Source: Candidatus Poribacteria bacterium (GTDB lineage Bacteria > Poribacteria > WGA-4E > JAJDTR01). Taken from it: 64,000 nucleotides of DNA. The stretch is taken from NCBI GenBank assembly GCA_028820655.1, contig JAPPIK010000056.1:337880-401879 (forward strand), read 5' to 3'. Under the pieces are notes generated by a model that saw only the letters and a list, made by a program, of their open reading frames with translations, searched no databases and had not been told where the DNA came from. Positions 1 to 64,000 of the stretch are shown piece after piece. A program made the position numbers and the translations under genes. How positions within the stretch are numbered: the first letter of the stretch is position 1; each line of letters opens with the position of its first letter.

Positions 1-1809
1 GAGGCAATCGGGCGAGAACTCCGGCAGTGGCATTCGCTACAGCGTATTTGCTTTAATCGAGTTTACCTTGTTGCTCAAGAGCATGTCAAGGAATCAATTT
101 ATGATATTACGGATTATATTGAACGCTGCTTGTCTGGAGATTATTCGGTTGCAGATCGGTTGAGAGGACGTACAATCTTTGGACTCCATCAGATCGAGAC
201 AGATGCGCATGACTTGCTGAGTAGCGTAAGCGGCAGCCGACTGATTGAACATGATTTGAAACCATACATTCATGAGTTCGAGGACTTCATCGGGCACACG
301 ATACTTGGTTTCTGTTGTCAACTTCCGCTGTTTTTGTCGCCTCTCGAAACTCCCGTGTCGACAGTTCCGTGGAGCCCGGATTTGAACCCCTATTTTAAAT
401 CAGTTTGGGGGGAAAGACTCACTGAATGCTTGCCATTGGTTTTCTATGGGGTGTATGATTCAGCGGAGGTTCGTAGCACATTTTGGAATAGTTTAACTCT
501 GCAGTTTTCGAAAAGTTGCATCGGCGGTTTTCGAAAATTCTGCCACCGATTGGGCGTACGATTTGTGATCGAGATACCTGCAGGCGAAAGATCGCTCGGA
601 TACGAAATCGGGACAATACTTGAGTGTTCAGACGGAGCAATTGTAGTTGGACCAAACAGTCGTTCCAAGTCGAACGGCGACCAAAATTCACTGCAGAAAC
701 CGAAAACAGCAAGCCAAGAAACATTGCGGTTTTCGAATTCGAACCTGCCTCCCATCAATACCTCCAGGCGATTCCTGATTGCGAAATGGGTTGCGAGCCG
801 GAAGAATGCGCGAAGTGCGCAAGTTTTTGGCATCTGGAGATACAAACCCCCAACCTCGATGCAATACGCTTTTGACCGAATAGTGGGATTTAATTCTTGG
901 ATGGCAGAAGCAAACCAATGCGCGCACGATTCAGATTCAATGCGCCGAAATAAGCATTCTTCGCAGGGTTTTGCGTCGCGGCATTCTCCGTTGAATCACG
1001 ACATGAACCACGATCCGGAATCTCCGTGCTTACTGGGAGAGCCGCAGCGTTCGGTATTGATAATTTCGCCGTTACACAGCTTGTGGACGAAGACAGACGA
1101 ACGGACATGGAGGGAAATAACAGGTTCTTGGGCGTGGCTAGGTAAAGCCGTCTGGAATCTTGGTTATGATTTTGATATAGCTTCCGAAAACGATTGCGTG
1201 AATGCTAAATTCGACAGGAAAAACCGTACGTTGAATGTGAATACAGGCTCCTACAGCGTGATTTTGGTTCCAAGTTGCATTTCTTTGCAAGAGAATACCG
1301 TAAACCTGTTTACAGAAGTCATTGCGGGGCGTGGTAAGTTGATCGTGGATGAACCGGTTCCATTTCTCTTGAATGGAAAACTCAGGCTCGACACTCAACC
1401 GCTTGAATTATTCCTTTATCACCAACGCACCACACTCCTTAAGGGGACCGTAGCTGAAAAAACAGAAACTCTCAAACAACTGTTGCGGAAATGGATTAAA
1501 CCAATACTCCAGGTTTACGCGAAGCCGGACAACATTCTGACAGACGCCATCCAGTCCCAACATCTTCGCGCGGGACAATATGACCAATTCTACTTCTTCA
1601 ATGCCAGTGAATCCTCAATCGAAACCTTAATTGAGATTCGAGGTGAATCAATGGGGGTTGAAGAGTGGGGGATAACAGATGGCAAGAGTACGGTCGTAAA
1701 TTATTGGCACGCTAACGGAAACACCTATCTCACCCGTGATTTTGGTTGCGGGCAAAGCTGGCTAGTGACGACGCGGAGGAAAGAAAAAGGACCGCTCTCG
1801 TTAGCATAA
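1..1809 (+). CDS. Glycoside hydrolase, GH106-like (5' partial)
   Basis: The reading frame is open from the first base of the window, so the gene starts upstream and only its last 602 codons are present. The residues near codons 100-135 (VPWSPDL, then YF, W, LP.VFYG) match the pattern seen in GH106-type alpha-L-rhamnosidase-like proteins, where a 'PWTPDL..F...G.DL...LP' segment precedes an R..FW...L..F helix. The second half has a 'W..L...V...GYDFDIA' and 'Y.VILVPSCISL...T' pattern like the domain that follows the catalytic barrel in that family, and it ends in a beta-sandwich-like region. Expected activity is exo-cleavage of rhamnose or a related sugar from plant or algal polysaccharide. The catalytic residues were not located with certainty. 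An internal TTG at 130 is not the true start. Assignment to GH106 rests on remembered family pattern only. Confidence 0.6.
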   Translation, partial: EAIGRELRQWHSLQRICFNRVYLVAQEHVKESIYDITDYIERCLSGDYSVADRLRGRTIFGLHQIETDAHDLLSSVSGSRLIEHDLKPYIHEFEDFIGHTILGFCCQLPLFLSPLETPVSTVPWSPDLNPYFKSVWGERLTECLPLVFYGVYDSAEVRSTFWNSLTLQFSKSCIGGFRKFCHRLGVRFVIEIPAGERSLGYEIGTILECSDGAIVVGPNSRSKSNGDQNSLQKPKTASQETLRFSNSNLPPINTSRRFLIAKWVASRKNARSAQVFGIWRYKPPTSMQYAFDRIVGFNSWMAEANQCAHDSDSMRRNKHSSQGFASRHSPLNHDMNHDPESPCLLGEPQRSVLIISPLHSLWTKTDERTWREITGSWAWLGKAVWNLGYDFDIASENDCVNAKFDRKNRTLNVNTGSYSVILVPSCISLQENTVNLFTEVIAGRGKLIVDEPVPFLLNGKLRLDTQPLELFLYHQRTTLLKGTVAEKTETLKQLLRKWIKPILQVYAKPDNILTDAIQSQHLRAGQYDQFYFFNASESSIETLIEIRGESMGVEEWGITDGKSTVVNYWHANGNTYLTRDFGCGQSWLVTTRRKEKGPLSLA

Positions 1810-1873
1810 TTTGGGACATCTCCGGATACGAGTGCCCAAAAGACTAGGCTGGCGATTTGGAAAGGAGAATTGA

Positions 1874-3073
1874 ATGAGTAAACGTATAGGCGTGTTGACG
1901 GGTGGCGGAGATACAAGTGCTCTTAATGCAACGCTCAAAGGAATCGCTCTTAAAGCCGAGGAATTAGGGTTCGACCTTTTCGGTTTCATGGAAGGCTGGA
2001 GAGGAGTGCTGAAGGGTGGACGCTACCTTGACTTAACACCCGACCGAATCGACGAAAATTATGGAGGAACGATACTAAAAAGTTCGCGCACGAATCTGAT
2101 CGCCTCGAATAGGCTCGACGAAGCAATTGACAATCTCAAGAAACTAAAGATCGATTGGCTCATTCCCATCGGTGGCGACGATACCATGACTGTCGGTGTA
2201 GAATTGTCGAAGCAGTTCATTATAGCCTCTGTGACAAAAACCATCGACAATGATGTCGGGCTTAACCCTCCAGATGGATCTTCGGTCAACTATTCTAAGA
2301 TGCTTAACTACTTTTGCCCCGGTTTTCCTACGGCGGCGAGCAGACTGATTCAGTATGTTCAAGATCTTCGTACGACGGCATACTCACACAACAGAATTTT
2401 TTTCATCGAAGCGATGGGACGAGATGCCGGTTGGCTCACACTTGCCTCAGCTTATGGGGGCGCAGATTTAATCGTGGTGCCAGAAATACCTTATGAGCCC
2501 GATCGCCTCGCCGACACCATTCGAAGCAAACACATAGAAAACGAGAACGTGATCGTCGTTGTGTCCGAAGGAATCCGTAACCAAAAGGGTGAACTGATGA
2601 TTACGTCGAAGAAAGAACTTGACGCTTTTGGTCATACTCGACCCGGAGGATGCTCGGAAATCATAGCGGAAGCGATGAGACTTAGGCTCTCAAAGGAATT
2701 TCCAAGTGCGACATTCCGCCACATCATACTGGGACACCTTCAAAGATGCGGATCACCGACACCGCTAGATCGGGACTGTGCCATGAAGGCAGGGGCGTTG
2801 GCTGTGAGAGCGCTCGATGAAGGACAATTGAACGGAGTCGCCACGATCATGCGTACTGAGACCGGCATTGAACCTGTGCTATACCCGATGGACCAGGTGA
2901 TTAAGCGCGACGAAAACAACAAGGTGATACCGCGGAGCCTAGATTTGCGCTTCTACGATAAAGCAAACTACCAAATTTCGCCTGCGGGCGCGGAATACTT
3001 CCGTCCTATTTTCGGAGACCTTCCTGAATCTCGAAGGCATTCGTTGGACGCGGCTGATTTTGGAGAAATATAG
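1874..3073 (+). CDS. 6-phosphofructokinase, probably pyrophosphate-dependent
   Basis: Converts fructose 6-phosphate to fructose 1,6-bisphosphate in glycolysis. The nucleotide/PPi-binding loop GGGD is at residues 10-13, GGDDT at 100-104, KTIDND at 122-127, and the substrate motif MGRDAGW near 180. In ATP-dependent enzymes such as E. coli PfkA the equivalent positions are Gly (GGDG and GTIDND). Asp103 and Lys122 here are the pair known from PPi-dependent enzymes, so PPi is the likely phosphoryl donor. The usual 'GGGD(C/A)PG.N' loop reads GGGDTSALNA, an uncommon variant. Length 399 fits the family. The ATG at 1874 has the Shine-Dalgarno AAAGGAGA at the right distance. It lies 64 nt downstream of the hydrolase gene on the same strand. 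Confidence 0.93.
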   Translation: MSKRIGVLTGGGDTSALNATLKGIALKAEELGFDLFGFMEGWRGVLKGGRYLDLTPDRIDENYGGTILKSSRTNLIASNRLDEAIDNLKKLKIDWLIPIGGDDTMTVGVELSKQFIIASVTKTIDNDVGLNPPDGSSVNYSKMLNYFCPGFPTAASRLIQYVQDLRTTAYSHNRIFFIEAMGRDAGWLTLASAYGGADLIVVPEIPYEPDRLADTIRSKHIENENVIVVVSEGIRNQKGELMITSKKELDAFGHTRPGGCSEIIAEAMRLRLSKEFPSATFRHIILGHLQRCGSPTPLDRDCAMKAGALAVRALDEGQLNGVATIMRTETGIEPVLYPMDQVIKRDENNKVIPRSLDLRFYDKANYQISPAGAEYFRPIFGDLPESRRHSLDAADFGEI

Positions 3074-3552
3074 GCGACAGGTGTAGCAAAGTCAGAAGAT
3101 GAGCAGACCAAATCAGATCGTCTTTTCATCGGATCCTGCCGAGCGCCTGAACTGGAGCATTTTGGAGTCCTAGTCATTGTTATGTTTATCAGCGTGCTTT
3201 CCTCGAATCTTCGCACGCAATTTTGGGTGCTTAAAGGTGGAACCGCTGATTTCGCAATATCGTGTAGGTCTCGACCGAATGCAGACCGCAAAGGTGTTTC
3301 TCGTGATATCGCCGAATTGCTATGTCAATTTATAGCCGTTCAAGCACCGAACAGCGTTGTGTTTGGAATGTGTATGAAACAAACTCAAAAAACGCAGCCA
3401 TCAGGAGAAACTGCCACATGCTATCATTTCTGCATTCTAAACATTAACGAATACTCCGATTTGGGGTATTGGTCATGTGTCTATTGCAATGAACAACGAG
3501 CGTTTCAGATTTCGTCAATGTATCATTGTTAGTTAAAAAATCGACAATCACG
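3074..3552. other. Intergenic region without a convincing gene
   Basis: About 480 nt between the phosphofructokinase and heptosyltransferase genes. A 116-codon frame (3182-3532) exists but has no ribosome binding site, a mixed composition and no recognisable motif, so it is not called. No terminator hairpin with a T-run was seen. Confidence 0.5.
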
Positions 3553-4665
3553 ATGTTCAAGACTTTAGTCGAAGTGATCACGTTGGTCGCTTCATTCTTG
3601 ATTCAACATTGTCTATATGGCAAATGCCTACCTGCAGGATTTTACCCTCGACGCATCCTTGTTATCAAGCTGGATCACCTCGGTGACGTGCTTCTCGCCA
3701 CTCCCGTGTTTTCGAATCTGCGTCGGGCCTATCCATTGGCCCAGATCCATGGCCTCGTCGGAGAATTGGGAGAAATCAGCTTACGAAACCATCCTGACGT
3801 AGATAAAATTCTTCGATACAATGCGCGCTTTTTCCGCAGATCTGGAGGGCCAAAATCCCAAGACAGAGTACTTAATGTCTTGTCACTGCTGCGAGGACAA
3901 AAATACGACCTTGTCGTAAATCTGCGTGGAGATTGGGTTACCGCACTCTTTGCCCTTATGAGGCCTACCCGTTACCGATTGGATTATGCTTGGCTTCAAG
4001 TCGCAAATAAACTTGGACTCGCGCGATTCTCCGGACTACACCAACTTGAACGAAACCTCGATCTCTTACGTGTGGCGGATATTCCGACGCCGTGTAAACT
4101 TTCTACACTTCATACTTCGTCCGAAGACAAAAGATGGGCAGATGGTTTCCTACGCGAAGCGGACATTCCCCCGGATCGTCCGATTATTATAATTCATCCG
4201 GGTTCTCCTATTTCCCTCAAACGATGGCAGACAGAGCGTTTCGCAGCGGTAGCTGATTGGCTGATAGAACAGAAAAATGCACAAATTTTCTATGTTGGTA
4301 CCGCAGATGAAGTGGATATCATTTCTACGGTTCAGAATCAGATGTGCAAAGATTCGATAAACCTCGCAGGCAAGACTTCGGTGTCTCAGCTCGCCGAACT
4401 GTTAAAACGTTGTCATCTATTTCTTGGAAATGACAGTGGTCCGATGCATGTCGCCGCTGCAGTCGGGGTTCGGACAATTGGGTTGTATGGACCGGGAAAT
4501 CCTGCACGTTTTGGTCCCATGGGTGCGAATTGCCGCGCGATTCGCCGTCAACCACACTGTCCTCCGTGCATGGGCACGGTTTGTAAATTCGGAGGTGAAG
4601 GATGTATGAATAACATTCAGACTGAGGACGTAATTGAAACTATACAGGCTATTTATGCGATATAA
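3553..4665 (+). CDS. Glycosyltransferase family 9 (ADP-heptose:LPS heptosyltransferase-like)
   Basis: Transfers heptose or another sugar to lipopolysaccharide core at the inner face of the cytoplasmic membrane. The N-terminal Rossmann domain begins RRILVIKLDHLGDVLLATPV (GT9 'D.iGD....TP' motif), followed by the YDLVVNLRGDW segment. The C-terminal domain has the donor-binding HPGSP..KRW and FLGNDSGPMHVAAA..V..IGLYGP..P motifs. A late CPPC...C...GC cluster (near residues 344-360) is typical of many GT9 proteins. The frame extends nine codons upstream to a TTG at 3526. The ATG at 3553 is preferred, although neither start has a good Shine-Dalgarno. A hydrophobic stretch near the N-terminus may associate with the membrane. 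Its presence supports a diderm envelope. The acceptor sugar cannot be told. Confidence 0.9.
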   Translation: MFKTLVEVITLVASFLIQHCLYGKCLPAGFYPRRILVIKLDHLGDVLLATPVFSNLRRAYPLAQIHGLVGELGEISLRNHPDVDKILRYNARFFRRSGGPKSQDRVLNVLSLLRGQKYDLVVNLRGDWVTALFALMRPTRYRLDYAWLQVANKLGLARFSGLHQLERNLDLLRVADIPTPCKLSTLHTSSEDKRWADGFLREADIPPDRPIIIIHPGSPISLKRWQTERFAAVADWLIEQKNAQIFYVGTADEVDIISTVQNQMCKDSINLAGKTSVSQLAELLKRCHLFLGNDSGPMHVAAAVGVRTIGLYGPGNPARFGPMGANCRAIRRQPHCPPCMGTVCKFGGEGCMNNIQTEDVIETIQAIYAI

Positions 4666-4854
4666 ATTCGATTGTCCGTGCAATGGCTTGGCTTTGGGGA
4701 TGCATGAAATCAAACTTCTCTCGTTGACAGCCAATATCAAATCTGTCCACCGAGACAATTTTGCACCATTCGGTGCAATTTAACCGGTCAGTTTTAACCT
4801 GATTCGTGCAACCTCTACAGGTCATCGCTATGGCAAAACAGACAAACCGTGCCG

Positions 4855-4884
4855 TTGATAGGCTTCCAATTGATGGCATATAAA
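4855..4884 (+). promoter_or_regulatory. Candidate sigma-70 promoter for the DUF4159 gene
   Basis: TTGATA (4855-4860) and TATAAA (4879-4884) are separated by 18 nt, in the 339-nt gap upstream of the DUF4159 gene. Predicted start of transcription is near 4891, giving a leader of about 115 nt. The rest of the gap (4666-4854) shows nothing recognisable. Confidence 0.45.
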
Positions 4885-5004
4885 TTGCTGACTACGTTGT
4901 GACAGCGCAGAAATCTTCGCCATGGATTTTGATTAGATTATTCCGCTTTGCAAATTTCGAAGCGTTTTACAAACCACAAATCCCAATCTTAAGGAGGATA
5001 ACAC

Positions 5005-6483
5005 ATGAGTGCCAAAAGAACCTCCGGCGCGTTTATGACCTCCTTGGTGATCCACCTTGTCATTGCGTTTGTCGCTGGCTTGTACCTTGTAAGTCAAACG
5101 CAGCAGTTTAAAGATTTGGTGGGAGCAGATGTGCTCAAAGCCAAGGATCCGCCGAAGCCTAAAGTGCGTAAACCTGTCGTTAAACCCGTGATCAAACCAA
5201 CAGTGCCCACAACCAACACTGTGGTGGTTGAGCAGGTTCAAATTCAACCAAGGGTTACAACAGCATTTGTCGCCCGTTCGAATTTCGAGCCGACCTCTGT
5301 TCTGGAGTTTTCGAACAAGGTCGTTAAGGTTGATGCGCCGATAAACCCCAATGTTCCAAAAGTCGTATCGCCCAATGCGCCTGTGCCGCAGGCTGTTACA
5401 CATGCTGACCTTCCAGTTTCCGACGCTCCCGGAGCGTTAGCCTTCTCGGCACCCGTGGCAAATGCACCTGCTGCCGGTCCTGCCAACATTGGTCGAGGAA
5501 TCGCCGGAGGGATTGTACAGGTCAAGGTCGCATTTGACCGCCCACCCGGTTTAGCCATGGTTGAAACGGTTGGTGCGGCGCCCGATGCCTTGGGTGATAT
5601 TGTCGAGAACATTACGCTCGGCAATACCGAGGTTCCACCGCTGCCTAGAGGTGAGCCGGGAGGAACGGTTATAGGTAAAGGACGCGATATCCGCGGAGTG
5701 CTGCGTTTCACTCGAATACGCCACAACCTTTCTGACTGGTGGGCAGATTCTTCCTCGCTAAATGCCTTAACCAAATGGATTAACGAACGGACGAAAATCA
5801 AAGCAGATATGAATGTCGAGGGCGGCGCATTGAAGTTGACCGACGCCAATCTGCATAGAAGCCCGATACTATTCATGACGGGACACGATCCCGCTTTGGT
5901 ACGTTCACATAATTTGCTTGGTCGTCAATATGGTGGTGGACGAATGGATAGCCGCCTCACCGAGACGGAATCAGCCGCTATGCGCAGGTACCTCGTGGAA
6001 AAAGGTGGATTTCTGGTCTTTGACGACTGCGGTGTGAACGCACCCGCCCAAGCGATGATTCGGTTGTTCCTCGCCCAGATGCGGTATGTCATGCCCGAGT
6101 ATCAGGTCGAGCGGATTCCCAACGACCATACGGTATACGACAACTTCTACGAAATGGGCGGACCTCCGGTCGGTTTTGATATCTTCTGGTGGGGAACCAG
6201 ACCACAAAGAAGAAACTTCCTTGAAGGCGTATCTGTCGGCGATAAGTTGTCAGTGATTACCGTACGGCGCGACTATATGTGTGCCATGGAGGCGGTCAGT
6301 CTACCGACCCGTTCAGTCCATTATTCGCCGGGCGTTTATCGATTCATGACGAACGTTGTCGTCTATTCGTTGACCCATGGCGATATTTCCGACTATTCCG
6401 GATACATTCCAGAGGATCTCTTGGCGAAAAAGGCGTTGCCTACAAACGCGCCGGAAGCTGCCAAAATCGGTGCTCTCGAATAA
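5005..6483 (+). CDS. DUF4159 family membrane-anchored protein with TonB-like linker
   Basis: Unknown biochemical role. A single membrane segment lies at about residues 11-30 after a short basic N-terminus. A Pro/Val/Lys-rich linker (PPKPKVRKPVVKPVIKPTVP, about 49-70) and a Val/Pro/Ala-rich stretch to about 190 follow, resembling the periplasm-spanning part of TonB proteins. The C-terminal 260 residues form a DUF4159 domain: F.R...N...W, the 'LHRSPILFMTGHD' strand, 'RRYLVEKGGFLVFDDC', and 'YRFMTNVVVYSLTHGD'. DUF4159 proteins often sit near MoxR/vWA genes in other genomes, but none is present here. The start ATG has a near-perfect Shine-Dalgarno (AAGGAGGA, spacing 6). The gene appears monocistronic: promoter upstream, strong terminator downstream. 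Confidence 0.85.
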   Translation: MSAKRTSGAFMTSLVIHLVIAFVAGLYLVSQTQQFKDLVGADVLKAKDPPKPKVRKPVVKPVIKPTVPTTNTVVVEQVQIQPRVTTAFVARSNFEPTSVLEFSNKVVKVDAPINPNVPKVVSPNAPVPQAVTHADLPVSDAPGALAFSAPVANAPAAGPANIGRGIAGGIVQVKVAFDRPPGLAMVETVGAAPDALGDIVENITLGNTEVPPLPRGEPGGTVIGKGRDIRGVLRFTRIRHNLSDWWADSSSLNALTKWINERTKIKADMNVEGGALKLTDANLHRSPILFMTGHDPALVRSHNLLGRQYGGGRMDSRLTETESAAMRRYLVEKGGFLVFDDCGVNAPAQAMIRLFLAQMRYVMPEYQVERIPNDHTVYDNFYEMGGPPVGFDIFWWGTRPQRRNFLEGVSVGDKLSVITVRRDYMCAMEAVSLPTRSVHYSPGVYRFMTNVVVYSLTHGDISDYSGYIPEDLLAKKALPTNAPEAAKIGALE

Positions 6484-6508
6484 ATCTGATTTTCCTTAAT
6501 CACATAAA

Positions 6509-6540
6509 AAAAAAGCAGCCATAAGTTTGGCTGCTTTTTT
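6509..6540. terminator. Bidirectional intrinsic terminator
   Basis: A 13-bp stem, AAAAAAGCAGCCA pairing with TGGCTGCTTTTTT, has a 6-nt loop. The T-run on one strand and A-run on the other let it serve both the DUF4159 gene (+) and the convergent minus-strand gene ending at 6622. Confidence 0.9.
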
Positions 6541-6621
6541 TATGTCGGAATTTAGCTTCTCTGAATCTAGACGGACTCACAAATGAACATGTCAATATAG
6601 GTCTAACTGAGCCAAACCTCG

Positions 6622-7491
6622 TTACTCGTTCACCGTCTCGACTCGTGCCTCCTTGACAGCGCTTTTTGCTTCGGCGGCTAGTTTCCCTGCCTGCTTTGCC
6701 AGTCGCTTCGCCTCGTTAATCTGTCTCATGATCGCTCGGTTTGACCAAGAAACGCCGGCGATATAGCGAATTTCCTTAACATCCGTGGTGGGGGCATCCA
6801 ATGCCTCGGCTCCCAGATTAACCCGCAAACCACTTTTCGCAGTGTGCTGCATTCCCAAGTTCACGCCTCTACCATCTGTCTCAAGATGTAGGGTTAATTC
6901 GCCCCTTGCAAAACTTGGTCGAAATTCCTTGCTGATTCCGATAAAAACGCCTTTAAGCACGTTGCCGTTGCCGAGGTCTTCACTGAAACGGTTGCCGCCA
7001 ATCCCGATGTGGCCCGAAATCTGATGTACGCGTGGTAGGTTGAAGGTCTTGCTGATTGCAAAAAACGCGGACTTTCGCTTATACCGCAGCGAATCCATCA
7101 ACTCCTCAACAATCTCATCCCCGATGTTTTCGATGCCAACAGCTATGTTTGGCACCGTCCCAGTCTCACGGATGAGCAATAGCTTAAGATTTGCCATCAG
7201 AAAAGCCTTTTGATTAAGCCGTACGCTAACCAGTCCAAATTCAACACGGTCAAAGAGGCCGAAATCTAGTCGGATTGCCGCTTCCTCACGCGGGAGCCCA
7301 GCTTTGTTCAGGAACGCGAAGTTCGTACCAAGGTCAACAATTCCATGTTCCATAACTTCACCCGTTGGTATGCCCATTAGCCCACTATCGCCGAAGTATG
7401 GCATAGCCAATGGCGGAGAGCACAGCCAAATTAACGGAAATAAATAGATGCATTGAAGTGACCGGAAATTGTGTCTACAGTGTGCTCTCAC
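6622..7491 (-). CDS. Exported protein of unknown function, coupled to rpiA
   Basis: The GTG start at 7491 overlaps the TGA stop of rpiA (GTGA), pointing to translational coupling; the open frame continues upstream only because it shadows rpiA. The product is 289 residues. The first 28 include a hydrophobic stretch (IYLFPLIWLCSPPLA) that looks like a signal peptide ending before MPYFGDSG. The body has alternating polar/hydrophobic segments (GIVDLGTNFAFLNK, VEFGLVSVRLNQKAFLM, FFAISKTFNL, GHIGIGGNRF, GVFIGISKEF) that read like outer-membrane beta-strands, with some likeness to the N-terminal part of YjbH-type porin-like proteins. It ends in an Ala/Lys-rich predicted helix (EAKRLAKQAGKLAAEAKSA). 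No family is recognised with certainty. The link to rpiA may be positional only. Confidence 0.7.
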   Translation of the reverse strand: MRAHCRHNFRSLQCIYLFPLIWLCSPPLAMPYFGDSGLMGIPTGEVMEHGIVDLGTNFAFLNKAGLPREEAAIRLDFGLFDRVEFGLVSVRLNQKAFLMANLKLLLIRETGTVPNIAVGIENIGDEIVEELMDSLRYKRKSAFFAISKTFNLPRVHQISGHIGIGGNRFSEDLGNGNVLKGVFIGISKEFRPSFARGELTLHLETDGRGVNLGMQHTAKSGLRVNLGAEALDAPTTDVKEIRYIAGVSWSNRAIMRQINEAKRLAKQAGKLAAEAKSAVKEARVETVNE

Positions 7492-8171
7492 AATTTTACC
7501 TTTTGAGTTTTTACGCCTGAGGTAGTGCCGATAATCACCTTTTCGACGCGGTCTACGAATAGTCCATTTTCGACGACACCTGGAAGATTGTTGAGTTGCA
7601 ACTCGATTTGCGCGGGTTGTCGAATCGCTTCGAAGTGACAATCCAGAATGAAGTTGCCGTTATCGCTCACAAAAGGCTTTTCACTACTTTGTCTCAGCGT
7701 CGATTCATTACAGATTCTGTTGATTGCTGTTTGCGTGACTTCCCATCCGAACGGCAACACTTCCACGGGCAGCGAAAATGTGGTTCCCAGTATGGGAACT
7801 AACTTACTCTCATCGGCTACGATGATTAACCGTTTAGACGCGTGAGCGATGATCTTTTCTCGTACTAAAGCGCCTCCTCCCCCTTTGATAAGATTCAAGT
7901 TGGCGTCAATTTCATCGGCACCGTCAATGGTCAAGTCAATTCTAGGGCATTCCGCGAGCGTTGAGAGTGGAATTCCCTGCTCCGCGGAAATTTCTTCCGT
8001 CTGTTTTGACGTTGCAATTCCAACGATATTTAATCCATCTCTTACCTTTTTTCCTAATGCGAGTAGCACATGGCGAACCGTTGAGCCTGTACCTAACCCT
8101 ACGATTTCACCGGGTTGTATCTCTTCAACAGCTATTTCCGCCGCCATCCGCTTGAGCCTTTCCTTGTCCAT
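7488..8171 (-). CDS. rpiA: Ribose-5-phosphate isomerase A
   Basis: Interconverts ribose 5-phosphate and ribulose 5-phosphate in the non-oxidative pentose phosphate pathway, in the cytoplasm. Family motifs are all present: VGLGTGST (phosphate loop, about 24-31), DLTIDGADEID (about 80-90, with the catalytic acid pair), and LIKGGGGALVREKI (about 93-107, with the catalytic lysine). Length 227 is typical. The start ATG is preceded by GGGAGAG. It supplies the precursor for PRPP synthetase, also encoded in this window, although far away. The downstream gene overlaps its stop. Confidence 0.97.
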   Translation of the reverse strand: MDKERLKRMAAEIAVEEIQPGEIVGLGTGSTVRHVLLALGKKVRDGLNIVGIATSKQTEEISAEQGIPLSTLAECPRIDLTIDGADEIDANLNLIKGGGGALVREKIIAHASKRLIIVADESKLVPILGTTFSLPVEVLPFGWEVTQTAINRICNESTLRQSSEKPFVSDNGNFILDCHFEAIRQPAQIELQLNNLPGVVENGLFVDRVEKVIIGTTSGVKTQKVKL

Positions 8172-8411
8172 ATTCTCTCCCTAACGATTGTCTGTAGGTG
8201 TCCATTAAACAGTTTAACAGAGATCGCACCGCCCATCAATGAGGAAAGGGTTTTCCAGATTGAATGTCGGATCTGGACGTGATAAAATAAACCACGGAAT
8301 CGATGGTGTCCTCGCCAATTGCTATTCCCCATACATATCTGCTTGCATATGATTAAGGCCGAACAAACGATTGTTGTCAATGCCGTTTATCTGCGTAATA
8401 TCTGGTGAGTT

Positions 8412-9869
8412 ATGAAGAATGTGCTTATAGTTGATGACGATGAGAAAATCTGTTGGGCTTTTGAGCAATTCTTAGAGAGCGAAGGATTCTATCCTAGTAT
8501 TGCGAACAATGCCGAGGAAGGTCTACGGAAAATTCAAGCCGAGCAGCCGGATATCATTTTTCTTGACGTTCGATTGCCGGGCATGAACGGGTTAGAGGCG
8601 CTTGAGCAGATTAAAGAACTTCAGTCGAATGCTCCTGTCGTCATCATGACGGCGTATGACGATGTCGAGACAACAATTGAAGCTATGCGATTACAAGCGT
8701 TCGATTTCTTGCCTAAACCTATCGACCTTGATGCGGTAAAAGAGATCCTGCACCGAGCCTCCAAGACGCAAACTGAACGCCGCAAAATCACCGATGGAAC
8801 AACAAGCACTCCATCAGCAGATCCATCACAACACGGCTCGGGAACGCAGGAACATCGTTTGGTGGGAAAAAGCGAGCAGATGCGGGAGATTTACAAGCTA
8901 ATCGGCGTCATGGCGAGCAATACAATCACGGTTCTTATTGAAGGAGACACCGGCACAGGAAAGGAACTCGTGGCACAAGCCATTCATGTGAATAGCGCTC
9001 GTAAAGATGGACCTTTCATTTCGGTCAACTGTGGTGCGCTTCCCGACGAGCTTCTTGAGAGTGAATTATTCGGTTATGAAGCCGGGGCTTTCACGGGGGC
9101 AAAGGCAAAGGGCAAACCTGGGAGATTTGAAATTGCCGGCGGAGGAACGTTGTTCCTCGACGAAGTGAGTAATATGAGTCCGGCATTGCAAATCAAACTG
9201 CAGCGGGCATTGCAGGAACAGGAGATAGAGCGATTAGGAGGGACAAGAACACTAAAGACTAACGTGCGAGTTCTCGCTGCGACCAACCAGGACCTTGCCG
9301 AGATGGCCAAGCTAGGGTTGTTTCGTCAAGATCTCTACTATCGTTTCAAGCGGCTGGCCATTCATCTGCCGCCTTTACGGGAGCGCACCGAAGACATCAC
9401 GTTGCTTGTAGATCACTTTCTGAAGCTCATCAGTGCCGAACTAGGAAAGACAATAACGGGTGTCTCCGACGATTGTCTAGGAATGTTGGAAGGATATGAT
9501 TGGCCCGGGAACGTGCGGGAACTGGAGAACGCACTCAGAAGTGCAGCGGTCCTTTCGCGATCGGATGTGATACTTCCGGAGCATCTCCCGCCGGATATTG
9601 TGAATTTTGAACGCAGATCCGAATCGAACCGTGCTCTTTTGGAACAGTCACTTGAATCTATTCTACAAGCCACGGTCAAAGATGCATTGGCACAGGAACG
9701 GGAGACGTTGTACGATGAGGTCATAAACGCGGTAGACTCCGCACTCATCCGTTTGATCATTGATAAATTTGGCCAAAATCAGACCGAAACCGCAAAGTTG
9801 CTCGGTATCAGTCGTACAACACTTGCACAGAGAATCCGAAAGCTGGAGCTTCACCTTGGCAATTCATGA
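8412..9869 (+). CDS. NtrC-family sigma-54-dependent response regulator
   Basis: Activates RNA polymerase holding sigma-54 after phosphorylation by a sensor kinase. The receiver domain (1-115) has acidic residues D8-D10, the phosphoacceptor D52 in FLDVRLPG, T in MTAYD and K in LPKPID. The AAA+ domain has Walker A GDTGTGKE (the more usual form is GESGTGKE), the sigma-54 contact loop GAFTGA, Walker B GGGTLFLDEV, and the arginine-rich LPPLRER segment. The C-terminus is a Fis-type helix-turn-helix (NQTETAKLLGISRTTLAQRI). No histidine kinase is encoded nearby, so it is an orphan in this window. A weak promoter match (TTGTCA, 16 nt, TAATAT at 8374-8401) lies just upstream. Confidence 0.96.
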   Translation: MKNVLIVDDDEKICWAFEQFLESEGFYPSIANNAEEGLRKIQAEQPDIIFLDVRLPGMNGLEALEQIKELQSNAPVVIMTAYDDVETTIEAMRLQAFDFLPKPIDLDAVKEILHRASKTQTERRKITDGTTSTPSADPSQHGSGTQEHRLVGKSEQMREIYKLIGVMASNTITVLIEGDTGTGKELVAQAIHVNSARKDGPFISVNCGALPDELLESELFGYEAGAFTGAKAKGKPGRFEIAGGGTLFLDEVSNMSPALQIKLQRALQEQEIERLGGTRTLKTNVRVLAATNQDLAEMAKLGLFRQDLYYRFKRLAIHLPPLRERTEDITLLVDHFLKLISAELGKTITGVSDDCLGMLEGYDWPGNVRELENALRSAAVLSRSDVILPEHLPPDIVNFERRSESNRALLEQSLESILQATVKDALAQERETLYDEVINAVDSALIRLIIDKFGQNQTETAKLLGISRTTLAQRIRKLELHLGNS

Positions 9870-10135
9870 CGTGTGCGAAGTGCGGGATCATCCAAAATCG
9901 GCACCGAATTGAAAATTCGACTGAAAAGCCCAGCATAGCCAAATCCTTTATAGAAGAATTACCGTATTCAAATCGTCGTGTGCCCATCTCATCTCCAAAG
10001 TGCAGGACAAGTGGCTTGAAAGACGCGTGCAGGCTCACTTTTCAAACCACCGGACGAATTTTCTACTCATTTGACGATCAAATCCACACCTGCATGACGT
10101 CACTATACCCAGCCGGTCCGTAAAAAGGTCTCCTA

Positions 10136-11893
10136 ATGTCGTTGGTTCGTTTGGAGCAAATTTCTAAATCGTATGCCCCTTATTTGGTGCTGGACGATAT
10201 TTCTGCGTCAATTGAGCGCGGTGATAGGATTGGACTTATTGGCAAGAATGGTAGCGGGAAGACAACACTTACTGAGATTATCGCTGGCAAAATACAAGAA
10301 TTCGAGGGATCGGTCTATACTTCAAGAGGACTAAGAATCGGATATCAAAGCCAAGAACCAAAACTCAATCCGACTCACACTCTGCGCCAGGAAGTTCTCG
10401 AAGTTTTCCGAATACAACAGACACTTGAGGATGAGATGCTGCGGCTTAGCGAAAGGATGGAGCAAGAAGAGAATCAGGCGCTATTGGAAGAATACGCAAA
10501 CTTACAAGAACAGCACGAATGCATGGGAGGTTACGATTACGAGCATCAAATTAGTCGGACGCTAAGTGGATTGGGTTTTGGAGCAAACGACTTTCATCTG
10601 GGAACCGGAGCGTTGAGCGGCGGACAGAAAAGTCGTGCGGCACTCGCGAAGTTGCTTCTCGAAGAACCGGATCTTCTTCTTCTTGACGAACCGACAAATC
10701 ATCTGGACATTAAAGCAATCGAATGGCTGGAGAATTACCTCAATTCGGAATATGAAGGAGCCGTCTTGATTGCTTCTCACGATCGCTATTTTCTCGATCG
10801 GGTCGCACGGAAAATTTGGGAACTGCGAAACCACCAAATCAAATCTTATCGAGGGAATTACTCCAAATATGTTGAAACCAATCGACTTGAAATCTTGGCG
10901 CAGGAACGCAATTATGCGAAACAACAACGTTTTATCGCACACGAAGAGGAGTTCATAAGACGAAATATTGCCGGGCAGCGCACGCGCGAAGCTCAAGGAA
11001 GACAGAAGTTGCTCAATCGAATCGAGAGGGTCGAAAAACCTGACCAAGAACCCCGGTCAATGAGCATCCGATTTACGCCGGATGCCCGCGGCGGTAACGA
11101 CATTTTGCGATGTCAAGAGTTGGAGATGCGATACGACGACAATATCGTGTTTAGAAGTTTGAATCTTGAAGTATATCGTCGAGATGTAATTGGAATTATC
11201 GGCCCCAATGGTGCGGGGAAGACCACGCTATTACGATTGATTCTTGGGGAACTTGAGGCGTCGGACGGCGACCTCAAAATTGGGGCCAACCTGAGTTTTG
11301 GATACTATGACCAAGAACTTGAGGGGCTAAATCTCGGAAACGAGATTCTTGACGAAATTTCGGAACTGCGACCAAAGCACACACAGGAAGAAATCCGCAA
11401 TTTTCTCGGACGTTTTCTGTTTTCCGGTGATGAAGTTTTCAAAAAGATTCGCAACCTGAGCGGAGGCGAACAGAGTCGCGTCATGCTTGCGAAACTACTG
11501 TTGGAAAACGCGAATGTGCTCTTGCTTGATGAACCAACCAACCATTTGGATATACCTTCCCGCGAAGCGCTTGAAAAAGCGCTAAGTGAATACGCTGCCA
11601 CTACATTCATCATTTCCCACGACCGGTATTTGATGAACAAACTTGCTACCAAACTGTTGGTTTTTGAAAATGGCACTGCGAATCTGTTTGTCGGAACGTA
11701 TGCGGAGTATGAAGACCATCTACGCGAAGAAAAACAAACGGCGATAAATGATCTGTCAACATCAAGTAATGCTAAGAAAAAAACTACAGTGCAGGAGGGG
11801 AAGAGTGAAAGAGTACGCATCGCTCCAACCCCAAAAAAATCTTCAAAGTCAAAGCGGCGGCGAGTAAAGGCGGAACGATTGATAGACGTATGA
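10136..11893 (+). CDS. ABC-F family ATPase (ribosome-associated type)
   Basis: A soluble protein of two fused ABC ATPase domains without membrane segments. ABC-F proteins bind the ribosomal E site and act in translation control or antibiotic protection. Domain 1 has Walker A GKNGSGKTT (about 37-45), signature LSGGQKSR and LLLLDEPTNHLD; domain 2 has GPNGAGKTT, LSGGEQSR and VLLLDEPTNHLD. Between them is the charged inter-domain linker (RFIAHEEEFIRRN, then GRQKLLNRIERVEKP). The last 45 residues are very rich in Lys/Arg (KKSSKSKRRRVKAERL), as in several Uup/YdiF-like members. The subfamily cannot be fixed by eye. The region before it (9870-10135) has a short frame starting at 9866 that is not called. 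Confidence 0.95.
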   Translation: MSLVRLEQISKSYAPYLVLDDISASIERGDRIGLIGKNGSGKTTLTEIIAGKIQEFEGSVYTSRGLRIGYQSQEPKLNPTHTLRQEVLEVFRIQQTLEDEMLRLSERMEQEENQALLEEYANLQEQHECMGGYDYEHQISRTLSGLGFGANDFHLGTGALSGGQKSRAALAKLLLEEPDLLLLDEPTNHLDIKAIEWLENYLNSEYEGAVLIASHDRYFLDRVARKIWELRNHQIKSYRGNYSKYVETNRLEILAQERNYAKQQRFIAHEEEFIRRNIAGQRTREAQGRQKLLNRIERVEKPDQEPRSMSIRFTPDARGGNDILRCQELEMRYDDNIVFRSLNLEVYRRDVIGIIGPNGAGKTTLLRLILGELEASDGDLKIGANLSFGYYDQELEGLNLGNEILDEISELRPKHTQEEIRNFLGRFLFSGDEVFKKIRNLSGGEQSRVMLAKLLLENANVLLLDEPTNHLDIPSREALEKALSEYAATTFIISHDRYLMNKLATKLLVFENGTANLFVGTYAEYEDHLREEKQTAINDLSTSSNAKKKTTVQEGKSERVRIAPTPKKSSKSKRRRVKAERLIDV

Positions 11894-11964
11894 AAGGAAT
11901 GCGCAATTACTACCTGATTATAGGTGAGAAGGGATGCAACCTCTGGTTGTGTGCAGAATCACCG

Positions 11965-12604
11965 CTAGATTGATGCACTCGTCACCAAGCGAACCGGGAT
12001 GATTAAGTTTCGTAATCCACAGTATGAATCGCGGACGAGAAAGTCAAAGAAAGAACACTGACAGACAAATGGAGCGTGATCGATCCACATGCCATGATCA
12101 ATCCGCGGATAACACCCATTTTTCTTTATGGCATTTAAGTCCATAACGCGATTGGGAACCGCGGTATTTCGGTCGTCCCTTCGTATGAGATTCAACTCTG
12201 CACCCGCAATTCTTGGCAATTCGCTCAGCGCATTGACGACGGCAAGATTGATGGCCGCCGCCCCGGAGGTGTTCCTCGCTCCGTCCCACCATACCGAGCG
12301 TCAGGCACGAAGACCTGTCCAATGAGCGCTCCCTTGCAATAGGGATGCAACTTTGACTGAACAACCCGCGCCCGGATTGACACCACATGTTCTTTCAACC
12401 GAATATTGTAATAACCGGCTTTGGACACGAGAAGAACCCCTTTCCCCGGGGAAACGCGATTGTAGAAAAAATGTCCGGTGGAATCGGTCGATGCAATGTT
12501 CTTCAACCCTCCATCTGTCGCAATCCTGCCCATGCCAGTTCCCGCCAATTGCTTCGGTTGTGCCCGCAGCCAACCTTCGCAATCAGCGAGGTTAATGCAA
12601 TCAT
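11965..12604 (-). pseudogene. Frameshifted lipoprotein with carboxypeptidase-regulatory-like segment
   Basis: Three minus-strand frames read in succession like one protein. Frame one begins at an ATG at 12604 with MIALTSLIAKVGCG, a plausible lipobox. Frame two (about 12530-12400) holds TDGGLKNIASTDSTGHFFY and VSPGKGVLLVSKAGYYNIRL, which has the 'TD..G.F.F..V.PG...V.KAGY' pattern of carboxypeptidase regulatory-like beta-sandwich domains. Frame three (about 12280-11965) holds INLAVVNALSELPRIAGAEL and continues to a stop at 11965 with LRNLIIPV. At least two frameshifts are needed. It is either a decaying gene or assembly/sequencing indels in a real gene. Nothing else explains the 970-nt gap between its neighbours. 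Confidence 0.5.
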
Positions 12605-12869
12605 CGCAATACACCAGCGATGACCTGGTGGCACGAGAACTTTAGAGTTGAATAGTGGATTGCTCATCATAAACTGCTCCGCTGCTTCTAGATTTGCGCA
12701 TCAGGTTCTGCCATCAAATCTTCGAAATCGGTAGTTGGGAGAATTGGTACAATAATTGTCGCAACAAATCACGACTCAGTGCCTACAAGGAAATCCATCC
12801 ATGAGCATTGAATTCATTTCCATAATCTGAAATCCCACTTTAGTACGTGGATGCATACAAAACATTTCA

Positions 12870-15341
12870 ATGGTTCGTTATCTCGTTTCAATCTTTTTTA
12901 TTTCTAGTTCTCTGATTGCCTACGAAATAGCGCTAGTGCGCTTGCTTTCGATCGGACAGTGGCACCACTTTGCGCACATGATTATAAGCCTCGCTTTGCT
13001 CGGATTCGGTGCGAGCGGCAGCGTGATTGCAATCTCACAGCGATGGCTAATGCGCCGGTTTCACGCCGCATATACAGCTTCTGCCATCCTGTACACGATC
13101 ACCCTTGTAGGCTGTTTTGCGCTAAATCAGCTCATTCCCTTCAATCCATTTATGGTGGTCTGGGACCCGATTCAGTTACTGTTCCTTGTGTCACGATACT
13201 TGATATTGGCAGTGCCGTTCTTTTTTGGAGCGGCATGTATAGGTATGGCTTTATTGCGGTTCAACAGGGACGTCAGTCGTCTATATTTCTTTGACCTACT
13301 CGGTTCGGGTATGGGCGCATTGGGCATTATACTGGTAATGTACCATGTTCCTCCCGTTCAAATCCTGACTGTTGTATCGACAATCGGCTTGTGTGGCGTC
13401 ATGATTGCGCACGTCAGCCGACGTTGGAAATCGGTATCGATAATTACAGTCATCGTAGTTGGATTAATCGGCTACTTGGCCGTCAAGCCGATTGAGATTA
13501 AAATCTCACCATACAAGGGGTTGAGTAGCACACTCAACTTTCCTGATACCGAAATTCTAAGCAATCGGTACAGTCCTCTTGGGATTTTGCACGTTGCGCG
13601 CAGCAATTCCATTCGCACTGTACCAGGCTTGAGCATTCGATCAGTGCATTCCATACCACCACAACTCGGATTGTTCACGGATGCTGACGCGATGACAGCG
13701 ATTACTCATTTCAAGGGAGACCCTTCCGAGCTGGATTTTCTGGATGATACAATCTCGGCGGCAGCCTACCATCTGGTTGACAAACCGCGCGTGCTGATTC
13801 TAGGAGCTGGAGGCGGTAGTGACGTGCTGAATGCAATGTATCACAATGCGGCATCGGTCGTGGCCGTCGAGATGAATCCACAGATTGTTGATCTGATGGC
13901 GGATCAATATAGAGATTTCTCCGGTAATATTTTCGGCTCGGTCTCCTCCTTCCCGGTGAATGTTCATGTTGCCGAGGCGCGAGGGTTTATTCGATCAACA
14001 CGTGAGAAATACGATCTCATTCAAATTGCTCTGTTGGATTCGCTCGGTGCTTCCGCGTCAGGAACTCACTCGTTGAATGAGAATTACCTTTATACCGTCG
14101 AAGCAATCGAAGAATTTATTCAGCATCTGACACCGGGTGGTATTTTGTCAATTACGCGCTGGTTAAAATCTCCGCCGCGTGACATGATCAAGTTGCTTGC
14201 CACCGCAGTCGAAGCTCTCGAACGAATCGACGGTGCTGTTCCTGCAAATCAACTCGCGCTAATTCGTGAATGGCGTACCGGTACCCTGCTGATCAAAAAG
14301 GGACCATTCACGTCATTTGAGAAAGAGGCGCTGCGCAATTTTTGCAATCGACGCTCCTTCGACCTTGCCTACTATCCGCAAATGGCTGTGTTAGAAGCGA
14401 ACCGCTATAATCAATTGCCTGAACCAACGTACTTTGCCGCGGCTCAAGAGATTATTCACGGAGATAGAGATGAATTTTATCGGGATTATCCTTTCCAAAT
14501 ACGGCCTGCAACCGACAATTGCCCGTATTTTTCTCAATTCTTGCGTCTCGACAGTTTGGCTCGGATGATTCACACTATTGGAAGAAATGCGATTCCATTC
14601 ATTGAATGGGGCTATCTGATTTTGATTGCTATGCTGATCCAAGCAGGCGTCTTCGGCTTGGTTCTTGTGCTTCTACCACTACGGTTCCTTCGCCGGCAAC
14701 CCACACCACTAACGGCTTGTAGCGATTGCAGTGCATTATTCAATCAGGAGTTCAGTGCTTCCACTAGAAAACAAGGAGCAGTGAAATGGCGAGTATGTGC
14801 TTATTTCCTTAGCTTGGGAATTGGGTTCATGTTGATTGAGATGACATATATTCAAAAGTTCCTACTGTTGCTTTCGTACCCTACATATGCGGTTGCCGTA
14901 GTCTTATGTGGTTTTCTCGTCTTCGCGGGATTGGGTAGTTTCTGTTGTCCACGGACGGCACGGATAATTCAGAATTTCGGTTTCCGCAATACGATTCCCG
15001 TGGTCATCATCATTCTATCCTTGATCGCATTTGTTTACCTGTGGCTACTATCTCCAATATTCGGCCGTTTCATTGCAAGTTCGGATCCGCTGAAGATTGT
15101 TGTTTCTATTGGGCTGATTGCTCCATTGGCATTCTTCATGGGGATGCCGTTTCCACTGGGAATAGAACGGTTGAGAGCAATTCGACCTGACCTCATCGCT
15201 TGGGCGTGGGGCATAAACGGTTTCGCATCTGTAGTGGGCGCTATTCTTGCCACTTGTCTTGCCATCACCTTCGGCTTCAATGCTGTGATTCTGATGGCAA
15301 TCGTGGTATATGCCGCTGGAGCATGGTTGGTTCCATCATAA
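12870..15341 (+). CDS. Large membrane protein with spermidine synthase-like domain
   Basis: An 823-residue protein with three parts. Residues 1-210 contain about six to seven membrane segments (starting SIFFISSSLIAYEIALVRLL). About 230-590 is a soluble Rossmann methyltransferase/aminopropyltransferase-like domain with LILGAGGGSDVLNAM (SAM-type loop), VAVEMNP, and the gate-like LLDSLGASASGTHSLNENYL. The C-terminal part again has about seven membrane segments (IGFMLIEMTYIQKFLLLLSYP, FMGMPFPLGIERL, WAWGINGFASVVGA). This TM-SpeE-TM layout is known from fused spermidine-synthase-like proteins of unknown substrate in many environmental bacteria. The 'D' expected for decarboxylated-SAM/putrescine binding was not verified, so true polyamine synthesis is doubtful. 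The ATG at 12870 has no clear Shine-Dalgarno. Confidence 0.85.
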   Translation: MVRYLVSIFFISSSLIAYEIALVRLLSIGQWHHFAHMIISLALLGFGASGSVIAISQRWLMRRFHAAYTASAILYTITLVGCFALNQLIPFNPFMVVWDPIQLLFLVSRYLILAVPFFFGAACIGMALLRFNRDVSRLYFFDLLGSGMGALGIILVMYHVPPVQILTVVSTIGLCGVMIAHVSRRWKSVSIITVIVVGLIGYLAVKPIEIKISPYKGLSSTLNFPDTEILSNRYSPLGILHVARSNSIRTVPGLSIRSVHSIPPQLGLFTDADAMTAITHFKGDPSELDFLDDTISAAAYHLVDKPRVLILGAGGGSDVLNAMYHNAASVVAVEMNPQIVDLMADQYRDFSGNIFGSVSSFPVNVHVAEARGFIRSTREKYDLIQIALLDSLGASASGTHSLNENYLYTVEAIEEFIQHLTPGGILSITRWLKSPPRDMIKLLATAVEALERIDGAVPANQLALIREWRTGTLLIKKGPFTSFEKEALRNFCNRRSFDLAYYPQMAVLEANRYNQLPEPTYFAAAQEIIHGDRDEFYRDYPFQIRPATDNCPYFSQFLRLDSLARMIHTIGRNAIPFIEWGYLILIAMLIQAGVFGLVLVLLPLRFLRRQPTPLTACSDCSALFNQEFSASTRKQGAVKWRVCAYFLSLGIGFMLIEMTYIQKFLLLLSYPTYAVAVVLCGFLVFAGLGSFCCPRTARIIQNFGFRNTIPVVIIILSLIAFVYLWLLSPIFGRFIASSDPLKIVVSIGLIAPLAFFMGMPFPLGIERLRAIRPDLIAWAWGINGFASVVGAILATCLAITFGFNAVILMAIVVYAAGAWLVPS

Positions 15342-15468
15342 GAACATGCATTTGCATGGATTGCGGTTTAGGATGCCCCCGGACCTAAATCAATTTCTTG
15401 GTAAGTTTCTCGATCCCTGTTGACCTTGAGGCATTGATACTCAACGGCTCATTACAAAACTGCACGGC

Positions 15469-15497
15469 TTGACTTCAGTCTTGAGGTGTTGTAGAAT
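15469..15497 (+). promoter_or_regulatory. Candidate sigma-70 promoter for the 137-aa membrane protein
   Basis: TTGACT (15469-15474) and TAGAAT (15492-15497) with a 17-nt spacer lie 136 nt upstream of the next start codon. Spacing and five of six matches in each box support it. Confidence 0.5.
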
Positions 15498-15632
15498 TGG
15501 AAGACTGCGGCTTCCGATTGTCCGTCACGCAGCCGGCTGCATTTTCGGGCGGTTAGCTTGAATTTATAAACTTTCCCCTGGTAGGGATTTTTGAGTGTTC
15601 GACTGCCGTACCTCACGAGAATAGGCTGAAGT

Positions 15633-16046
15633 ATGAACGAAGAAGTTGATGCTGTTCCCCGCACAAAAAAAAGGACTGGCACAAGAATAGTCGTGGGACT
15701 ATTGGTAATCGCCCTCATAATTATGGTCATCTCGTTTTCCTTGCAGTGGTACATCATCCGCGAGCTATTTAGTTTTACAACGGACATTGTGGAGCGTCAA
15801 TTGGTGCAACAAGCTCCGGACGGCGTGGAAGTTACGGAAATACGGAAGACGTTTGCGCGAGTTCGGAAAGCATTGCTACACATGCCTCTGAGTTATTTGC
15901 AGGGAGATATCAACCTAAAAAAAGTTAAGAGCGCGGCATACTACGCGTTGAAAGCTAACGAGGATAAAGAGTGGACCTCGGAAGAGGTCAACACTATGCT
16001 GAAAATGATGAATGCCGCAGTGGGATTCAAGCGGGAGGTCAGGTAG
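15633..16046 (+). CDS. Hypothetical single-pass membrane protein
   Basis: 137 residues, not recognised. A basic N-terminus (PRTKKRTGTR) is followed by one strong membrane segment (IVVGLLVIALIIMVISFSLQWYI split over about 24-45) and a soluble C-terminal part that is mostly helical and charged, suggesting an N-in anchor with the body outside the cytoplasm. It ends 8 nt before the methyltransferase start codon at 16055, so the two are likely co-transcribed from the promoter at 15469. No catalytic motif is visible. Confidence 0.65.
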   Translation: MNEEVDAVPRTKKRTGTRIVVGLLVIALIIMVISFSLQWYIIRELFSFTTDIVERQLVQQAPDGVEVTEIRKTFARVRKALLHMPLSYLQGDINLKKVKSAAYYALKANEDKEWTSEEVNTMLKMMNAAVGFKREVR

Positions 16047-16054
16047 CAACTTTC

Positions 16055-16819
16055 ATGCCCGAGTTGACTCACCCGTATGAGAAATTCGCATACGCCTACG
16101 ATCAGATGATGACCAACGTGGATTATGTTCGTTGGGCGAACTATATTGATGCCATATTCAGAAAATGCGCATTTCTGCCACGCAAAATATTGGACCTTGC
16201 CTGTGGAACAGGTGCGCTGACGACGCTGTTGGCTAGGCAGAATTACGAAATGTGGGGAATAGATCGCGCCGAGGGCATGTTGGCAATCGCTCGACGAAAG
16301 GCAGAACAGCAGGAACTGAAAATCCAGTTTAGACGGGGCGACATGCTTGGTTTCAATTTGAGGCAGCGGTTCGATGCTGTTGTATGTACGTATGATAGCA
16401 TCAACTACGCGTTGAGTGAAGAGCAACTTCTCAATGTCTTTACATGTGTTTCAGACCATCTAAAGCCGTCAGGATTGTTCATATTCGACGTTACAACTGA
16501 GCGAAACATCACGCAACATTTCCATTCACAAACATTTGCCGAGAATAAGGAAAACTACTCATACATCTGGAAAAACATGTATTCCTATCGTGATAAAATG
16601 TGTCATACAACCCTTACCTTCTTTATTCGAGAAGGTGAGTTTTTTCGTAGGTTTGAAGAGGTTCATGTTCAAAAGATGTTCGAAGTTAACACCGTTAAGA
16701 AAATCCTAGGTGATTCGGGGTACAAAATGCTCGGTGCCTACGATATGTTCACGTTTAATCGGTGGAACCGTCATTCAGATCGGATAAATTTTACCGCACA
16801 GAAGATAGAAACAACCTAA
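16055..16819 (+). CDS. Class I SAM-dependent methyltransferase
   Basis: 254 residues. The SAM-binding motif I is ILDLACGTGALTTLLA (about 44-59), followed by motif II with the acidic GIDRAEGML, then RGDML and FDAVVCTYDSINYAL, and GLFIFDVTTE. The C-terminal half, with NYSYIWKN, H..LTFFI.EGE.F.RFEE.H.Q..F, matches the small-molecule methyltransferase group related to YqeM/CAC2371-like proteins. The substrate is unknown. The frame is open further upstream to 15971, but the ATG at 16055 begins the family-like N-terminus (HPYEKFAYAYD.MM) and has GGGAGGTCAGG upstream inside the preceding gene. Confidence 0.9.
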   Translation: MPELTHPYEKFAYAYDQMMTNVDYVRWANYIDAIFRKCAFLPRKILDLACGTGALTTLLARQNYEMWGIDRAEGMLAIARRKAEQQELKIQFRRGDMLGFNLRQRFDAVVCTYDSINYALSEEQLLNVFTCVSDHLKPSGLFIFDVTTERNITQHFHSQTFAENKENYSYIWKNMYSYRDKMCHTTLTFFIREGEFFRRFEEVHVQKMFEVNTVKKILGDSGYKMLGAYDMFTFNRWNRHSDRINFTAQKIETT

Positions 16820-17333
16820 GATCCGACATCTCGTAGAATCGTTCAATCCCTCCAATTCTCATACTCCCAAGATTTTTGCGCTACCGTCAATCGCATAACC
16901 TCGCTATTACCTTTCGGGCATAAGCTCGGACTCTAGGTTTCTCGTTCCACGATTCCTAAAAACAATCGCATGTGTACGGATGCTGTCCGATTTTTCAGAG
17001 AACCGAGGGTTGCTTTTCACAGGAACAAATATCAGGTGGCAGAGACAAATACATACAAATGCAGAGTTCCAGCGTAAGAACCCCAAGTGTTCAAGTCGTT
17101 GAGCCAATCGATAGATAAACTGATTTATCTGTGTAGCTGTTGACCTCTCAACCGAAAACCGGGATGAAACTAAGAGAGAACGAAGGCGGAGCACAGGAAA
17201 ATGTGCCTGCCATCCGCACCGATGTAACCGGATACCTTGGGCGACCATGTCATAGATGCCAGTCGAATTGAAAACCCTCCGTTTGCGCGTTGTTCGATGG
17301 TCTTGCTTGCTCGGCTGTCAATGGGATAACCTG

Positions 17334-17362
17334 TTGACAATCAATTTCGCATTTTGTATACT
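17334..17362 (+). promoter_or_regulatory. Strong sigma-70 promoter
   Basis: TTGACA (17334-17339), a 17-nt spacer and TATACT (17357-17362) form a near-consensus promoter 90 nt upstream of the unknown gene at 17452. The preceding stretch 16820-17333 holds no gene that can be supported. Confidence 0.8.
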
Positions 17363-17451
17363 AAATCGTGGCATAGTCGCGCTTCTCGAAAGTTAAAAGC
17401 GATCCGCTACAATTAAAACCTCTCTTGTTTTATACACTCTGAATTTAGAAA

Positions 17452-18480
17452 ATGGCGAAAAAGAAAGATCGGTCGGCAAATATAGCGCGGAAACGCGCTA
17501 AGCGGAAACAGGAACAAAAGTCGCGGCGCAAATATTTGGCGATCCAGAAACAGCGTAGATTACATGGGGAGAGGTCCGATGAGGAGCGCTTGCATGAGAT
17601 GATTCTGCAGAGTCGGCTGCTAGTTGACGAACCTGAGTTTTGTGCAATAACTTTTGACACAGTTCTAATGGGGGAACGAGTGCTGGAGGCGCTCGAGTCA
17701 GATCGTCTGCACGCGGAGGACACCATTAGCACCGATGGATCCGAGGATAGTATTGAAGCCGAGGACGAAACAGTCGGCGAGCGATTTCGAAAAGAAGTAT
17801 TGCCAAAATGCCTGACGCCGGAATTTCTAGACGAAATCACGCATGCTCTGACTGCATGTGAGGTTCGTTTGAACCGTACAGGCCAACAAAGGAAAGCGGA
17901 AATTGCCCTCGTAGCGAGATCGCTTTTTGAACTTGCCGACCCGCAAGTACTCATGTTCCATCCGCTTATTCTTGCGATTACCGCCGCAACGCTTGAGAAG
18001 TTGCTCGAACAGCCTGGGTTTTCACCTGAACACGGGCAGCACGATTTTGTCCATGAAGTAATCTCTGACATTCGTCATCTAGGCACAACCGAAGAGGACA
18101 GCGTCCTAGGGGACGAAGAGACTGATGCAGCGGACACACATGATTCCGGAGTTGCGGTGGGACCCGATGATAAGACAGAGGACGTTTTTGTGCCCGATGT
18201 ATGCCTCGCCGAATTACCTGCCAGGGCACTCTACCAGAACTCGGACATGTTGAAAACTCGACAGATTATTGAGGCGTGGGATGGTTACAGGTTGGTCAAC
18301 GACACAACTGAGCAGGTTGAGTTCTTACAGCCGGACCTCAAACGGTGTATTACACTAACATCCAACAGGCTTCTGCTACAATGTATCTCTATGACTGATT
18401 TAGAAGTCGCAATGACAGAAGTAGAAAAACAGTGTGAACCGGACTTAATTTACTTGGCAAAAACTCTGGTAGACGATTAA
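17452..18480 (+). CDS. Hypothetical protein with Lys/Arg-rich N-terminus
   Basis: 342 residues of unknown function. The first 40 are extremely basic (MAKKKDRSANIARKRAKRKQ and RRKYLAIQKQRR), which would suit nucleic-acid or ribosome binding. The middle contains acidic low-complexity stretches (about 80-110 and 220-250, rich in Asp/Glu/Thr). Between them is a helical segment (LTPEFLDEITHALTACEVRL..TG...KAEIALVARSLFEL). No signal peptide or membrane segment is present. It is driven by the near-consensus promoter at 17334 and followed after 64 nt by a 38-codon basic peptide gene with a perfect Shine-Dalgarno, so the two may form an operon. The pairing of two very basic proteins hints at a translation- or nucleoid-related role, but that is inference. 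Confidence 0.7.
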   Translation: MAKKKDRSANIARKRAKRKQEQKSRRKYLAIQKQRRLHGERSDEERLHEMILQSRLLVDEPEFCAITFDTVLMGERVLEALESDRLHAEDTISTDGSEDSIEAEDETVGERFRKEVLPKCLTPEFLDEITHALTACEVRLNRTGQQRKAEIALVARSLFELADPQVLMFHPLILAITAATLEKLLEQPGFSPEHGQHDFVHEVISDIRHLGTTEEDSVLGDEETDAADTHDSGVAVGPDDKTEDVFVPDVCLAELPARALYQNSDMLKTRQIIEAWDGYRLVNDTTEQVEFLQPDLKRCITLTSNRLLLQCISMTDLEVAMTEVEKQCEPDLIYLAKTLVDD

Positions 18481-18544
18481 GAAACTCAGGAATCGGTCAA
18501 TACGTTTCGTAGACTACGATTTTGCCGCATAAGGAGGTGATTTC

Positions 18545-18661
18545 ATGGCACATAGCAAAAGTGGGCAGGTCAGGCGAAGAACGCAGATTCGCCACGCTCA
18601 AAAGCGGCGTTTGAAAAGGCAGAAACTAGCGCTCAAACAGAAGGGGAAGGGATCAAACTAG
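18545..18661 (+). CDS. 38-residue highly basic peptide
   Basis: A short gene below usual length cut-offs. The ATG at 18545 is preceded by AAGGAGGTGA, fully complementary to the 16S rRNA 3' end, with spacing 5. The product begins MAHSKSGQVRRRTQIRHAQK and continues with Arg/Lys-rich sequence (KRRLKRQK..LKQKGKGSN); 17 of 38 residues are Lys, Arg or His by rough count. Composition resembles small ribosome-associated proteins such as Thx/bS22-type peptides, but no homology is claimed. It lies 64 nt after the basic-N-terminus protein and converges on the nitroreductase gene, which ends at 18684. Confidence 0.7.
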   Translation: MAHSKSGQVRRRTQIRHAQKRRLKRQKLALKQKGKGSN

Positions 18662-18683
18662 ATTTAGTATTTGGCGCAGTAGG

Positions 18684-19496
18684 TCAAGTACTGGTATTAC
18701 CCGCAGGCTTGTATTTCTCAAATTGGGTAAAAGCGTAGGCGCCCAGACGAACAGATTTCCCTTCTGTGGAATTAAGGTAACCAAGCCTCAGAAGGCTGAC
18801 AATCTCGATGGCGGCGGGTAGATTGAAAATGTCGCGAACGCGCTCCCGATCCTGTTTGCGTTCAAGCGGAGCACTTACAAACTGGGTGCCGATATGAAGG
18901 GCAGTCGCCGCCAACATCAAGTTCTGAATCATCGCGCCCATGCCAATCCACATCCAGCGGGCAGCACCGTCTCCCGGCGGACGTCTGTTGGTATTCATCA
19001 GAACCAAAATAAGCAGCGGCGATGTCCGTACCAAGCTTGAAATCTCCTTTGCAGGCATCTTTCCCGCTCCGAGATGTCCCAAGACGCCGAGGTGTTTCGC
19101 GTTCTTCACCAAGGGATGGAGTATGGTCGGATCCTTGGACACGATTTGTGGGAGGTTGACGTGATCGGCAAGCAATACACCATCGCGGGATTCTTCCCAT
19201 TCCTCCTCGGATAACCGCATCCAGCGACGGTTGTCATCAAGGAATTTTGTGTCCTTGAATTGTTCTGCGACAGATTTTTCCGTTAGGTCGGCAAGTGCAC
19301 CTTTCCCTTCAGTTTCACGAATCAACAATAATTCCCACGGTTGAACATTGAATGGTGACGGCGCCCATCGAGCGGCTTCCAGTAATAGATCGAGATCTTC
19401 AGATCGAATCGGCTTGTCTTGGAATTGACCTCGACAACTCCGACGTGCGGTAATTGCGTCGATGAGGCTCATTTCGGGCAGTTCCCTATCTTCCAT
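18684..19496 (-). CDS. Nitroreductase family oxidoreductase
   Basis: An FMN-dependent NAD(P)H oxidoreductase of the nitroreductase superfamily, acting in the cytoplasm on nitro compounds, quinones or similar. Evidence is the N-terminal IDAITARRSCRGQF..KPI (the 'RRS.R.F...PV' FMN phosphate-binding motif), then LLLEAARWAPSPFNVQPWEL, and the later GAMIQNLMLAATALHIGTQFV and VSLLRLGY segments. At 270 residues it has an insertion of roughly 50 residues in the middle compared with minimal members. It lies 74 nt downstream of the gamma-glutamyltransferase gene on the same strand and may be co-transcribed. Confidence 0.92.
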   Translation of the reverse strand: MEDRELPEMSLIDAITARRSCRGQFQDKPIRSEDLDLLLEAARWAPSPFNVQPWELLLIRETEGKGALADLTEKSVAEQFKDTKFLDDNRRWMRLSEEEWEESRDGVLLADHVNLPQIVSKDPTILHPLVKNAKHLGVLGHLGAGKMPAKEISSLVRTSPLLILVLMNTNRRPPGDGAARWMWIGMGAMIQNLMLAATALHIGTQFVSAPLERKQDRERVRDIFNLPAAIEIVSLLRLGYLNSTEGKSVRLGAYAFTQFEKYKPAGNTST

Positions 19497-19570
19497 CCTT
19501 GCACCTCATCTTTCTTTCTATCCTTTCTGAAACGTGTAATTCCCCTCAGCGTAGGTCTGCACTTGAAGGG

Positions 19571-21181
19571 TTAGTACCAGAGCGCCGACCCCTGAGATGC
19601 GCCCAGAAGCATGCCCGAGTCGGGATCTCTCATAATCATCTTTCGACTGCCGCCGGTTCCGTCTCGCGTTACTACGTGTCCCCATCGTTCCAATTCTTCA
19701 ACGGTTTCGTCCGAGAAGCGCTCATCCAACCGCAATACGAAGGGTTGTCCCGCATGGGAGGGGGATGCGCCAGGAAAACTAATCCACGTAGGAGCATCCA
19801 CCGCGCGCGCCGGAGGCATTCCAAAATCAATGGCGTTGGTGATTGCTTGAAAGTTCAATTGAGGCTGCATAAACCCGCCGGGCGTATTTCCGATAAAGAA
19901 CACTTCGTCGCCGCTGCAAACAATGTACGTATTCAGAGTGTGCATCGTGCGTTTCCCCGGCTTAAGCTGATTGGGATGCCCGTCATCAAACTCAAAACCT
20001 TGCACATATCCAATTCTGTCATTCAACACAATCCCGGTGCCATCAGCCACCAGCCCGGATCCGAAATTGCTTGAGAGGCTAATGATAAAAGACACGGCAT
20101 TGCCATCTTTATCGGCGACGGCAAGAGATGTTGTGTCACCATTGCGATAGATGTCCCCAGCCGTGGGTACGGTACTCGCTCGGTTCGGATGAATCTCCCT
20201 CCGGCGTTTCTCGGCGAATGATTTTGATAGTAGGGCATCTAGTGGGACATCCTCGAACTCTGGATCCCCGGAATACGCCAACCGGTCTGCGAACGCCAGT
20301 TTCTTGGCTTCAACCATGTGATGGATGTGAGAAGCACTGCCAAATCCCATCGTGGCAATATCGTAGCCCTCAAGAATATTGAGTTCTTCAAGAACAATGT
20401 GACCTTGTGACGGCAAAGTCGTTTGGTAGACGGTATGCCCTCGATAATCTGTTTGAATTGGTTCATAGATGTCCGAGGTGTGATTTTCAAAGTCCTCCAT
20501 CGTGAACAATCCGCCATTTGCTTCGGAACAGGCTACGATTGCTTGAGCGATTTCACCTTTATAGAAGGCATCTCGCCCTCCTTCCGCTACAAGACGTAGG
20601 CTTTTCCCCAAGTCGCTGTTTGTCAATACACCCGCGCGCTTCGATAGCGCTTCGTCCTTGCAGAAAACCTTTACGCTACTGGGAAACCTCCCGAGTTTGC
20701 CGTCCGCTGCCAAAGATTTTCGGTCTCCGGCTTTCATCAATAACCCCTCTTCCGCGAACTCGATTGCGGGCTGAAGGAGTTCCTCCAACGGCATCGTTCC
20801 GAAACGTTCAAGCACTTCCACGTAAGCATCGACTGCACCCGGCACGGAGGCTGAATGAATGCCGATTTCCGCCATGCGTGTCATTCCCAGCTTTTTGTAG
20901 TAGTCTACCGAAGCGGCGTAAGGAGCTCTGCCACTCCCGTTTATTCCAGTTACCTGCTTCGATTTGCCATCGTAGACCAAAATAAAGGCATCTCCTCCAA
21001 GTCCGCAGCGGCCAAGCCCAATGACATTCAGCGTGGCTGCAGTGGCGACCGAGGCGTCGACGGCATTGCCTCCCTCTTGTAATACTCTCAGTCCTACCAG
21101 AGAAGCCTGCGGAAATTCCGTGACAACAACACCGTTTTTCGCTACGCACAACTCGTTCTGCCAGTTGACCGCAAAGTCCAT
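19571..21181 (-). CDS. Gamma-glutamyltransferase family protein
   Basis: An N-terminal nucleophile hydrolase that cleaves or transfers gamma-glutamyl groups, for example from glutathione; the precursor cuts itself before a catalytic Thr. That site is Thr350 in NGDTTSLAVADKDGNAVSFI, matching the 'TTH..V.D..GNAV' start of the small subunit. The N-terminal part has VVVTEFPQASLVGLRVLQEG, GGNAVDASVA and GLGGDAF; the small subunit has SSNFGSG and GIVLNDRIGY. The final GGSRKMIMRDPDSGMLLGAS is typical. The frame runs upstream to 21274, but the ATG at 21181 with CAGGAGAC upstream is preferred. No signal peptide is visible with this start, so it may be cytoplasmic, unlike E. coli Ggt. Confidence 0.93.
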   Translation of the reverse strand: MDFAVNWQNELCVAKNGVVVTEFPQASLVGLRVLQEGGNAVDASVATAATLNVIGLGRCGLGGDAFILVYDGKSKQVTGINGSGRAPYAASVDYYKKLGMTRMAEIGIHSASVPGAVDAYVEVLERFGTMPLEELLQPAIEFAEEGLLMKAGDRKSLAADGKLGRFPSSVKVFCKDEALSKRAGVLTNSDLGKSLRLVAEGGRDAFYKGEIAQAIVACSEANGGLFTMEDFENHTSDIYEPIQTDYRGHTVYQTTLPSQGHIVLEELNILEGYDIATMGFGSASHIHHMVEAKKLAFADRLAYSGDPEFEDVPLDALLSKSFAEKRRREIHPNRASTVPTAGDIYRNGDTTSLAVADKDGNAVSFIISLSSNFGSGLVADGTGIVLNDRIGYVQGFEFDDGHPNQLKPGKRTMHTLNTYIVCSGDEVFFIGNTPGGFMQPQLNFQAITNAIDFGMPPARAVDAPTWISFPGASPSHAGQPFVLRLDERFSDETVEELERWGHVVTRDGTGGSRKMIMRDPDSGMLLGASQGSALWY

Positions 21182-21394
21182 AATCGTCTCCTGATGACCA
21201 GCTAATTTGTCAAACTCGGAAGCCCTAGCCCGTATTTTAGCCCAAAGAATACCTGAGAATAACACAGAGCACAAGAATTTATTGAAGAACGGCTTGGAAG
21301 CTTAGGCATAGCACTGAAAGAGAATGAAACGACGTAGGACATCGGACAGGGAAGGTCCGTACCGTCTTGCAGGAGGATCTCGCCGAGGATTTGC

Positions 21395-21423
21395 TTGACA
21401 CTGCAAAACCTCGGTAATATACT
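21395..21423 (+). promoter_or_regulatory. Consensus sigma-70 promoter for the nei/degT/phyH genes
   Basis: TTGACA (21395-21400), a 17-nt spacer and TATACT (21418-21423). It points at the glycosylase gene 100 nt downstream. The -10 box sits inside an inverted repeat listed separately, suggesting repression by an operator-bound protein. Confidence 0.8.
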
Positions 21424-21428
21424 ACCGA
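21411..21428. promoter_or_regulatory. Palindromic operator-like site over the -10 box
   Basis: TCGGTAATATACTACCGA: arms TCGGTA and TACCGA around a central ATATAC, symmetrical at 16 of 18 positions. The position exactly over the -10 hexamer is that of a classic repressor site. Confidence 0.55.
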
Positions 21429-21521
21429 TGGGCCGGTATCCGAATAGCAGTCATGGGGAAAGCTATCCCCGCTAGATCGTTTTGCATCGGAGTGAGTCGG
21501 CGTTGAAAGGAGCGGAAGATC

Positions 21522-22379
21522 GTGCCTGAAGGTCCCGAGATTGAGCGCGTGCGAGACGAGTTGCTGATTCTTGAGAACGTACGTTTACGGGAAGTGAGTT
21601 TTACACCATCGGCTTTGACGAACCAACGCTATCGGGAGCAACAGGACAGAGCAGCCTTAATTCGAGCAAAGGTACTTGAGAAACTTGAACGCCGAGGCAA
21701 ATACTTAATCTGGTGGTTTGAGAGTTTACCTGCGCTGAATCATTTCGGCATGACAGGGACGTGGAGTCTTGAGAAATCAGCGGAGGGACCGGCAACTTCA
21801 GAATCCTCAAAATATGCGAAGGTGATTTTGAATTTTGAAGGCGGCAATCGAGCAATCTTTGAGGATATGCGTAATTTCGGACGGTTTCAAGTTTATGACT
21901 CCGAAGAGGATATGCTTGCAAGAGTTCCCAGACTGAAAACGCTTGGTATCCACGGTTTGCAAGCAAACTTCCCTCAAAAGCGATTTGAGAAACTTTTGGA
22001 TCTGCCCGTCAGTCGGGACAAACCGTTGGCAGAAGCACTCACCTCTTCTCGCGTAGTCTCGGACATCGGGAACATGTATAAGTCGGAGATATTGTTTGTA
22101 GCGAAACTGAACCCTACCACAACCGCAACTCAACTTTCTTCCACCGAAAAGAGACGTTTGGGACGGGCAATTCGCCTCGTGCTAAAACGAGCGTATGAGA
22201 ACGACGGGGTCACTATAGAAGACGTTCAGTCTCCCTCCAGTCTCGAACAGCCCGTGGACGTGCATTATGTCTATGGAAAGAAAGGTCGCCCGTGCCCTTC
22301 TTGCGGGGAGGGCATCGAACGGTTCATTCAGAGCCAGAGATCGACATATTTCTGTCCGAAGTGCCAAGTACCCAAATAA
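21522..22379 (+). CDS. Fpg/Nei family DNA glycosylase (endonuclease VIII-like)
   Basis: Base excision repair enzyme that removes oxidised bases and cuts the abasic site. It starts at GTG (21522) with the Shine-Dalgarno AAAGGAG, so the mature N-terminus is PEGPEIE: catalytic Pro2 and Glu3. PEGPE is the Nei-type form (Fpg has PELPE). Other landmarks are RRGKYLIWWF, LNHFGMTG, FEDMRNFGRF, the helix-two-turn-helix VVSDIGNMYKSEILF, and a C-terminal zinc finger with C258, C261, C278 and C281 (CPSC...YFCPKC) carrying the conserved Arg in QRSTY. Substrate preference between pyrimidines and purines cannot be told. It is first in the transcript driven from 21395. Confidence 0.95.
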   Translation: MPEGPEIERVRDELLILENVRLREVSFTPSALTNQRYREQQDRAALIRAKVLEKLERRGKYLIWWFESLPALNHFGMTGTWSLEKSAEGPATSESSKYAKVILNFEGGNRAIFEDMRNFGRFQVYDSEEDMLARVPRLKTLGIHGLQANFPQKRFEKLLDLPVSRDKPLAEALTSSRVVSDIGNMYKSEILFVAKLNPTTTATQLSSTEKRRLGRAIRLVLKRAYENDGVTIEDVQSPSSLEQPVDVHYVYGKKGRPCPSCGEGIERFIQSQRSTYFCPKCQVPK

Positions 22380-22531
22380 CCCTTCTACCGTGTTCGGTCC
22401 AGCTTTCAAACCGCACGGGCAGGGCGGGCGCGGCATTGTTGCATCAGGTGGCGTCGTCGAACGTGATAGCCGAGACATGCTGCAATGACGGTGTATTGAC
22501 AGGTTTCTTGAAGGATCAGAAGGAGAAAGCG

Positions 22532-23899
22532 ATGGATAAGAGCACACTCGCGGTCGATGGGGGAGTCAAAACCATCGACGGATTCGAAGGGAGAGGCGAT
22601 CCTAAAATCGGTCACGAAGAATTCCTCGAAATGGCTGATACATGGGGCTATTCTCCCGACACGATTGATAAAATCCGTGCGGCAATTGTTGACGAGGAGT
22701 TGGACGGCGGACCGTTCCTTATCCGGTATAAATCTGAATCAAAAGTCGCTAAGATGGAACATGAAGCATCGCAGTTGCTCGATGTCAAGAATGTGCTGGC
22801 TGTGAGCAACGGGACGGCAGCACTGCATACGGCTTATGTCGCGGCGGATATAAATGAAGGTGATGAGGTCATCGTTCCCGGATACACCTTCATGGCGACC
22901 GCGATGGCGGCAGTGGTCGCAAGAGGCATCCCTATTTGGTGCGACATCGATGAATCCATGACGATCGATCCCACTGAGCTTGAGAAGCATATTACGCCGC
23001 ATACGAAAGCTATCGCCCCTGTGCATATGAATGGATACGTCTGTAATATGGATGCGGTCATGAAGATCGCGCGGGAACACAATCTAAGAGTAATCGAAGA
23101 CTGCGCTCAGGCGTGCGGCGTCAGTTTTCGCGGGCGCAGGGCGGGAACCATCGGGGACCTCGGCTGCTTCAGTATTAGCTCTTACAAGACTACGGGAGGC
23201 GGTGAAGGCGGGTTGGTGATATCGAATGATGATACACTGTTTGCCCGTGCTCAACAGTGGGCTGAGGGCGGCGGATTATGGCGCCCGGATCGATGTGCTG
23301 CAGCTCGTTGGGATGGGGAATTGTTCCCCGGTCTGAACTATCGACTGTCCGAGCTGGAAGGAAGTGTGGATCTCATTCAGATTCGCAAGGTAGATTCGCA
23401 ACTTCAGCGCTGGCGTGCTAACAAACGCCGAATCCTCGGCGCACTTCCCGTGTATTACGAACTCAGTCCTCAAGTTGTCCACGATATCGATGGCGAGATG
23501 GGACATAACATCGGGTTCTTTCCTGAAAGCACCGCAGATTCTGACCGGGTAGTTGCCGCATTGCGCGCCGAGGGTGTAGGATGTCACACCCGCGGGCAAA
23601 ACGCGGTGGGGGACTGGCACGCTTATCATTCCATGCAACCGATTATCGACAAGATGCCCGCCACTTCCGACGGTTGGCCCTGGAACCATCCGCATGCGGA
23701 TGAAATCGAGTATTCGCTTGACGCTTGTCCGCGAACGGCGGATCTTGTCGATAGACAGGTTCGAGTGTCGATTGATCAGTGGTGGACCGAGCGCGACTGC
23801 AAGCAGGTTGTGACGGCTCTCACCAAGGTTTTTGATGCACTATACACGCGCGACCCGTCGCATGAGAATTGGCTTTCAGCGGTCGCTCAATCGGGTTGA
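22532..23899 (+). CDS. DegT/DnrJ/EryC1/StrS family PLP-dependent aminotransferase
   Basis: A sugar aminotransferase-like enzyme, or a relative acting on another keto substrate, in the cytoplasm. The expected features are LAVSNGTAALHTAYVAADI..GDEVIVPGYTFMATAMAA, VIEDCAQACG (PLP-binding Asp), and the PLP lysine K219 in SISSYKTTGGGEGG. Length 455 is longer than the usual 370-400, with an N-terminal segment before the PLP fold. The open frame continues upstream to 22292 over the end of the glycosylase gene, but the ATG at 22532 has AAGGAG at the right spacing. It resembles the AHBA-synthase-like branch common in uncultured marine bacteria. The phytanoyl-CoA dioxygenase gene follows 98 nt later on the same strand. 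Confidence 0.92.
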   Translation: MDKSTLAVDGGVKTIDGFEGRGDPKIGHEEFLEMADTWGYSPDTIDKIRAAIVDEELDGGPFLIRYKSESKVAKMEHEASQLLDVKNVLAVSNGTAALHTAYVAADINEGDEVIVPGYTFMATAMAAVVARGIPIWCDIDESMTIDPTELEKHITPHTKAIAPVHMNGYVCNMDAVMKIAREHNLRVIEDCAQACGVSFRGRRAGTIGDLGCFSISSYKTTGGGEGGLVISNDDTLFARAQQWAEGGGLWRPDRCAAARWDGELFPGLNYRLSELEGSVDLIQIRKVDSQLQRWRANKRRILGALPVYYELSPQVVHDIDGEMGHNIGFFPESTADSDRVVAALRAEGVGCHTRGQNAVGDWHAYHSMQPIIDKMPATSDGWPWNHPHADEIEYSLDACPRTADLVDRQVRVSIDQWWTERDCKQVVTALTKVFDALYTRDPSHENWLSAVAQSG

Positions 23900-23997
23900 A
23901 CGGAGAAAGAGCGAGGTCATCGATTCGTTCCGATGTGTTGTAATCTGTTTAAGGGTTATGGCATACGGAGTATGCCTACAACTGCAGGAGGTGCGAA

Positions 23998-24771
23998 ATG
24001 CTTACCGCGTCTGAAATCAAAGCTTACCATGAAGATGGCTACCTCAAAGTCGAGCAACTATTTACGCCCGAAGAAACGGAGGAACTTGGCTCCGAGATGA
24101 TCCGGATCATCAATGAGTGGGGAGAGGAACGGATTGGATGGCCTGGACCGTGGCGCAGCCAATACTTGGTTGATGAAGAGCAACAAACAACCAAGGTAGT
24201 GTTCATGCACAACCCTCATTTCTACTCTGCGGTCTGGGGACGCGTGATTTTCCACCCTCGTTTGGTTGGCGCGGTGCAAGATTTTATTGGACCAGATGTT
24301 CAGTGGCACCACACGGTTCTACACGGCAAGGCTCCGGAGAAGGGCACGCCTTTTCCAATGCATCAGGATTATCCATTCTACCCGCACGACGGGCTGGATT
24401 TTGTCGACTGTCTAGTCCATTTGGATGATACCCCGCCCGAGAGCGGGCCATTGCGCGTTGTTCCGGGCAGCCACAAAAATGGGCCGCTCGAACACATTAC
24501 AGGATCAGACACCGCGCCACACCTACCTACGGACAAATACCATCCTGATTTTATACCGTCGGTTGCAATTCCCGCGAAGGCAGGCGATGTTATTTTCTTC
24601 AGTTACTGTCTTATTCATTGGTCGGAAGTGAATAGGACGAATGAGTGGCGCAGATCCGTTCGCTTTGGTTACCATAAGCCGGATATGCGGCCGGTGGGGC
24701 GCCCTCCGGAGGAAGTGTACAGCAATATTGTGGCTGGCGGATTCAGGGCGAACCACGAGGCGGCCGGTTAG
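23998..24771 (+). CDS. Phytanoyl-CoA dioxygenase (PhyH) family oxygenase
   Basis: A non-haem Fe(II)/2-oxoglutarate-dependent dioxygenase. The metal triad is visible: H122 and D124 in MHQDYPFYPHDG and H207 in CLIHWSEVNRT, with a downstream Arg-rich strand (WRRSVRFGYHKPD) that would bind 2-oxoglutarate. The segments DDTPPESGPLRVVPGSHKNG and AKAGDVIFFS are classic for the family. Length 257 is normal. AGGAGG precedes the ATG. In uncultured marine bacteria such proteins are highly multiplied and act on unknown small molecules, so the substrate is not assignable. Likely part of the transcript with the upstream glycosylase and aminotransferase genes. Confidence 0.93.
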   Translation: MLTASEIKAYHEDGYLKVEQLFTPEETEELGSEMIRIINEWGEERIGWPGPWRSQYLVDEEQQTTKVVFMHNPHFYSAVWGRVIFHPRLVGAVQDFIGPDVQWHHTVLHGKAPEKGTPFPMHQDYPFYPHDGLDFVDCLVHLDDTPPESGPLRVVPGSHKNGPLEHITGSDTAPHLPTDKYHPDFIPSVAIPAKAGDVIFFSYCLIHWSEVNRTNEWRRSVRFGYHKPDMRPVGRPPEEVYSNIVAGGFRANHEAAG

Positions 24772-25239
24772 CGGTTGGTCGTCCCGTTGGTTGCTCGTTT
24801 GAAAACGTTGGGTGCAGTTGGGAAGGTTAGTTTTGCAATCCTAAGAATCTCATGCCTTTCACTCGAAGTCGGTGATTTCAGTAGAGACAAGACAGGGTGG
24901 AAAGCCTTGATATAACGGGCATCCGATCAGTTTAGATATTACCTCTTTCGGCATGTTGTTATGAAACCATCGTCGCCGTCCGGCATGGCTCGACACGGCA
25001 CATGAGCACTTCCTATCAAAACCGAAGATGATGTCTTGCACAAGCCACTGGCTCGACTTTGTACATTATCGTTGAGTGACACAACTAACTCTAACGTATT
25101 CTTGGTGGTTCGCTTGAAACGTACTTAATGTAAGAAACGAGGTAGCTGCCTGAAAGGAGATCTCTTTGGGAACGCTATCCCGTGGGACCCACTATCGCCC
25201 TCCTTATTCAATAGGTTGCTCGTTATTCCCTCCCCGATC
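24772..25239. other. Convergent intergenic region, no gene seen
   Basis: 470 nt between two convergent genes. A short frame starting at TTG 25166 has AAAGGAG upstream but runs antisense into the aminotransferase gene and has low-quality sequence, so it is not called. No terminator with a T-run was found. Confidence 0.5.
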
Positions 25240-26523
25240 CTACCTTGTTCTGAGATGTCTGCTTACCTTTTTAATTGCTCTCGCAATGTCATGGATGTCT
25301 TCCTCGCTCAGGAACTGGGTTGCCCACTGTTGGTTAACCCTGGGTCTAGCATATCCGACAATCATCTGATCGTAAACTTTCTGTGCGTTCGGGGCTGTAT
25401 TCTCGTCGTATGATACGGGATTCGCATCGGGATGGTCGAACGGAAAACGGGAGTTGCCGAAGAGCCGTTGATCCCGCACCGCCTCATGCGAAAGGAAGAC
25501 GGGCCTCCCAAAAAAGTGCGGCGTGCACGAGATCCCTTCCGCCCGCATCGCCGCCGCAAAATCTTCCGGAGTAAAAGGTGCATCGTCCTTCACCTGCATC
25601 GCATAGAGCCAATATGTGTGTTTGCACCCGTCGAGTACCCGCTGCGGCACAACATAAGGATTCTTGCACAACTCGCTCAGCAAATCTCCCCGCGCCCGTC
25701 GCTGAGCGACCGTATTCCTCATTTTTCGCACTTGGGCTAACGCGACGGCGCCGCTCAACTCGTTCATCCGATAGTTCGGCGCGAAGATGACATACGTTGG
25801 CTGCCCCTCCCGAGACCGGTCCCACCCCTTGTCCATGAAGAGTTTACCCCGAGTTCCATAGTCATCGTTGTTTGTGATGGTTATTCCGCCATCCCCGCAG
25901 GAGATGTGCTTGGACTGTTGGAGGCTAAAACAGGCGATGTCGCCTATCGTGCCGACCAACCGTCCTTTGTATTCGCTCAGGTGCGCTTGCGAACAATCCT
26001 CGATGACCGTTAGATTGTGTCGTTTGGCAATACTCATTATGGCGTCCATGTCGCACGGGTTGCCGAACACATGCACCGCCATGATGGCTTTCGTTTTTTT
26101 CCTGATCTTCCGCTCAATGTCCTCCGGATGCATGTTGAAAGTGTCCCGCTGCACATCGCAAAAGATGGGGATTGCCGTTTGCGCGAGGATGGGGATGACA
26201 CTGCCGACGTCCGTAATGGGACCGACGATGATTTCATCTCCGGGCGAGGGATTCAACATCCCGACCGCGATGTGCAGGCTGGCTGTGCCGGACGAACTCG
26301 CTATGCCGTATTTTGCGCCGTGAATTCCGGCAAACTCGTTTTCAAATTGCTCGACCTTCGTCCCGCCGAAGCGGCTCATCACTCCTGAATCGATAACGTC
26401 CGTGAGTTCCCGCAGTTCCTCCCTTCCAAACTTATTTCCATCCGGCAGCGGTTTATTCCGGATAGGTTTTCCGCCATCTATCGCCAGATTTTCTTCAGGC
26501 ATTTGACATATTCCTTTATCCAA
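25240..26523 (-). CDS. DegT/DnrJ/EryC1/StrS family PLP-dependent aminotransferase
   Basis: The second member of this family in the window and clearly diverged from the first. It has LAIDGGKPIRNKPLP at the N-terminus, YGIASSSGTASLHIAVGML..PGDEIIVGPITD, VIEDCSQAHLSEY and the PLP lysine K205 in SLQQSKHISCGDGG. The C-terminal domain has GISCTPHFFGRPVF and two motifs typical of the fold. Length 427. Two start choices exist seven codons apart: the first ATG (26523) has GAAGGGG and the second (MPEENL) has AAAGGA. It has no close co-directional partner, since the next minus-strand gene ends at 26908, and the gene runs convergent to the PhyH gene. The substrate is unknown. Confidence 0.92.
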   Translation of the reverse strand: MDKGICQMPEENLAIDGGKPIRNKPLPDGNKFGREELRELTDVIDSGVMSRFGGTKVEQFENEFAGIHGAKYGIASSSGTASLHIAVGMLNPSPGDEIIVGPITDVGSVIPILAQTAIPIFCDVQRDTFNMHPEDIERKIRKKTKAIMAVHVFGNPCDMDAIMSIAKRHNLTVIEDCSQAHLSEYKGRLVGTIGDIACFSLQQSKHISCGDGGITITNNDDYGTRGKLFMDKGWDRSREGQPTYVIFAPNYRMNELSGAVALAQVRKMRNTVAQRRARGDLLSELCKNPYVVPQRVLDGCKHTYWLYAMQVKDDAPFTPEDFAAAMRAEGISCTPHFFGRPVFLSHEAVRDQRLFGNSRFPFDHPDANPVSYDENTAPNAQKVYDQMIVGYARPRVNQQWATQFLSEEDIHDIARAIKKVSRHLRTR

Positions 26524-26907
26524 TCCCCTTCATGAAGGCCAAGACTTCACATCATAATTGAGATATTAGGTGTTTTACCTTCGGAAAGAGAACCGACGCG
26601 AGAATGACTTCCAGCAGAAAGGACTGTCCATTCAGGGTTCTGCGAGTGCAAAATTCGAACGGAACTGTTCGTGGCAGGATTCTGATAGGTTCTTTGATAA
26701 CGGCGCGTTGGTGGTGTTACGTCATTCCGTTCCACTTAGGCTATGGGTAGCAGAATTTCGGATGGGAGGTTGGAATCCGCAGCAACTCAGAACAGGGGCA
26801 ATCTTAGTTGAATTTCCGAGATGTAACGACTGGAAAGATAAAAAGCGCACGGCTCATTCAGTGCAAGTGTATCTGTATATCGATTTACTTTGAAGGCCGT
26901 AAAAACC
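26524..26907. other. Intergenic region, nothing recognised
   Basis: 384 nt between two minus-strand genes. No conserved frame, clear promoter or terminator was recognised. Confidence 0.5.
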
Positions 26908-27636
26908 TTAATGACCGCCGACCTCGCCGACTTCAATATCAATTTCGTCTCGGTTCCGGATTCGTTCAACCAAGCCGTCGCGAATGTCGACGATTCGGTC
27001 GGATACATCAAGCATCTTCAGGTCATGGGTTGCCGAGATGACGGTGACGCCTTTTCCGCGGTTGAGGTCTCTTATCAGGTCAATGATTTCACGACCGGTA
27101 ATAGTATCAAGGTTGGCTGTGGGTTCGTCCGCCAAAATGATGGTCGGGTCGTTTGCAAATGCGCGGGCAATGGCAACGCGCTGGCGTTGTCCACCCGATA
27201 ACTCGTCGGGCCGGTGATGCGTCCGATCACCCAATCCAACTAGATTCAGCAGTTCCTCTCCCTTTTTGTTCCGATCCCTGTTCGACAACCCGGCAAATAT
27301 CATCGGCAAAGTTACGTTTTCCAACGCGCTCATGACCGGCAGTAGGTTGTAACTTTGGAAAATGTAGCCCACCCGGTGACAGCGAAACCATGCGATCTGG
27401 GAACGTGAGAGTTGGGACATGTCCTGTCCGTCAATATAGACGCTGCCTCCCGTGGGTCCATCCAAAGCGCCAATCATGTTAAATAGAGTTGACTTTCCAG
27501 AGCCCGAGGGTCCCATGAGCGAAATATATTCACCCCGTGCAATCTCTATGTTGATTCCGTCGAGCGCGCGCACCACATTCGTCCCCATGCGATACTCTTT
27601 AACCACATTTTCGGTTTTCACGACAGTTTCTGCCAT
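26908..27636 (-). CDS. ABC transporter ATP-binding protein, MacB/LolD type
   Basis: A nucleotide-binding subunit for a FtsX-like permease. Walker A is GPSGSGKST, the Q-loop lies in YIFQSYNLLPVMSALENV, the signature is LSGGQRQR and Walker B is IILADEPTANLD followed by the switch histidine in ATHD. This is the exact pattern of the LolD/MacB/FtsE group, which drives lipoprotein release, mechanotransmission across the envelope or peptide efflux, not import. Length 242. The start has AAGGAGGAA upstream. It lies 84 nt after the permease gene on the same strand, so the two form an operon. The last 25 residues are acidic (RNRDEIDIEVGEVGGH), beyond the usual end. Confidence 0.95.
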   Translation of the reverse strand: MAETVVKTENVVKEYRMGTNVVRALDGINIEIARGEYISLMGPSGSGKSTLFNMIGALDGPTGGSVYIDGQDMSQLSRSQIAWFRCHRVGYIFQSYNLLPVMSALENVTLPMIFAGLSNRDRNKKGEELLNLVGLGDRTHHRPDELSGGQRQRVAIARAFANDPTIILADEPTANLDTITGREIIDLIRDLNRGKGVTVISATHDLKMLDVSDRIVDIRDGLVERIRNRDEIDIEVGEVGGH

Positions 27637-27720
27637 TCACGTTCCTCCTTGAGTTTCTTTGACTCCTCAACCCTCGTCCGCAATGTGTGATTGAATCTTG
27701 TGGCACATCTAGTTTTCCGA

Positions 27721-28398
27721 TTACACTTCCGTGCGCATGGCTTCGGCAGGAGGAAGTTGCGCGGCGCGCCACGCCGGGAAAGCCGCACCGATAACGGACA
27801 ACACCATGCCAAGTATACAGCCAAGTAGGATGAGGACAATGATGCCAAGCCTCATGGGCGCCTCTTCGGGGTTTGCCGGCAGCAACGGGAAATAGAAGAA
27901 TAGATCGAGCCCGTGGTTCTTTAGTCCCAATAGAATTGACCCGATGGTCCCGATTAGTGCACCGATAAGCGCTCCCGATAAGCCTTGAAACCCCGATTCC
28001 AGTAAAAATAACCGCACGACGAAGCGATCTAGCGCGCCTAGGCATTTCATCGTTCCAATCTCTTGAAATCGCTCGGTAACTGCCATAAGCATGGAGTTGG
28101 CGATCCCGACCACGCACACGATCAATGACATGATGATGAGCCAGATGTCTTTCGTGGAAATTCCTTGCTCTTGCTCCTCTTCGAGGCTCGTAATCTGTTC
28201 GGTTCTGCCACTCTCTTGCATCGCCAAGTCAATCTCGTTGTTGGTCCAAACCGAGACCAAAAACGCAATTCCGAGCGTAATTCCCGCAGTTGTGATAATA
28301 GAGCGCCCAAATCGAATCTTTAAACTTTGAAAACTGATGCGCAACGATTCGCCGAATGGGAGTTCGATCTGCTGTTCAATTTGCGTCGGTCTTTCCAA
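27721..28398 (-). CDS. Short FtsX/MacB-type ABC permease
   Basis: 225 residues with an N-terminal LRISFQSLKIRFGRSIITTAGITLGIAFLVSVW segment (first membrane helix preceded by the SL..R..R...T..GI..G pattern) and the C-terminal FtsX domain with three helices, including the VTERFQEIGTMKCLGA coupling helix and GAAFPAWRAAQLPPAEAMR end. Between helix 1 and helix 2 there are only about 45 residues (polar, TEQITSLEEEQEQGISTK), while MacB, LolC and LolE have a periplasmic domain of 200 or more residues there. It is therefore a minimal permease. The start appears to be TTG (28398) with GGAGG upstream. It forms a unit with the ATPase gene downstream. Confidence 0.88.
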   Translation of the reverse strand: MERPTQIEQQIELPFGESLRISFQSLKIRFGRSIITTAGITLGIAFLVSVWTNNEIDLAMQESGRTEQITSLEEEQEQGISTKDIWLIIMSLIVCVVGIANSMLMAVTERFQEIGTMKCLGALDRFVVRLFLLESGFQGLSGALIGALIGTIGSILLGLKNHGLDLFFYFPLLPANPEEAPMRLGIIVLILLGCILGMVLSVIGAAFPAWRAAQLPPAEAMRTEV

Positions 28399-28869
28399 AT
28401 TCTATTCCTCCGGATCTATGGAGATGGATGTTGTAAATGCATCGTGTGTAGAGATGCTTTGTGATTCTTCGATATCTCTGTTCTGTTCGGCGCCGTAACT
28501 CATAATTGATGGCAAATCATCACCATTTTATCATGTTATGTCGTGGAAGTCAAGGTTTGGAAGATGAATCCGATTGGGATGATAACGACATAGTCGAAAA
28601 TGTTGTAATTGATTGAGACTCTCCCGCGGTCCGCCCTAACAGCATACGCCTGATTCACCGGCATGTCAATGGAAAAGTGGGGACTTCCGCTTCTCGGTGT
28701 AGCGCGAAGGCGTGCACAGTTGGCTCGCGGAACAACGAACCTTCGCTTGTTTCCGGCAGTATGCTGTGCTATCATTACATTAGTTTGGAACTCGAAAATC
28801 CTAACTTGATTCTCAACAATACTATATGCGAATTCTAGAACTGTTTGGGCAATGGTGAGGTAAATAGCG
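28399..28869. other. Divergent intergenic region
   Basis: 470 nt between the minus-strand permease and the plus-strand TrpD2-like gene. It should hold promoters for both directions, but no convincing pair of boxes could be picked by eye. Confidence 0.4.
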
Positions 28870-30324
28870 ATGTATCCAAAACGGTATCCGGGGCCAAACG
28901 AAGATGTTTTGGAAGCGCAGGCGAGGGTCTGCACGGGGCCTCATCAAACGCGCCCTTTGGGAACGAAATCTACAGATGGGGTACAACCGGCTGCGATTCT
29001 CGGCACCATCTTGAAATCACTGAGAGGCGAACTTCCATCCGCCCAATCCGTATCAAAAGCTCAGATGGGAGCGTTTTTTGCCGCGATGACGATTCGGAGG
29101 TATTTCCCGGCGGAGACAAGGTGGAGTGATAAGGAGATTGAGGCGTTTGACGAATTGGAAACCCAACTTGAGACCGAACTCCCCGAGGAGATACTATTCA
29201 TCTTGAACCCGGATCGTGGGTATAAACCGTCAACCATGGAGGAGGAGGTTGTCACGGAGGCGTGCAAAAAGATTCTGAAGGGTGAACATCTAGGTTACGG
29301 TGAAACGCGGGCTATGGCAGAAGCAATTCTAAGCGAGAACGTGAAGCCTGCGTTGAAAGCAGCCGCACTGATTGGGCAGCGGATGAATCGCGAGACTTAC
29401 GATGAGGTGCGTGGATATCTTGATGCCTTTCTCGGTCCCGAACAGGTGCAGGAAGTTTCAGTGGGTGCGCTGACGCATTTCGGAGAGCCGTTTGATGGAG
29501 CGACCCGCTATTTTCGACCAACCCTTTTCGTGGCTGCCGTACGCGCCGCTCTTGGCGAAGCCTCGGTATTGCACGGTGTCGATGAGATGCCGCCGAAAAG
29601 CGGGGTGACCGAGGAAGGAATCTTGCGTGCGCTCGGCGCTCGAACGGACCTCGGTATTGACGGGGCAAGAACCTTGATTGAGGATAAAGATGTAGGCTTT
29701 GCGTACGTGAGCCAGCGGGAATACTCTCCGGCGGCGTACAGTATTCGTGAGTTAAGGGTGCACATCAAGAAGCGGCCGCCCTGGGCGGCGACGGAAAAAG
29801 CACAGCAACTGTTCAAGTCGCCCGGAGCAAACAGTCTTGTTATTGGCTATTACCATCCGGGCTATGAAGGGCCTCTGTTAAATCTGGCTTGGGAGCGGGG
29901 ATTTCAAGCTGCGCTTGCCGTTAAGGGAGAGGAAGGGACAAGCCACTACACCTTGAGATTGGCAAAGCCCTCCACCGAGGGTTACATGGCGGTCAATTAT
30001 TCGCAGGGATTTCGGAGAGTCAATGGGCGGCGCGACGATTTTATACTCGACGTCGATCCTCAATCCATTGGATTCAACTATGGGCGCAATCCTCGAATGG
30101 ATGCGGTAAGTCCCGACACCTTTGCCGAATCGGGATTAGCAGCGTTGTCCGGAGAGATGGGCCATGTATATGATCGAATCGTCCTCAATGTTGCGATGAC
30201 GGATCATCTGTTAGGCATTTGTTCCGATGCCGCTGAGGCCGTAAAACGAACAAAGCACGCCATCGAAAGTGGCCGCGCATTGGCTCATCTACGCGCCTAC
30301 ATCGAGAAGTCTAAACGGGTTTAA
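28870..30324 (+). CDS. TrpD2-like (anthranilate phosphoribosyltransferase-related) protein
   Basis: 484 residues related to anthranilate phosphoribosyltransferase and the nucleoside phosphorylase fold family, most like the TrpD2/YbiB group that binds nucleic acid and does not make tryptophan. The helical N-terminal domain includes ILKGEHLGYGETRAMAEAIL and ALKAAALIGQRMNRET. The PRPP-loop region has FVAAVRAALGEASVLHGVDEMPPKSGVTEEGILRALG, which corresponds to 'HG....SSKSGSADVLEALG' of TrpD but lacks the exact PRPP-binding glycines. VIGYYHPGYEGPLLNLAWERGFQAALAVKGEEGTSHYTL matches the 'VHG.EGLDE' region. About 100 N-terminal residues are extra. There are no other trp genes nearby. The ATG has GAGG upstream. 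Confidence 0.8.
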   Translation: MYPKRYPGPNEDVLEAQARVCTGPHQTRPLGTKSTDGVQPAAILGTILKSLRGELPSAQSVSKAQMGAFFAAMTIRRYFPAETRWSDKEIEAFDELETQLETELPEEILFILNPDRGYKPSTMEEEVVTEACKKILKGEHLGYGETRAMAEAILSENVKPALKAAALIGQRMNRETYDEVRGYLDAFLGPEQVQEVSVGALTHFGEPFDGATRYFRPTLFVAAVRAALGEASVLHGVDEMPPKSGVTEEGILRALGARTDLGIDGARTLIEDKDVGFAYVSQREYSPAAYSIRELRVHIKKRPPWAATEKAQQLFKSPGANSLVIGYYHPGYEGPLLNLAWERGFQAALAVKGEEGTSHYTLRLAKPSTEGYMAVNYSQGFRRVNGRRDDFILDVDPQSIGFNYGRNPRMDAVSPDTFAESGLAALSGEMGHVYDRIVLNVAMTDHLLGICSDAAEAVKRTKHAIESGRALAHLRAYIEKSKRV

Positions 30325-30386
30325 TGTACATCGCCCGTAATGTCCTTCTCAAAACCTACGGCTCCGGATTTAGAGGTGATTTGAGC

Positions 30387-30695
30387 TTATCTGCTGTACG
30401 AACCGTCCGAAGACTCTTTCGACGCGGCATTGGCGATCTCGTAGATCGCTTCGTCAGGTTTGACGTAACCGAGACGCCGTGCAAGTTGCTCTTTAATCAG
30501 TTCGTCCGTTTTCAGTTTTTCGACGTGAGATTTCAGTACATCGCGTTCTACCGTAAGATTCTTTAGCTCATCCTGAGAACGTTGTTGAAGTACTTGGGCC
30601 TCTTGCCAATCCTGATATTCATCTGAAAGGTTAAGTAGGCTTGCAGTTAAAAGCGGAACTGCAAGCACGACAAGTATTATTTGGAAGATTCGCAT
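30387..30695 (-). CDS. Septum formation initiator family protein (FtsB/DivIC-like)
   Basis: 102 residues with one N-terminal membrane helix (IFQIILVVLAVPLLTASLL) followed by a coiled coil (about 25-70: EYQDWQEAQVLQQRSQDELK...) and then the signature LARRLGYVKPDEAIYEI, which matches the conserved 'R..lgyv.pgE.iy' end of FtsB/DivIC. These small bitopic proteins link the periplasmic divisome proteins FtsQ and FtsL. AAAGGA precedes the ATG. It lies 133 nt downstream of enolase on the same strand, a neighbourhood seen in many bacteria (eno-ftsB), which supports the call. Confidence 0.9.
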   Translation of the reverse strand: MRIFQIILVVLAVPLLTASLLNLSDEYQDWQEAQVLQQRSQDELKNLTVERDVLKSHVEKLKTDELIKEQLARRLGYVKPDEAIYEIANAASKESSDGSYSR

Positions 30696-30773
30696 GGTTT
30701 GCTTTCCTTTAATTGTTGTAGAGTATGTTTAAAGGCTTTATACTTTCCAAGATTCTTACAAATCATGAGGAAG

Positions 30774-30797
30774 CCGCGATTCGCAACTCGCTCCTAC
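30774..30797 (-). repeat. REP-like GTAG hairpin element, copy 1
   Basis: On the minus strand it reads GTAGGAGCGA, then a short loop, then TCGCGG. The GTAG head followed by an imperfect hairpin is the form of bacterial REP elements. It is in the gap between the enolase and ftsB-like genes. Related copies are at 34077 and 43781. Confidence 0.5.
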
Positions 30798-30828
30798 GGA
30801 TACGTCAACGCGCATGAGTTTCGGCGTT

Positions 30829-32121
<1,293 letters not shown>

Positions 32122-32314
32122 TCAAACCTCCGAATTGAGCTGTTATCAAATTAGGCCTTTTTCAAATTACTCCGATTCATGAAGGGACCAAAGTCTCAAA
32201 GTATTTGTAAAGCGTAATGCGCAATATAGGATCCGTCCTGAATTGCCATGAATTGCTCCGAAAATTACGCTAACAGGCGGGAAGGGATTTAGATATCTTC
32301 AGTTTCAGCGGTGC

Positions 32315-33010
32315 TCAGTCCTCAATCACAAACTCAAAGAGGAGGTACGAACTCGATAAAAACACTATGCCGTAGATGACCAACGTAGAAATCCAAAAAT
32401 TCCCCTCTAGCCCTTCCGCCGTTAGCAGCGATACGGTACATTTCGCCCCAGCCATGATGATTGGGAATATCAGTGGTAGCAGAATAACAGACAGGAGGCT
32501 TTCCTTACCATGTGTACTGGTGGAAATACCCGAAATTGTAACGCCCACCGCACAGAAGCCAACCGCACCGACGATGAGTACGCCGATAAGTTTCGCCAGT
32601 GTCTGAAACGTCAACGTGTCCAGTGCGTCCAAGAATTGAAGTGCAACCGGGGTAATCATCGCCTCCAAGACGGCAAGGATAATGAGGTTGCTCACAACCT
32701 TCGACAGATAGAGATTGCCGGGGTCCACGCCGGTTAATCTGACTCCGTGTAATGCCCCACTCGCTCGCTCAACATCAAAAGATCGATTCAGTAGGATTAT
32801 CCCCGCGAATGCGAAAGCCGTCCATAACACACTGGCTGCAAGTTTCCCTCTGTCTTCAGCCTCTTGGGGAAAAACCGGCCCGAATGCAAGACCAAAGATC
32901 AATACTACGAGCACGCTGAAAACAACGATTAGAACCAACGTGTCTTTCGTACGGAAGAAGAGGGCAACATCTTTTCGTACCAGCCAACCGATTTGGCGAA
33001 ATGTCTTCAT
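32315..33010 (-). CDS. ccmB: Haem exporter protein CcmB
   Basis: The integral membrane subunit of the CcmAB transporter of cytochrome c maturation System I, which powers release of haem-loaded CcmE. 231 residues with six predicted membrane helices. The N-terminal LVRKDVALFFRTKDTL matches the conserved 'KD...E.R.......' segment, and WTAFAFAGIILLNRSFDVERASGALHGVRLTGVDPGNLYLSKV is typical of the family. The start ATG overlaps the ccmA stop by four bases (ATGA), indicating tight coupling. ccmC is not adjacent, and the remaining ccm genes of the window are 5-10 kb away beyond korAB. Confidence 0.92.
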   Translation of the reverse strand: MKTFRQIGWLVRKDVALFFRTKDTLVLIVVFSVLVVLIFGLAFGPVFPQEAEDRGKLAASVLWTAFAFAGIILLNRSFDVERASGALHGVRLTGVDPGNLYLSKVVSNLIILAVLEAMITPVALQFLDALDTLTFQTLAKLIGVLIVGAVGFCAVGVTISGISTSTHGKESLLSVILLPLIFPIIMAGAKCTVSLLTAEGLEGNFWISTLVIYGIVFLSSSYLLFEFVIED

Positions 33011-33720
33011 TTCATCTGGTGTTGTTTCAAATCCTGTTCGTATCGGTGCGCCAATTCGTCGACCGCAATTTCGTCTTTTTGGGCAACTGCCTTGAGATCA
33101 GCATTCAGTAAGAAGAGGAAGCGTGAACCTGCGATATATGCTAATTCGGTGTCGTGTGTCGTCAGCACGATTCCTTTTCCCTGTGAGCGTTCGTGGTGGA
33201 TTCGATCCAAGACAAATTGCTTTGCGGCGACATCAAGACCGGAAAATGGTTCATCGAGTAACAAGAGTGTGGGGTTATGGATGAGCGATTTTGCAATCAT
33301 GAACCGCTGAATCATGCCGCGCGAAAACACGCGCATCTGATCGTGTGCAAATTGGGCTAACCCGACCTCGCCGAGGAGCGTATTAATGCGCCGTTCTAAT
33401 GAATCAATGGCGTACATTTTGCCGAAAAACGCAAGGTTTTCGTATGGAGTAAATTCAAGGTAGGCAAGCGGTTCGTGGACTACCACGCCGAGCGACGGAC
33501 GCACATGCAACGCATTTTCGAGGGCGTTTGTGCCAGCAATGCACAGATCGCCGGATCCCGGCTTGATCAACGTCGAAAGGATTTTGATAAGCGTCGTCTT
33601 GCCCGCGCCATTGGGGCCAAGAATTGACACGACCTCTCCGGGCTGAACCTTGATTTCCACTTCATCAAGAATGGTTCGATGGCCAAAGCGTTTTGTTATT
33701 TTGGTGGCTTGGAGCAACAT
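33007..33720 (-). CDS. ccmA: CcmA-type ABC transporter ATP-binding protein
   Basis: The ATPase of the CcmAB complex. Walker A is GPNGAGKTT, Walker B LLLLDEPFSGLD and the H-loop TTHD. The signature is FSRGMIQRFMIAKSL, where the canonical LSGGQ is replaced by FSRGM; the form SRGM.QR is common in CcmA-like ATPases. 237 residues. No clear Shine-Dalgarno precedes the ATG at 33720. It overlaps ccmB by four bases. The identification leans on the partner gene, since the ATPase alone could serve other exporters. Confidence 0.88.
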   Translation of the reverse strand: MLLQATKITKRFGHRTILDEVEIKVQPGEVVSILGPNGAGKTTLIKILSTLIKPGSGDLCIAGTNALENALHVRPSLGVVVHEPLAYLEFTPYENLAFFGKMYAIDSLERRINTLLGEVGLAQFAHDQMRVFSRGMIQRFMIAKSLIHNPTLLLLDEPFSGLDVAAKQFVLDRIHHERSQGKGIVLTTHDTELAYIAGSRFLFLLNADLKAVAQKDEIAVDELAHRYEQDLKQHQMK

Positions 33721-34028
33721 AATCGGGAGTTAGAACGAGACGGGTGATCTGATTGCGCTGACATGCGCATCGCCATATCGGTAACCGTGGAATGAATCAA
33801 TATGCTCTGTTGGGGATGGCGCGCGCCGCGCTATTGTGTGCAGAAGCAGCTTTCTCTATAGATTAGAGGCAATCTTATGAGTCGTAAATAAATACGAATT
33901 TTTCGGGTGGGGGTTACGGCGAGGCATATTCTTGCAGAATTTGCTATCACGCTCTCTGCTCGGTCGTCGAATCTTGCTTCGTCATCTTGATCAGACGGTT
34001 TATCGTGCTTTTAGGTATGGCAGAAAAT

Positions 34029-34061
34029 AGAAACCGAGTTTTCGGGGAGAAATTCGGTTTC
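34029..34061. repeat. Dispersed AGAAACCGNGTTTTC repeat with inverted arm
   Basis: AGAAACCGAGTTTTC (34029-34043) recurs with one mismatch at 59130-59144. Here it also forms a hairpin, GAAACCGA (34030-34037) pairing with TCGGTTTC (34054-34061). Nothing suggests transcription termination. Confidence 0.5.
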
Positions 34062-34076
34062 GTGACGACCAGGAGA

Positions 34077-34101
34077 GTAGCGGCTCCGAGATCGCTTCTA
34101 C
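34077..34101. repeat. REP-like GTAG element, copy 2
   Basis: Begins GTAGCGGCTCC and ends GCTTCTAC, so GTAG heads face inward from both ends (GTAG ... CTAC) with a GCG/CGC core. Related to the elements at 30774 and 43781. Confidence 0.5.
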
Positions 34102-34185
34102 TTTACACACCGGACCGGACGATTCCTAAATACCAATTCTAGATTTCAATGACAAAAAGTGGAAACAGGGTTTCCTCGCAAAAAA

Positions 34186-34219
34186 ACAGCCTGAAATCAT
34201 CCTTCCGATTTCAGGCTGT
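34186..34219 (-). terminator. Intrinsic terminator of the korAB operon
   Basis: A perfect 13-bp stem (ACAGCCTGAAATC with GATTTCAGGCTGT), 8-nt loop, followed on the minus strand by a run of seven T. It sits 69 nt downstream of the korB stop. Confidence 0.92.
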
Positions 34220-34287
34220 CCAAATTCGAAACAAGAACCAAAGATGTGGTTCCAATTTAACCATTTTGCGGGGCTGGCGAGGTTTGG

Positions 34288-35184
34288 TTACATCATCTTC
34301 TTGATGATCGCCGCGCCTTGTTCGGCGGTAACTCCGAGTTTCCGATGAGCTAGGGGACCTCCTTCGCCGAGAACGGGTTCAGCGCCATCCAACGACGGAC
34401 GGCTTGTGTCATGATAGAATAACCCGGTCGGAATTTCATCGCCCCACTGCATCGAGTGTTCGACGGCGGCTTTCCAATCTGTGGGATCGTGTCCCGCATC
34501 TTCGAGTTTGGTGACGGTTTGTTTGAAGAACGCGAAGGTGTTGTCCTTGTTGTAGGTAATACACGGACTAAAGACATCAACCAAGGCAAACCCTTTGTGT
34601 TCCATGCCCCTGTACATCAGTTCAGCCAGGTGCTTTGTGTCTCCGCTGAATCCGCGAGCAACAAAGGACGCCCCTGTCACAATTGCCATCGCCAAGGGGT
34701 TGACGGGGCCCTCGAGACTGCCGAACGGGGTGCTCTTGGTCTTCATTCCGATTCGGCTGGTCGGGGAAACCTGGCCTGTGGTCAAACCGTAGATTTGATT
34801 GTTCATAACTATGTACAACAGATCGACGTTGCGCCGCATGGTATGAACAAAATGATTGCCTCCGATACCATAGCCGTCGCCATCACCGCCGGTGGCGACC
34901 ACGGTCAATTCATGGTTGGCAAGTTTCACTCCTGTAGCCACCGCCAACGCCCGACCATGAAGAGTGTGCATCCCGTAGGTATTGATATAACCTGGGAGGT
35001 TCGAGGAACACCCGATACCGCTAACCGTTACATATTCGTGAGGTTCGCGTCCCAACTTCGCGCACGCCAACTCAAGCGCCCTGAGAACGCCGAAATCTCC
35101 ACATCCCGGACACCAATCCGGTGCTACATCTCCCTTGAAATCCTTAGCTGTCGGGGCTGCTTTTATAGGTTTATCCGATGCCAT
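34288..35184 (-). CDS. korB: 2-oxoacid:ferredoxin oxidoreductase, beta subunit
   Basis: The thiamine-diphosphate and iron-sulfur subunit of a 2-oxoacid (probably 2-oxoglutarate):ferredoxin oxidoreductase, which makes the acyl-CoA and reduced ferredoxin. Iron-sulfur ligands C25 and C28 (WCPGCGD), C59 (GIGCSSN) and a later Cys in FSPCITYN are present. The thiamine-diphosphate/Mg motif is GDGDGYGIGGNHF (101-112), with NNQIYGLTTGQVSPTS following. Length 298 fits. GGAAGGAGG precedes the ATG. It lies 18 nt downstream of the alpha subunit gene, with a strong terminator beyond. The Kor assignment over pyruvate or isopyruvate types is based on the two-subunit gamma-alpha/beta layout. Confidence 0.93.
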   Translation of the reverse strand: MASDKPIKAAPTAKDFKGDVAPDWCPGCGDFGVLRALELACAKLGREPHEYVTVSGIGCSSNLPGYINTYGMHTLHGRALAVATGVKLANHELTVVATGGDGDGYGIGGNHFVHTMRRNVDLLYIVMNNQIYGLTTGQVSPTSRIGMKTKSTPFGSLEGPVNPLAMAIVTGASFVARGFSGDTKHLAELMYRGMEHKGFALVDVFSPCITYNKDNTFAFFKQTVTKLEDAGHDPTDWKAAVEHSMQWGDEIPTGLFYHDTSRPSLDGAEPVLGEGGPLAHRKLGVTAEQGAAIIKKMM

Positions 35185-35202
35185 GTTGTCCTCCTTCCTT
35201 AA

Positions 35203-36981
35203 TTAAACAACAATCTCTTGATATGGGACATACAAGTCAGTCTTGCCAGCAACCTGCTCCTTGACTCCATCCACAATATGGTGCGGCATAAACGGTTCAC
35301 CATCGTACTTGCGAATGTGGCCGTCAGCATCAAAACCGGTTTCACCGCGAAGATAACGTGCGAATTGCCCCGTATAGTTGCTTTCCACGATTATTGTCCG
35401 CTTGGCTGTCGATAGCGCCTGTAAGATTTCGTCCACATGCAGCGGCACAATCCATTTAATGGCGAGCTGGTTCGTAGGAATTCCATCCCGAGTCAGGATC
35501 CCCGCGGCTTCCTCGATTACGCCTTTGGACGTGCCCCAACCGATAAGCGTAACCTCGGCATTTTCAGGACCTTCCAGTTCGGGCGGGTCGATTAGCGAAA
35601 CCACTGATTCCATTTTCCGCTGGCGTTTCTCGACCATTGCGCGGCGAATGTGTGGGTTCGTGAACTCGTCGCTGATTAACCCTCCGTCCTCATCGTGTTC
35701 GTCTGTCGCAACCACGTGCAGATGCCCCGGCGTACCGGGCACTGCCCGCGGCGAGATTCCGCTCTCCGTAAATCTGTAGCGCAAATACTTTTCCCCGTCA
35801 TTATCTGGCTCGGCGATTAACTCGCCCCGGTCGATTGGCTGTTCCCAGTTGATGTCGTCCGGATCGACGGTCGCGTAACCTTCCGAAACCGAAAGGTCGG
35901 TAATAACAAGACCCGGACACTGGAACTTGTCGACCAGATTGAACAGCTCCGGAATGGTGTTGAAGCAATCCAATATACCAGTTACCGCAACAATAATCTT
36001 TGGGAAATCGCCTTGGCTTGCTCCCAACATCTGCCACAAATCACCCTGTTCGGTCTTCGTCGGAACGCCAGTTGAGGGGCCGGCACGCTGGACGTTGATG
36101 GCTACCATCGGGATTTCCATCATTCCCGCGCTTCCGACGGCTTCCGTCATAAGCGCGAACCCGCCGCCGGAAGTGGCGCACATTGCGCGGCAACCGGCAT
36201 GAGCGGCACCAATCACCATATTTATGACTCCGATCTCATCTTCAACCTGTCTAACCATGATTCCCAAATCGTTTGCATTTTCGGCCATCCAGTGAAGAAC
36301 ACCGGTGGAAGGGCTCATCGGATAAGCGCAATAGAAATTTACGCCTGCGGCAGCACCGCCCATGGCGAGCGCCTCGTTGCCGCCAACTTGGGCAAGGGGT
36401 TTGTCTTTCTGCGGGAGCGGGGTCGAGTAGGGAACGAAATTTTCTACGGAATACTCATACGCGGCGCGAGCAACATCGACGTTTTCGTCAACGACAGCTT
36501 GTCCTTTTCGCTTGAATTGGAGCGTCAGGATGTCTTCCAGTAATTTGAACTCTAAGCCAAGTAAGTGGAGCACACCGGCAAGTGCCACCGTGTTCTGCAC
36601 TAGTTTGTTTCGGTTGTTGTTGCTTAGCTCCTTGACCGGCATTGGACACAGTTGAAGTCCTTCAGAAGCTTCTCCGGGCTTGATGGTATCACTGTTAAAA
36701 ATCGCCGTTCCTCCCGGCGCAACATGCTGAAGGTGGCGATCCATGGTGTCTTGGTTCAAGCAGAATAACAGATCAATCTTATCCCCATGACTCGTAACGG
36801 GTTCCGTGCTGATTCGAGTTGTCAGGAAGATGTGACCGCCACGGATGATAGACTGATAGGAATTATAAGAAAAAAACTGAAGACCACGACGTGCGCAAAT
36901 TCTAGCGAGAATGTTGCCGGGGGTAGCAATTCCCTGTCCGGCCGCCCCGCCAATTGCAATCGCGAAGTCAAATTTTGCCAT
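35203..36981 (-). CDS. korA: 2-oxoacid:ferredoxin oxidoreductase, fused gamma-alpha subunit
   Basis: The partner of the beta subunit. Residues 1-190 are the gamma domain (IGGAAGQGIATPGNILARIC, YQSIIRGGHIFL, LFCLNQDTMDRH), and about 200-592 the alpha domain (NEALAMGGAAAGVNFYCAYPMSPSTG, EDEIGVINMVIGAAHAGCRAMCATSGGGFALM, NVQRAGPSTGVPTKTEQGDL, and GWGTSKGVIEEA near residue 460). The gamma-alpha fusion is the usual form in aerobic and microaerobic bacteria such as those with KorAB replacing the 2-oxoglutarate dehydrogenase. AAAGGA precedes the ATG. It acts in the TCA cycle, either oxidative or, if reversed, in CO2 fixation; the direction cannot be told from this window. Confidence 0.94.
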   Translation of the reverse strand: MAKFDFAIAIGGAAGQGIATPGNILARICARRGLQFFSYNSYQSIIRGGHIFLTTRISTEPVTSHGDKIDLLFCLNQDTMDRHLQHVAPGGTAIFNSDTIKPGEASEGLQLCPMPVKELSNNNRNKLVQNTVALAGVLHLLGLEFKLLEDILTLQFKRKGQAVVDENVDVARAAYEYSVENFVPYSTPLPQKDKPLAQVGGNEALAMGGAAAGVNFYCAYPMSPSTGVLHWMAENANDLGIMVRQVEDEIGVINMVIGAAHAGCRAMCATSGGGFALMTEAVGSAGMMEIPMVAINVQRAGPSTGVPTKTEQGDLWQMLGASQGDFPKIIVAVTGILDCFNTIPELFNLVDKFQCPGLVITDLSVSEGYATVDPDDINWEQPIDRGELIAEPDNDGEKYLRYRFTESGISPRAVPGTPGHLHVVATDEHDEDGGLISDEFTNPHIRRAMVEKRQRKMESVVSLIDPPELEGPENAEVTLIGWGTSKGVIEEAAGILTRDGIPTNQLAIKWIVPLHVDEILQALSTAKRTIIVESNYTGQFARYLRGETGFDADGHIRKYDGEPFMPHHIVDGVKEQVAGKTDLYVPYQEIVV

Positions 36982-37398
36982 CTTTAATCCTTTCTTGCCA
37001 ATAAACTCCCACTTTGGTTTTGAACGAACATATCAATATTAAGCATAAAACGACGATTTTTTTCAGGCTACCGTTATCGTTTAGGTCATTTGTCCGATAT
37101 GTTTTAATGGTTGGGTGGTACCGATCGGTGGGCAACTTGGCAACACTCATGCTTAAGGATACCACAACTGCACTAAGGTTTTCAACTGAATTCTGTATTT
37201 TGTGTGGAGGGATTATATCCGAGTATTCGCTGTAGAGGCACTCTCTGCTTGGCTCGTGCCCGAGCATATCGCCAAAAAAGGGAAGCCGAGATATCACGAA
37301 CGCCGTGTTCGCGTCAAATCGCGAACCTGCAGGTCGCCACCCCAAGGATAGCATCGGACCGTCTCCTGCATCGGTTGATTCCAAGCACTGACATAGTG
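36982..37398. other. Intergenic region upstream of korAB
   Basis: 417 nt that should carry the korAB promoter on the minus strand. A perfect 10-bp palindrome ACCGATCGGT is at 37120-37129. The minus-strand frame 36968-37384 overlaps the korA start and is not called. Confidence 0.45.
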
Positions 37399-38001
37399 CT
37401 ACAACTGATCCAGTGCGGTTGCCGCTTCGGGCGTTCCGATCTGTTCCAAGGCGTAGGCAGCGTGCTCGCGAACTCGCTCGGATTCATCCAGCAAGGCTTC
37501 GGCCAATATCGGGACGGCGCCGCTCGCGGATTCTCCCAGGTGCGAGAGTGCAATAGCCGCATTGGTGCGAACCTCTATATCCTCGTCACGCAGTGCTCGG
37601 GACAATGCGGGAACGGCATCAGCAGCGGAATTTCGCATAATTCCGAGCGCCCTCGCGGCGTTTTCGCGGACGGGTTGATACGAATCGTTCAGCGCTTGGA
37701 TCAGTGCCGGCACTGCGCTTTTCCCGAGCCGTCCAAGCGCGTCAGCCGCATTGAGACTCCGATGTTTTATCTCATCTCCCAACGCTTCAATCAGATCGGG
37801 AATGGCTGGTTCGCCAATTCGAGCGAGAACATCAGCCGCGCCATCGCACACATCCCAGACATCGTGTCCGAGCGCTTCTACCAGCGCTGGCACGGCGGGG
37901 GCGCCGATTTCGACCAAAGCCGACGTTGCGGCATCTTGAATCTCGGTGTCTTCATCATCCAGTTCTTCGAGTAGCTGTTCAATTTCGCGGTTCTGTTCCA
38001 T
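37399..38001 (-). CDS. HEAT-repeat protein
   Basis: 200 residues made of about six HEAT/PBS-lyase-type repeats of about 31 residues, each with the pattern '(A)VPALIEAL.D....VR..AA.ALG.IG'. Examples are IGAPAVPALVEALGHDVWDV, IGEPAIPDLIEALGDEI and GKSAVPALIQALNDS. The N-terminus is acidic (MEQNREIEQLLEELDDEDTE). Such alpha-solenoids are protein-interaction scaffolds. The ATG overlaps the stop of the upstream gene by one base (TAATG), so it is translated by coupling with the carboxypeptidase-regulatory-like membrane protein and belongs to the ccmEFH transcript or to a sub-operon. Specific role unknown. Confidence 0.88.
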   Translation of the reverse strand: MEQNREIEQLLEELDDEDTEIQDAATSALVEIGAPAVPALVEALGHDVWDVCDGAADVLARIGEPAIPDLIEALGDEIKHRSLNAADALGRLGKSAVPALIQALNDSYQPVRENAARALGIMRNSAADAVPALSRALRDEDIEVRTNAAIALSHLGESASGAVPILAEALLDESERVREHAAYALEQIGTPEAATALDQL

Positions 38002-39308
38002 TATTGCCCATCTGCTTTCCGATTTTTCTCGAGAACGGAGGTCAGGCGATCCACCTGCTCTTTCCGCAATCGATTGTATACCCGCTCCGAAATCTCCTTT
38101 TTCTTATACATCTCGTCAAGGCGTGTAACCATCTCAAACCTTGCAATTCGCGCAGAATCGAGGTCATCGGAACCAAGTTTGTTCAACCAACTCGAATCGG
38201 GATTGGTCGCAGTGGAGCCTGACGGAGTTGCTTTCGTTGCGCCCGATCTCACCATGAAGATAGCCGCGACCAAGAAACCGCTGGCGCACGCCGCGGCAAG
38301 AGCGATCAGACCAATCATCTTGGGGTCTGCGGGCTGGTTTGCACTTATCCGCGCACTTCCATTCGCCGCAGTAACGGGTGCGACCTTGAAGTTGAGTCGG
38401 ACCGTTTTTCCGATACTCAAAGGTTTGGCGGGATTGGTTGCGTAAATGATATACGGGGTATTGTGAAACTCTTCGCGACGACCCGCTCCAAAAATGGGGG
38501 ATTGAGGGGTGAGTGGCAACCCCTCCGTGATAAACACATAGAGTTGATCCGTATCGAAGGTGAGTGAACGTGACAAGTCCAGACCGGAATCAACTACGTG
38601 CATGATGTAGGAGAAGCCCGAGGCGAATGTTCCTGAGGCAAGCGGCTGTTTCGAAATCAGCTTGTTCGATTCGACGGCGAGATTCTTACTGATCAGGGAG
38701 TCGATCTGGAGGCCTTCATGACCGATCGGCAGGTTCAAATACATTCCCGCCGCTTGGCTGTTCACCGTGGTTCGGAACTCCATGTCGCTCGTATTTTCGA
38801 ATTGAACGAATTCCGTAATCGTCAATGCGCCATCCGGCGCATGGTCCGGCGGGGGCGGTGCGATGATAATCGTATGTTGGCGAATCTTCACGACCGAAAG
38901 GTCATCGGTAAATGCTCCAATGTCGATGTCCACCTTGGATTCCGGTACCCAGGTCGATAACACCACATCCGTTTCCGTGTGTTCCCTGCCTTCATGCACA
39001 GTCGCAACGGTGTAGTACGTTCCCACACCGATCGAGAGGTCGTCGAAACTGTATGAGCCGTCACTCGCGGTTGTTGTCTCTCGCTGCTGTGTCTCCGTGC
39101 CTTGGTGAATCGTTAACGTAACCTTCTGATCCATTAACGGATTGTTGTGCTGCCTATCGATGATTTTCCCTTTAATGCTCCCCGTCGCATCTTGCGCGAT
39201 AACAGGGGAGACTAAGACTAGATGGACGGCGGAAAGACACAATACGAAGAGACTGAATCGTGAATTGCGCCATACTTGGAATACCGAGCCTGATTGGTCA
39301 ATTTGCAT
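38001..39308 (-). CDS. Exported membrane protein with carboxypeptidase-regulatory-like domain
   Basis: 435 residues from the ATG at 39308 (the frame is open 26 codons further but that part overlaps the upstream gene). It has a signal peptide (SLFVLCLSAVHLVLVSPVIAQ, about 17-37), a beta-sandwich domain (GSIKGKIIDRQHNNPLMDQKVTLTI... TASDGSYSFDDLSIG..TYYTV, about 42-120) typical of carboxypeptidase regulatory-like or CNA-B-type folds, a larger beta-rich extracytoplasmic domain, one C-terminal membrane helix (MIGLIALAAACASGFLVAAIFMV) and a charged cytoplasmic tail (LDEMYKKKEISERVYNRLRKEQVDRL). The tail resembles the helical end of the CcmI-like neighbour. Its place between ccm genes suggests a role near cytochrome c assembly, but this is inference. 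Confidence 0.78.
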   Translation of the reverse strand: MQIDQSGSVFQVWRNSRFSLFVLCLSAVHLVLVSPVIAQDATGSIKGKIIDRQHNNPLMDQKVTLTIHQGTETQQRETTTASDGSYSFDDLSIGVGTYYTVATVHEGREHTETDVVLSTWVPESKVDIDIGAFTDDLSVVKIRQHTIIIAPPPPDHAPDGALTITEFVQFENTSDMEFRTTVNSQAAGMYLNLPIGHEGLQIDSLISKNLAVESNKLISKQPLASGTFASGFSYIMHVVDSGLDLSRSLTFDTDQLYVFITEGLPLTPQSPIFGAGRREEFHNTPYIIYATNPAKPLSIGKTVRLNFKVAPVTAANGSARISANQPADPKMIGLIALAAACASGFLVAAIFMVRSGATKATPSGSTATNPDSSWLNKLGSDDLDSARIARFEMVTRLDEMYKKKEISERVYNRLRKEQVDRLTSVLEKNRKADGQ

Positions 39309-39315
39309 TGTTGAT

Positions 39316-39651
39316 TTAGCTCTTATCCTTTGTTCTTCTGTATCTTTCGATTTCTTCCTCAACCGAAATAACCCCGGACGAATCAATCTGTGTCACGACC
39401 GCGGCGGTCTCTTCAAGAAGCTGCGCCCTCAATGTTTGATAATCTTCATCCGACAACTTGCCAACTTCGTAATCTTCATCTAGATCCGCGAGAGCGGAAT
39501 AACTGCGTTCTCGCTCGCGGTACAACCGCTGAATGTCCGATTCTGCGGCATCGATTTCCGGCATAGAGCGTCCCCTAAACCGCAACGGCAGACCAAGATA
39601 AACTACGAGAGGGATTCCAAGCAGTAAGATCCATAAAAGAATCAATAACAT
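39316..39651 (-). CDS. CcmI-like N-terminal membrane protein
   Basis: 111 residues: an N-terminal membrane helix (MLLILLWILLLGIPLVVYLGL), then a charged helical segment (RLYRERERSYSALADLDEDYEVGKLSDEDYQTLRAQLLEE). The motif 'ALADLD.DYE.GKLS.EDY..L...L..E' is that of the first part of the CcmI/CycH proteins of System I cytochrome c maturation, which bind apocytochrome. The C-terminal TPR domain of full CcmI is missing, so it is a short form. It lies 167 nt after ccmH and 7 nt before the next gene. Confidence 0.75.
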   Translation of the reverse strand: MLLILLWILLLGIPLVVYLGLPLRFRGRSMPEIDAAESDIQRLYRERERSYSALADLDEDYEVGKLSDEDYQTLRAQLLEETAAVVTQIDSSGVISVEEEIERYRRTKDKS

Positions 39652-39818
39652 CGTGGGAATTGTGCAATCCTTGTTTATAGGATAAGATGAGCGCGATTTT
39701 GCCGATTGTACTCCTATCTTCCCATAAAATCTTTGTGGTGCTCCGTCGCCATCGTAATTCTCTCAGATGAGCCAAAACGGTATGGGCGGAAATCAATCCA
39801 ACGCAATCCGCAGGTTTT

Positions 39819-40334
39819 CTAACGTGCACCCTTACGGTTATCAAGTTCGGCTTCAATTTGATTCTGTACGTCGGCCGATAAAACCGTGCCGGTTTTGTGC
39901 GTCTCGTGTTGAGTCGAACTCGAAGATCGCATTTTCGATCTGATCACGAGAGAGATGATGGCGCCAATCAAGACGATGATAATGACCGGCATTGCGTACG
40001 CGACAAGGTTAAATCCGGTGGGCGGCATAAGGGCGAAGAACTGTGTGCCGTACTTGGCGATGTATTCATCGCGGATCTGTTCAACGCTTATGCCCGATAG
40101 AAGGCTCTCGCGAAAGTCATTCTCAATCTGCCGCGCGGTCGTGCACACGCACTGTTGGATAGTCTCCCTTGTACACCCACAGTAACAGTATACACTCGTT
40201 TTCAACTCTTCCAGCCGCGTGTCAATCGATGATTCCGTGTTGCCGTCTGTTTCGTTGGCGGATACGGCCCGAGAGATGGCAACGAGACACAATCCGGTTG
40301 CAAGTGCTATGCAAAGGAGTTTGAGTGAAGTCAT
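39819..40334 (-). CDS. ccmH: CcmH-family cytochrome c maturation protein, cysteine-rich variant
   Basis: 171 residues from the ATG at 40334, 17 nt after ccmF (the open frame upstream overlaps ccmF). Signal peptide/anchor MTSLKLLCIALATGLCLVAI, then the family core SSIDTRLEELKTSVYCYCGC..ETIQQCVCTTARQIENDFRESLLSGISVEQIRDEYIAKYGTQFFALMPPTGFNLVAYAMP and a C-terminal membrane helix. Canonical CcmH has LRC..C followed by Ser/Asn-rich residues; here the site is CYCGC...CVC, five cysteines in 14 residues. CcmH reduces or holds apocytochrome thiols for haem ligation at the outer face of the membrane. The fold-defining part (YGEFVL-like 'YG..ff.l.pp..fn...Y..P') is intact. Confidence 0.88.
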   Translation of the reverse strand: MTSLKLLCIALATGLCLVAISRAVSANETDGNTESSIDTRLEELKTSVYCYCGCTRETIQQCVCTTARQIENDFRESLLSGISVEQIRDEYIAKYGTQFFALMPPTGFNLVAYAMPVIIIVLIGAIISLVIRSKMRSSSSTQHETHKTGTVLSADVQNQIEAELDNRKGAR

Positions 40335-40351
40335 CTTACCCTGTGAATCGG

Positions 40352-42373
40352 TTAGATATCGCGTTCTTTTACCTGATGTTTTTCGGCAAGCGCAACAAAC
40401 CCGCCAATCATCATAACCCCAACACCAATCCAAACGAGATTGATTAGGGGATTGTGGTAAACTTGAAGCGGGACAAGCTGTCCTGACCGCACATAGGAGG
40501 GCACGTCTTCCGGTAGCGGCCCCAAAGCAATGTAGAGATCGTTCAATCCGAAATGCCGGATGGCCGATTCAATGGTGTCCTGTTCGCCTTGGCCCGCTCG
40601 ATCATAGAAACCCCGTGCCGGCCGCATGGTGCCGATCGTTTTTCCCCCTCTCTCCACGGCGACCACAACTCCGGCGCGTGTATGATTCGAATACCTGTTC
40701 CGGAACGCATCCTCCATCGTCAGTGTATATTTTCCCACGTCCATAGACTCTCCGAGTTTTAGACTCTTTGATTCCAACAGATAGTAGCCTTTGGACCCCA
40801 TGATACCGATGTAAAGGATTACGATTCCGATGTGGACAATGTATCCGCCGTATCGCCGCTTGTTGCGTTGAATGAGGCGTGAAAGCCCGTGAAAGATAGA
40901 GGTTTCCCCGCGCCTGGCTCTCAATTTCGCGCCGCGATAAAACTCAACGAAGATCGCCACGAATACGAATACGCCGCCAAACGCGCACAGTGCGGAATAG
41001 ACCGGTGTCGAGTGCCCTCTAAACGCAAGAAATCCCCACATGAATGCCCCGCCAACCAGTCCAAAGAGAATCGGTTTGGCGAACATCCGCTTAAAATTGC
41101 TTACGGTCAATTTTTTCCATGAGACAATTGGTCCGGCGCCCGTCAAGAAGAGAAGCAATAGCCCGGGAATGATTACGACTTTATTGAAGAATGCCTCCGG
41201 TACGGCGGATTTGTCGCCGGTTACTCCCTCCGTGATGATGGGCCAAAGCGTTCCCCAAAGGATAATCAGCGTCAATCCTACAAACATCCAGTTGTTAAGA
41301 AGGAATGCGCTTTCGCGGGAGAGAATTGACTCGAGTCGGTTTGGACTCTTCAGATCGTTCCACCGGTAGTAGATCAGCCACGCAACGCCAAGGCAGGAAA
41401 ACGCGATAAAGCCCAGGAAATAACCGCCAATATCCGATTGCGCGAAAGCATGAACGGAGGAAATTACTCCGCTGCGCGTGATGAACGTTCCCAGCAGTGT
41501 GAACTGAAACGCCAGTGTAATCAGGACGATATTCCAGAGTTTGAGCATGTTGCGTTTTTCTTGAATCATCACCGAATGAAGATAGGCGGTTCCAAGCAGC
41601 CATGGCATAAAGGACGCATTTTCGACCGGATCCCACGCCCAGTAGCCGCCCCAACCGAGTTCGCGGTATGCCCAATTGCCGCCAAGCGTAATGCCAACCG
41701 TGAGTACCAACCATGAGGCGATCATCCAGCGGCGTGAGCGAATAATCCAGTTGCTGCCGGTGTCGCCGGATGCCAATGCGCCAACCGCAAATGCAAACGG
41801 CACCGTCAAACTTACAAAACCGACATAGAGGGACGGGGGATGAAACGCCATGCTGGGAGTTTGTAGCAACGGGTTCATTCCCGCGCCGTCACGGAGCGCT
41901 ACGCCGTCCGGAAAACGCGCAAGTGGGTTGTACACTCCCTCGATCAACCCGGTAACGAGGATGGTGAAGAAGAGTTGAACAATTGAGATGGGAATGAGAG
42001 CGAAATCGCCGAGTCTGTCTGCGGCTCGCCAATTTTGCCAAGCGACCAACGCTCCGAAAAGGGTGACCAGCCATAGCCAGAAAAGCAGGGAACCGGACAT
42101 TCTTCCCCATAGCGCCGTAATCTTATACATCAACGGTTGGTCATGGCTCGACACCTCGGCGACATATTTCATTGAGAAGTCGTCGTTCACAAAACCATAG
42201 ATGAGGGCTCCGGTAGCCAAACTGATAAGAAGAAACGTGGCAACCACGCCGTTGCGACCGCTAATTATTGCGCCATGACTCCTGTAGCGCAGCCCTGTAC
42301 AGAGCAGGACGATTGCCCATAGACAGGAGAACACCGATAGCCATATCGCGGCGTGACCTATTTCCGCTACCAT
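40352..42373 (-). CDS. ccmF: Cytochrome c haem lyase subunit CcmF
   Basis: 673 residues with about 14-15 membrane helices. The tryptophan-rich WWD motif WGGYWAWDP is at residues 241-249 (followed by VENASFMPWL), presenting haem at the outer face. Conserved flanking features are the PLMYKITALWGRMSGSLLFW segment, NPLLQTPSMAFHPPSLYVGF and LLGTFITRSGVISSVHAFAQS. It joins haem from CcmE to apocytochrome c with CcmH and CcmI. The N-terminal 'ELGHAALWLA'-like start (MVAEIGHAAIWLSVF) is classic. It lies 28 nt downstream of ccmE. Confidence 0.97.
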   Translation of the reverse strand: MVAEIGHAAIWLSVFSCLWAIVLLCTGLRYRSHGAIISGRNGVVATFLLISLATGALIYGFVNDDFSMKYVAEVSSHDQPLMYKITALWGRMSGSLLFWLWLVTLFGALVAWQNWRAADRLGDFALIPISIVQLFFTILVTGLIEGVYNPLARFPDGVALRDGAGMNPLLQTPSMAFHPPSLYVGFVSLTVPFAFAVGALASGDTGSNWIIRSRRWMIASWLVLTVGITLGGNWAYRELGWGGYWAWDPVENASFMPWLLGTAYLHSVMIQEKRNMLKLWNIVLITLAFQFTLLGTFITRSGVISSVHAFAQSDIGGYFLGFIAFSCLGVAWLIYYRWNDLKSPNRLESILSRESAFLLNNWMFVGLTLIILWGTLWPIITEGVTGDKSAVPEAFFNKVVIIPGLLLLFLTGAGPIVSWKKLTVSNFKRMFAKPILFGLVGGAFMWGFLAFRGHSTPVYSALCAFGGVFVFVAIFVEFYRGAKLRARRGETSIFHGLSRLIQRNKRRYGGYIVHIGIVILYIGIMGSKGYYLLESKSLKLGESMDVGKYTLTMEDAFRNRYSNHTRAGVVVAVERGGKTIGTMRPARGFYDRAGQGEQDTIESAIRHFGLNDLYIALGPLPEDVPSYVRSGQLVPLQVYHNPLINLVWIGVGVMMIGGFVALAEKHQVKERDI

Positions 42374-42401
42374 ACCTTATTTCCTCACGACCCACCACGA
42401 G

Positions 42402-42827
42402 TCAATATTCGGTGGTTTGTCCCGCGCTTTCGGCGGATTCGTATTTGGAGGCGCACTTTGTCATCAATTTTGAGGCGGTTATGAGGTTGCGCTCCGCGTC
42501 GTATTTGCCTTCAACAAAGACATTTCCGCCTTCGATGAAGTTGTCCGGTTTGAGTTTCCTGTAAAGTACATTGACCGTCGATTCTCCCTCTCGGTCGCGA
42601 ACTGCGAAAGTTAGCTTAAATTCCGCCGCATCCCATTTTGGACTTCCTTCGTGAATGAGTCCGTCTACTTGAACACCTTTATTGTCGACTGCGGCGGCGT
42701 TTGCGACCAACTGACCGGGAGTATAGTGTCGAATGCTGGTGTTTTTGATACCTGCGACAACCAGGAACGCCATGGCAGAAGCCAGTATGACGCTTGCGGC
42801 AATGATTTTGGTTCTTTGACGTCGCAT
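42402..42827 (-). CDS. ccmE: Haem chaperone CcmE, cysteine-type
   Basis: 141 residues: N-terminal membrane anchor (IIAASVILASAMAFLVVAGI), OB-fold with YTPGQLVANAAAVDNKGVQVDGLIHEGS, FAVRDREGESTVNVLYRKLKPDNFIEGGNVFVEGKYDAERNLITASKLMTKCASKYES. The haem-binding residue in E. coli is His130 in an H..xY motif; here the site is C125-x3-Y129. Such CxxxY CcmE proteins are known from Desulfovibrio and archaea, where they bind haem through the cysteine. AGGAG precedes the ATG. It is first in the ccmEFH block. Confidence 0.93.
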   Translation of the reverse strand: MRRQRTKIIAASVILASAMAFLVVAGIKNTSIRHYTPGQLVANAAAVDNKGVQVDGLIHEGSPKWDAAEFKLTFAVRDREGESTVNVLYRKLKPDNFIEGGNVFVEGKYDAERNLITASKLMTKCASKYESAESAGQTTEY

Positions 42828-43614
42828 TTCGATACTCCTAAGTGTTATTTGCGGCCCTGCGCTTGAGGTTTCAACTTCCTAAATATTACCCCGAATTCAA
42901 CGGGAATACAATCGAAAATCCCGTTGTGTGAGCCGATTGACTAAAGATCTTGCCGGTTGACCACGAATTCCCGTGAATACTGAAGGTTTTGCCTCTGCGG
43001 CGGAAGCGTTTGGCGGAACATGCCCGAGTCCGGAACGGAAACCGCACCTACCGTTGGGATGCGACGAATAACTTCTGATCACACCCTAAATTTCTTGTCG
43101 CAGTTAATGCGTTTCGGCCCAAAATGGTGGTCGAAGCGCACCGTAGCTTGGGTTCGCGCCGAATTTTGCGTCGTGTTTGAGTATGCGAAATCCTGCGATA
43201 TCCTGCGAATATAACTTTGACCCCTCTCCCCGCCGCAACGAAAAGAGCGACAGAAACCGCTTCAGGCGCTATGACCGGACTCCGCCCAGATTTGCGCGAT
43301 TGCCAATTAAGCCGGAGGCGATCAGGGGCAATAACTGTTGAACAATATAGACGACTTAGAAACAGATTCGACATATTACCTGTGGTTTTTTCCTATTTTC
43401 GCGTCAAAAAACGGCGCGCAAAAGCGACCCGATTGCTCTCTCAGTGCAACGGTTTGAACGCGTTTCGACTTCTCTACCGACAGAACCCTTTAGCAGCGCA
43501 GGCGCGAATGACGCGTGGGTGAACAGAGCCCATTCGAGACACATTGAATTTTCGTGTCGGCGGCATACCGGCAGGTGGAGTAGGGCCGCGAACAACACTA
43601 ACCGGCTCTATTAT

Positions 43615-43632
43615 ACTATACATGTGTATAGT
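43615..43632. promoter_or_regulatory. 18-bp inverted repeat
   Basis: ACTATACA and TGTATAGT separated by TG form a perfect 8-bp-arm palindrome in AT-rich surroundings. It could be a dimeric regulator site, but no promoter is assigned next to it. Confidence 0.35.
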
Positions 43633-43780
43633 TTTCAATTTAAAAATTTGAGAGATATTTCTGCCGATTTGTGCCCGTGGTGTAAACACGCATTACTGCA
43701 GCACATTTCAATTTCACACTTGACTCTGAAGAACGGACTTAACCAAATGACAGCCAGGCGTTCATGGTGTGGATTAGAGT

Positions 43781-43803
43781 CGCGATTCGGAAATCGCTCC
43801 TAC
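43781..43803 (-). repeat. REP-like GTAG hairpin element, copy 3
   Basis: On the minus strand: GTAGGAGCGATT, a 4-nt loop, AATCGC. The hairpin GCGATT/AATCGC is perfect. It shares the GTAGGAGCGA head with the copy at 30774. Confidence 0.55.
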
Positions 43804-44067
43804 CGAGGGTTGGATGCCGTATGGCGGTTTGCGGCCGATGGAGGACACCTAACACATTGGATCGACGGTACATACTCTTGGGAGAAGAAACAACTAGCCG
43901 CGATATTCCTTACTTAAAGTGCTGGATCCCATTCAGATTTCGGCACGCTCCGTCGAGTAAATCCTCGCGCGTCTATTGTTTCGAAGGGAATCTCTCGGTT
44001 TGCCATTCAACCGAATCTACGTATTAGGAACGAGGTGTAGTTGCACTGTGAGGTTACGGGAATGGGC

Positions 44068-44097
44068 TTGACAGAGATCTCGCGACAAAGTTACAAT
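44068..44097 (+). promoter_or_regulatory. Candidate sigma-70 promoter for the CsgG-like gene
   Basis: TTGACA (44068-44073), 18-nt spacer, TACAAT (44092-44097), giving a leader of about 65 nt before the ATG at 44169. Confidence 0.6.
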
Positions 44098-44168
44098 ATA
44101 TCAACGTGTCTCTAGGTGTGAAACATTGCACGAGCATTTTAGGACAGAGTAGCAAGGAGGACGTTCTC

Positions 44169-45413
44169 ATGAACCGACGGACCTTTCATACCACTTCCGT
44201 TTACATCGCCGCTGTCTTATTAACAATTGTGTGCTTGATGGGTGTTACTACGCATCATAGTTTCGGGGTGTCCAAGCGCATAGCGGTTCTGTATTTCAAT
44301 GACTATAGTCAATTCGATTCGCCAACCGGTTGCGGGTGCATCCCTGGCGTCATCGGCGAATTTATCAGTGGAAAGAAACGCTTGTGGGATCTTGAAGCGG
44401 GGTTTACAAGTTTACTGAACCGTAAACTTGAGACGACGGGGGTGTATGGGTCTGTTCCGCAAGACGAAATACTCGATGCAATGAAGCATTTGAAGTTCTC
44501 TCGCAAGGATGTAAGAAAAAAACCCGACGTGAGAAAATCCCTTGCCGAGCGGCTACAAGCCGAGACGTTAGTCGTCGGCAATATCCGAAAATTCGGTCAG
44601 GAGCGGGCACGCGCCAATGCTTCCCAGTCGCTCCGAGGCGAGCAAACCCGGCAAGGCTTGCAAGCAAATTTTCTAACGGGCGTACAAGTGTTGGCTTATG
44701 TTTATACGGCTCGCATCAAGCTAGAGATGGAGTTCTACGGCGCATCCGGCAAGGAAGTGGCTGCACCGCAGGTTTCAGCCATGAAAAAACATCAACTTGG
44801 CGGCGCACAATTTGCCCAAATTCAAGCCATTGCCACGGAAGAGGGCACCGAACTCAATTACGGACTATCACCGCGCGCAGAGAAAAAGTTTCGCCCGATA
44901 GTTCGTCCCGGAGAAGTAAGCGGCATCGCCTTCGGATCTCCGCAGTATGACCAGACGCTGCTCGGAATGGTAACGGACGATGTGTTGCTGCAGGTGGTGA
45001 AGAATTTGCGCCGGCATGTTGGTCCGGATTTTCTTCTGGCATCGGAAATCGCCGAACGAGAAAAGAAGAGAAGGGAATCGCGCGCCGAGTCGAGTCGTTC
45101 AAAGGGCCCCATCATCGGAACAATTATCCATGTGGACGCGGAAGATCGGAAAAACGCTTATATCAATGTCGGTTCCGACAGGGGAGTCCAAGTACAACAG
45201 CGGTTTGATGTCTATACGAAGGGTGAAGCATTGAAGGATCCGGCTACTGGAGAGTTGCTGGATTTTATCCCCGTGAAGGTGGGCAAAGTCGAAGTTTCGG
45301 ACGTGCAGAGTGATCGTGTGTCCAAGGTAAATATCATCGAAGGTTTCGGCGAAGTGAAAAAAGGAGACAAAGTCCGAGAGATCACGGACAGGTTGTCGAC
45401 CGAGGGAAAATAA
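44169..45413 (+). CDS. Exported CsgG-like protein with FlgT C-terminal-like domain
   Basis: 414 residues from the ATG at 44169, which has AAGGAGG upstream. Signal peptide about 1-30 (VYIAAVLLTIVCLMGVTTHHSFG). The middle domain (RIAVLYFNDYS, LWDLEAGFTSLLNRKLETTGVYGSV, ILDAMKHL, LAERLQAETLVVGNIRKF) follows the pattern of CsgG/YfgL-type penicillin-binding-activator or TolB-N-like folds: 'iAVl.F.n.s......G..la..l...L...g.f.vv.r..l...l'. The last 110 residues (GTIIHVDAEDRKNAYINVGSDRGVQVQQRF then ALKDPATGELL and GEVKKGDKVRE) match the FlgT C-terminal domain, a periplasmic flagellar/secretion-associated module. Envelope function is likely; exact role unknown. Confidence 0.78.
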   Translation: MNRRTFHTTSVYIAAVLLTIVCLMGVTTHHSFGVSKRIAVLYFNDYSQFDSPTGCGCIPGVIGEFISGKKRLWDLEAGFTSLLNRKLETTGVYGSVPQDEILDAMKHLKFSRKDVRKKPDVRKSLAERLQAETLVVGNIRKFGQERARANASQSLRGEQTRQGLQANFLTGVQVLAYVYTARIKLEMEFYGASGKEVAAPQVSAMKKHQLGGAQFAQIQAIATEEGTELNYGLSPRAEKKFRPIVRPGEVSGIAFGSPQYDQTLLGMVTDDVLLQVVKNLRRHVGPDFLLASEIAEREKKRRESRAESSRSKGPIIGTIIHVDAEDRKNAYINVGSDRGVQVQQRFDVYTKGEALKDPATGELLDFIPVKVGKVEVSDVQSDRVSKVNIIEGFGEVKKGDKVREITDRLSTEGK

Positions 45414-45418
45414 CCGAA

Positions 45419-45451
45419 CACCCGGTTTGAGTTGGCAATTCGGACCGGGTG
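45419..45451. terminator. Possible hairpin after the CsgG-like gene
   Basis: CACCCGGT pairs perfectly with ACCGGGTG over a 17-nt loop immediately after the stop codon. There is no T-run, so intrinsic termination is uncertain. Confidence 0.3.
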
Positions 45452-45594
45452 GAACGAGAGATCGCCGATCAGCGGAGCAAACCGCGAATTGCGCGAATCC
45501 AAACCGGATTTATCAAATCTTTCATCCCATGCGCATTTGACACCCTTCCATATTCAAACCCGTCGCGATTCCTGATCGGAATGGAACGCCGTCT

Positions 45595-46554
45595 ATGGAT
45601 GCAAACCCAATGATGATTTTTGCCGGCAGCGGAAGCCGGCGTCTCACCCAGAAAATCTGTCGGTATCTCCAAGTATCGGCCGGGAAAAACGAGGTCATCC
45701 AATTTTCGGACGGCAACACGTTTGTCCGCGTGCTTGAGAACGTTCGAGGCCGACACGTCTATATCGTCCAATCCACGATATTCCCCACCAACGACAATTT
45801 TATGGAGTTGCTCTTCTGGATCGATGCCCTGAAGCGTGCAAGCGCCGAGTCAGTGACGGCAGTGATTCCGTATCTTAGCTACGCGAAGGGAGACAAAAAG
45901 GATGAACCGCGCGTCTCCATTCGAGCCCGGGTTTGCGCGGATGCGATTGAGGCGGCAGGCGCCGATCGAGTCGTTACGATGGATTTGCACGCGGCTCAGA
46001 TTCAGGGATTCTTTCGGATTCCGGTGGACAATCTCTATGCGCACCGCGTGCTGTGCCAAGAGATTGAGAAGATGAAATTGAGGGATATTGTTATCGTCGC
46101 ACCGGACACGGGATTTGCAAAGGATGCAAGGCGCTACGCGTCCTACCTCCGCACATCCGTCGCCATCGCGGATAAGCGCCGCCCGGAACACGATGAGAAG
46201 TCCGAGATTCTGGAGATAATCGGCGAAGTGAACGGCAAAACAGCGGTAATTGTCGACGATTTTACCATTTCCGGCGGGACATTGGTCAATGTCTCGACAG
46301 TGTTAATGGAACGGGGCGCAAGGGAGGTCTACGCTATGGTTTCTCATGGAGTGCTCGCCGAGGACGCGGCGCTGAAGATTGATGATAGCCCGATCACAAA
46401 ACTCCTTGCCACGGATACGGTGGAGAACTATCCGAATTCATTGCCGAAAAAGATTCAGTTTGTCTCTGTCGCCCCTCTGTTTGGGGAGGCTATCCGGCGC
46501 ATCCATAATCGCGAAAGCATAAGCGCCATGTTCCCGGACAGCGGCGATACCTAA
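45595..46554 (+). CDS. Ribose-phosphate pyrophosphokinase (PRPP synthetase), divergent
   Basis: Makes 5-phosphoribosyl 1-pyrophosphate from ribose 5-phosphate and ATP for nucleotide synthesis. It has IFAGSGSRRLTQKICRYLQV, FSDGNTFVRVLENVRGRHVY, QSTIFPTNDNFMELLFWIDALKRASA, VIPYLSYAKGDKKDEPRVSI, VVTMDLHAAQIQGFF and the PRPP loop VDDFTISGGTL. In the standard enzyme these are YFGYARQDRK.RPREPI.A and VDD(M/I).DTGGT; the Tyr/Arg-Gln-Asp loop reads KGDKK and the DT of DTGGT is IS. The substitutions place it in a divergent branch of the Prs family. The stop region overlaps the convergent DUF5069 gene by four bases. No strong Shine-Dalgarno was seen at ATG 45595; two Met codons lie at positions 6 and 7. 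Confidence 0.88.
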   Translation: MDANPMMIFAGSGSRRLTQKICRYLQVSAGKNEVIQFSDGNTFVRVLENVRGRHVYIVQSTIFPTNDNFMELLFWIDALKRASAESVTAVIPYLSYAKGDKKDEPRVSIRARVCADAIEAAGADRVVTMDLHAAQIQGFFRIPVDNLYAHRVLCQEIEKMKLRDIVIVAPDTGFAKDARRYASYLRTSVAIADKRRPEHDEKSEILEIIGEVNGKTAVIVDDFTISGGTLVNVSTVLMERGAREVYAMVSHGVLAEDAALKIDDSPITKLLATDTVENYPNSLPKKIQFVSVAPLFGEAIRRIHNRESISAMFPDSGDT

Positions 46555-47855
46555 GAGCGGGTTATCATACGCGTTCCAAACTCTTTTTCATCGGCGAAAA
46601 CCATGAGGTCGAAGAAGGTCTGAATATCGGTGCGGCGGGGATCGAGTTTGTTAATCAGCTTGGCGAAGAATGCGCGATGCCGTTCGGTCACCGGGCGTCG
46701 ATTTATCATTTCATCATTGAACGCAACTATGTCGTCCGATGTCTTCCGCGCGTTAGCCCGTACCCAGTCCGTGACATCGTTGTCGCCGCGTAGGTCTCCA
46801 ACGAGTTCAAGGAATTCTTGCGGCGTGACGCCGATAAACTGAAGCACCTGCCGATCATGCCCGGAATCCTCACCATACCAGTAATCCCCGATTGAGTCTG
46901 CCTTGAACGCCCTTGCTTTGTCGAGTGTTCGAGCCAAGCCCGCGATCCCCGCAATATCGGTACTATACGGGCTGCGGGGCGCATGCCTCCCGAGGTCAAC
47001 GATGCCGAAACCGCGTTCATCGTCAAGGTCCTGAAGTTCCGCCCATGTCGAAATGTCGGTACGACTCGGATCGATCTCGCGGATACGAGATTCGAGGTAG
47101 ACCCGCGCTTCCGCATCCTCCGCTCCCCGATTCGCCATAGCGCGATTGAAGTCATCAATTTCTTTTGGTTGGACGCGGCTCCGTTCCAACACCCATTCCC
47201 CCAATTCACAATCGTTGGGATTCTTGACTGCCGCTTCTTGGAAATCTTCTTCCGACACCTTTAGAAACTCCAATATTTTGCGGTCCTGTCCGGAATCCGC
47301 CCCGAATCGATATTCTCCGTTTTTTCCGGTTCGTACGGCTCGGGCTTTGTCCGCCATTCGCGCGACCCCGAAGATTCCGGCAACGTCTCTGGCGCGCGGG
47401 CTGCGAGGCGGTTTCTTCGTCAAATCTTTCTGCCAGAAATTGCCCCAATCGTCGAGTTCGATCGATTGCAGAATGGTCTTGATGTTCGTACTTCCGGGCG
47501 CGTATTTGGCAATGCGGTCTTTCAAACGCTGCTTGTATTCGTCTGTTTCGGGCAGCTGCTCCAATTCAGTCCGATTGAATTGGTCGATGGCTTCCTGCGC
47601 GACATTGCTCCTTTCTCCGATCCATTGGTTCAGTGACTCGTCATCGTGTTCGTCCACGGCTTCAGCGAATTCCTCTTCGGAGATGCCGAGAAAATCCAAG
47701 ACTTTGCGGTCCAATCCCGATTCTCCGCCGTAAAGAAATTCTCCTAGTGTTTCGTCGTTGTGTGCCCTAGCTTTGTCGACCATTCGCGCTGCCCCTACAA
47801 TGCCGGCGATTCCAAGATTCGAAGGTCGACGCGGCGGCTGGCGTGTCAAATCCAT
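46551..47855 (-). CDS. Protein with three tandem DUF5069 domains
   Basis: 434 residues of unknown function consisting of three consecutive copies of a domain of about 145 residues. Each copy starts 'DL....PR.P.....(G)I.G.AR..DKARA......G.Y.YG..SG.DR..L.F.G' and ends with an 'I.P...(D)I.T...L..LDD..G' signature: copy 1 about 1-138, copy 2 about 139-285, copy 3 about 286-434. This is the DUF5069 pattern, which is usually a single-domain protein of about 150 residues. The copies are well diverged from each other in sequence, so the duplication is old. No signal peptide or membrane segment. It is convergent with the PRPP synthetase gene and overlaps it by four bases. Confidence 0.85.
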   Translation of the reverse strand: MDLTRQPPRRPSNLGIAGIVGAARMVDKARAHNDETLGEFLYGGESGLDRKVLDFLGISEEEFAEAVDEHDDESLNQWIGERSNVAQEAIDQFNRTELEQLPETDEYKQRLKDRIAKYAPGSTNIKTILQSIELDDWGNFWQKDLTKKPPRSPRARDVAGIFGVARMADKARAVRTGKNGEYRFGADSGQDRKILEFLKVSEEDFQEAAVKNPNDCELGEWVLERSRVQPKEIDDFNRAMANRGAEDAEARVYLESRIREIDPSRTDISTWAELQDLDDERGFGIVDLGRHAPRSPYSTDIAGIAGLARTLDKARAFKADSIGDYWYGEDSGHDRQVLQFIGVTPQEFLELVGDLRGDNDVTDWVRANARKTSDDIVAFNDEMINRRPVTERHRAFFAKLINKLDPRRTDIQTFFDLMVFADEKEFGTRMITRS

Positions 47856-48262
47856 TAAATTGATTTCCTTTCCGTATCGAGGAGTTGAGTTTTCCGGTAC
47901 AACTGAACTTCAGCTTGGTGTTATGATACTCCGAATATACGAACCTGTACAAGAGGAATAGATAGGTCGCCGCGGGCCTGTCGCATATAAGTTTAGTGGT
48001 GAGCCGAGCATGAGGAGGTGTGGAAGGGAAAGATTGCTATTCACTACGGAAGTTTCCTTTAAGAGATGAGGACGTATTGAGGGCTTCATGAATGGGGATT
48101 ACGCAGATTGATCGGATAGGGAGGAGGTACGTGCTACTAGTAGCAGATTCATCGTGGAAAGAATCGCGACCCGGAGAAGATCTCTATCGCAGTCATTATT
48201 CATTCCTTTGATCTCCTACAGACGGGGCGTATACCGAAAAGAATACCCCTTCGCTGTTGAGT
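47856..48262. other. Divergent intergenic region
   Basis: About 400 nt upstream of both the DUF5069 gene (-) and smpB (+). Nothing beyond the smpB promoter, listed separately, could be recognised. Confidence 0.45.
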
Positions 48263-48291
48263 TTGCATAAATCAGTCAATTATGCTATAAT
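48263..48291 (+). promoter_or_regulatory. Sigma-70 promoter of smpB, predicted leaderless
   Basis: TTGCAT (48263-48268), 17-nt spacer, consensus TATAAT (48286-48291). Only six nt separate the -10 box from the ATG at 48298, so transcription should begin at or within a base or two of the start codon. Confidence 0.7.
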
Positions 48292-48297
48292 CCCTTC

Positions 48298-48759
48298 ATG
48301 AAGAATGCCGCCGGAAACGATTCCTCCAGAGTTGTAACCGTCAATCGAAAAGCGCGGCATGACTACCATCTGCACGACCGGTACGAAGCCGGAGTGGTGT
48401 TGCAGGGAACCGAAGTCAAGTCGATACGCGCGGGACGATTGAATCTGGCGGATAGTTATGCGAAACTCCGCGACGGCGAGTTCTTTTTGGTTGACGCTCA
48501 CATCGGTCCCTACGAACAGGGCAACCGTGAGAACCATGAGCCGAAACGTCAACGCAAGTTGCTGCTGAACCGCCGCGAGATTCGGAAGATTGAAAGCAAG
48601 ATCCGGTCGGCGGGCATGACGGTTGTGCCGACGAAAGCCTATTTCAATAACGGCAGGGTAAAGCTTGAGATTGCGATCGCGTCAGGTAAACGCGCTTACG
48701 ATAAGCGCGATTCCATTGAAAAGGAGGAGGCGCGGCGGGCAATTCGGTCTCATTTATAG
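48298..48759 (+). CDS. smpB: SsrA-binding protein SmpB
   Basis: Partner of tmRNA in trans-translation: binds its tRNA-like domain and brings it to stalled ribosomes. 153 residues. Motifs are NRKARHDYHLHDRYEAGVVLQGTEVKSIRAGRLNLADSYAKL, EFFLVDAHIGPYEQGN..NHEP.R.RKLLLNRREIRKI and VVPTKAYFNNGRVKLEIAIASGKRAYDKRDSI, and the C-terminal basic tail that enters the mRNA channel (EKEEARRAIRSHL). There is no Shine-Dalgarno, consistent with a leaderless message. The tmRNA gene lies 206 nt downstream on the same strand. Confidence 0.97.
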   Translation: MKNAAGNDSSRVVTVNRKARHDYHLHDRYEAGVVLQGTEVKSIRAGRLNLADSYAKLRDGEFFLVDAHIGPYEQGNRENHEPKRQRKLLLNRREIRKIESKIRSAGMTVVPTKAYFNNGRVKLEIAIASGKRAYDKRDSIEKEEARRAIRSHL

Positions 48760-48782
48760 AAAGGCTGGTGCGCGTAGGATTT

Positions 48783-48812
48783 CTATCGCACTTGCTATCC
48801 ACGCGCTTGATT
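48783..48812 (+). repeat. Dispersed intergenic repeat, copy 1
   Basis: Begins CTATCGCACTTGCTATCC and continues into CGCTTGATT. A second copy at 59059-59088 matches at 24 of 30 positions. Confidence 0.5.
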
Positions 48813-48835
48813 GCACCCTACAACTACTTCCAATG

Positions 48836-48903
48836 CGGGGCAAGATGCCCCGTCTACGGCATTTGGTGTACGGAAAACGGGACGTTTAGTGTACGGAAAA
48901 CGG
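48836..48903 (+). repeat. Hairpin and tandem 15-bp direct repeat upstream of tmRNA
   Basis: A hairpin CGGGGC-AAGAT-GCCCCG (48836-48852) is followed by two identical copies of GTGTACGGAAAACGG at 48866-48880 and 48889-48903, 23 nt apart. The hairpin core GCAAGATGCCCCG also occurs near 56807, where it is again followed by a GCATTTGGTGT motif, so the unit is a dispersed element; the exact tandem 15-mer is found only here. Confidence 0.55.
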
Positions 48904-48965
48904 TTGGAATCGATCATTTTTTGGTATAACAGTATAATTGCGGCGTCATGGAACACCTATAATAC

Positions 48966-49322
48966 GGGGGTGAAAAGGTTTCGACGTGAGTCAATGAGAT
49001 AAGAGTTGCATGCCGAGGTCTCCGCAGGCCTCGTTAAAAAGGCGGAAAAAACTTAACTGCTGACTACGAAGAGTTAGCTCTAGCTGCTTAAAGCAGCTAC
49101 GCTCGGCTAACTTGCGGCCCGTCGAGTTAGTCGGGCGCCAGACAACGGGCTCTGTGGCTTGTCTGTTCTCAAGGGTCAGGCTGCGAGAAAACACTTGAGA
49201 TAGCCTGAACGAATCTGGCATAAGGGAGTCGTTACGGTGAAGCGCCAAAACTTATGCTAAGCATGTAGTAGCTTTTATTGAACTGCTCTCGGACACGGGT
49301 TCGATTCCCGTCACCTCCATCA
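48966..49322 (+). ncRNA. ssrA: Transfer-messenger RNA
   Basis: One-piece tmRNA of about 357 nt that rescues stalled ribosomes. The 5' end GGGGGTGAAAAGGTTTCGAC is typical and its first seven bases pair with CACCTCC near the 3' end (one G-U pair). The T-arm is GGACACGGGTTCGATTCCCG. The tag reading frame starts at GCT 49059 and ends with TAA at 49089-49091: it encodes ADYEELALAA, giving AADYEELALAA when the charged alanine is counted, with the usual ALAA degradation signal. The 3' terminal CCA is not encoded exactly (A then TCA), so CCA would be added after processing. smpB lies just upstream. Confidence 0.97.
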
Positions 49323-49347
49323 GGTTTTTGAGTATATTTCTACCTCA

Positions 49348-49391
49348 AGGTGCAGTTGCCGATTGACACGGTTGGCGATTGCACCTTTTTT
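49348..49391 (+). terminator. Terminator downstream of tmRNA
   Basis: AGGTGCAGTTGCC pairs with GGCGATTGCACCT (one mismatch region, one G-U pair) around a 13-nt loop and runs into six T. Confidence 0.75.
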
Positions 49392-49521
49392 GTAATTGCT
49401 CTTCAATTTCCGCATTCGCGTGCCGTCTCTTCGAAGCATTCCCCAATAAACGGCAAGATTCTTGTAGCTTCCATTGCGTCTATACGACAGATTCACATCT
49501 CATACCAAGGAGAAACCGAAA

Positions 49522-50193
49522 GTGCAAACAATTGACAGAGCAAAGTTAATAGTGAAAGCACAAGTCGGCGATTTGCTGACGAAGTTGGAGGACGGGCAGA
49601 AGACTCGACAACTGGCGCTTGAGGAGGTGCGCGACGATATCCGACGGATTAAGTCTCTCATCGTCGGCGCTATTGCCGATCTCAAACTGATTGAGCGCCA
49701 AATTGAAGAGTCCGACACCGAATCGGGGACGTGGGAAGAGAGGGCGACGTTTGCGCTGCAAAAATCCGAGGAGGATTTGGCGCGGCGCGCACTTGCGCGT
49801 AAGCACGAACTAACGCAAAGAGCGGAACGCTATCGCGAGCAGCTTAACGCACAGCGCGATACCATCGATACGCTCAAATCAAGTCTGAAATCCTTGGAAT
49901 CTAGATTAGGTGAAATGCGTTTCGATGCGGCGCGAATGGATGTACAAGAAACGTTGTCTCGTCAATCTTCGCTCGGAGCGACCCACACAAGCGGTCATGT
50001 GCTTGATAGTCGTGCATTTGACGCATATGATCGAATGGTTGATCAGGTGCGAGACTTGGAGGCACATGCCGAGGCGTTCGATGAATTGATGCAAGGCGAT
50101 AAACTTGAGCGGGAGTTCCATGCGTTGGAACGTAAGGCTGAAGTGGATAAGGATTTAGCGGCGTTAAAATGCAGAATCTCTACCGGCGATTAA
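49522..50193 (+). CDS. PspA/IM30 family protein, paralogue 1
   Basis: A coiled-coil membrane-remodelling protein of the ESCRT-III-like PspA/Vipp1 family. 223 residues from a GTG start at 49522 that has AAGGAGA upstream; the frame continues 16 codons further upstream without support. Helical throughout, with LIVKAQVGDLLTKLEDGQKTRQLALEEVRDDIRRIKSLI as the family's first core helix and a long heptad region (ATFALQKSEEDLARRALARKHELTQRAERYREQLNAQ). The amphipathic N-terminal helix that binds membranes ('MGIF.R') is replaced by MQTIDRAKL, unlike paralogue 2, so membrane binding may differ. It lies upstream of a nuclease-family gene and paralogue 2. Confidence 0.85.
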   Translation: MQTIDRAKLIVKAQVGDLLTKLEDGQKTRQLALEEVRDDIRRIKSLIVGAIADLKLIERQIEESDTESGTWEERATFALQKSEEDLARRALARKHELTQRAERYREQLNAQRDTIDTLKSSLKSLESRLGEMRFDAARMDVQETLSRQSSLGATHTSGHVLDSRAFDAYDRMVDQVRDLEAHAEAFDELMQGDKLEREFHALERKAEVDKDLAALKCRISTGD

Positions 50194-50256
50194 ATACCAG
50201 CCGCCGTGACGTCTCGATTTAGAGGTGCGAACGGTTGACATCAATCCAGATTTTTG

Positions 50257-50285
50257 TTGAAATTCCCACCCGGTCACGTTACAAT
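50257..50285 (+). promoter_or_regulatory. Candidate sigma-70 promoter inside the PspA cluster
   Basis: TTGAAA (50257-50262), 17-nt spacer, TACAAT (50280-50285). It would start a transcript with a leader of about 105 nt for the nuclease-family gene at 50397. An upstream TTGACA at 50234 is also present without a good -10. Confidence 0.55.
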
Positions 50286-50396
50286 TCAACGCAGTTTCGG
50301 GTTACAAGCAAGGTCGTCGCAAAGCCTTGCGTAAAAACTCGCCCGATTGCGACAAGGTCGGGTAAATTCTATCAGGGAATTACAAGGAGAGTAACC

Positions 50397-50885
50397 ATGG
50401 TTGAAGTCGACGTGGCATTCATCTCTTTTGACCAACATGTGGGTACACCAATTGTGGTGCTGAAGGATAAAGCAGCCGAAACCAAGCGAATGTTGCTCAT
50501 TTGGATCGGTCCGCCGGAAGCCGCCGCCATTCAGTCAATAATCAAGGGCGAAGATTCCGTTCGCCCGATGACTCACGATTTGATGAAGAGTCTCATTGAA
50601 AGTCTTCAAGGAAAACTCACTTCTGTCTGCGTGCACTCCGTGGAAGATGGAACCTATTTCGGGCAAGTTACACTTCAGGCGGGTGGACGCACGATTGATG
50701 TTGACGCCCGCCCGAGCGATGCCATCGCGCTTGCGCTGCGCTGTAAATCACCAATCTACGTCGCCGAGGAGGTTATCGAAGAGCATGGTCTCTCCGAGGA
50801 CGATCTGAAAGAGGCGCATCAGCAGCAGACGAAGAGCGTGTTGGAAAACTTGGATGATGAGACGCTAGGCGAATTTACGGTCTAA
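50397..50885 (+). CDS. Bifunctional nuclease family protein (DUF151)
   Basis: 162 residues from the ATG at 50397, which has AAGGAGAG upstream (the open frame extends to 50235 without support). It matches the bifunctional nuclease (BFN/DUF151) family: GTPIVVLKDKAAETKRMLLIWIGPPEAAAIQSIIKGED, RPMTHDLMKSLIESL, VEDGTYFGQVTLQAGGRTIDVDARPSDAIALALRCKSPIYVAEEVIEE. The 'RPSDA.ALA.R...PI.V...V' core is diagnostic. Plant members cut DNA and RNA; bacterial members are mostly untested. The acidic C-terminal tail is typical. It stands between two PspA genes, with paralogue 2 starting 26 nt downstream. Confidence 0.92.
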   Translation: MVEVDVAFISFDQHVGTPIVVLKDKAAETKRMLLIWIGPPEAAAIQSIIKGEDSVRPMTHDLMKSLIESLQGKLTSVCVHSVEDGTYFGQVTLQAGGRTIDVDARPSDAIALALRCKSPIYVAEEVIEEHGLSEDDLKEAHQQQTKSVLENLDDETLGEFTV

Positions 50886-50911
50886 CCACCAAACGTTGAG
50901 ACTAACCAGCC

Positions 50912-51571
50912 ATGCCAATCTTTGAAAAAATCAGTCGAATTCTCAAATCAAATATCAACGATCTACTGGATCGCGTCGAGGACCCGGAAAAGGTCTTGAA
51001 TCAGTTGCTTGAGGATATGCGCCATGAGTTCAAAGAGGCAAAGGTGCAGGTGGTTGCGGCGATTCGCGATGGGAATCGGCTCGAGGCTCAACACAAGGAG
51101 AATCTGGATAGCGCCGAGAGTTGGGAAAAGCGAGCTATCGTATTCATCGAAAACGGCGATGATGTTCGAGCGAAAGAGGCGCTGCGCCGCAAGAAAGCCT
51201 ATAGCGAATTGGCCGATAATTACGGTGAGCAACTTGAATCCCAGCGGGAAAGCGTTGCGGTTCTCAAAGATGGATTGGCGACGTTGCAGGAGAAGATTGA
51301 AGAGGCAGAGCATAAACGCGCCATTCTGATTGCCCGCGCCAAGCGGGCGGAAGCCGAAAGGAATATTCAGGAAACGGTAGCCGGCATCGCGGAATCAAGT
51401 GCAGCCGATGCGTTTGATCGAATTCAAGATCGCGTGGCTGAAACCGAGGCGCATGCCGAAGCCTATCGCGAACTTCGAGATCTCAATGCGGAAGACTCAC
51501 TTTTTGAACCTAATCCTCACGATGAGATTGAGGATGAACTCGCCAAACTTAAAGAAAAACTGAAAAAGTAA
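50912..51571 (+). CDS. PspA/IM30 family protein, paralogue 2
   Basis: 219 residues. The N-terminus MPIFEKISRILKSNINDLLDRVEDPEKVLNQLLEDMRHEFKEAKVQV is the classic PspA/Vipp1 start, with the amphipathic membrane-binding helix 0 and the 'EDP.K.L.Q...DM' motif. A long coiled coil follows (about 30-150) and a short acidic/basic tail (HDEIEDELAKLKEKLKK). It probably polymerises on stressed membranes to keep the proton motive force. It directly follows the nuclease-family gene (26 nt) and precedes a small membrane protein gene. Confidence 0.95.
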   Translation: MPIFEKISRILKSNINDLLDRVEDPEKVLNQLLEDMRHEFKEAKVQVVAAIRDGNRLEAQHKENLDSAESWEKRAIVFIENGDDVRAKEALRRKKAYSELADNYGEQLESQRESVAVLKDGLATLQEKIEEAEHKRAILIARAKRAEAERNIQETVAGIAESSAADAFDRIQDRVAETEAHAEAYRELRDLNAEDSLFEPNPHDEIEDELAKLKEKLKK

Positions 51572-51622
51572 ACCGGTGCTTGGGAATTTCGATGTCACCC
51601 GGGCTTGGTATTGGATTCGATA

Positions 51623-51796
51623 ATGCCGTTATTAAGGAAATTCATCATCCTGGCGTTAATCGTCGTACTTACACTAATTGCGGTAATGTTGATTTTGCCA
51701 ATCGCTGTTTGGGTATTTCAATTTGTCGCTACTGTGCTCGCGCTCCTTGCGATTGGACTCGCGCTCGTGTATCTCATTCGAAAACTCCGCACCTGA
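51623..51796 (+). CDS. Small two-helix membrane protein
   Basis: 57 residues from the ATG at 51623 (a TTG at 51605 is possible). Almost wholly hydrophobic: two membrane helices (FIILALIVVLTLIAVMLIL and FVATVLALLAIGLALVYLI) with basic ends (MPLLRK and RKLRT). It lies 51 nt after PspA paralogue 2. Small membrane partners such as PspB/PspC/LiaI often accompany PspA, which makes this a plausible membrane docking partner, although no homology is recognised and no Shine-Dalgarno is clear. Confidence 0.6.
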   Translation: MPLLRKFIILALIVVLTLIAVMLILPIAVWVFQFVATVLALLAIGLALVYLIRKLRT

Positions 51797-51969
51797 ATCA
51801 CCATCTGGCACTGCAGCGGGTGCCGGTTGATGATTAACTTGAAACTAAATCTGATTTCCCTAGCAAGCAATCGAAAGAAAAGCGTGCCGAGAGATTTGCA
51901 TCTGCACTTGGTGAACGGAAAAACCCGAATGTAACTCCCAACCCTCATCTGGCAGCGATTACTTACTTG

Positions 51970-54876
51970 ATGAATGCCGCCCAGCTGCTAATTCTTCGCC
52001 TTCTGTTCCTATCTACAGTTTTCCTTCCACACACTCACGCCCAACATCTAACCCAATGGAATTTGCCCGACGGCGCCACGACGCGGCTCGGCAAGGGTTG
52101 GATATCTGAAATTGCATTTTCACCCGATGGAACGCAGCTAGCGGTTGCGAGTAGTATCGGTATTTGGATTTACGATACACGTAATGGTGATGAGACTTCT
52201 CTATTGACAGGTCACACGAGAGTTGTCACCTCCGTGGCATTCTCTCCGGATGGCTTAACGCTCGCCAGTGGGAGTTGGGACAATACGATTCGCTTGTGGG
52301 ATGCCGCTACCGGGAATCACAAGAAGACTCTTGAAGGGCATCAGGCTGTTGTCACTTCCGTAGCATTCTCTCCCGATGGAACTATGCTTGCCAGTGGGAG
52401 TGGAGACGGCGCCATCCGTCTATGGGATGCGCTTGCCGGGAAAGCCGCGGGACTCCTTGAAGGGCATGATGCTCCGGTGCGTTCCGTTGCGTTGTCCTCG
52501 GATGGAATTACGCTGGCAAGCGGGAGCGTCGACAACACCATTCGCCTCTGGGATATACGCACGGGGAATCTGCAACATACCCTTGCGGGGCACACATCTC
52601 CGGTGCGCACCGTCGCATTTTCTCCCGATGGAGTCACGCTCGCCAGTGGAAGTGGTGACCACACAATTCGCTTATGGAATGTGCGTACGGGAAAACATAA
52701 CCAGACCCTAAGCGCCCATACGGCTCCTGTCAAGTCGATCGCGTTTTCTCCCGATGGGCTCACACTAGCTAGTGGGGCAAGTGTGCACGATGTAATCCTG
52801 TTGTGGGATGTTCGCACTGCAGAACGCAGACAAACTCTTAAAGGATATATCGGTGCCATCGAATCACTGGCGTTTTCTCCCGATGGCGTCATGCTCGCAA
52901 GCGGCAACGAGGACAACACGATTCGGTTTTGGAATGTTCTCACCGGGGAACTCAGCCGGAGCTTTGGAGAACACACTGGTCGAATTACTAGCATAGTATT
53001 CTCCCCCGATGGGAGTACGCTTGCCAGCGGCAGTTGGGACGCTGTTCGACTGTGGAACACGGGCAGTAGAGGAAACAGGTTGACCCTAAAGGGGCACACC
53101 TGGCCAATTGAATCCGTTGCCTATTCTCCGGATGGGCGTACACTTGCAAGTGCGAGCGGTGACCGCACGATTCGCTTATGGGACACACACACTGGTGAAC
53201 ACCGGTTGACCTTGCACGAGCCTTGGTCGATCGCCACTTCCGTAGCGTTCTCTCCCGCCGGAGACACCATGGCTCGCGGAGGCAAAGGCGGTATGATTCG
53301 ACTGTGCGATACACGTACCGGCAAACACCGGTTGACACTTGAAGGACATTCCGGCCTTATTCGCGCCATAGCATTCTCGCCCGATGGCGCCACACTTGCC
53401 AGTGGGAGTGACGACGACACAATTCGCTTGTGGGATTGTCGCACCGGGGATGGTCTTCAGGTCTTGGAAGGGCATACAGAGGAGGTCACTGCCGTTGCGT
53501 TCTCACCGGACGGGGACACGCTTGCCAGCGGAAGCGATGACAACACGATTCGGCTTTGGTCCGTGCGTTCCGGTAAACATCGGCTATCCCTAATCGGACA
53601 CACGGCGCCAATTCGCTCGCTCGTGTTCTCCCGCGACGGTTTGACACTTGCCAGCGGCGGTGGGTACGGCAAGTTTCAACTGTTGAATATTAGCGCCGGG
53701 AACAGCCGCCACGCCACTGATGAATCTGCGCCCCCACCCCTTGCCATTCTCGATCGCAATGAATCCACCCTTTCAAGTGACAATGGTATAGACCATTCGA
53801 TTCGATTGTGGGATGTACTCACTGGAAAACCTAAGCACACCCTCGGAGGGCACCCGAGGGTGGTTTCTTGCCTAGCGTTTTCTCCTGATGGCTCGACGCT
53901 TTTGAGCGGCGGCGAAGACAAGATGATTCGACTGTGGGCTGTTCGCACCGGTGAGCAGAGAAACTCCTTTGAGGGACATGCTGAAGGCACAATGGCCGCC
54001 GCGTTTTCACCCGACGGGGAATCGATTGCCAGTGGAAATTGGAACACGATTCGACTGTGGCATGCCCGAACGGGGGCACGAATGCACACCCTTGAAACGC
54101 ATTTTCATAAGGTAAGTTCAATAGCTTTTCTGCCTGATGGCAGAATACTAGCCGGCGGGAGTTCAGACAACATCCTGTTGTGGGATGCGCGCACCGGAAA
54201 ACACGAGTCAATCCGCCAAAGTTATCGGGCACAAGTCACCTCCGTAGCGTTTTCCCCGGATGGGAAGACTCTTGCGAGCGGGAATAGAAATGGAATGATC
54301 CGGTTGTGGGACGCTCTTACCGGGAGGCACAGGTTGACGCTAGAAGGGCACACGGACAAAATCAACGCCGTGACGTTCTCTCCCTGTGGAGATGCGCTTG
54401 CAAGTGGGAGCGGAATGTCATGGGGTGCGGATAGCACAATTCGCATATGGGATGTGCACACCGGTAAACACAGACTGACCCTTGAAGGACACACCGGTGA
54501 TGTTAATTGTGTCTATTTCTCTCCCGACGGAAACACGCTAGTCAGTGCGAGCGGCACCCCTACCCGCAAGGAACAGGATAACACGATTCGGTTGTGGAAT
54601 GCGCACACCGGGGAACACTTGCTTACGTTGGCTGGACACACTAGCGAGGTCTATTCCGCGGTTTTTTCCCCCGATGGATCCATGATTGCGAGCGGATGCG
54701 CCGATAGCACCGTGCGCCTGTGGAACGCTCGAGATGGCAGACACCTTCTCACCTTGATGGGACACACCATGAGAGTCCGGTCCGTAGCGTTTTCACCCGA
54801 CGGACTGGCGCTTGCCAGCGGAAGCGGGGATGGAACAATTCTATTCTGGGACTTGGCGAGCGCCAATCATAATTGA
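51970..54876 (+). CDS. Exported WD40-repeat beta-propeller protein
   Basis: 968 residues. A signal peptide (LLILRLLFLSTVFLPHTHA, about 6-25) is followed by about 22 WD40 blades filling the rest of the protein. The consensus blade is 'V.SVAFSPDG.TLASGS.D.TIRLWD..TG.H..TLEGHT', about 42 residues. Two or three blades are degraded: one without GH (LHEPWSI, near blade 9) and one where a blade is disrupted by DESAPPPLAILDRNESTLS before DHSIRLWD. Blades 18 and 19 have insertions (GMSWGADS and GTPTRKEQD). The number of about 21-22 fits three seven-blade propellers. It is probably a periplasmic or surface scaffold. The DNA is a tandem array of period about 126 nt and is open to recombination. ATG 51970 is preferred to TTG 51967. 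Confidence 0.93.
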   Translation: MNAAQLLILRLLFLSTVFLPHTHAQHLTQWNLPDGATTRLGKGWISEIAFSPDGTQLAVASSIGIWIYDTRNGDETSLLTGHTRVVTSVAFSPDGLTLASGSWDNTIRLWDAATGNHKKTLEGHQAVVTSVAFSPDGTMLASGSGDGAIRLWDALAGKAAGLLEGHDAPVRSVALSSDGITLASGSVDNTIRLWDIRTGNLQHTLAGHTSPVRTVAFSPDGVTLASGSGDHTIRLWNVRTGKHNQTLSAHTAPVKSIAFSPDGLTLASGASVHDVILLWDVRTAERRQTLKGYIGAIESLAFSPDGVMLASGNEDNTIRFWNVLTGELSRSFGEHTGRITSIVFSPDGSTLASGSWDAVRLWNTGSRGNRLTLKGHTWPIESVAYSPDGRTLASASGDRTIRLWDTHTGEHRLTLHEPWSIATSVAFSPAGDTMARGGKGGMIRLCDTRTGKHRLTLEGHSGLIRAIAFSPDGATLASGSDDDTIRLWDCRTGDGLQVLEGHTEEVTAVAFSPDGDTLASGSDDNTIRLWSVRSGKHRLSLIGHTAPIRSLVFSRDGLTLASGGGYGKFQLLNISAGNSRHATDESAPPPLAILDRNESTLSSDNGIDHSIRLWDVLTGKPKHTLGGHPRVVSCLAFSPDGSTLLSGGEDKMIRLWAVRTGEQRNSFEGHAEGTMAAAFSPDGESIASGNWNTIRLWHARTGARMHTLETHFHKVSSIAFLPDGRILAGGSSDNILLWDARTGKHESIRQSYRAQVTSVAFSPDGKTLASGNRNGMIRLWDALTGRHRLTLEGHTDKINAVTFSPCGDALASGSGMSWGADSTIRIWDVHTGKHRLTLEGHTGDVNCVYFSPDGNTLVSASGTPTRKEQDNTIRLWNAHTGEHLLTLAGHTSEVYSAVFSPDGSMIASGCADSTVRLWNARDGRHLLTLMGHTMRVRSVAFSPDGLALASGSGDGTILFWDLASANHN

Positions 54877-55014
54877 ACTTCCCGTAGAAATGTAGATTGA
54901 GGCTCGTCACCAGTCGCAGCGTTTTCTGATGTTGACAAAGAGGACAGATATTCAATATGTTCATGAGTTTTTTCCCTTCGCATCGCATTCAAGCTTGAAA
55001 AAGGCAGAAGAATA

Positions 55015-56472
55015 ATGAATAAAAAGGATAATGAATTACCCGTATCCGATGATATGGCGCTCAACTTTCACCTTATGCATCCAGGCGGCGACAGCGCGCC
55101 CGGCGATCCCAACGCCGCATTTCATCTTGATGGTTTGTGTCACCTGCACTATATCCTGAGACACACTTGGCGTGGCGACCGGTCGTACTGCTTTGTCCAT
55201 GTCACCAGTCCGGACATGCTGAATTGGACATGGCAGAGAACGAAACTTCAGCCATCTTTCACGGGTCACGGCATGTACAGCGGCACCGGATTCGTCACCA
55301 AAGAGGGCACCCCTGCCGCAATTTACCATGGCCAAGCTTCTAAGCGAAATCACATCGCTCTCGCCAAAGACAGAACCTTATCCGCGTGGGAGAAGCCGTA
55401 TCCGGTCGAGCCAAAAACAGCCGACGGAGCGGATGCGGACATGCACCATTGGGATCCTGATTGCTTCCTGATTGGCGACACGTACTATGCCATCTCCGGC
55501 GGCAGGCATCAGCCGCTCAGTAAGTCGTACGATTTGCGGAATTGGAGCTATGTCGGCGACTTTCTGCGGCACGAATTACCGGATGTAGCAATCGGCGAGG
55601 ACATCTCTTGTCCCAATTTTTTCCGTCTCGGAGGCAAGTGGATGTTGCTGTGTATCAGCCATCCGTTCGGCTGCCGCTACTACCTCGGCGATTGGGATGC
55701 CGAGAACGAGCAGTTTGTTCCCGAAACGCACGGGCGAATGAATTGGCGGCGTCCCGATCAGTCCATCTACAACACGGAGTACCGTGACTTTTTTGCTCCG
55801 GAAAGCGTGCTCACGCCTGATGGACGCCGAGTCATGTGGGCGTGGCTAGTCACGCTCGACGATGAGATTTCCCAAAGGTCCATTCAATCTCTGCCGCGTG
55901 AACTGAGTTTGACAGAGGACAATGCACTGCGTATCCGTCCGCTGCGTGAACTAGAAAGCCTCCGCTATGATGGAACGATTCTCAGAAACATCACGGTAAC
56001 GCCCCCGGAACGCTCGCACAGCGGTACTGCCACCGCACACATCGCCAATCTTGAGGGTGACGCCGTTGAGTTGAGAATCACGATTGATAGACAGCAGGCG
56101 GAGCGCAAGCGGTTCGGGTTCCAACTTTTTGCCGACGACGACCATGAAGGGTTGCCGATTCTGATACACCCCGAGACGGGCACCCTCCGCATCGGTACAA
56201 CCGAGTCGCCGTTCGACGTATCCGACCTTCCTGAAGGTGAAGACATTGAGTTGCGCATCTACATCGACAAATACCTTGTCGAGGTTTTCGCCAATGAGCG
56301 GCAAGCCGTGGTTGGTGCCCACATGGATTATAGATCTGCCGACGGTCTGAACGCTTACACCTACGGCGACCCAACTACGACTCGGCAAGTTGAAATCTGG
56401 AAACTGAGATCCACCAACCAAGGGTTTTTCGAGGCGCGAGAAAGTCGTATCTGGGCACCCGACACCGAGTAA
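55015..56472 (+). CDS. GH32-like glycoside hydrolase (beta-fructosidase-type)
   Basis: 485 residues with an N-terminal five-blade propeller and a C-terminal beta-sandwich as in GH32. The nucleophile motif 'NDPNG' reads GDPNAAFHLDG with D31. The transition-state Asp (canonical RDP) is D147 in HWDPDCF. The acid/base motif 'EC' reads GEDISCPNFF: the Glu directly before Cys is Ser198, with E195 and D196 nearby. The C-terminal part has LRIYIDKYLVEVFANERQAVV, the family's 'D...VEVF.N.G' segment. No signal peptide. Hydrolysis of sucrose or fructans is not certain given the changed acid/base position. It lies 139 nt after the WD40 gene. Confidence 0.85.
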   Translation: MNKKDNELPVSDDMALNFHLMHPGGDSAPGDPNAAFHLDGLCHLHYILRHTWRGDRSYCFVHVTSPDMLNWTWQRTKLQPSFTGHGMYSGTGFVTKEGTPAAIYHGQASKRNHIALAKDRTLSAWEKPYPVEPKTADGADADMHHWDPDCFLIGDTYYAISGGRHQPLSKSYDLRNWSYVGDFLRHELPDVAIGEDISCPNFFRLGGKWMLLCISHPFGCRYYLGDWDAENEQFVPETHGRMNWRRPDQSIYNTEYRDFFAPESVLTPDGRRVMWAWLVTLDDEISQRSIQSLPRELSLTEDNALRIRPLRELESLRYDGTILRNITVTPPERSHSGTATAHIANLEGDAVELRITIDRQQAERKRFGFQLFADDDHEGLPILIHPETGTLRIGTTESPFDVSDLPEGEDIELRIYIDKYLVEVFANERQAVVGAHMDYRSADGLNAYTYGDPTTTRQVEIWKLRSTNQGFFEARESRIWAPDTE

Positions 56473-56996
56473 AGCCATCAAAGACCACCTATCCCGACGA
56501 GTGCAACCCATCGTTCAAACACCCTGCCCGATTATTCCCGACTCCTTTGACCAGAAGAATGATTAGGGTGGGAAGAGCAAAGAAAACGAGTTACGCCACT
56601 ATCCGCTCGCGTTGGTTAGGTGCGTGAGATGAATCGACTGCGTATTCTGTAATGAAGTGTGATCATTTCTAGAGAGAATTTGCCGAGAGTTTAGTAGCTA
56701 TGGTGCGCCTCTGGAATCTCAATCGCGCTCACGATACATTATTTTGTCTTTCGATTGGTTTCTCGCCGCTTGGTCGGCCAACTCCGCGTTGGCCGGATGA
56801 TTCGGCGCAAGATGCCCCGCCTAGCAGGGTCGTGCGAGGCAATCTCGAACCTGCGTGCATTTGGTGTGAGTTGCGGTAACGGAATGTGCGCACCCTACAA
56901 AAGTACAAAGTCGGGCTGAGGAGATGGAAAATGCCTGCTGGAAGTGTTCATCCGGTTCACGCGAATTGACCGCTCGGATGTTCTCGGAGGTTGCGC
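56473..56996. other. Intergenic region with hairpins and dispersed repeats
   Basis: 520 nt with no gene. Contains a perfect 8-bp hairpin (CGGCCAAC, loop TCCGC, GTTGGCCG, 56775-56795) and the GCAAGATGCCCCG and GCATTTGGTGT motifs shared with the tmRNA upstream region at 48840-48870. Confidence 0.55.
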
Positions 56997-58700
56997 ATGA
57001 CTCAACCCAATGTCGTACTCGTGTTGACTGACGATCAGGGTTACGGGGATCTTTCGTGTCTCGGAAATCCCGTGGTACGCACCCCGTACATGGATCGATT
57101 GCATGCCGAGAGCGTGCGTCTCACCGATTTCCACGTCGCACCGATGTGCACCCCCACCCGCGGTGAACTTTTGACCGGGCGCGACGCGTTGTACAACGGA
57201 GCAACTTTCGTGTGCATGGGGCGCGCACTGTTGCGCGGCGATCTCCCCACGATGGCGGATATCTTCGCCGCCAACGGTTACCATACGGGACACTTCGGCA
57301 AATGGCATTTGGGCGACAACTATCCGTACAGACCGCAGGACCGAGGCTTCCACGAAACGGTGTATCATCCCGCGTGGGGCATTACCTCGGCACCCGATTA
57401 CTTTGGGAATGATTACTTTGACGACCATTATCGCCGCCGCGACGAAATCAGGCAGTATCGGGGATACTGTACCGATGTGTGGTTTGAGCAGGCTATAGCT
57501 TGGATGAGGCGGTGCCATCGGCGAGGAGATCCCTTCTTCACGTATATTGCGACCAACGCTCCGCATACACCGCTGTGGGTGCCGAATCAATTTAGACAGC
57601 CGTACCTTGGCGAGGTCACGCGGAACGAGGCAAGTTTCTACGGGATGATTGCAAACATTGATGAGAACATGGGGCGTCTCGACTCATTTTTGGGAGAATC
57701 GGGATTGCGCGAGAATGCCATCCTGATTTTCATGACGGATAACGGCACCGCCACGGGCGAGAACGTGTTCAATGCGGGAATGCGCGGAAAAAAGCGGTCG
57801 CTATACGATGGCGGGCATCGCGTGCCTCTCTTTATGCGCTGGCCAAACGGCGGCATTGGCGGCGGCCGAGGTGTTCACGGTCTGACTCGAAGCACGGACG
57901 TATTGCCAAGTTTGATCGATCTATGCGGCTTGCACGTTGATGCCGGCCTAACGTTCGATGGATTGTCGCTTGCAGCCGCACTTCAGGAAGATACGGAACC
58001 TCAACGAGATCGAATGGCTGTCGTTCAATACGGACATGCTAACAAGGGCACTTACGGACACACGGAAAAGGATAACGCAGCCGTGCTTTGGCAAAAGTGG
58101 CGACTTGTCAACGGTACGGAACTTTACGACATATCTACCGATGTGGGGCAGACTCGGGATGTGTCTGCGTCAAACCTTGATGTGGTGAGTCGTATGCAAG
58201 ATTATTACGAACGATGGTGGGACGAGGTCGGCGACAACTTGGATTCATACGAACCGATTACCATCGGCACGGACCACGAGAATCCGGTGCGCCTATCCAG
58301 TTGCGACTGGGCGGGGGTTTATGCGGACAACCAACAGAATATCCGCGGGTGCGTCATGAATAGCGGCGCATGGCACGTGGACGTTGCGCGGGCTGGGCTT
58401 TATGACCTCACATTGCGCCGGTGGCCCGAGGAATCCGGATTGGGCATTGCCGCGCCGGCGCCGGTCATGCAGGGCTTTGATGGAACGTTGCCCGAAGGAG
58501 CGGCGTTACCGGTGGGGTCGGCTTGGATACGGGCGGGGGAGGCGGAGCAGACAAAGTGTGTGCCTGAAGGAGCGAACCATGTTACGTTCCGCATGGCGCT
58601 GAATTGCGGCATGGCGCAGCTGAAGAGTTGGTGGCACGACAAGGAGGGAAACCGGCTCGCAGGAGCGTACTATCTTACCGCTGCGCGTGTAAGCGAATAG
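56997..58700 (+). CDS. Sulfatase (formylglycine-dependent arylsulfatase family)
   Basis: 568 residues or close, from ATG 56997 with GGAGG upstream (TTG 56991 is in frame but unlikely). Metal-binding DDQGYGD starts at about 12. The formylglycine motif is C51-T-P-T-R55 (C.P.R), followed by GELLTGR, where A or G after Arg is allowed. GHFGKWHLGD contains the conserved Lys and His. FMTDNGT contains the second metal-binding Asp-Asn, and TRSTDVLPSLIDLCGL is typical. The last about 130 residues (from roughly 435) form a beta-rich extension with no clear family. No signal peptide is seen, unlike most secreted sulfatases, so it may act on imported sulfated sugars. A formylglycine-generating enzyme is not in this window. 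Confidence 0.94.
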   Translation: MTQPNVVLVLTDDQGYGDLSCLGNPVVRTPYMDRLHAESVRLTDFHVAPMCTPTRGELLTGRDALYNGATFVCMGRALLRGDLPTMADIFAANGYHTGHFGKWHLGDNYPYRPQDRGFHETVYHPAWGITSAPDYFGNDYFDDHYRRRDEIRQYRGYCTDVWFEQAIAWMRRCHRRGDPFFTYIATNAPHTPLWVPNQFRQPYLGEVTRNEASFYGMIANIDENMGRLDSFLGESGLRENAILIFMTDNGTATGENVFNAGMRGKKRSLYDGGHRVPLFMRWPNGGIGGGRGVHGLTRSTDVLPSLIDLCGLHVDAGLTFDGLSLAAALQEDTEPQRDRMAVVQYGHANKGTYGHTEKDNAAVLWQKWRLVNGTELYDISTDVGQTRDVSASNLDVVSRMQDYYERWWDEVGDNLDSYEPITIGTDHENPVRLSSCDWAGVYADNQQNIRGCVMNSGAWHVDVARAGLYDLTLRRWPEESGLGIAAPAPVMQGFDGTLPEGAALPVGSAWIRAGEAEQTKCVPEGANHVTFRMALNCGMAQLKSWWHDKEGNRLAGAYYLTAARVSE

Positions 58701-59313
58701 GAACCGGAATGATAGAAGAGTGGAAGGGGCTAATGCTCGAATTAGCGGTTTGGAATAATTGAACCAGATAATTGGATAGGTGGAAGATTGAATGAAGAGA
58801 AGATTGGAGGAGTGGTAGTTAGTTCAAATTCGAGATCGCACCCTCCCCTCCGAGTCCAGTGGAACATTCGCCGATGTTGACGATGCGGAATCCAAAATCT
58901 GGGCGATTAAGAGCCTGTTTGAATAATCGATAGTCAAGTCATTATTGGTAATCTATAAAGCTACTTTCCATGTTTTTACTGTGACTTGTTGTATACCTGT
59001 CGCCCCGCTGGGGCTTAGTTAAGTAGGGTTTCAGTGATACTATACACCTTCAAAATCGCTATCGCACTCACTATCCGTTCGCTTGATCCCCTCTGGGGCT
59101 TACGAAACATCGGTATAGGGATATCTCAAAGAAACCGCGTTTTCAAACAGGTTCTAAGCGATACGGGCGCCCGGGAATCTCCCCAACTTTGTCATACAGG
59201 AAAGCGTACAAATCTACCGCCATCTGCCAGGTTCTTAATTTACGATAACTACGATTCACGTTCCTTCGGCGATTCTGTCTCTCATCCTTCCACTCTTCCA
59301 TCCTTCCCGTCTT
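58701..59313. other. Intergenic region bracketed by purine-rich inverted repeats
   Basis: 610 nt between convergent genes. Holds GAAGAGTGGAAGG at 58715-58727 and its exact reverse complement at 59286-59298, a GA-rich tract (58765-58820), a copy of the CTATCGCACT repeat (59059) and the AGAAACCGCGTTTTC repeat (59130). No gene is supported. Confidence 0.6.
59059..59088 (+). repeat. Dispersed intergenic repeat, copy 2
   Basis: Begins CTATCGCACTCACTATCC; 24 of 30 positions match the element at 48783-48812 after smpB. Confidence 0.5.
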
Positions 59314-60309
59314 CTATTCTCCGTCACCCGATTCACTCTCCTCCGACTCGGGTGTTTCATCTTCCGCGACGGGTGTATCGTCCTTTAGGTCTTCGGATTT
59401 TTTCAGGAGTTGGTTGATTTTGTATTGGAAGAGCATGAAGACGGGGTCTTTGTCATCGCGTTTCACGTAGTGCTTACCGCTTTCCTCTTTTCCGATCAAG
59501 AGGAATCTGGTCGAACCGTCGTTTAGCTTCGCCAGCACCGAGGATTTGGGATCATCAAGCTCATACTCCGACAATTCGTTCGCCTCCGCGAAATCGTCAG
59601 TATCCAAGGAACTCAAACTGTCCAACAGCGAATCGAGTTCCGTCTGTATGGCGGGAAATGGCTCCGGTTTGGTCATCTGCCATTTGTTCTCCGCATCCAT
59701 CTCAAGTTCTGTCTCTTCCTCTTCCGACCGAATAGTGAGGTGGGTGACATCGCCTTTATTGAAACTGAAGATTGTCCGGTCCTTCCAAGTGCGAGTTCCT
59801 TTGTCAAAAGTGGCTTTGAGATTTCCTTTGCCTACATACACATCATTGGAATCCGCCGCGCGGACATAGCTGCTCAAGTAACCAGGTGTGGTCTTGCCAA
59901 GGAAAAGGTGGGCTAACACATTACCACCGGCGCCTAGCAGTTTTGCCTCGGCGCCGGAGCTATCCACTTCAAACTCTGCCTGCTTTTCCGGATTGCTGGA
60001 AACCAAGCCGGTTGATTTCAGTTCGCCTACCTTGTCCAGAACGTCGGCAACTCCTTCGGCGTCGGCGGGATAGTTGTCCATCGACGCCACAAGCCACTGT
60101 TCGTTTTCATTTGCGAGGGTTGTTGTTTCGCCCGATGCGGTTATCTCTATCTTCACAACATCCTCTTTGTTAAAGTCAGGGAACAGCGGCGTAGCCGCTT
60201 CCATCTTTTTCGCGTATTCGCTTTTGGCGAACGGGTTTTCAACAAGCCCGACGATCACCACCAGAACAACGAGTATGCCGAGTAAGATTAGAAGTTGTTT
60301 TGTTTTCAT
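59314..60309 (-). CDS. DUF4340 domain protein
   Basis: 331 residues: one N-terminal membrane helix (LLILLGILVVLVVIVGLVE), then a beta-rich domain with the DUF4340 pattern: EDVVKIEITASGETTTLANENEQWLV, DAEGVADVLDKVGELKSTGLVSSN.EKQAEFEVD, ..LFLGKTTPGYLSSYVRAADSNDVYVG. A strongly acidic tail ends the protein (AEDETPESEESESGDGE). It is the last gene of the ABC operon with GldG-like, GldF-like and GldA-like genes and lies 8 nt downstream of the GldG-like gene. In such clusters DUF4340 proteins are thought to be accessory membrane-anchored partners. Confidence 0.9.
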   Translation of the reverse strand: MKTKQLLILLGILVVLVVIVGLVENPFAKSEYAKKMEAATPLFPDFNKEDVVKIEITASGETTTLANENEQWLVASMDNYPADAEGVADVLDKVGELKSTGLVSSNPEKQAEFEVDSSGAEAKLLGAGGNVLAHLFLGKTTPGYLSSYVRAADSNDVYVGKGNLKATFDKGTRTWKDRTIFSFNKGDVTHLTIRSEEEETELEMDAENKWQMTKPEPFPAIQTELDSLLDSLSSLDTDDFAEANELSEYELDDPKSSVLAKLNDGSTRFLLIGKEESGKHYVKRDDKDPVFMLFQYKINQLLKKSEDLKDDTPVAEDETPESEESESGDGE

Positions 60310-60317
60310 ATTAGGAT

Positions 60318-61982
60318 TTACACGGTTCCGTAAGTCTCAACCAACCGCTTTGCCCTCCTTCGCAAGTAGTATCGAAGTAGCCCGAATGCTATCACAATCA
60401 TCGGAACACCGCACACACAGATAAACCAAACGAATGTCTTTTCGCTTTCCGAGACCTCCCTCAAAGGGCGGTCCGTGATGGCATGAGACCTGATACTAAT
60501 CAGGTCCTCCCCGAGCGTGAGCCAATCTATCGTGTTTAGGAAAAAAAGCTGCCCGTCGGGACGACCCTGCTCCAAGAATTTTGAGTTTCCTACGACCACA
60601 ATCTGTGTAGGTTCGCTCGCGTTTTTTGTCTCCCGATCTTCCGAGGCCGATTGCGGCGTTTCGTCGGAATCGGATTCATCGATCTCCGGGGTTGGAATCT
60701 CTTTTCCGGCGTAGAAACTCTTGAACACACCCGACAGCGCCGCCGCCACTGTGAAGGCGCTAGACGTAGACCCTGATGGATTGAATTGGTTGGTCGGGGC
60801 GCTGGGATCAAGGTTATACGGACTTTGGGTTGTCCAAGCGGAGCTGCTCGTTCTCGCTAACATTGTCGCCTGAATTGTCTCACCTTCTATCGGCAGGAGT
60901 TCAAGCGAACTCGCCCAAGGAAGAACCAACTTTTCCAACTCACTCGTGATAATGTGTTCGTTGGATAATCCTTCGGAACTTTCCCCCGTTCGATATCGGT
61001 ACCGATTGAGCACCGATATGAAATACGGGTAGGGTTGAATCGTGATGCTTCGCCCCGCGCTGAATCGGGTCATTTCGTTTGACTGATCGAGCACGAGGTT
61101 GTTCCCGAGTTTGACGCCGTAGTGTTCAAGCAGATCATTCAACCCGGTTGACAGCGGCGTTGCTTGCAGCCCGGTCTCCTGGGTTCGAACGGAGTCTATC
61201 AGGAATACGGCTCGCCCTCCCCGCATGATGTGCTGATCGATTTCATACTTTTCGCGTTCGGTCAACACGCTTTTGGGACCGGCAATGACAAGAGTCGAGA
61301 CATCTTGACCGATTGCCTCGCCGTCTTCAATCGTAACCTTTCTAACATTGAATTGACCGTTTTGGTTCTTATCCAGTTGCGCGCGCAACATCGAAAAGTT
61401 TTGCCCGTCGATGTCCAATTCGTCGTGACCCGCCAAAAACCCGACCGTCTTGGCTTCCTTCGTCGTCACTTTGAGAATGGCGGACGTCAAGTCATACTCA
61501 AGCGTGGCTGTGTCGGTCACTTCGGGAAGCACCTCCTCCTTACCGCCGTAAGCCACCGCGACGCTCATGTAAACATTTGCCACCTCGGCTCTGTCTTTTT
61601 CGATGACGTTTACCTGCAGTTCATGAATGCCTCTGAACCTAAGTTCCTGTTTTTCGCCTTCCTTGAATCCCGCGGGATCTATGAAGTTGATTTGCAGCTT
61701 ATTCGAGAATGCGCGGTATTCATCAAGCACATCGCGAACTTTGCGGCGCCTATCGGCTACTTGTGCCGGTTCGCGCGAGTAGTAGGCGTTTACGGTAACG
61801 ACATCATCCATACGATTCAACACGTTTCTTGAGGAATCCGATATGGTGTACCGTTTGTCCTCCGTAAGGTCCGCTCGAACAAATCGTCGGTATGAAAGGA
61901 AGTTGACAACCGCGAGAATCAGAAGAATGACGAGCGCAAAAGCCAGGGCATTACTGCCTTGTATCCATGTTTTCTTTGCCAT
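60318..61982 (-). CDS. GldG-like ABC transporter auxiliary protein
   Basis: 554 residues with an N-terminal membrane helix (ALAFALVILLILAVVNFLSYRR), a long extracytoplasmic body and a C-terminal helix (FVWFICVCGVPMIVIAFGLLRYYLRRRAK). The body has RADLTEDKRYTISDSSRNVLNRMDDVVTVNAYYSRE, VRDVLDEYRAFSNKLQINFIDPA, and TVGFLAGHDEL, plus QLDKNQ and LVIAGPKSVLTEREKYEIDQHIMRGGRAVFLID, all typical of the uncharacterised 'ABC-type transport auxiliary' (GldG) family. In Bacteroidetes GldAFG is needed for gliding, but the same set occurs in many non-gliding bacteria. It lies three nt after the permease. Confidence 0.93.
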   Translation of the reverse strand: MAKKTWIQGSNALAFALVILLILAVVNFLSYRRFVRADLTEDKRYTISDSSRNVLNRMDDVVTVNAYYSREPAQVADRRRKVRDVLDEYRAFSNKLQINFIDPAGFKEGEKQELRFRGIHELQVNVIEKDRAEVANVYMSVAVAYGGKEEVLPEVTDTATLEYDLTSAILKVTTKEAKTVGFLAGHDELDIDGQNFSMLRAQLDKNQNGQFNVRKVTIEDGEAIGQDVSTLVIAGPKSVLTEREKYEIDQHIMRGGRAVFLIDSVRTQETGLQATPLSTGLNDLLEHYGVKLGNNLVLDQSNEMTRFSAGRSITIQPYPYFISVLNRYRYRTGESSEGLSNEHIITSELEKLVLPWASSLELLPIEGETIQATMLARTSSSAWTTQSPYNLDPSAPTNQFNPSGSTSSAFTVAAALSGVFKSFYAGKEIPTPEIDESDSDETPQSASEDRETKNASEPTQIVVVGNSKFLEQGRPDGQLFFLNTIDWLTLGEDLISIRSHAITDRPLREVSESEKTFVWFICVCGVPMIVIAFGLLRYYLRRRAKRLVETYGTV

Positions 61983-61985
61983 AAT

Positions 61986-62705
61986 CTACCCCACTTTCTG
62001 CATTTGAACTCTTAAAGTACTCAAATAAAGGAAAAAACCGATCAGCGAGAAATAGTAGATGAGATCTCGAGAATCAAGTACACCTCGCAGCAGACTGCTG
62101 AAATGCGTTCCCAGCCCCAGATAGCTGAAAACGGAAGCCAACCACGCACTGCCGATGTTGAATAACACAATATCTTCACCGATGATGAGCAGTACAAAAC
62201 ACAATCCGATTCCCACTATGAAACTGATGATTTGATTCTCCGTCAATGTGGAAGCAAACAACCCTATGGAAAGGTAGGCTGCTCCCATAAGCAGCAAGCC
62301 GATGTACCCGCAAATGATGGGCCCCCCGTCCGGATCACCAAGTGCCGCGACCGCGATCGGGAGTGAGAGCGACAGAAGGATGGTTACACCGAGCAAGGCG
62401 AAACTCGCCAAGTATTTTCCGAGAACTACCTCGTAGTCCTTGATCGGAAGCGTCATCAAGATCTCAACCGTGCCCAGTTTGCGCTCCTCCGCCCATAGTT
62501 TCATCGTGACGGCAGGAACAAAAAAGAGATACAACCAAGGCATGACGGTAAAGAATCCGCGCATGTTCGCTTGGTTAATGATGAAAAAGCCGCGGAAGAA
62601 AAACCACGCGGAAAGGACGAGGAAGAACGTTATAAAGATGTACGCGATTGGCGAGTTAAAGTAACTCCTAAATTCTTTCTTGAAAATTGCCGCAATGTTG
62701 TTCAT
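61986..62705 (-). CDS. GldF-like ABC-2 permease
   Basis: 239 residues, six membrane helices. It has IFKKEFRSYFNSPIAYIFITFFLVLSAWFFFRGF, PWLYLFFVPAVTMKLWAEERKLGTVEILMTLPIKDYEVVLGKYLASFALLGVTILLSL, and GYIGLLLMGAAYLSIGLFASTLTENQIISFIVG, the standard ABC-2 permease pattern. The EERK.GT.E.L.TLP coupling segment contacts the ATPase. It lies 6 nt after the ATPase gene. Confidence 0.95.
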   Translation of the reverse strand: MNNIAAIFKKEFRSYFNSPIAYIFITFFLVLSAWFFFRGFFIINQANMRGFFTVMPWLYLFFVPAVTMKLWAEERKLGTVEILMTLPIKDYEVVLGKYLASFALLGVTILLSLSLPIAVAALGDPDGGPIICGYIGLLLMGAAYLSIGLFASTLTENQIISFIVGIGLCFVLLIIGEDIVLFNIGSAWLASVFSYLGLGTHFSSLLRGVLDSRDLIYYFSLIGFFLYLSTLRVQMQKVG

Positions 62706-62711
62706 AATCGG

Positions 62712-63665
62712 TTAAGCTGCCACCTCCCTATTATCAGATTCACCCGTCAGTTCAAGGAACACATCCTCCAAGCTAACCGATTCTTGGCGCAACTCCGTTA
62801 AACTCCAGCCGTTCTGAACCACAAATTGGAACAGTTCCTCGGCAGCGTTCTTTCCCTTATCCGAAGTGATTCGGTAACTTAACAATCCATCAACCGTGTT
62901 CACGCGGTCAAATTCGTTCACAAAATTCAATTCCTGAAGTTTCGACTCAATTTCTTCCGCAGGTCCGCGAATGGTGATATCCACCACCTCTCCCCCTTTT
63001 GCGCGATCCGCGAGACTCTCCGGGGTGCCGTTGGCGACTATCTTCCCGTCATTGATTATCAGAATTCGGCTGCACGTCGCCGATACTTCGGGCAGAATAT
63101 GCGTGCTAAAGATGATCATCTTTTCTTTGCCGATGTCCTTGATGAGATTGCGAATCTCGATAATTTGATTGGGGTCCAAGCCGGAGGTGGGTTCGTCCAT
63201 GATAAGGATTGGCGGGTCATGAATGAGGCTTTGCGCCAAGCCCAATCGTTGACGAAATCCCTTTGACAACTCGCCCACATCTTTCTGGATGACACTTTCG
63301 AGACCGCAAATATCTATGACCTCTTTCGTCCGTTGCTGCCGTTGGCTCTTGGGAATGTCACGAATCTGCGCGATGAATTTGAGGTAGTCTATCACGCCCA
63401 TGTCCGTATAGAGCGGGGCGCTTTCCGGCAAATACCCGATTCGTTTTCGCACTTCGACCGATTCGTCGAATACATCATATCCGTCAACCGTAGCGTTCCC
63501 CTCGTCGGCGGAAAGATAACAGGTTAGCACTCGCATGGTCGTCGTCTTGCCGGCGCCGTTTGGACCAAGAAAACCCAAAACCTCCCCGGCTTTGGCGTTG
63601 AAAGAGACATTGTCTACGGCAACGGTAGCGCCATAGCGTTTCGTAAGATTCTTGACTTCAATCAT
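62712..63665 (-). CDS. GldA-like ABC transporter ATP-binding protein
   Basis: 317 residues, single ABC domain plus a C-terminal extension. Walker A GPNGAGKTT, signature LSKGFRQR, Walker B ILIMDEPTSGLD with the switch His in STHIL; the A-loop Tyr in KNLTKRYGA. The C-terminal region (about 220-317) carries a short beta-alpha domain with LRQESVSLEDVFLELTGE, the end typical of ABC-2-type export ATPases such as NatA, CcmA-like and GldA. The gene starts the four-gene operon; GGAG precedes the ATG. The substrate is unknown. Confidence 0.95.
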   Translation of the reverse strand: MIEVKNLTKRYGATVAVDNVSFNAKAGEVLGFLGPNGAGKTTTMRVLTCYLSADEGNATVDGYDVFDESVEVRKRIGYLPESAPLYTDMGVIDYLKFIAQIRDIPKSQRQQRTKEVIDICGLESVIQKDVGELSKGFRQRLGLAQSLIHDPPILIMDEPTSGLDPNQIIEIRNLIKDIGKEKMIIFSTHILPEVSATCSRILIINDGKIVANGTPESLADRAKGGEVVDITIRGPAEEIESKLQELNFVNEFDRVNTVDGLLSYRITSDKGKNAAEELFQFVVQNGWSLTELRQESVSLEDVFLELTGESDNREVAA

Positions 63666-64000
63666 GTCGATTGACTCCTACACGATTTGGGACTAATGTG
63701 AAGATTTGATGAAACAATTCTATCGTGGATGTTGGATGGTTATCCATGGGCGCGGCAATGGTTAACGATGGTCCGCTATAAAAATGGTATCATCTGACCG
63801 AAAATAGCGTCAAGGTAAAATAACGTTTTTGCTTGACTTTTCGCTTACAGTTACTGTACGATTATCGTGTTTAGTGATCAACTAACGTGGATGGCGCGGC
63901 CCCACCATGTTTTGCGTGGATATATAGGCGAATCTTGTTGGTTAGAGCCGAAGAAAAGAGAGGAATCGGCGTCACGAGATTAAAGCACATAGTGTAAAAT
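63666..64000. other. Upstream region of the gld-like operon
   Basis: 335 nt with no gene. A minus-strand promoter candidate is TTGACG (63808-63813) with TACCAT (63784-63789) at 18-nt spacing, weak in the -10. A plus-strand TTGACT at 63834 with TACGAT 18 nt on may drive a gene beyond the window. Confidence 0.35.

Follow-up and report, generated by a model that had tools for sequence, protein, structure and literature searches.

The BFN/DUF151 gene of the window, that is, of the whole 64,000-nt stretch of DNA analysed, lay between two PspA genes, and the group it belonged to is probably a Poribacteria envelope-maintenance locus of PSP/flotillin type in a shortened form peculiar to its family, BFN being the soluble partner. 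The genes and signals concerned, followed in the window by a gene for a WD40-repeat protein, were as follows.

48298..48759, plus strand: smpB, the upstream neighbour, 153 aa (Pfam SmpB, 191.6 bits)
48966..49319, plus strand: ssrA (tmRNA) with the tag ADYEELALAA (ARAGORN; Rfam RF00023, 200.5 bits)
49347..49387, plus strand: terminator-like hairpin in the ssrA/PspA1 interval, a 19-bp stem and then a T run
49522..50193, plus strand: PspA1, 223 aa, GTG start behind AAGGAG; PspA_IM30 protein with a weakly amphipathic alpha0
50257..50285, plus strand: candidate promoter for BFN-PspA2-SMP, TTGAAA-17-TACAAT
50397..50885, plus strand: BFN/DUF151, 162 aa (Pfam BFN_dom, 127.3 bits)
50912..51571, plus strand: PspA2, 219 aa; PspA_IM30 protein with a strongly amphipathic alpha0
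51623..51796, plus strand: SMP, 57 aa, a hydrophobic hairpin with a basic C-terminus (RKLRT)

A first-pass annotation of this DNA had described two PspA genes bracketing BFN and followed by a two-helix membrane protein, and both parts of that description held. PspA1 and PspA2 matched PspA_IM30 (PF04012) with 102.1 and 151.1 bits (cut-off 33.9), the BFN_dom (PF02577) score stood against a cut-off of 27, and the 57-aa hydrophobic hairpin after PspA2 was present as SMP. Intact counterparts of PspA1, BFN, PspA2 and SMP occurred in the same order in a sister species of the same genus (G001), which together with the window's genome (G000) represents family f1 in this analysis. Between the two genomes, dN/dS was 0.098/1.05 for PspA1, 0.080/0.52 for BFN, 0.052/0.81 for PspA2 and 0.23/0.80 for SMP, substitution patterns that point to purifying selection on all four genes.

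BFN was found in 57 of the 58 genomes of a first search, which included the window's own, and neighbourhoods were read in 57 of them. The longer locus had the order smpB-ssrA-PspA1-bPH-YqiJ/NfeD-flotillin-BFN-PspA2-SMP, where bPH is a bacterial PH-domain protein (bPH_3). A search of the phylum then covered 84 genomes, 77 of them with a BFN match and belonging to nine families, and 85 BFN loci were tabulated, eight of them being second copies that lack the neighbouring genes (L062, L231, L236 and L238-L242); a 60-residue fragment in G019 (C776) lies outside this table. Any BFN locus of a genome was counted, and many loci ended at contig edges, so that the absences given here are upper bounds. 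PspA2 lay directly 3' of BFN, on the same strand and within 152 nt, in 16 of the 77 BFN-bearing genomes and six of the nine families (f1 2/2, f4 8/9, f7 3/5, f8 1/1, f9 1/1, f10 1/1), and this adjacency was not found in f3 (0/3), f5 (0/1) or f2 (0/54). A PspA gene upstream of BFN was present in two genomes of f1, eight of f4 and one each of f8, f9 and f10. The pairing of BFN with PspA is thus recurrent and not a one-off.

The expectation that the whole order, with SMP and PspA1, would be conserved in relatives was borne out in part. It was seen in f1 (2/2), f4 (8/9) and f10 (1/1); f8 and f9 had both PspAs with no SMP seen, the f9 contig being short; f7 had BFN-PspA2 alone (3/5), its PspA being divergent (52-65 bits) and none of the remaining locus genes being found there; and it was lacking in f2 (54 genomes), f3 (three, two of them with SMP) and f5 (one). 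No PspA was found beside BFN in f2, which accounts for 54 of the 77 genomes, in the three of f3 and the one of f5, in one genome of f4 and in two of f7, so that the BFN-PspA pairing can be dispensed with. In f2 the genes upstream of BFN were bPH (53/54), YqiJ/NfeD (50/54) and flotillin (44/54, 41 of them near-full length). Flotillin was at the locus in six of the nine f4 genomes, one copy being a 102-aa fragment, and bPH also belonged to the f8, f9 and f10 loci. Judged from gene neighbourhoods, BFN is recurrently accompanied by PspA and by membrane genes of the flotillin type across Poribacteria.

These counts bear on a simpler account, in which BFN is a fixed housekeeping gene around which membrane genes come and go, the PspA genes being its neighbours and not its partners. 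Such an account fits the near-universal presence of BFN in the first search, the absence of PspA beside BFN in f2 and f3, and the situation outside the phylum. Among the best 80 named BFN loci, a set biased to query-like BFNs, 78 were from other phyla, and at none of these 78 was a PspA, flotillin, YqiJ/NfeD, bPH, SMP or SmpB match detected with the Poribacteria profiles at E 1e-4 or better, a search by which distant forms could be missed. Of these loci, 70 had at least 1 kb of flank on both sides and 43 had at least 5 kb. With a curated PspA model, PspA was found somewhere in 24 of 36 of these outside genomes. Since no such neighbours were detected at the 78 outside loci of the best 80, the core function of BFN would not be tied to PspA. 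Against the account of mere neighbours, BFN-PspA2 persisted in three f7 genomes whose retrieved DNA gave no SmpB match (one with about 0.5 kb of upstream sequence) and in f9 and f10, where the upstream 4 and 1.5 kb or so, respectively, contained no SmpB, and where PspA was missing, membrane-microdomain genes were mostly kept beside BFN. We regard it as a rather unlikely explanation, though one to be taken seriously, and favour a partnership of BFN with the envelope-maintenance genes.

The form found in the window was shorter than that of the relatives. The bPH query gave no match in either f1 genome and matched in five of five control relatives; the YqiJ/NfeD query gave none in the whole genomes of both and matched in four of four controls. 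The locus flotillin was likewise absent from the window's genome, where the query found just a distant SPFH protein elsewhere (24% identity), and Band_7 had five matches in each of the two genomes, none of them on the BFN contig. With neither an SPFH/flotillin nor a YqiJ/NfeD gene at the window locus, this locus is filed, on its gene content, as derived from a PspA-flotillin-YqiJ operon and not as one itself. The first-pass annotation had taken the four genes as a native cassette, a view that the relatives contradict, bPH, YqiJ/NfeD and flotillin being in their PspA1/BFN interval. With bPH present in the loci of f8 to f10, and with f1 standing beside genus g9 of f4 in both halves of the PspA tree, the simplest reading is that bPH, YqiJ/NfeD and flotillin were lost in f1. 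PspA1 would then have become a direct neighbour of BFN secondarily, and BFN-PspA2 would be the older tight pair.

Both PspA proteins aligned with the PF04012 profile over nearly its full length (positions 4-216 for PspA1 and 2-217 for PspA2), and neither reached the cut-off of the classical PspA equivalogue TIGR02977 (105.2 and 114.4 bits; cut-off 242.95). The AlphaFold model of PspA1 had helices at residues 2-80, 84-151 and 163-220 (pLDDT 81.6, pTM 0.49), and its best structural match was VIPP1 (E 4.3e-8). A PspA/Vipp1-type, ESCRT-III-like fold is thus predicted for PspA1 from the model and for PspA2 from its sequence. PspA1 had been described as being without the membrane-binding N-terminal helix, which proved incorrect: the alpha0 segment was present and predicted helical, and its absence was ruled out by an alignment with PspA2 that ran from the first residues and by a Pfam profile match from position 4.

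The difference lay in the strength of this segment. Over the first 18 residues, where upstream-side and downstream-side PspAs aligned without gaps, the hydrophobic moment was 0.30 in PspA1 versus 0.59 in PspA2, values reached by about a third and about 1% of shuffles, respectively. Moments ranged from 0.30 to 0.41 in 13 upstream-side rows and from 0.54 to 0.63 in 13 downstream-side rows, with no overlap, four rows that were too short, three of them f7 downstream rows, being left out. The Mann-Whitney p of 1.4e-5 for this contrast, which covers five families, is overstated, several rows being identical or near-identical. Given a weak moment despite the presence of the segment, PspA1 has its alpha0 but is probably a poor membrane anchor; the earlier idea about its N-terminus thus survives in altered form, as a weak and not a missing alpha0.

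An unrooted tree was built from 72 PspA domains. In it, 13 of the 14 upstream-side rows fell in a well-supported clade (100/99) covering f1, f4, f8, f9 and f10, and the one other row, which is the middle of the PspAs at the f10 locus, was just outside it. The 16 downstream-side rows lay across a branch with support 96/75, too low to be starred by the tool. Eleven of them (f1, f4 and f8) formed a starred clade (100/97), and the rest, from f9, f10 and f7 (three rows, on long branches), were less surely placed. A further 42 PspAs, encoded at other places in the genomes, were on the upstream (PspA1) side of the 96/75 branch. What can safely be said from the tree is that PspA1 forms an old clade to which the PspA2-side sequences do not belong; both types are old by this evidence.

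SMP matched no curated family. When an alignment of 13 members was compared with Pfam, the window member gave no match and the others gave weak scattered ones (best E 0.0013). It was the least conserved of the four genes (61% identity to its sister-species counterpart), and its distance from PspA2 was 51 nt in the window versus about 236 nt in the sister species. SMP occurred in f1 (2/2), f4 (9/9), f3 (2/3) and f10 (1/1); the f8 locus showed no SMP, and in f9 the contig ended soon after PspA2. Its position and hydrophobicity suggest a putative membrane anchor.

The BFN protein of the window gave the single BFN_dom match in its genome. Its predicted model matched TM0160 (1sj5) with E 5.5e-14, all four matches at E 0.001 or better were DUF151 structures, and weaker matches, some of them dsRNA-binding proteins, had TM-scores under 0.3. 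Both the family and the modelled fold are thus of the DUF151/TM0160 type. Several polar residues (E41, R56, T59-H60-D61, D103, R105 and S107-D108) did not vary among 14 Poribacteria BFNs and were also present in TM0160. The protein is single-domain, with no UVR domain by Pfam. Its conserved C-terminal tail was considered as a PspA-specific docking motif and dropped, a similar tail being present in many BFNs of other phyla.

DUF151/BFN proteins are found in bacteria, archaea and plants, their exact molecular function being given as unknown in the passages cited (PMC7249048). The first-pass annotation had suggested that co-assembled PspA paralogues could bring a nucleic-acid-active protein to the membrane, a proposal under which BFN would be a working DNase/RNase that the PspA scaffold gates or localises there. 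According to the same passages, plant BBD proteins, which have a BFN domain, break down both DNA and RNA in vitro (PMC7249048), and the residues shared with TM0160, together with a sub-threshold PIN_2 match at residues 77-144 (20 bits; cut-off 22.4), are in keeping with this proposal. The plant activity is described there as non-specific and without a strict need for metal (PMC7249048), however, and the structural matches at the above threshold were confined to DUF151. The nuclease label, which goes back to plant proteins assayed in vitro, is taken here as a lead, and the membrane-placed nuclease as very doubtful. More generally, BFN might act as a nuclease, as a nucleotide-binding switch or as a Clp-type adaptor.

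The position directly after smpB-ssrA had been read as a link between ribosome rescue and membrane stress. The position was right, but a strong terminator-like hairpin separates the tmRNA from PspA1. The 76-nt stretch with the hairpin at 49347-49387 folds at -29.1 kcal/mol (z -5.68 vs dinucleotide shuffles), and a similar hairpin followed the tmRNA in the sister species. An ssrA-PspA1 operon was rejected on this ground for the window's genus alone, where, given this terminator, the link with ribosome rescue looks positional. A scan of nine loci from other genera gave nothing comparable after the tmRNA (seven with no hairpin, two with a weak one), which weakens separate transcription of the tmRNA and the downstream genes as a general rule and makes read-through possible there. 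Of 11 loci scanned, 10 had the tmRNA after smpB and before PspA1 or bPH, and in L228 none was found. SmpB matches preceded BFN at 48 of the 85 tabulated loci, many of which end at contig edges. The 203-nt spacer between PspA1 and BFN aligned well with that of the sister species and held the candidate promoter, in a scan that gave four promoter-like sites versus 3.4 expected by chance; for promoters and terminators alike, site numbers were no higher than in shuffles. A spacer of this kind suggests two transcription units.

Products tagged by smpB-ssrA go to proteases, and the locus adjoins these two genes. This would suit a BFN that regulates Clp-type proteolysis, or serves it as an adaptor, and connects membrane stress to protein quality control, as would the reported enrichment of plant UVR-DUF151 proteins in a CLPC1 trap, in the passages cited (PMC8889267). 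The plant proteins, however, also have a UVR domain, of which Pfam found none in the window BFN, and in the window the hairpin stands between ssrA and PspA1. We consider this role quite unlikely.

Under the preferred reading, in which BFN is the soluble partner within a shortened envelope-maintenance locus, what the locus does beyond membrane maintenance we infer as follows. PspA2, through its alpha0, and the SMP anchor would form a membrane-bound ESCRT-III-like scaffold, of which PspA1 would be a membrane-shy co-polymer or modulator, perhaps recruited in relatives via bPH and flotillin. BFN, made with PspA2, would be a regulator, adaptor or stress effector and not a structural part. A more specific version, which we think unlikely, is that Poribacteria ancestrally had a two-paralogue ESCRT-III-like system in which a co-polymer of membrane-binding PspA2 and membrane-shy PspA1 holds or releases BFN, membrane damage being the switch for what BFN does to nucleic acids, nucleotides or Clp substrates; if true, it would provide a physiological setting for a bacterial DUF151 protein. 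The conserved tie of BFN to PspA and flotillin in one phylum offers a concrete hypothesis for DUF151 function, and the locus shows PspA and flotillin modules being gained or lost around a fixed partner. Eukaryotic ESCRT-III subunits divide labour, and the split between weak and strong alpha0 in co-located PspAs is a natural test of an ESCRT-III-like division of this kind.

No link between BFN and PspA was found in the literature searched by title and full text, including the main texts, without supplements, of PMC11237479 and PMC9239133; in the terms searched, these two main texts mention neither DUF151 nor a nuclease, and that of PMC11237479 mentions no PH domains, SmpB or tmRNA. Operons of PspA, flotillin and YqiJ are known from the main text of PMC11237479 (Ravi et al. 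2024), and NfeD and FloT are named as PspA neighbours in that of PMC9239133. The Poribacteria locus resembles the CesT/Tir-PspA-band-7/flotillin-YqiJ/YuaF operons described there (PMC11237479) in joining PspA with an SPFH protein that has a flotillin domain and with a membrane protein of YqiJ type. It differs in that the ancestral Poribacteria locus has two PspA types, bPH, BFN and SMP, with no CesT identified, and in that the window locus is without the flotillin part. A separate PspA3 - CesT-like - SPFH - SPFH stretch in the window's genome is of the general kind of the CesT/Tir-PspA-flotillin operons in that main text (PMC11237479). In Bacillus subtilis, as described in the passages cited (PMC8581546), an SPFH protein and membrane proteins recruit PspA to the membrane, and pspA-ydjGHI shares with the Poribacteria locus a PspA accompanied by membrane proteins and a membrane-recruiting SPFH protein; as described there, it contains a single PspA and lacks BFN. 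The cyanobacterial PspA/Vipp1 dyads likewise pair PspA paralogues of two different types, which the main text of PMC11237479 describes as adjacent and occasionally fused, whereas the Poribacteria pair has BFN in between; the Poribacteria types further differ from each other in alpha0 strength, a feature measured in Poribacteria alone. The BFN protein is like TM0160 (1vjl, 1sj5) in its predicted fold and invariant polar residues and has a domain in common, by name, with plant BBD1/BBD2, and it is set apart from its DUF151 relatives as a single-domain protein, with no UVR match, encoded in a PspA/flotillin locus.

In Poribacteria of f2, the largest family, at least two adjoining frames of about 345-460 aa often occurred in which the match to PspA began only past alpha0, the N-terminal helix of PspA. 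The frames examined by domain scan lie in the following stretch, and similar open frames were present in L105-L121, also fetched from relatives:

L111:319-2769, family f2, frames with a PspA match beginning past alpha0

The two L111 frames scanned each encoded a fusion of an RDD membrane domain with the PspA domain, as if the former had taken the place of the amphipathic helix. A word search of the main text of a survey of PSP systems (PMC11237479) returned no "RDD", and no paper in the collection searched had RDD, PspA and Vipp1 together.

The BFN protein of the cassette ends in a short C-terminal tail (window 50841-50882) that was kept throughout the order of the window's genome, was predicted with low structural confidence, and resembled in form the tails of many BFNs outside the phylum; it is a possible docking motif. 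In other Poribacteria families, twin-arginine-like signals were read by eye at the BFN N-termini in L235, L236, L238 and L239, and a lipoprotein-like signal at that of the copy at L231:4153-4746; because of these signals, export of some BFN proteins is suggested. Second copies of BFN lay immediately upstream of the main BFN in family f2, genus g2 (L048, L049, L052, L053 and L088); some of them were short or had stops reported within the match. The flotillin or YqiJ genes of the locus appeared split or fragmentary in several genomes (L070, L076, L085, L247 and L251). The gene remains read as if this middle part decayed repeatedly, with BFN retained.

Two further genes of the window:

window 51967-54876, WD40-repeat protein of 969 aa, mostly WD40 repeats, immediately 3' of the cassette
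window 46551-47855, minus strand, DUF5069 protein of 434 aa with three DUF5069 matches

No frame like the former was present at the corresponding place in the sister species, G001. The latter adjoins a ribose-phosphate pyrophosphokinase gene, and G001 had frames of equal lengths and similar starts, in the same order, for this pair.

The window's genome encodes a third PspA elsewhere:

L258:9512-15441, third PspA and neighbours

A CesT/Tir-like protein comes after this PspA, with two SPFH proteins further along, a gene order similar to the PspA-CesT-band-7 arrangement described in PMC11237479.
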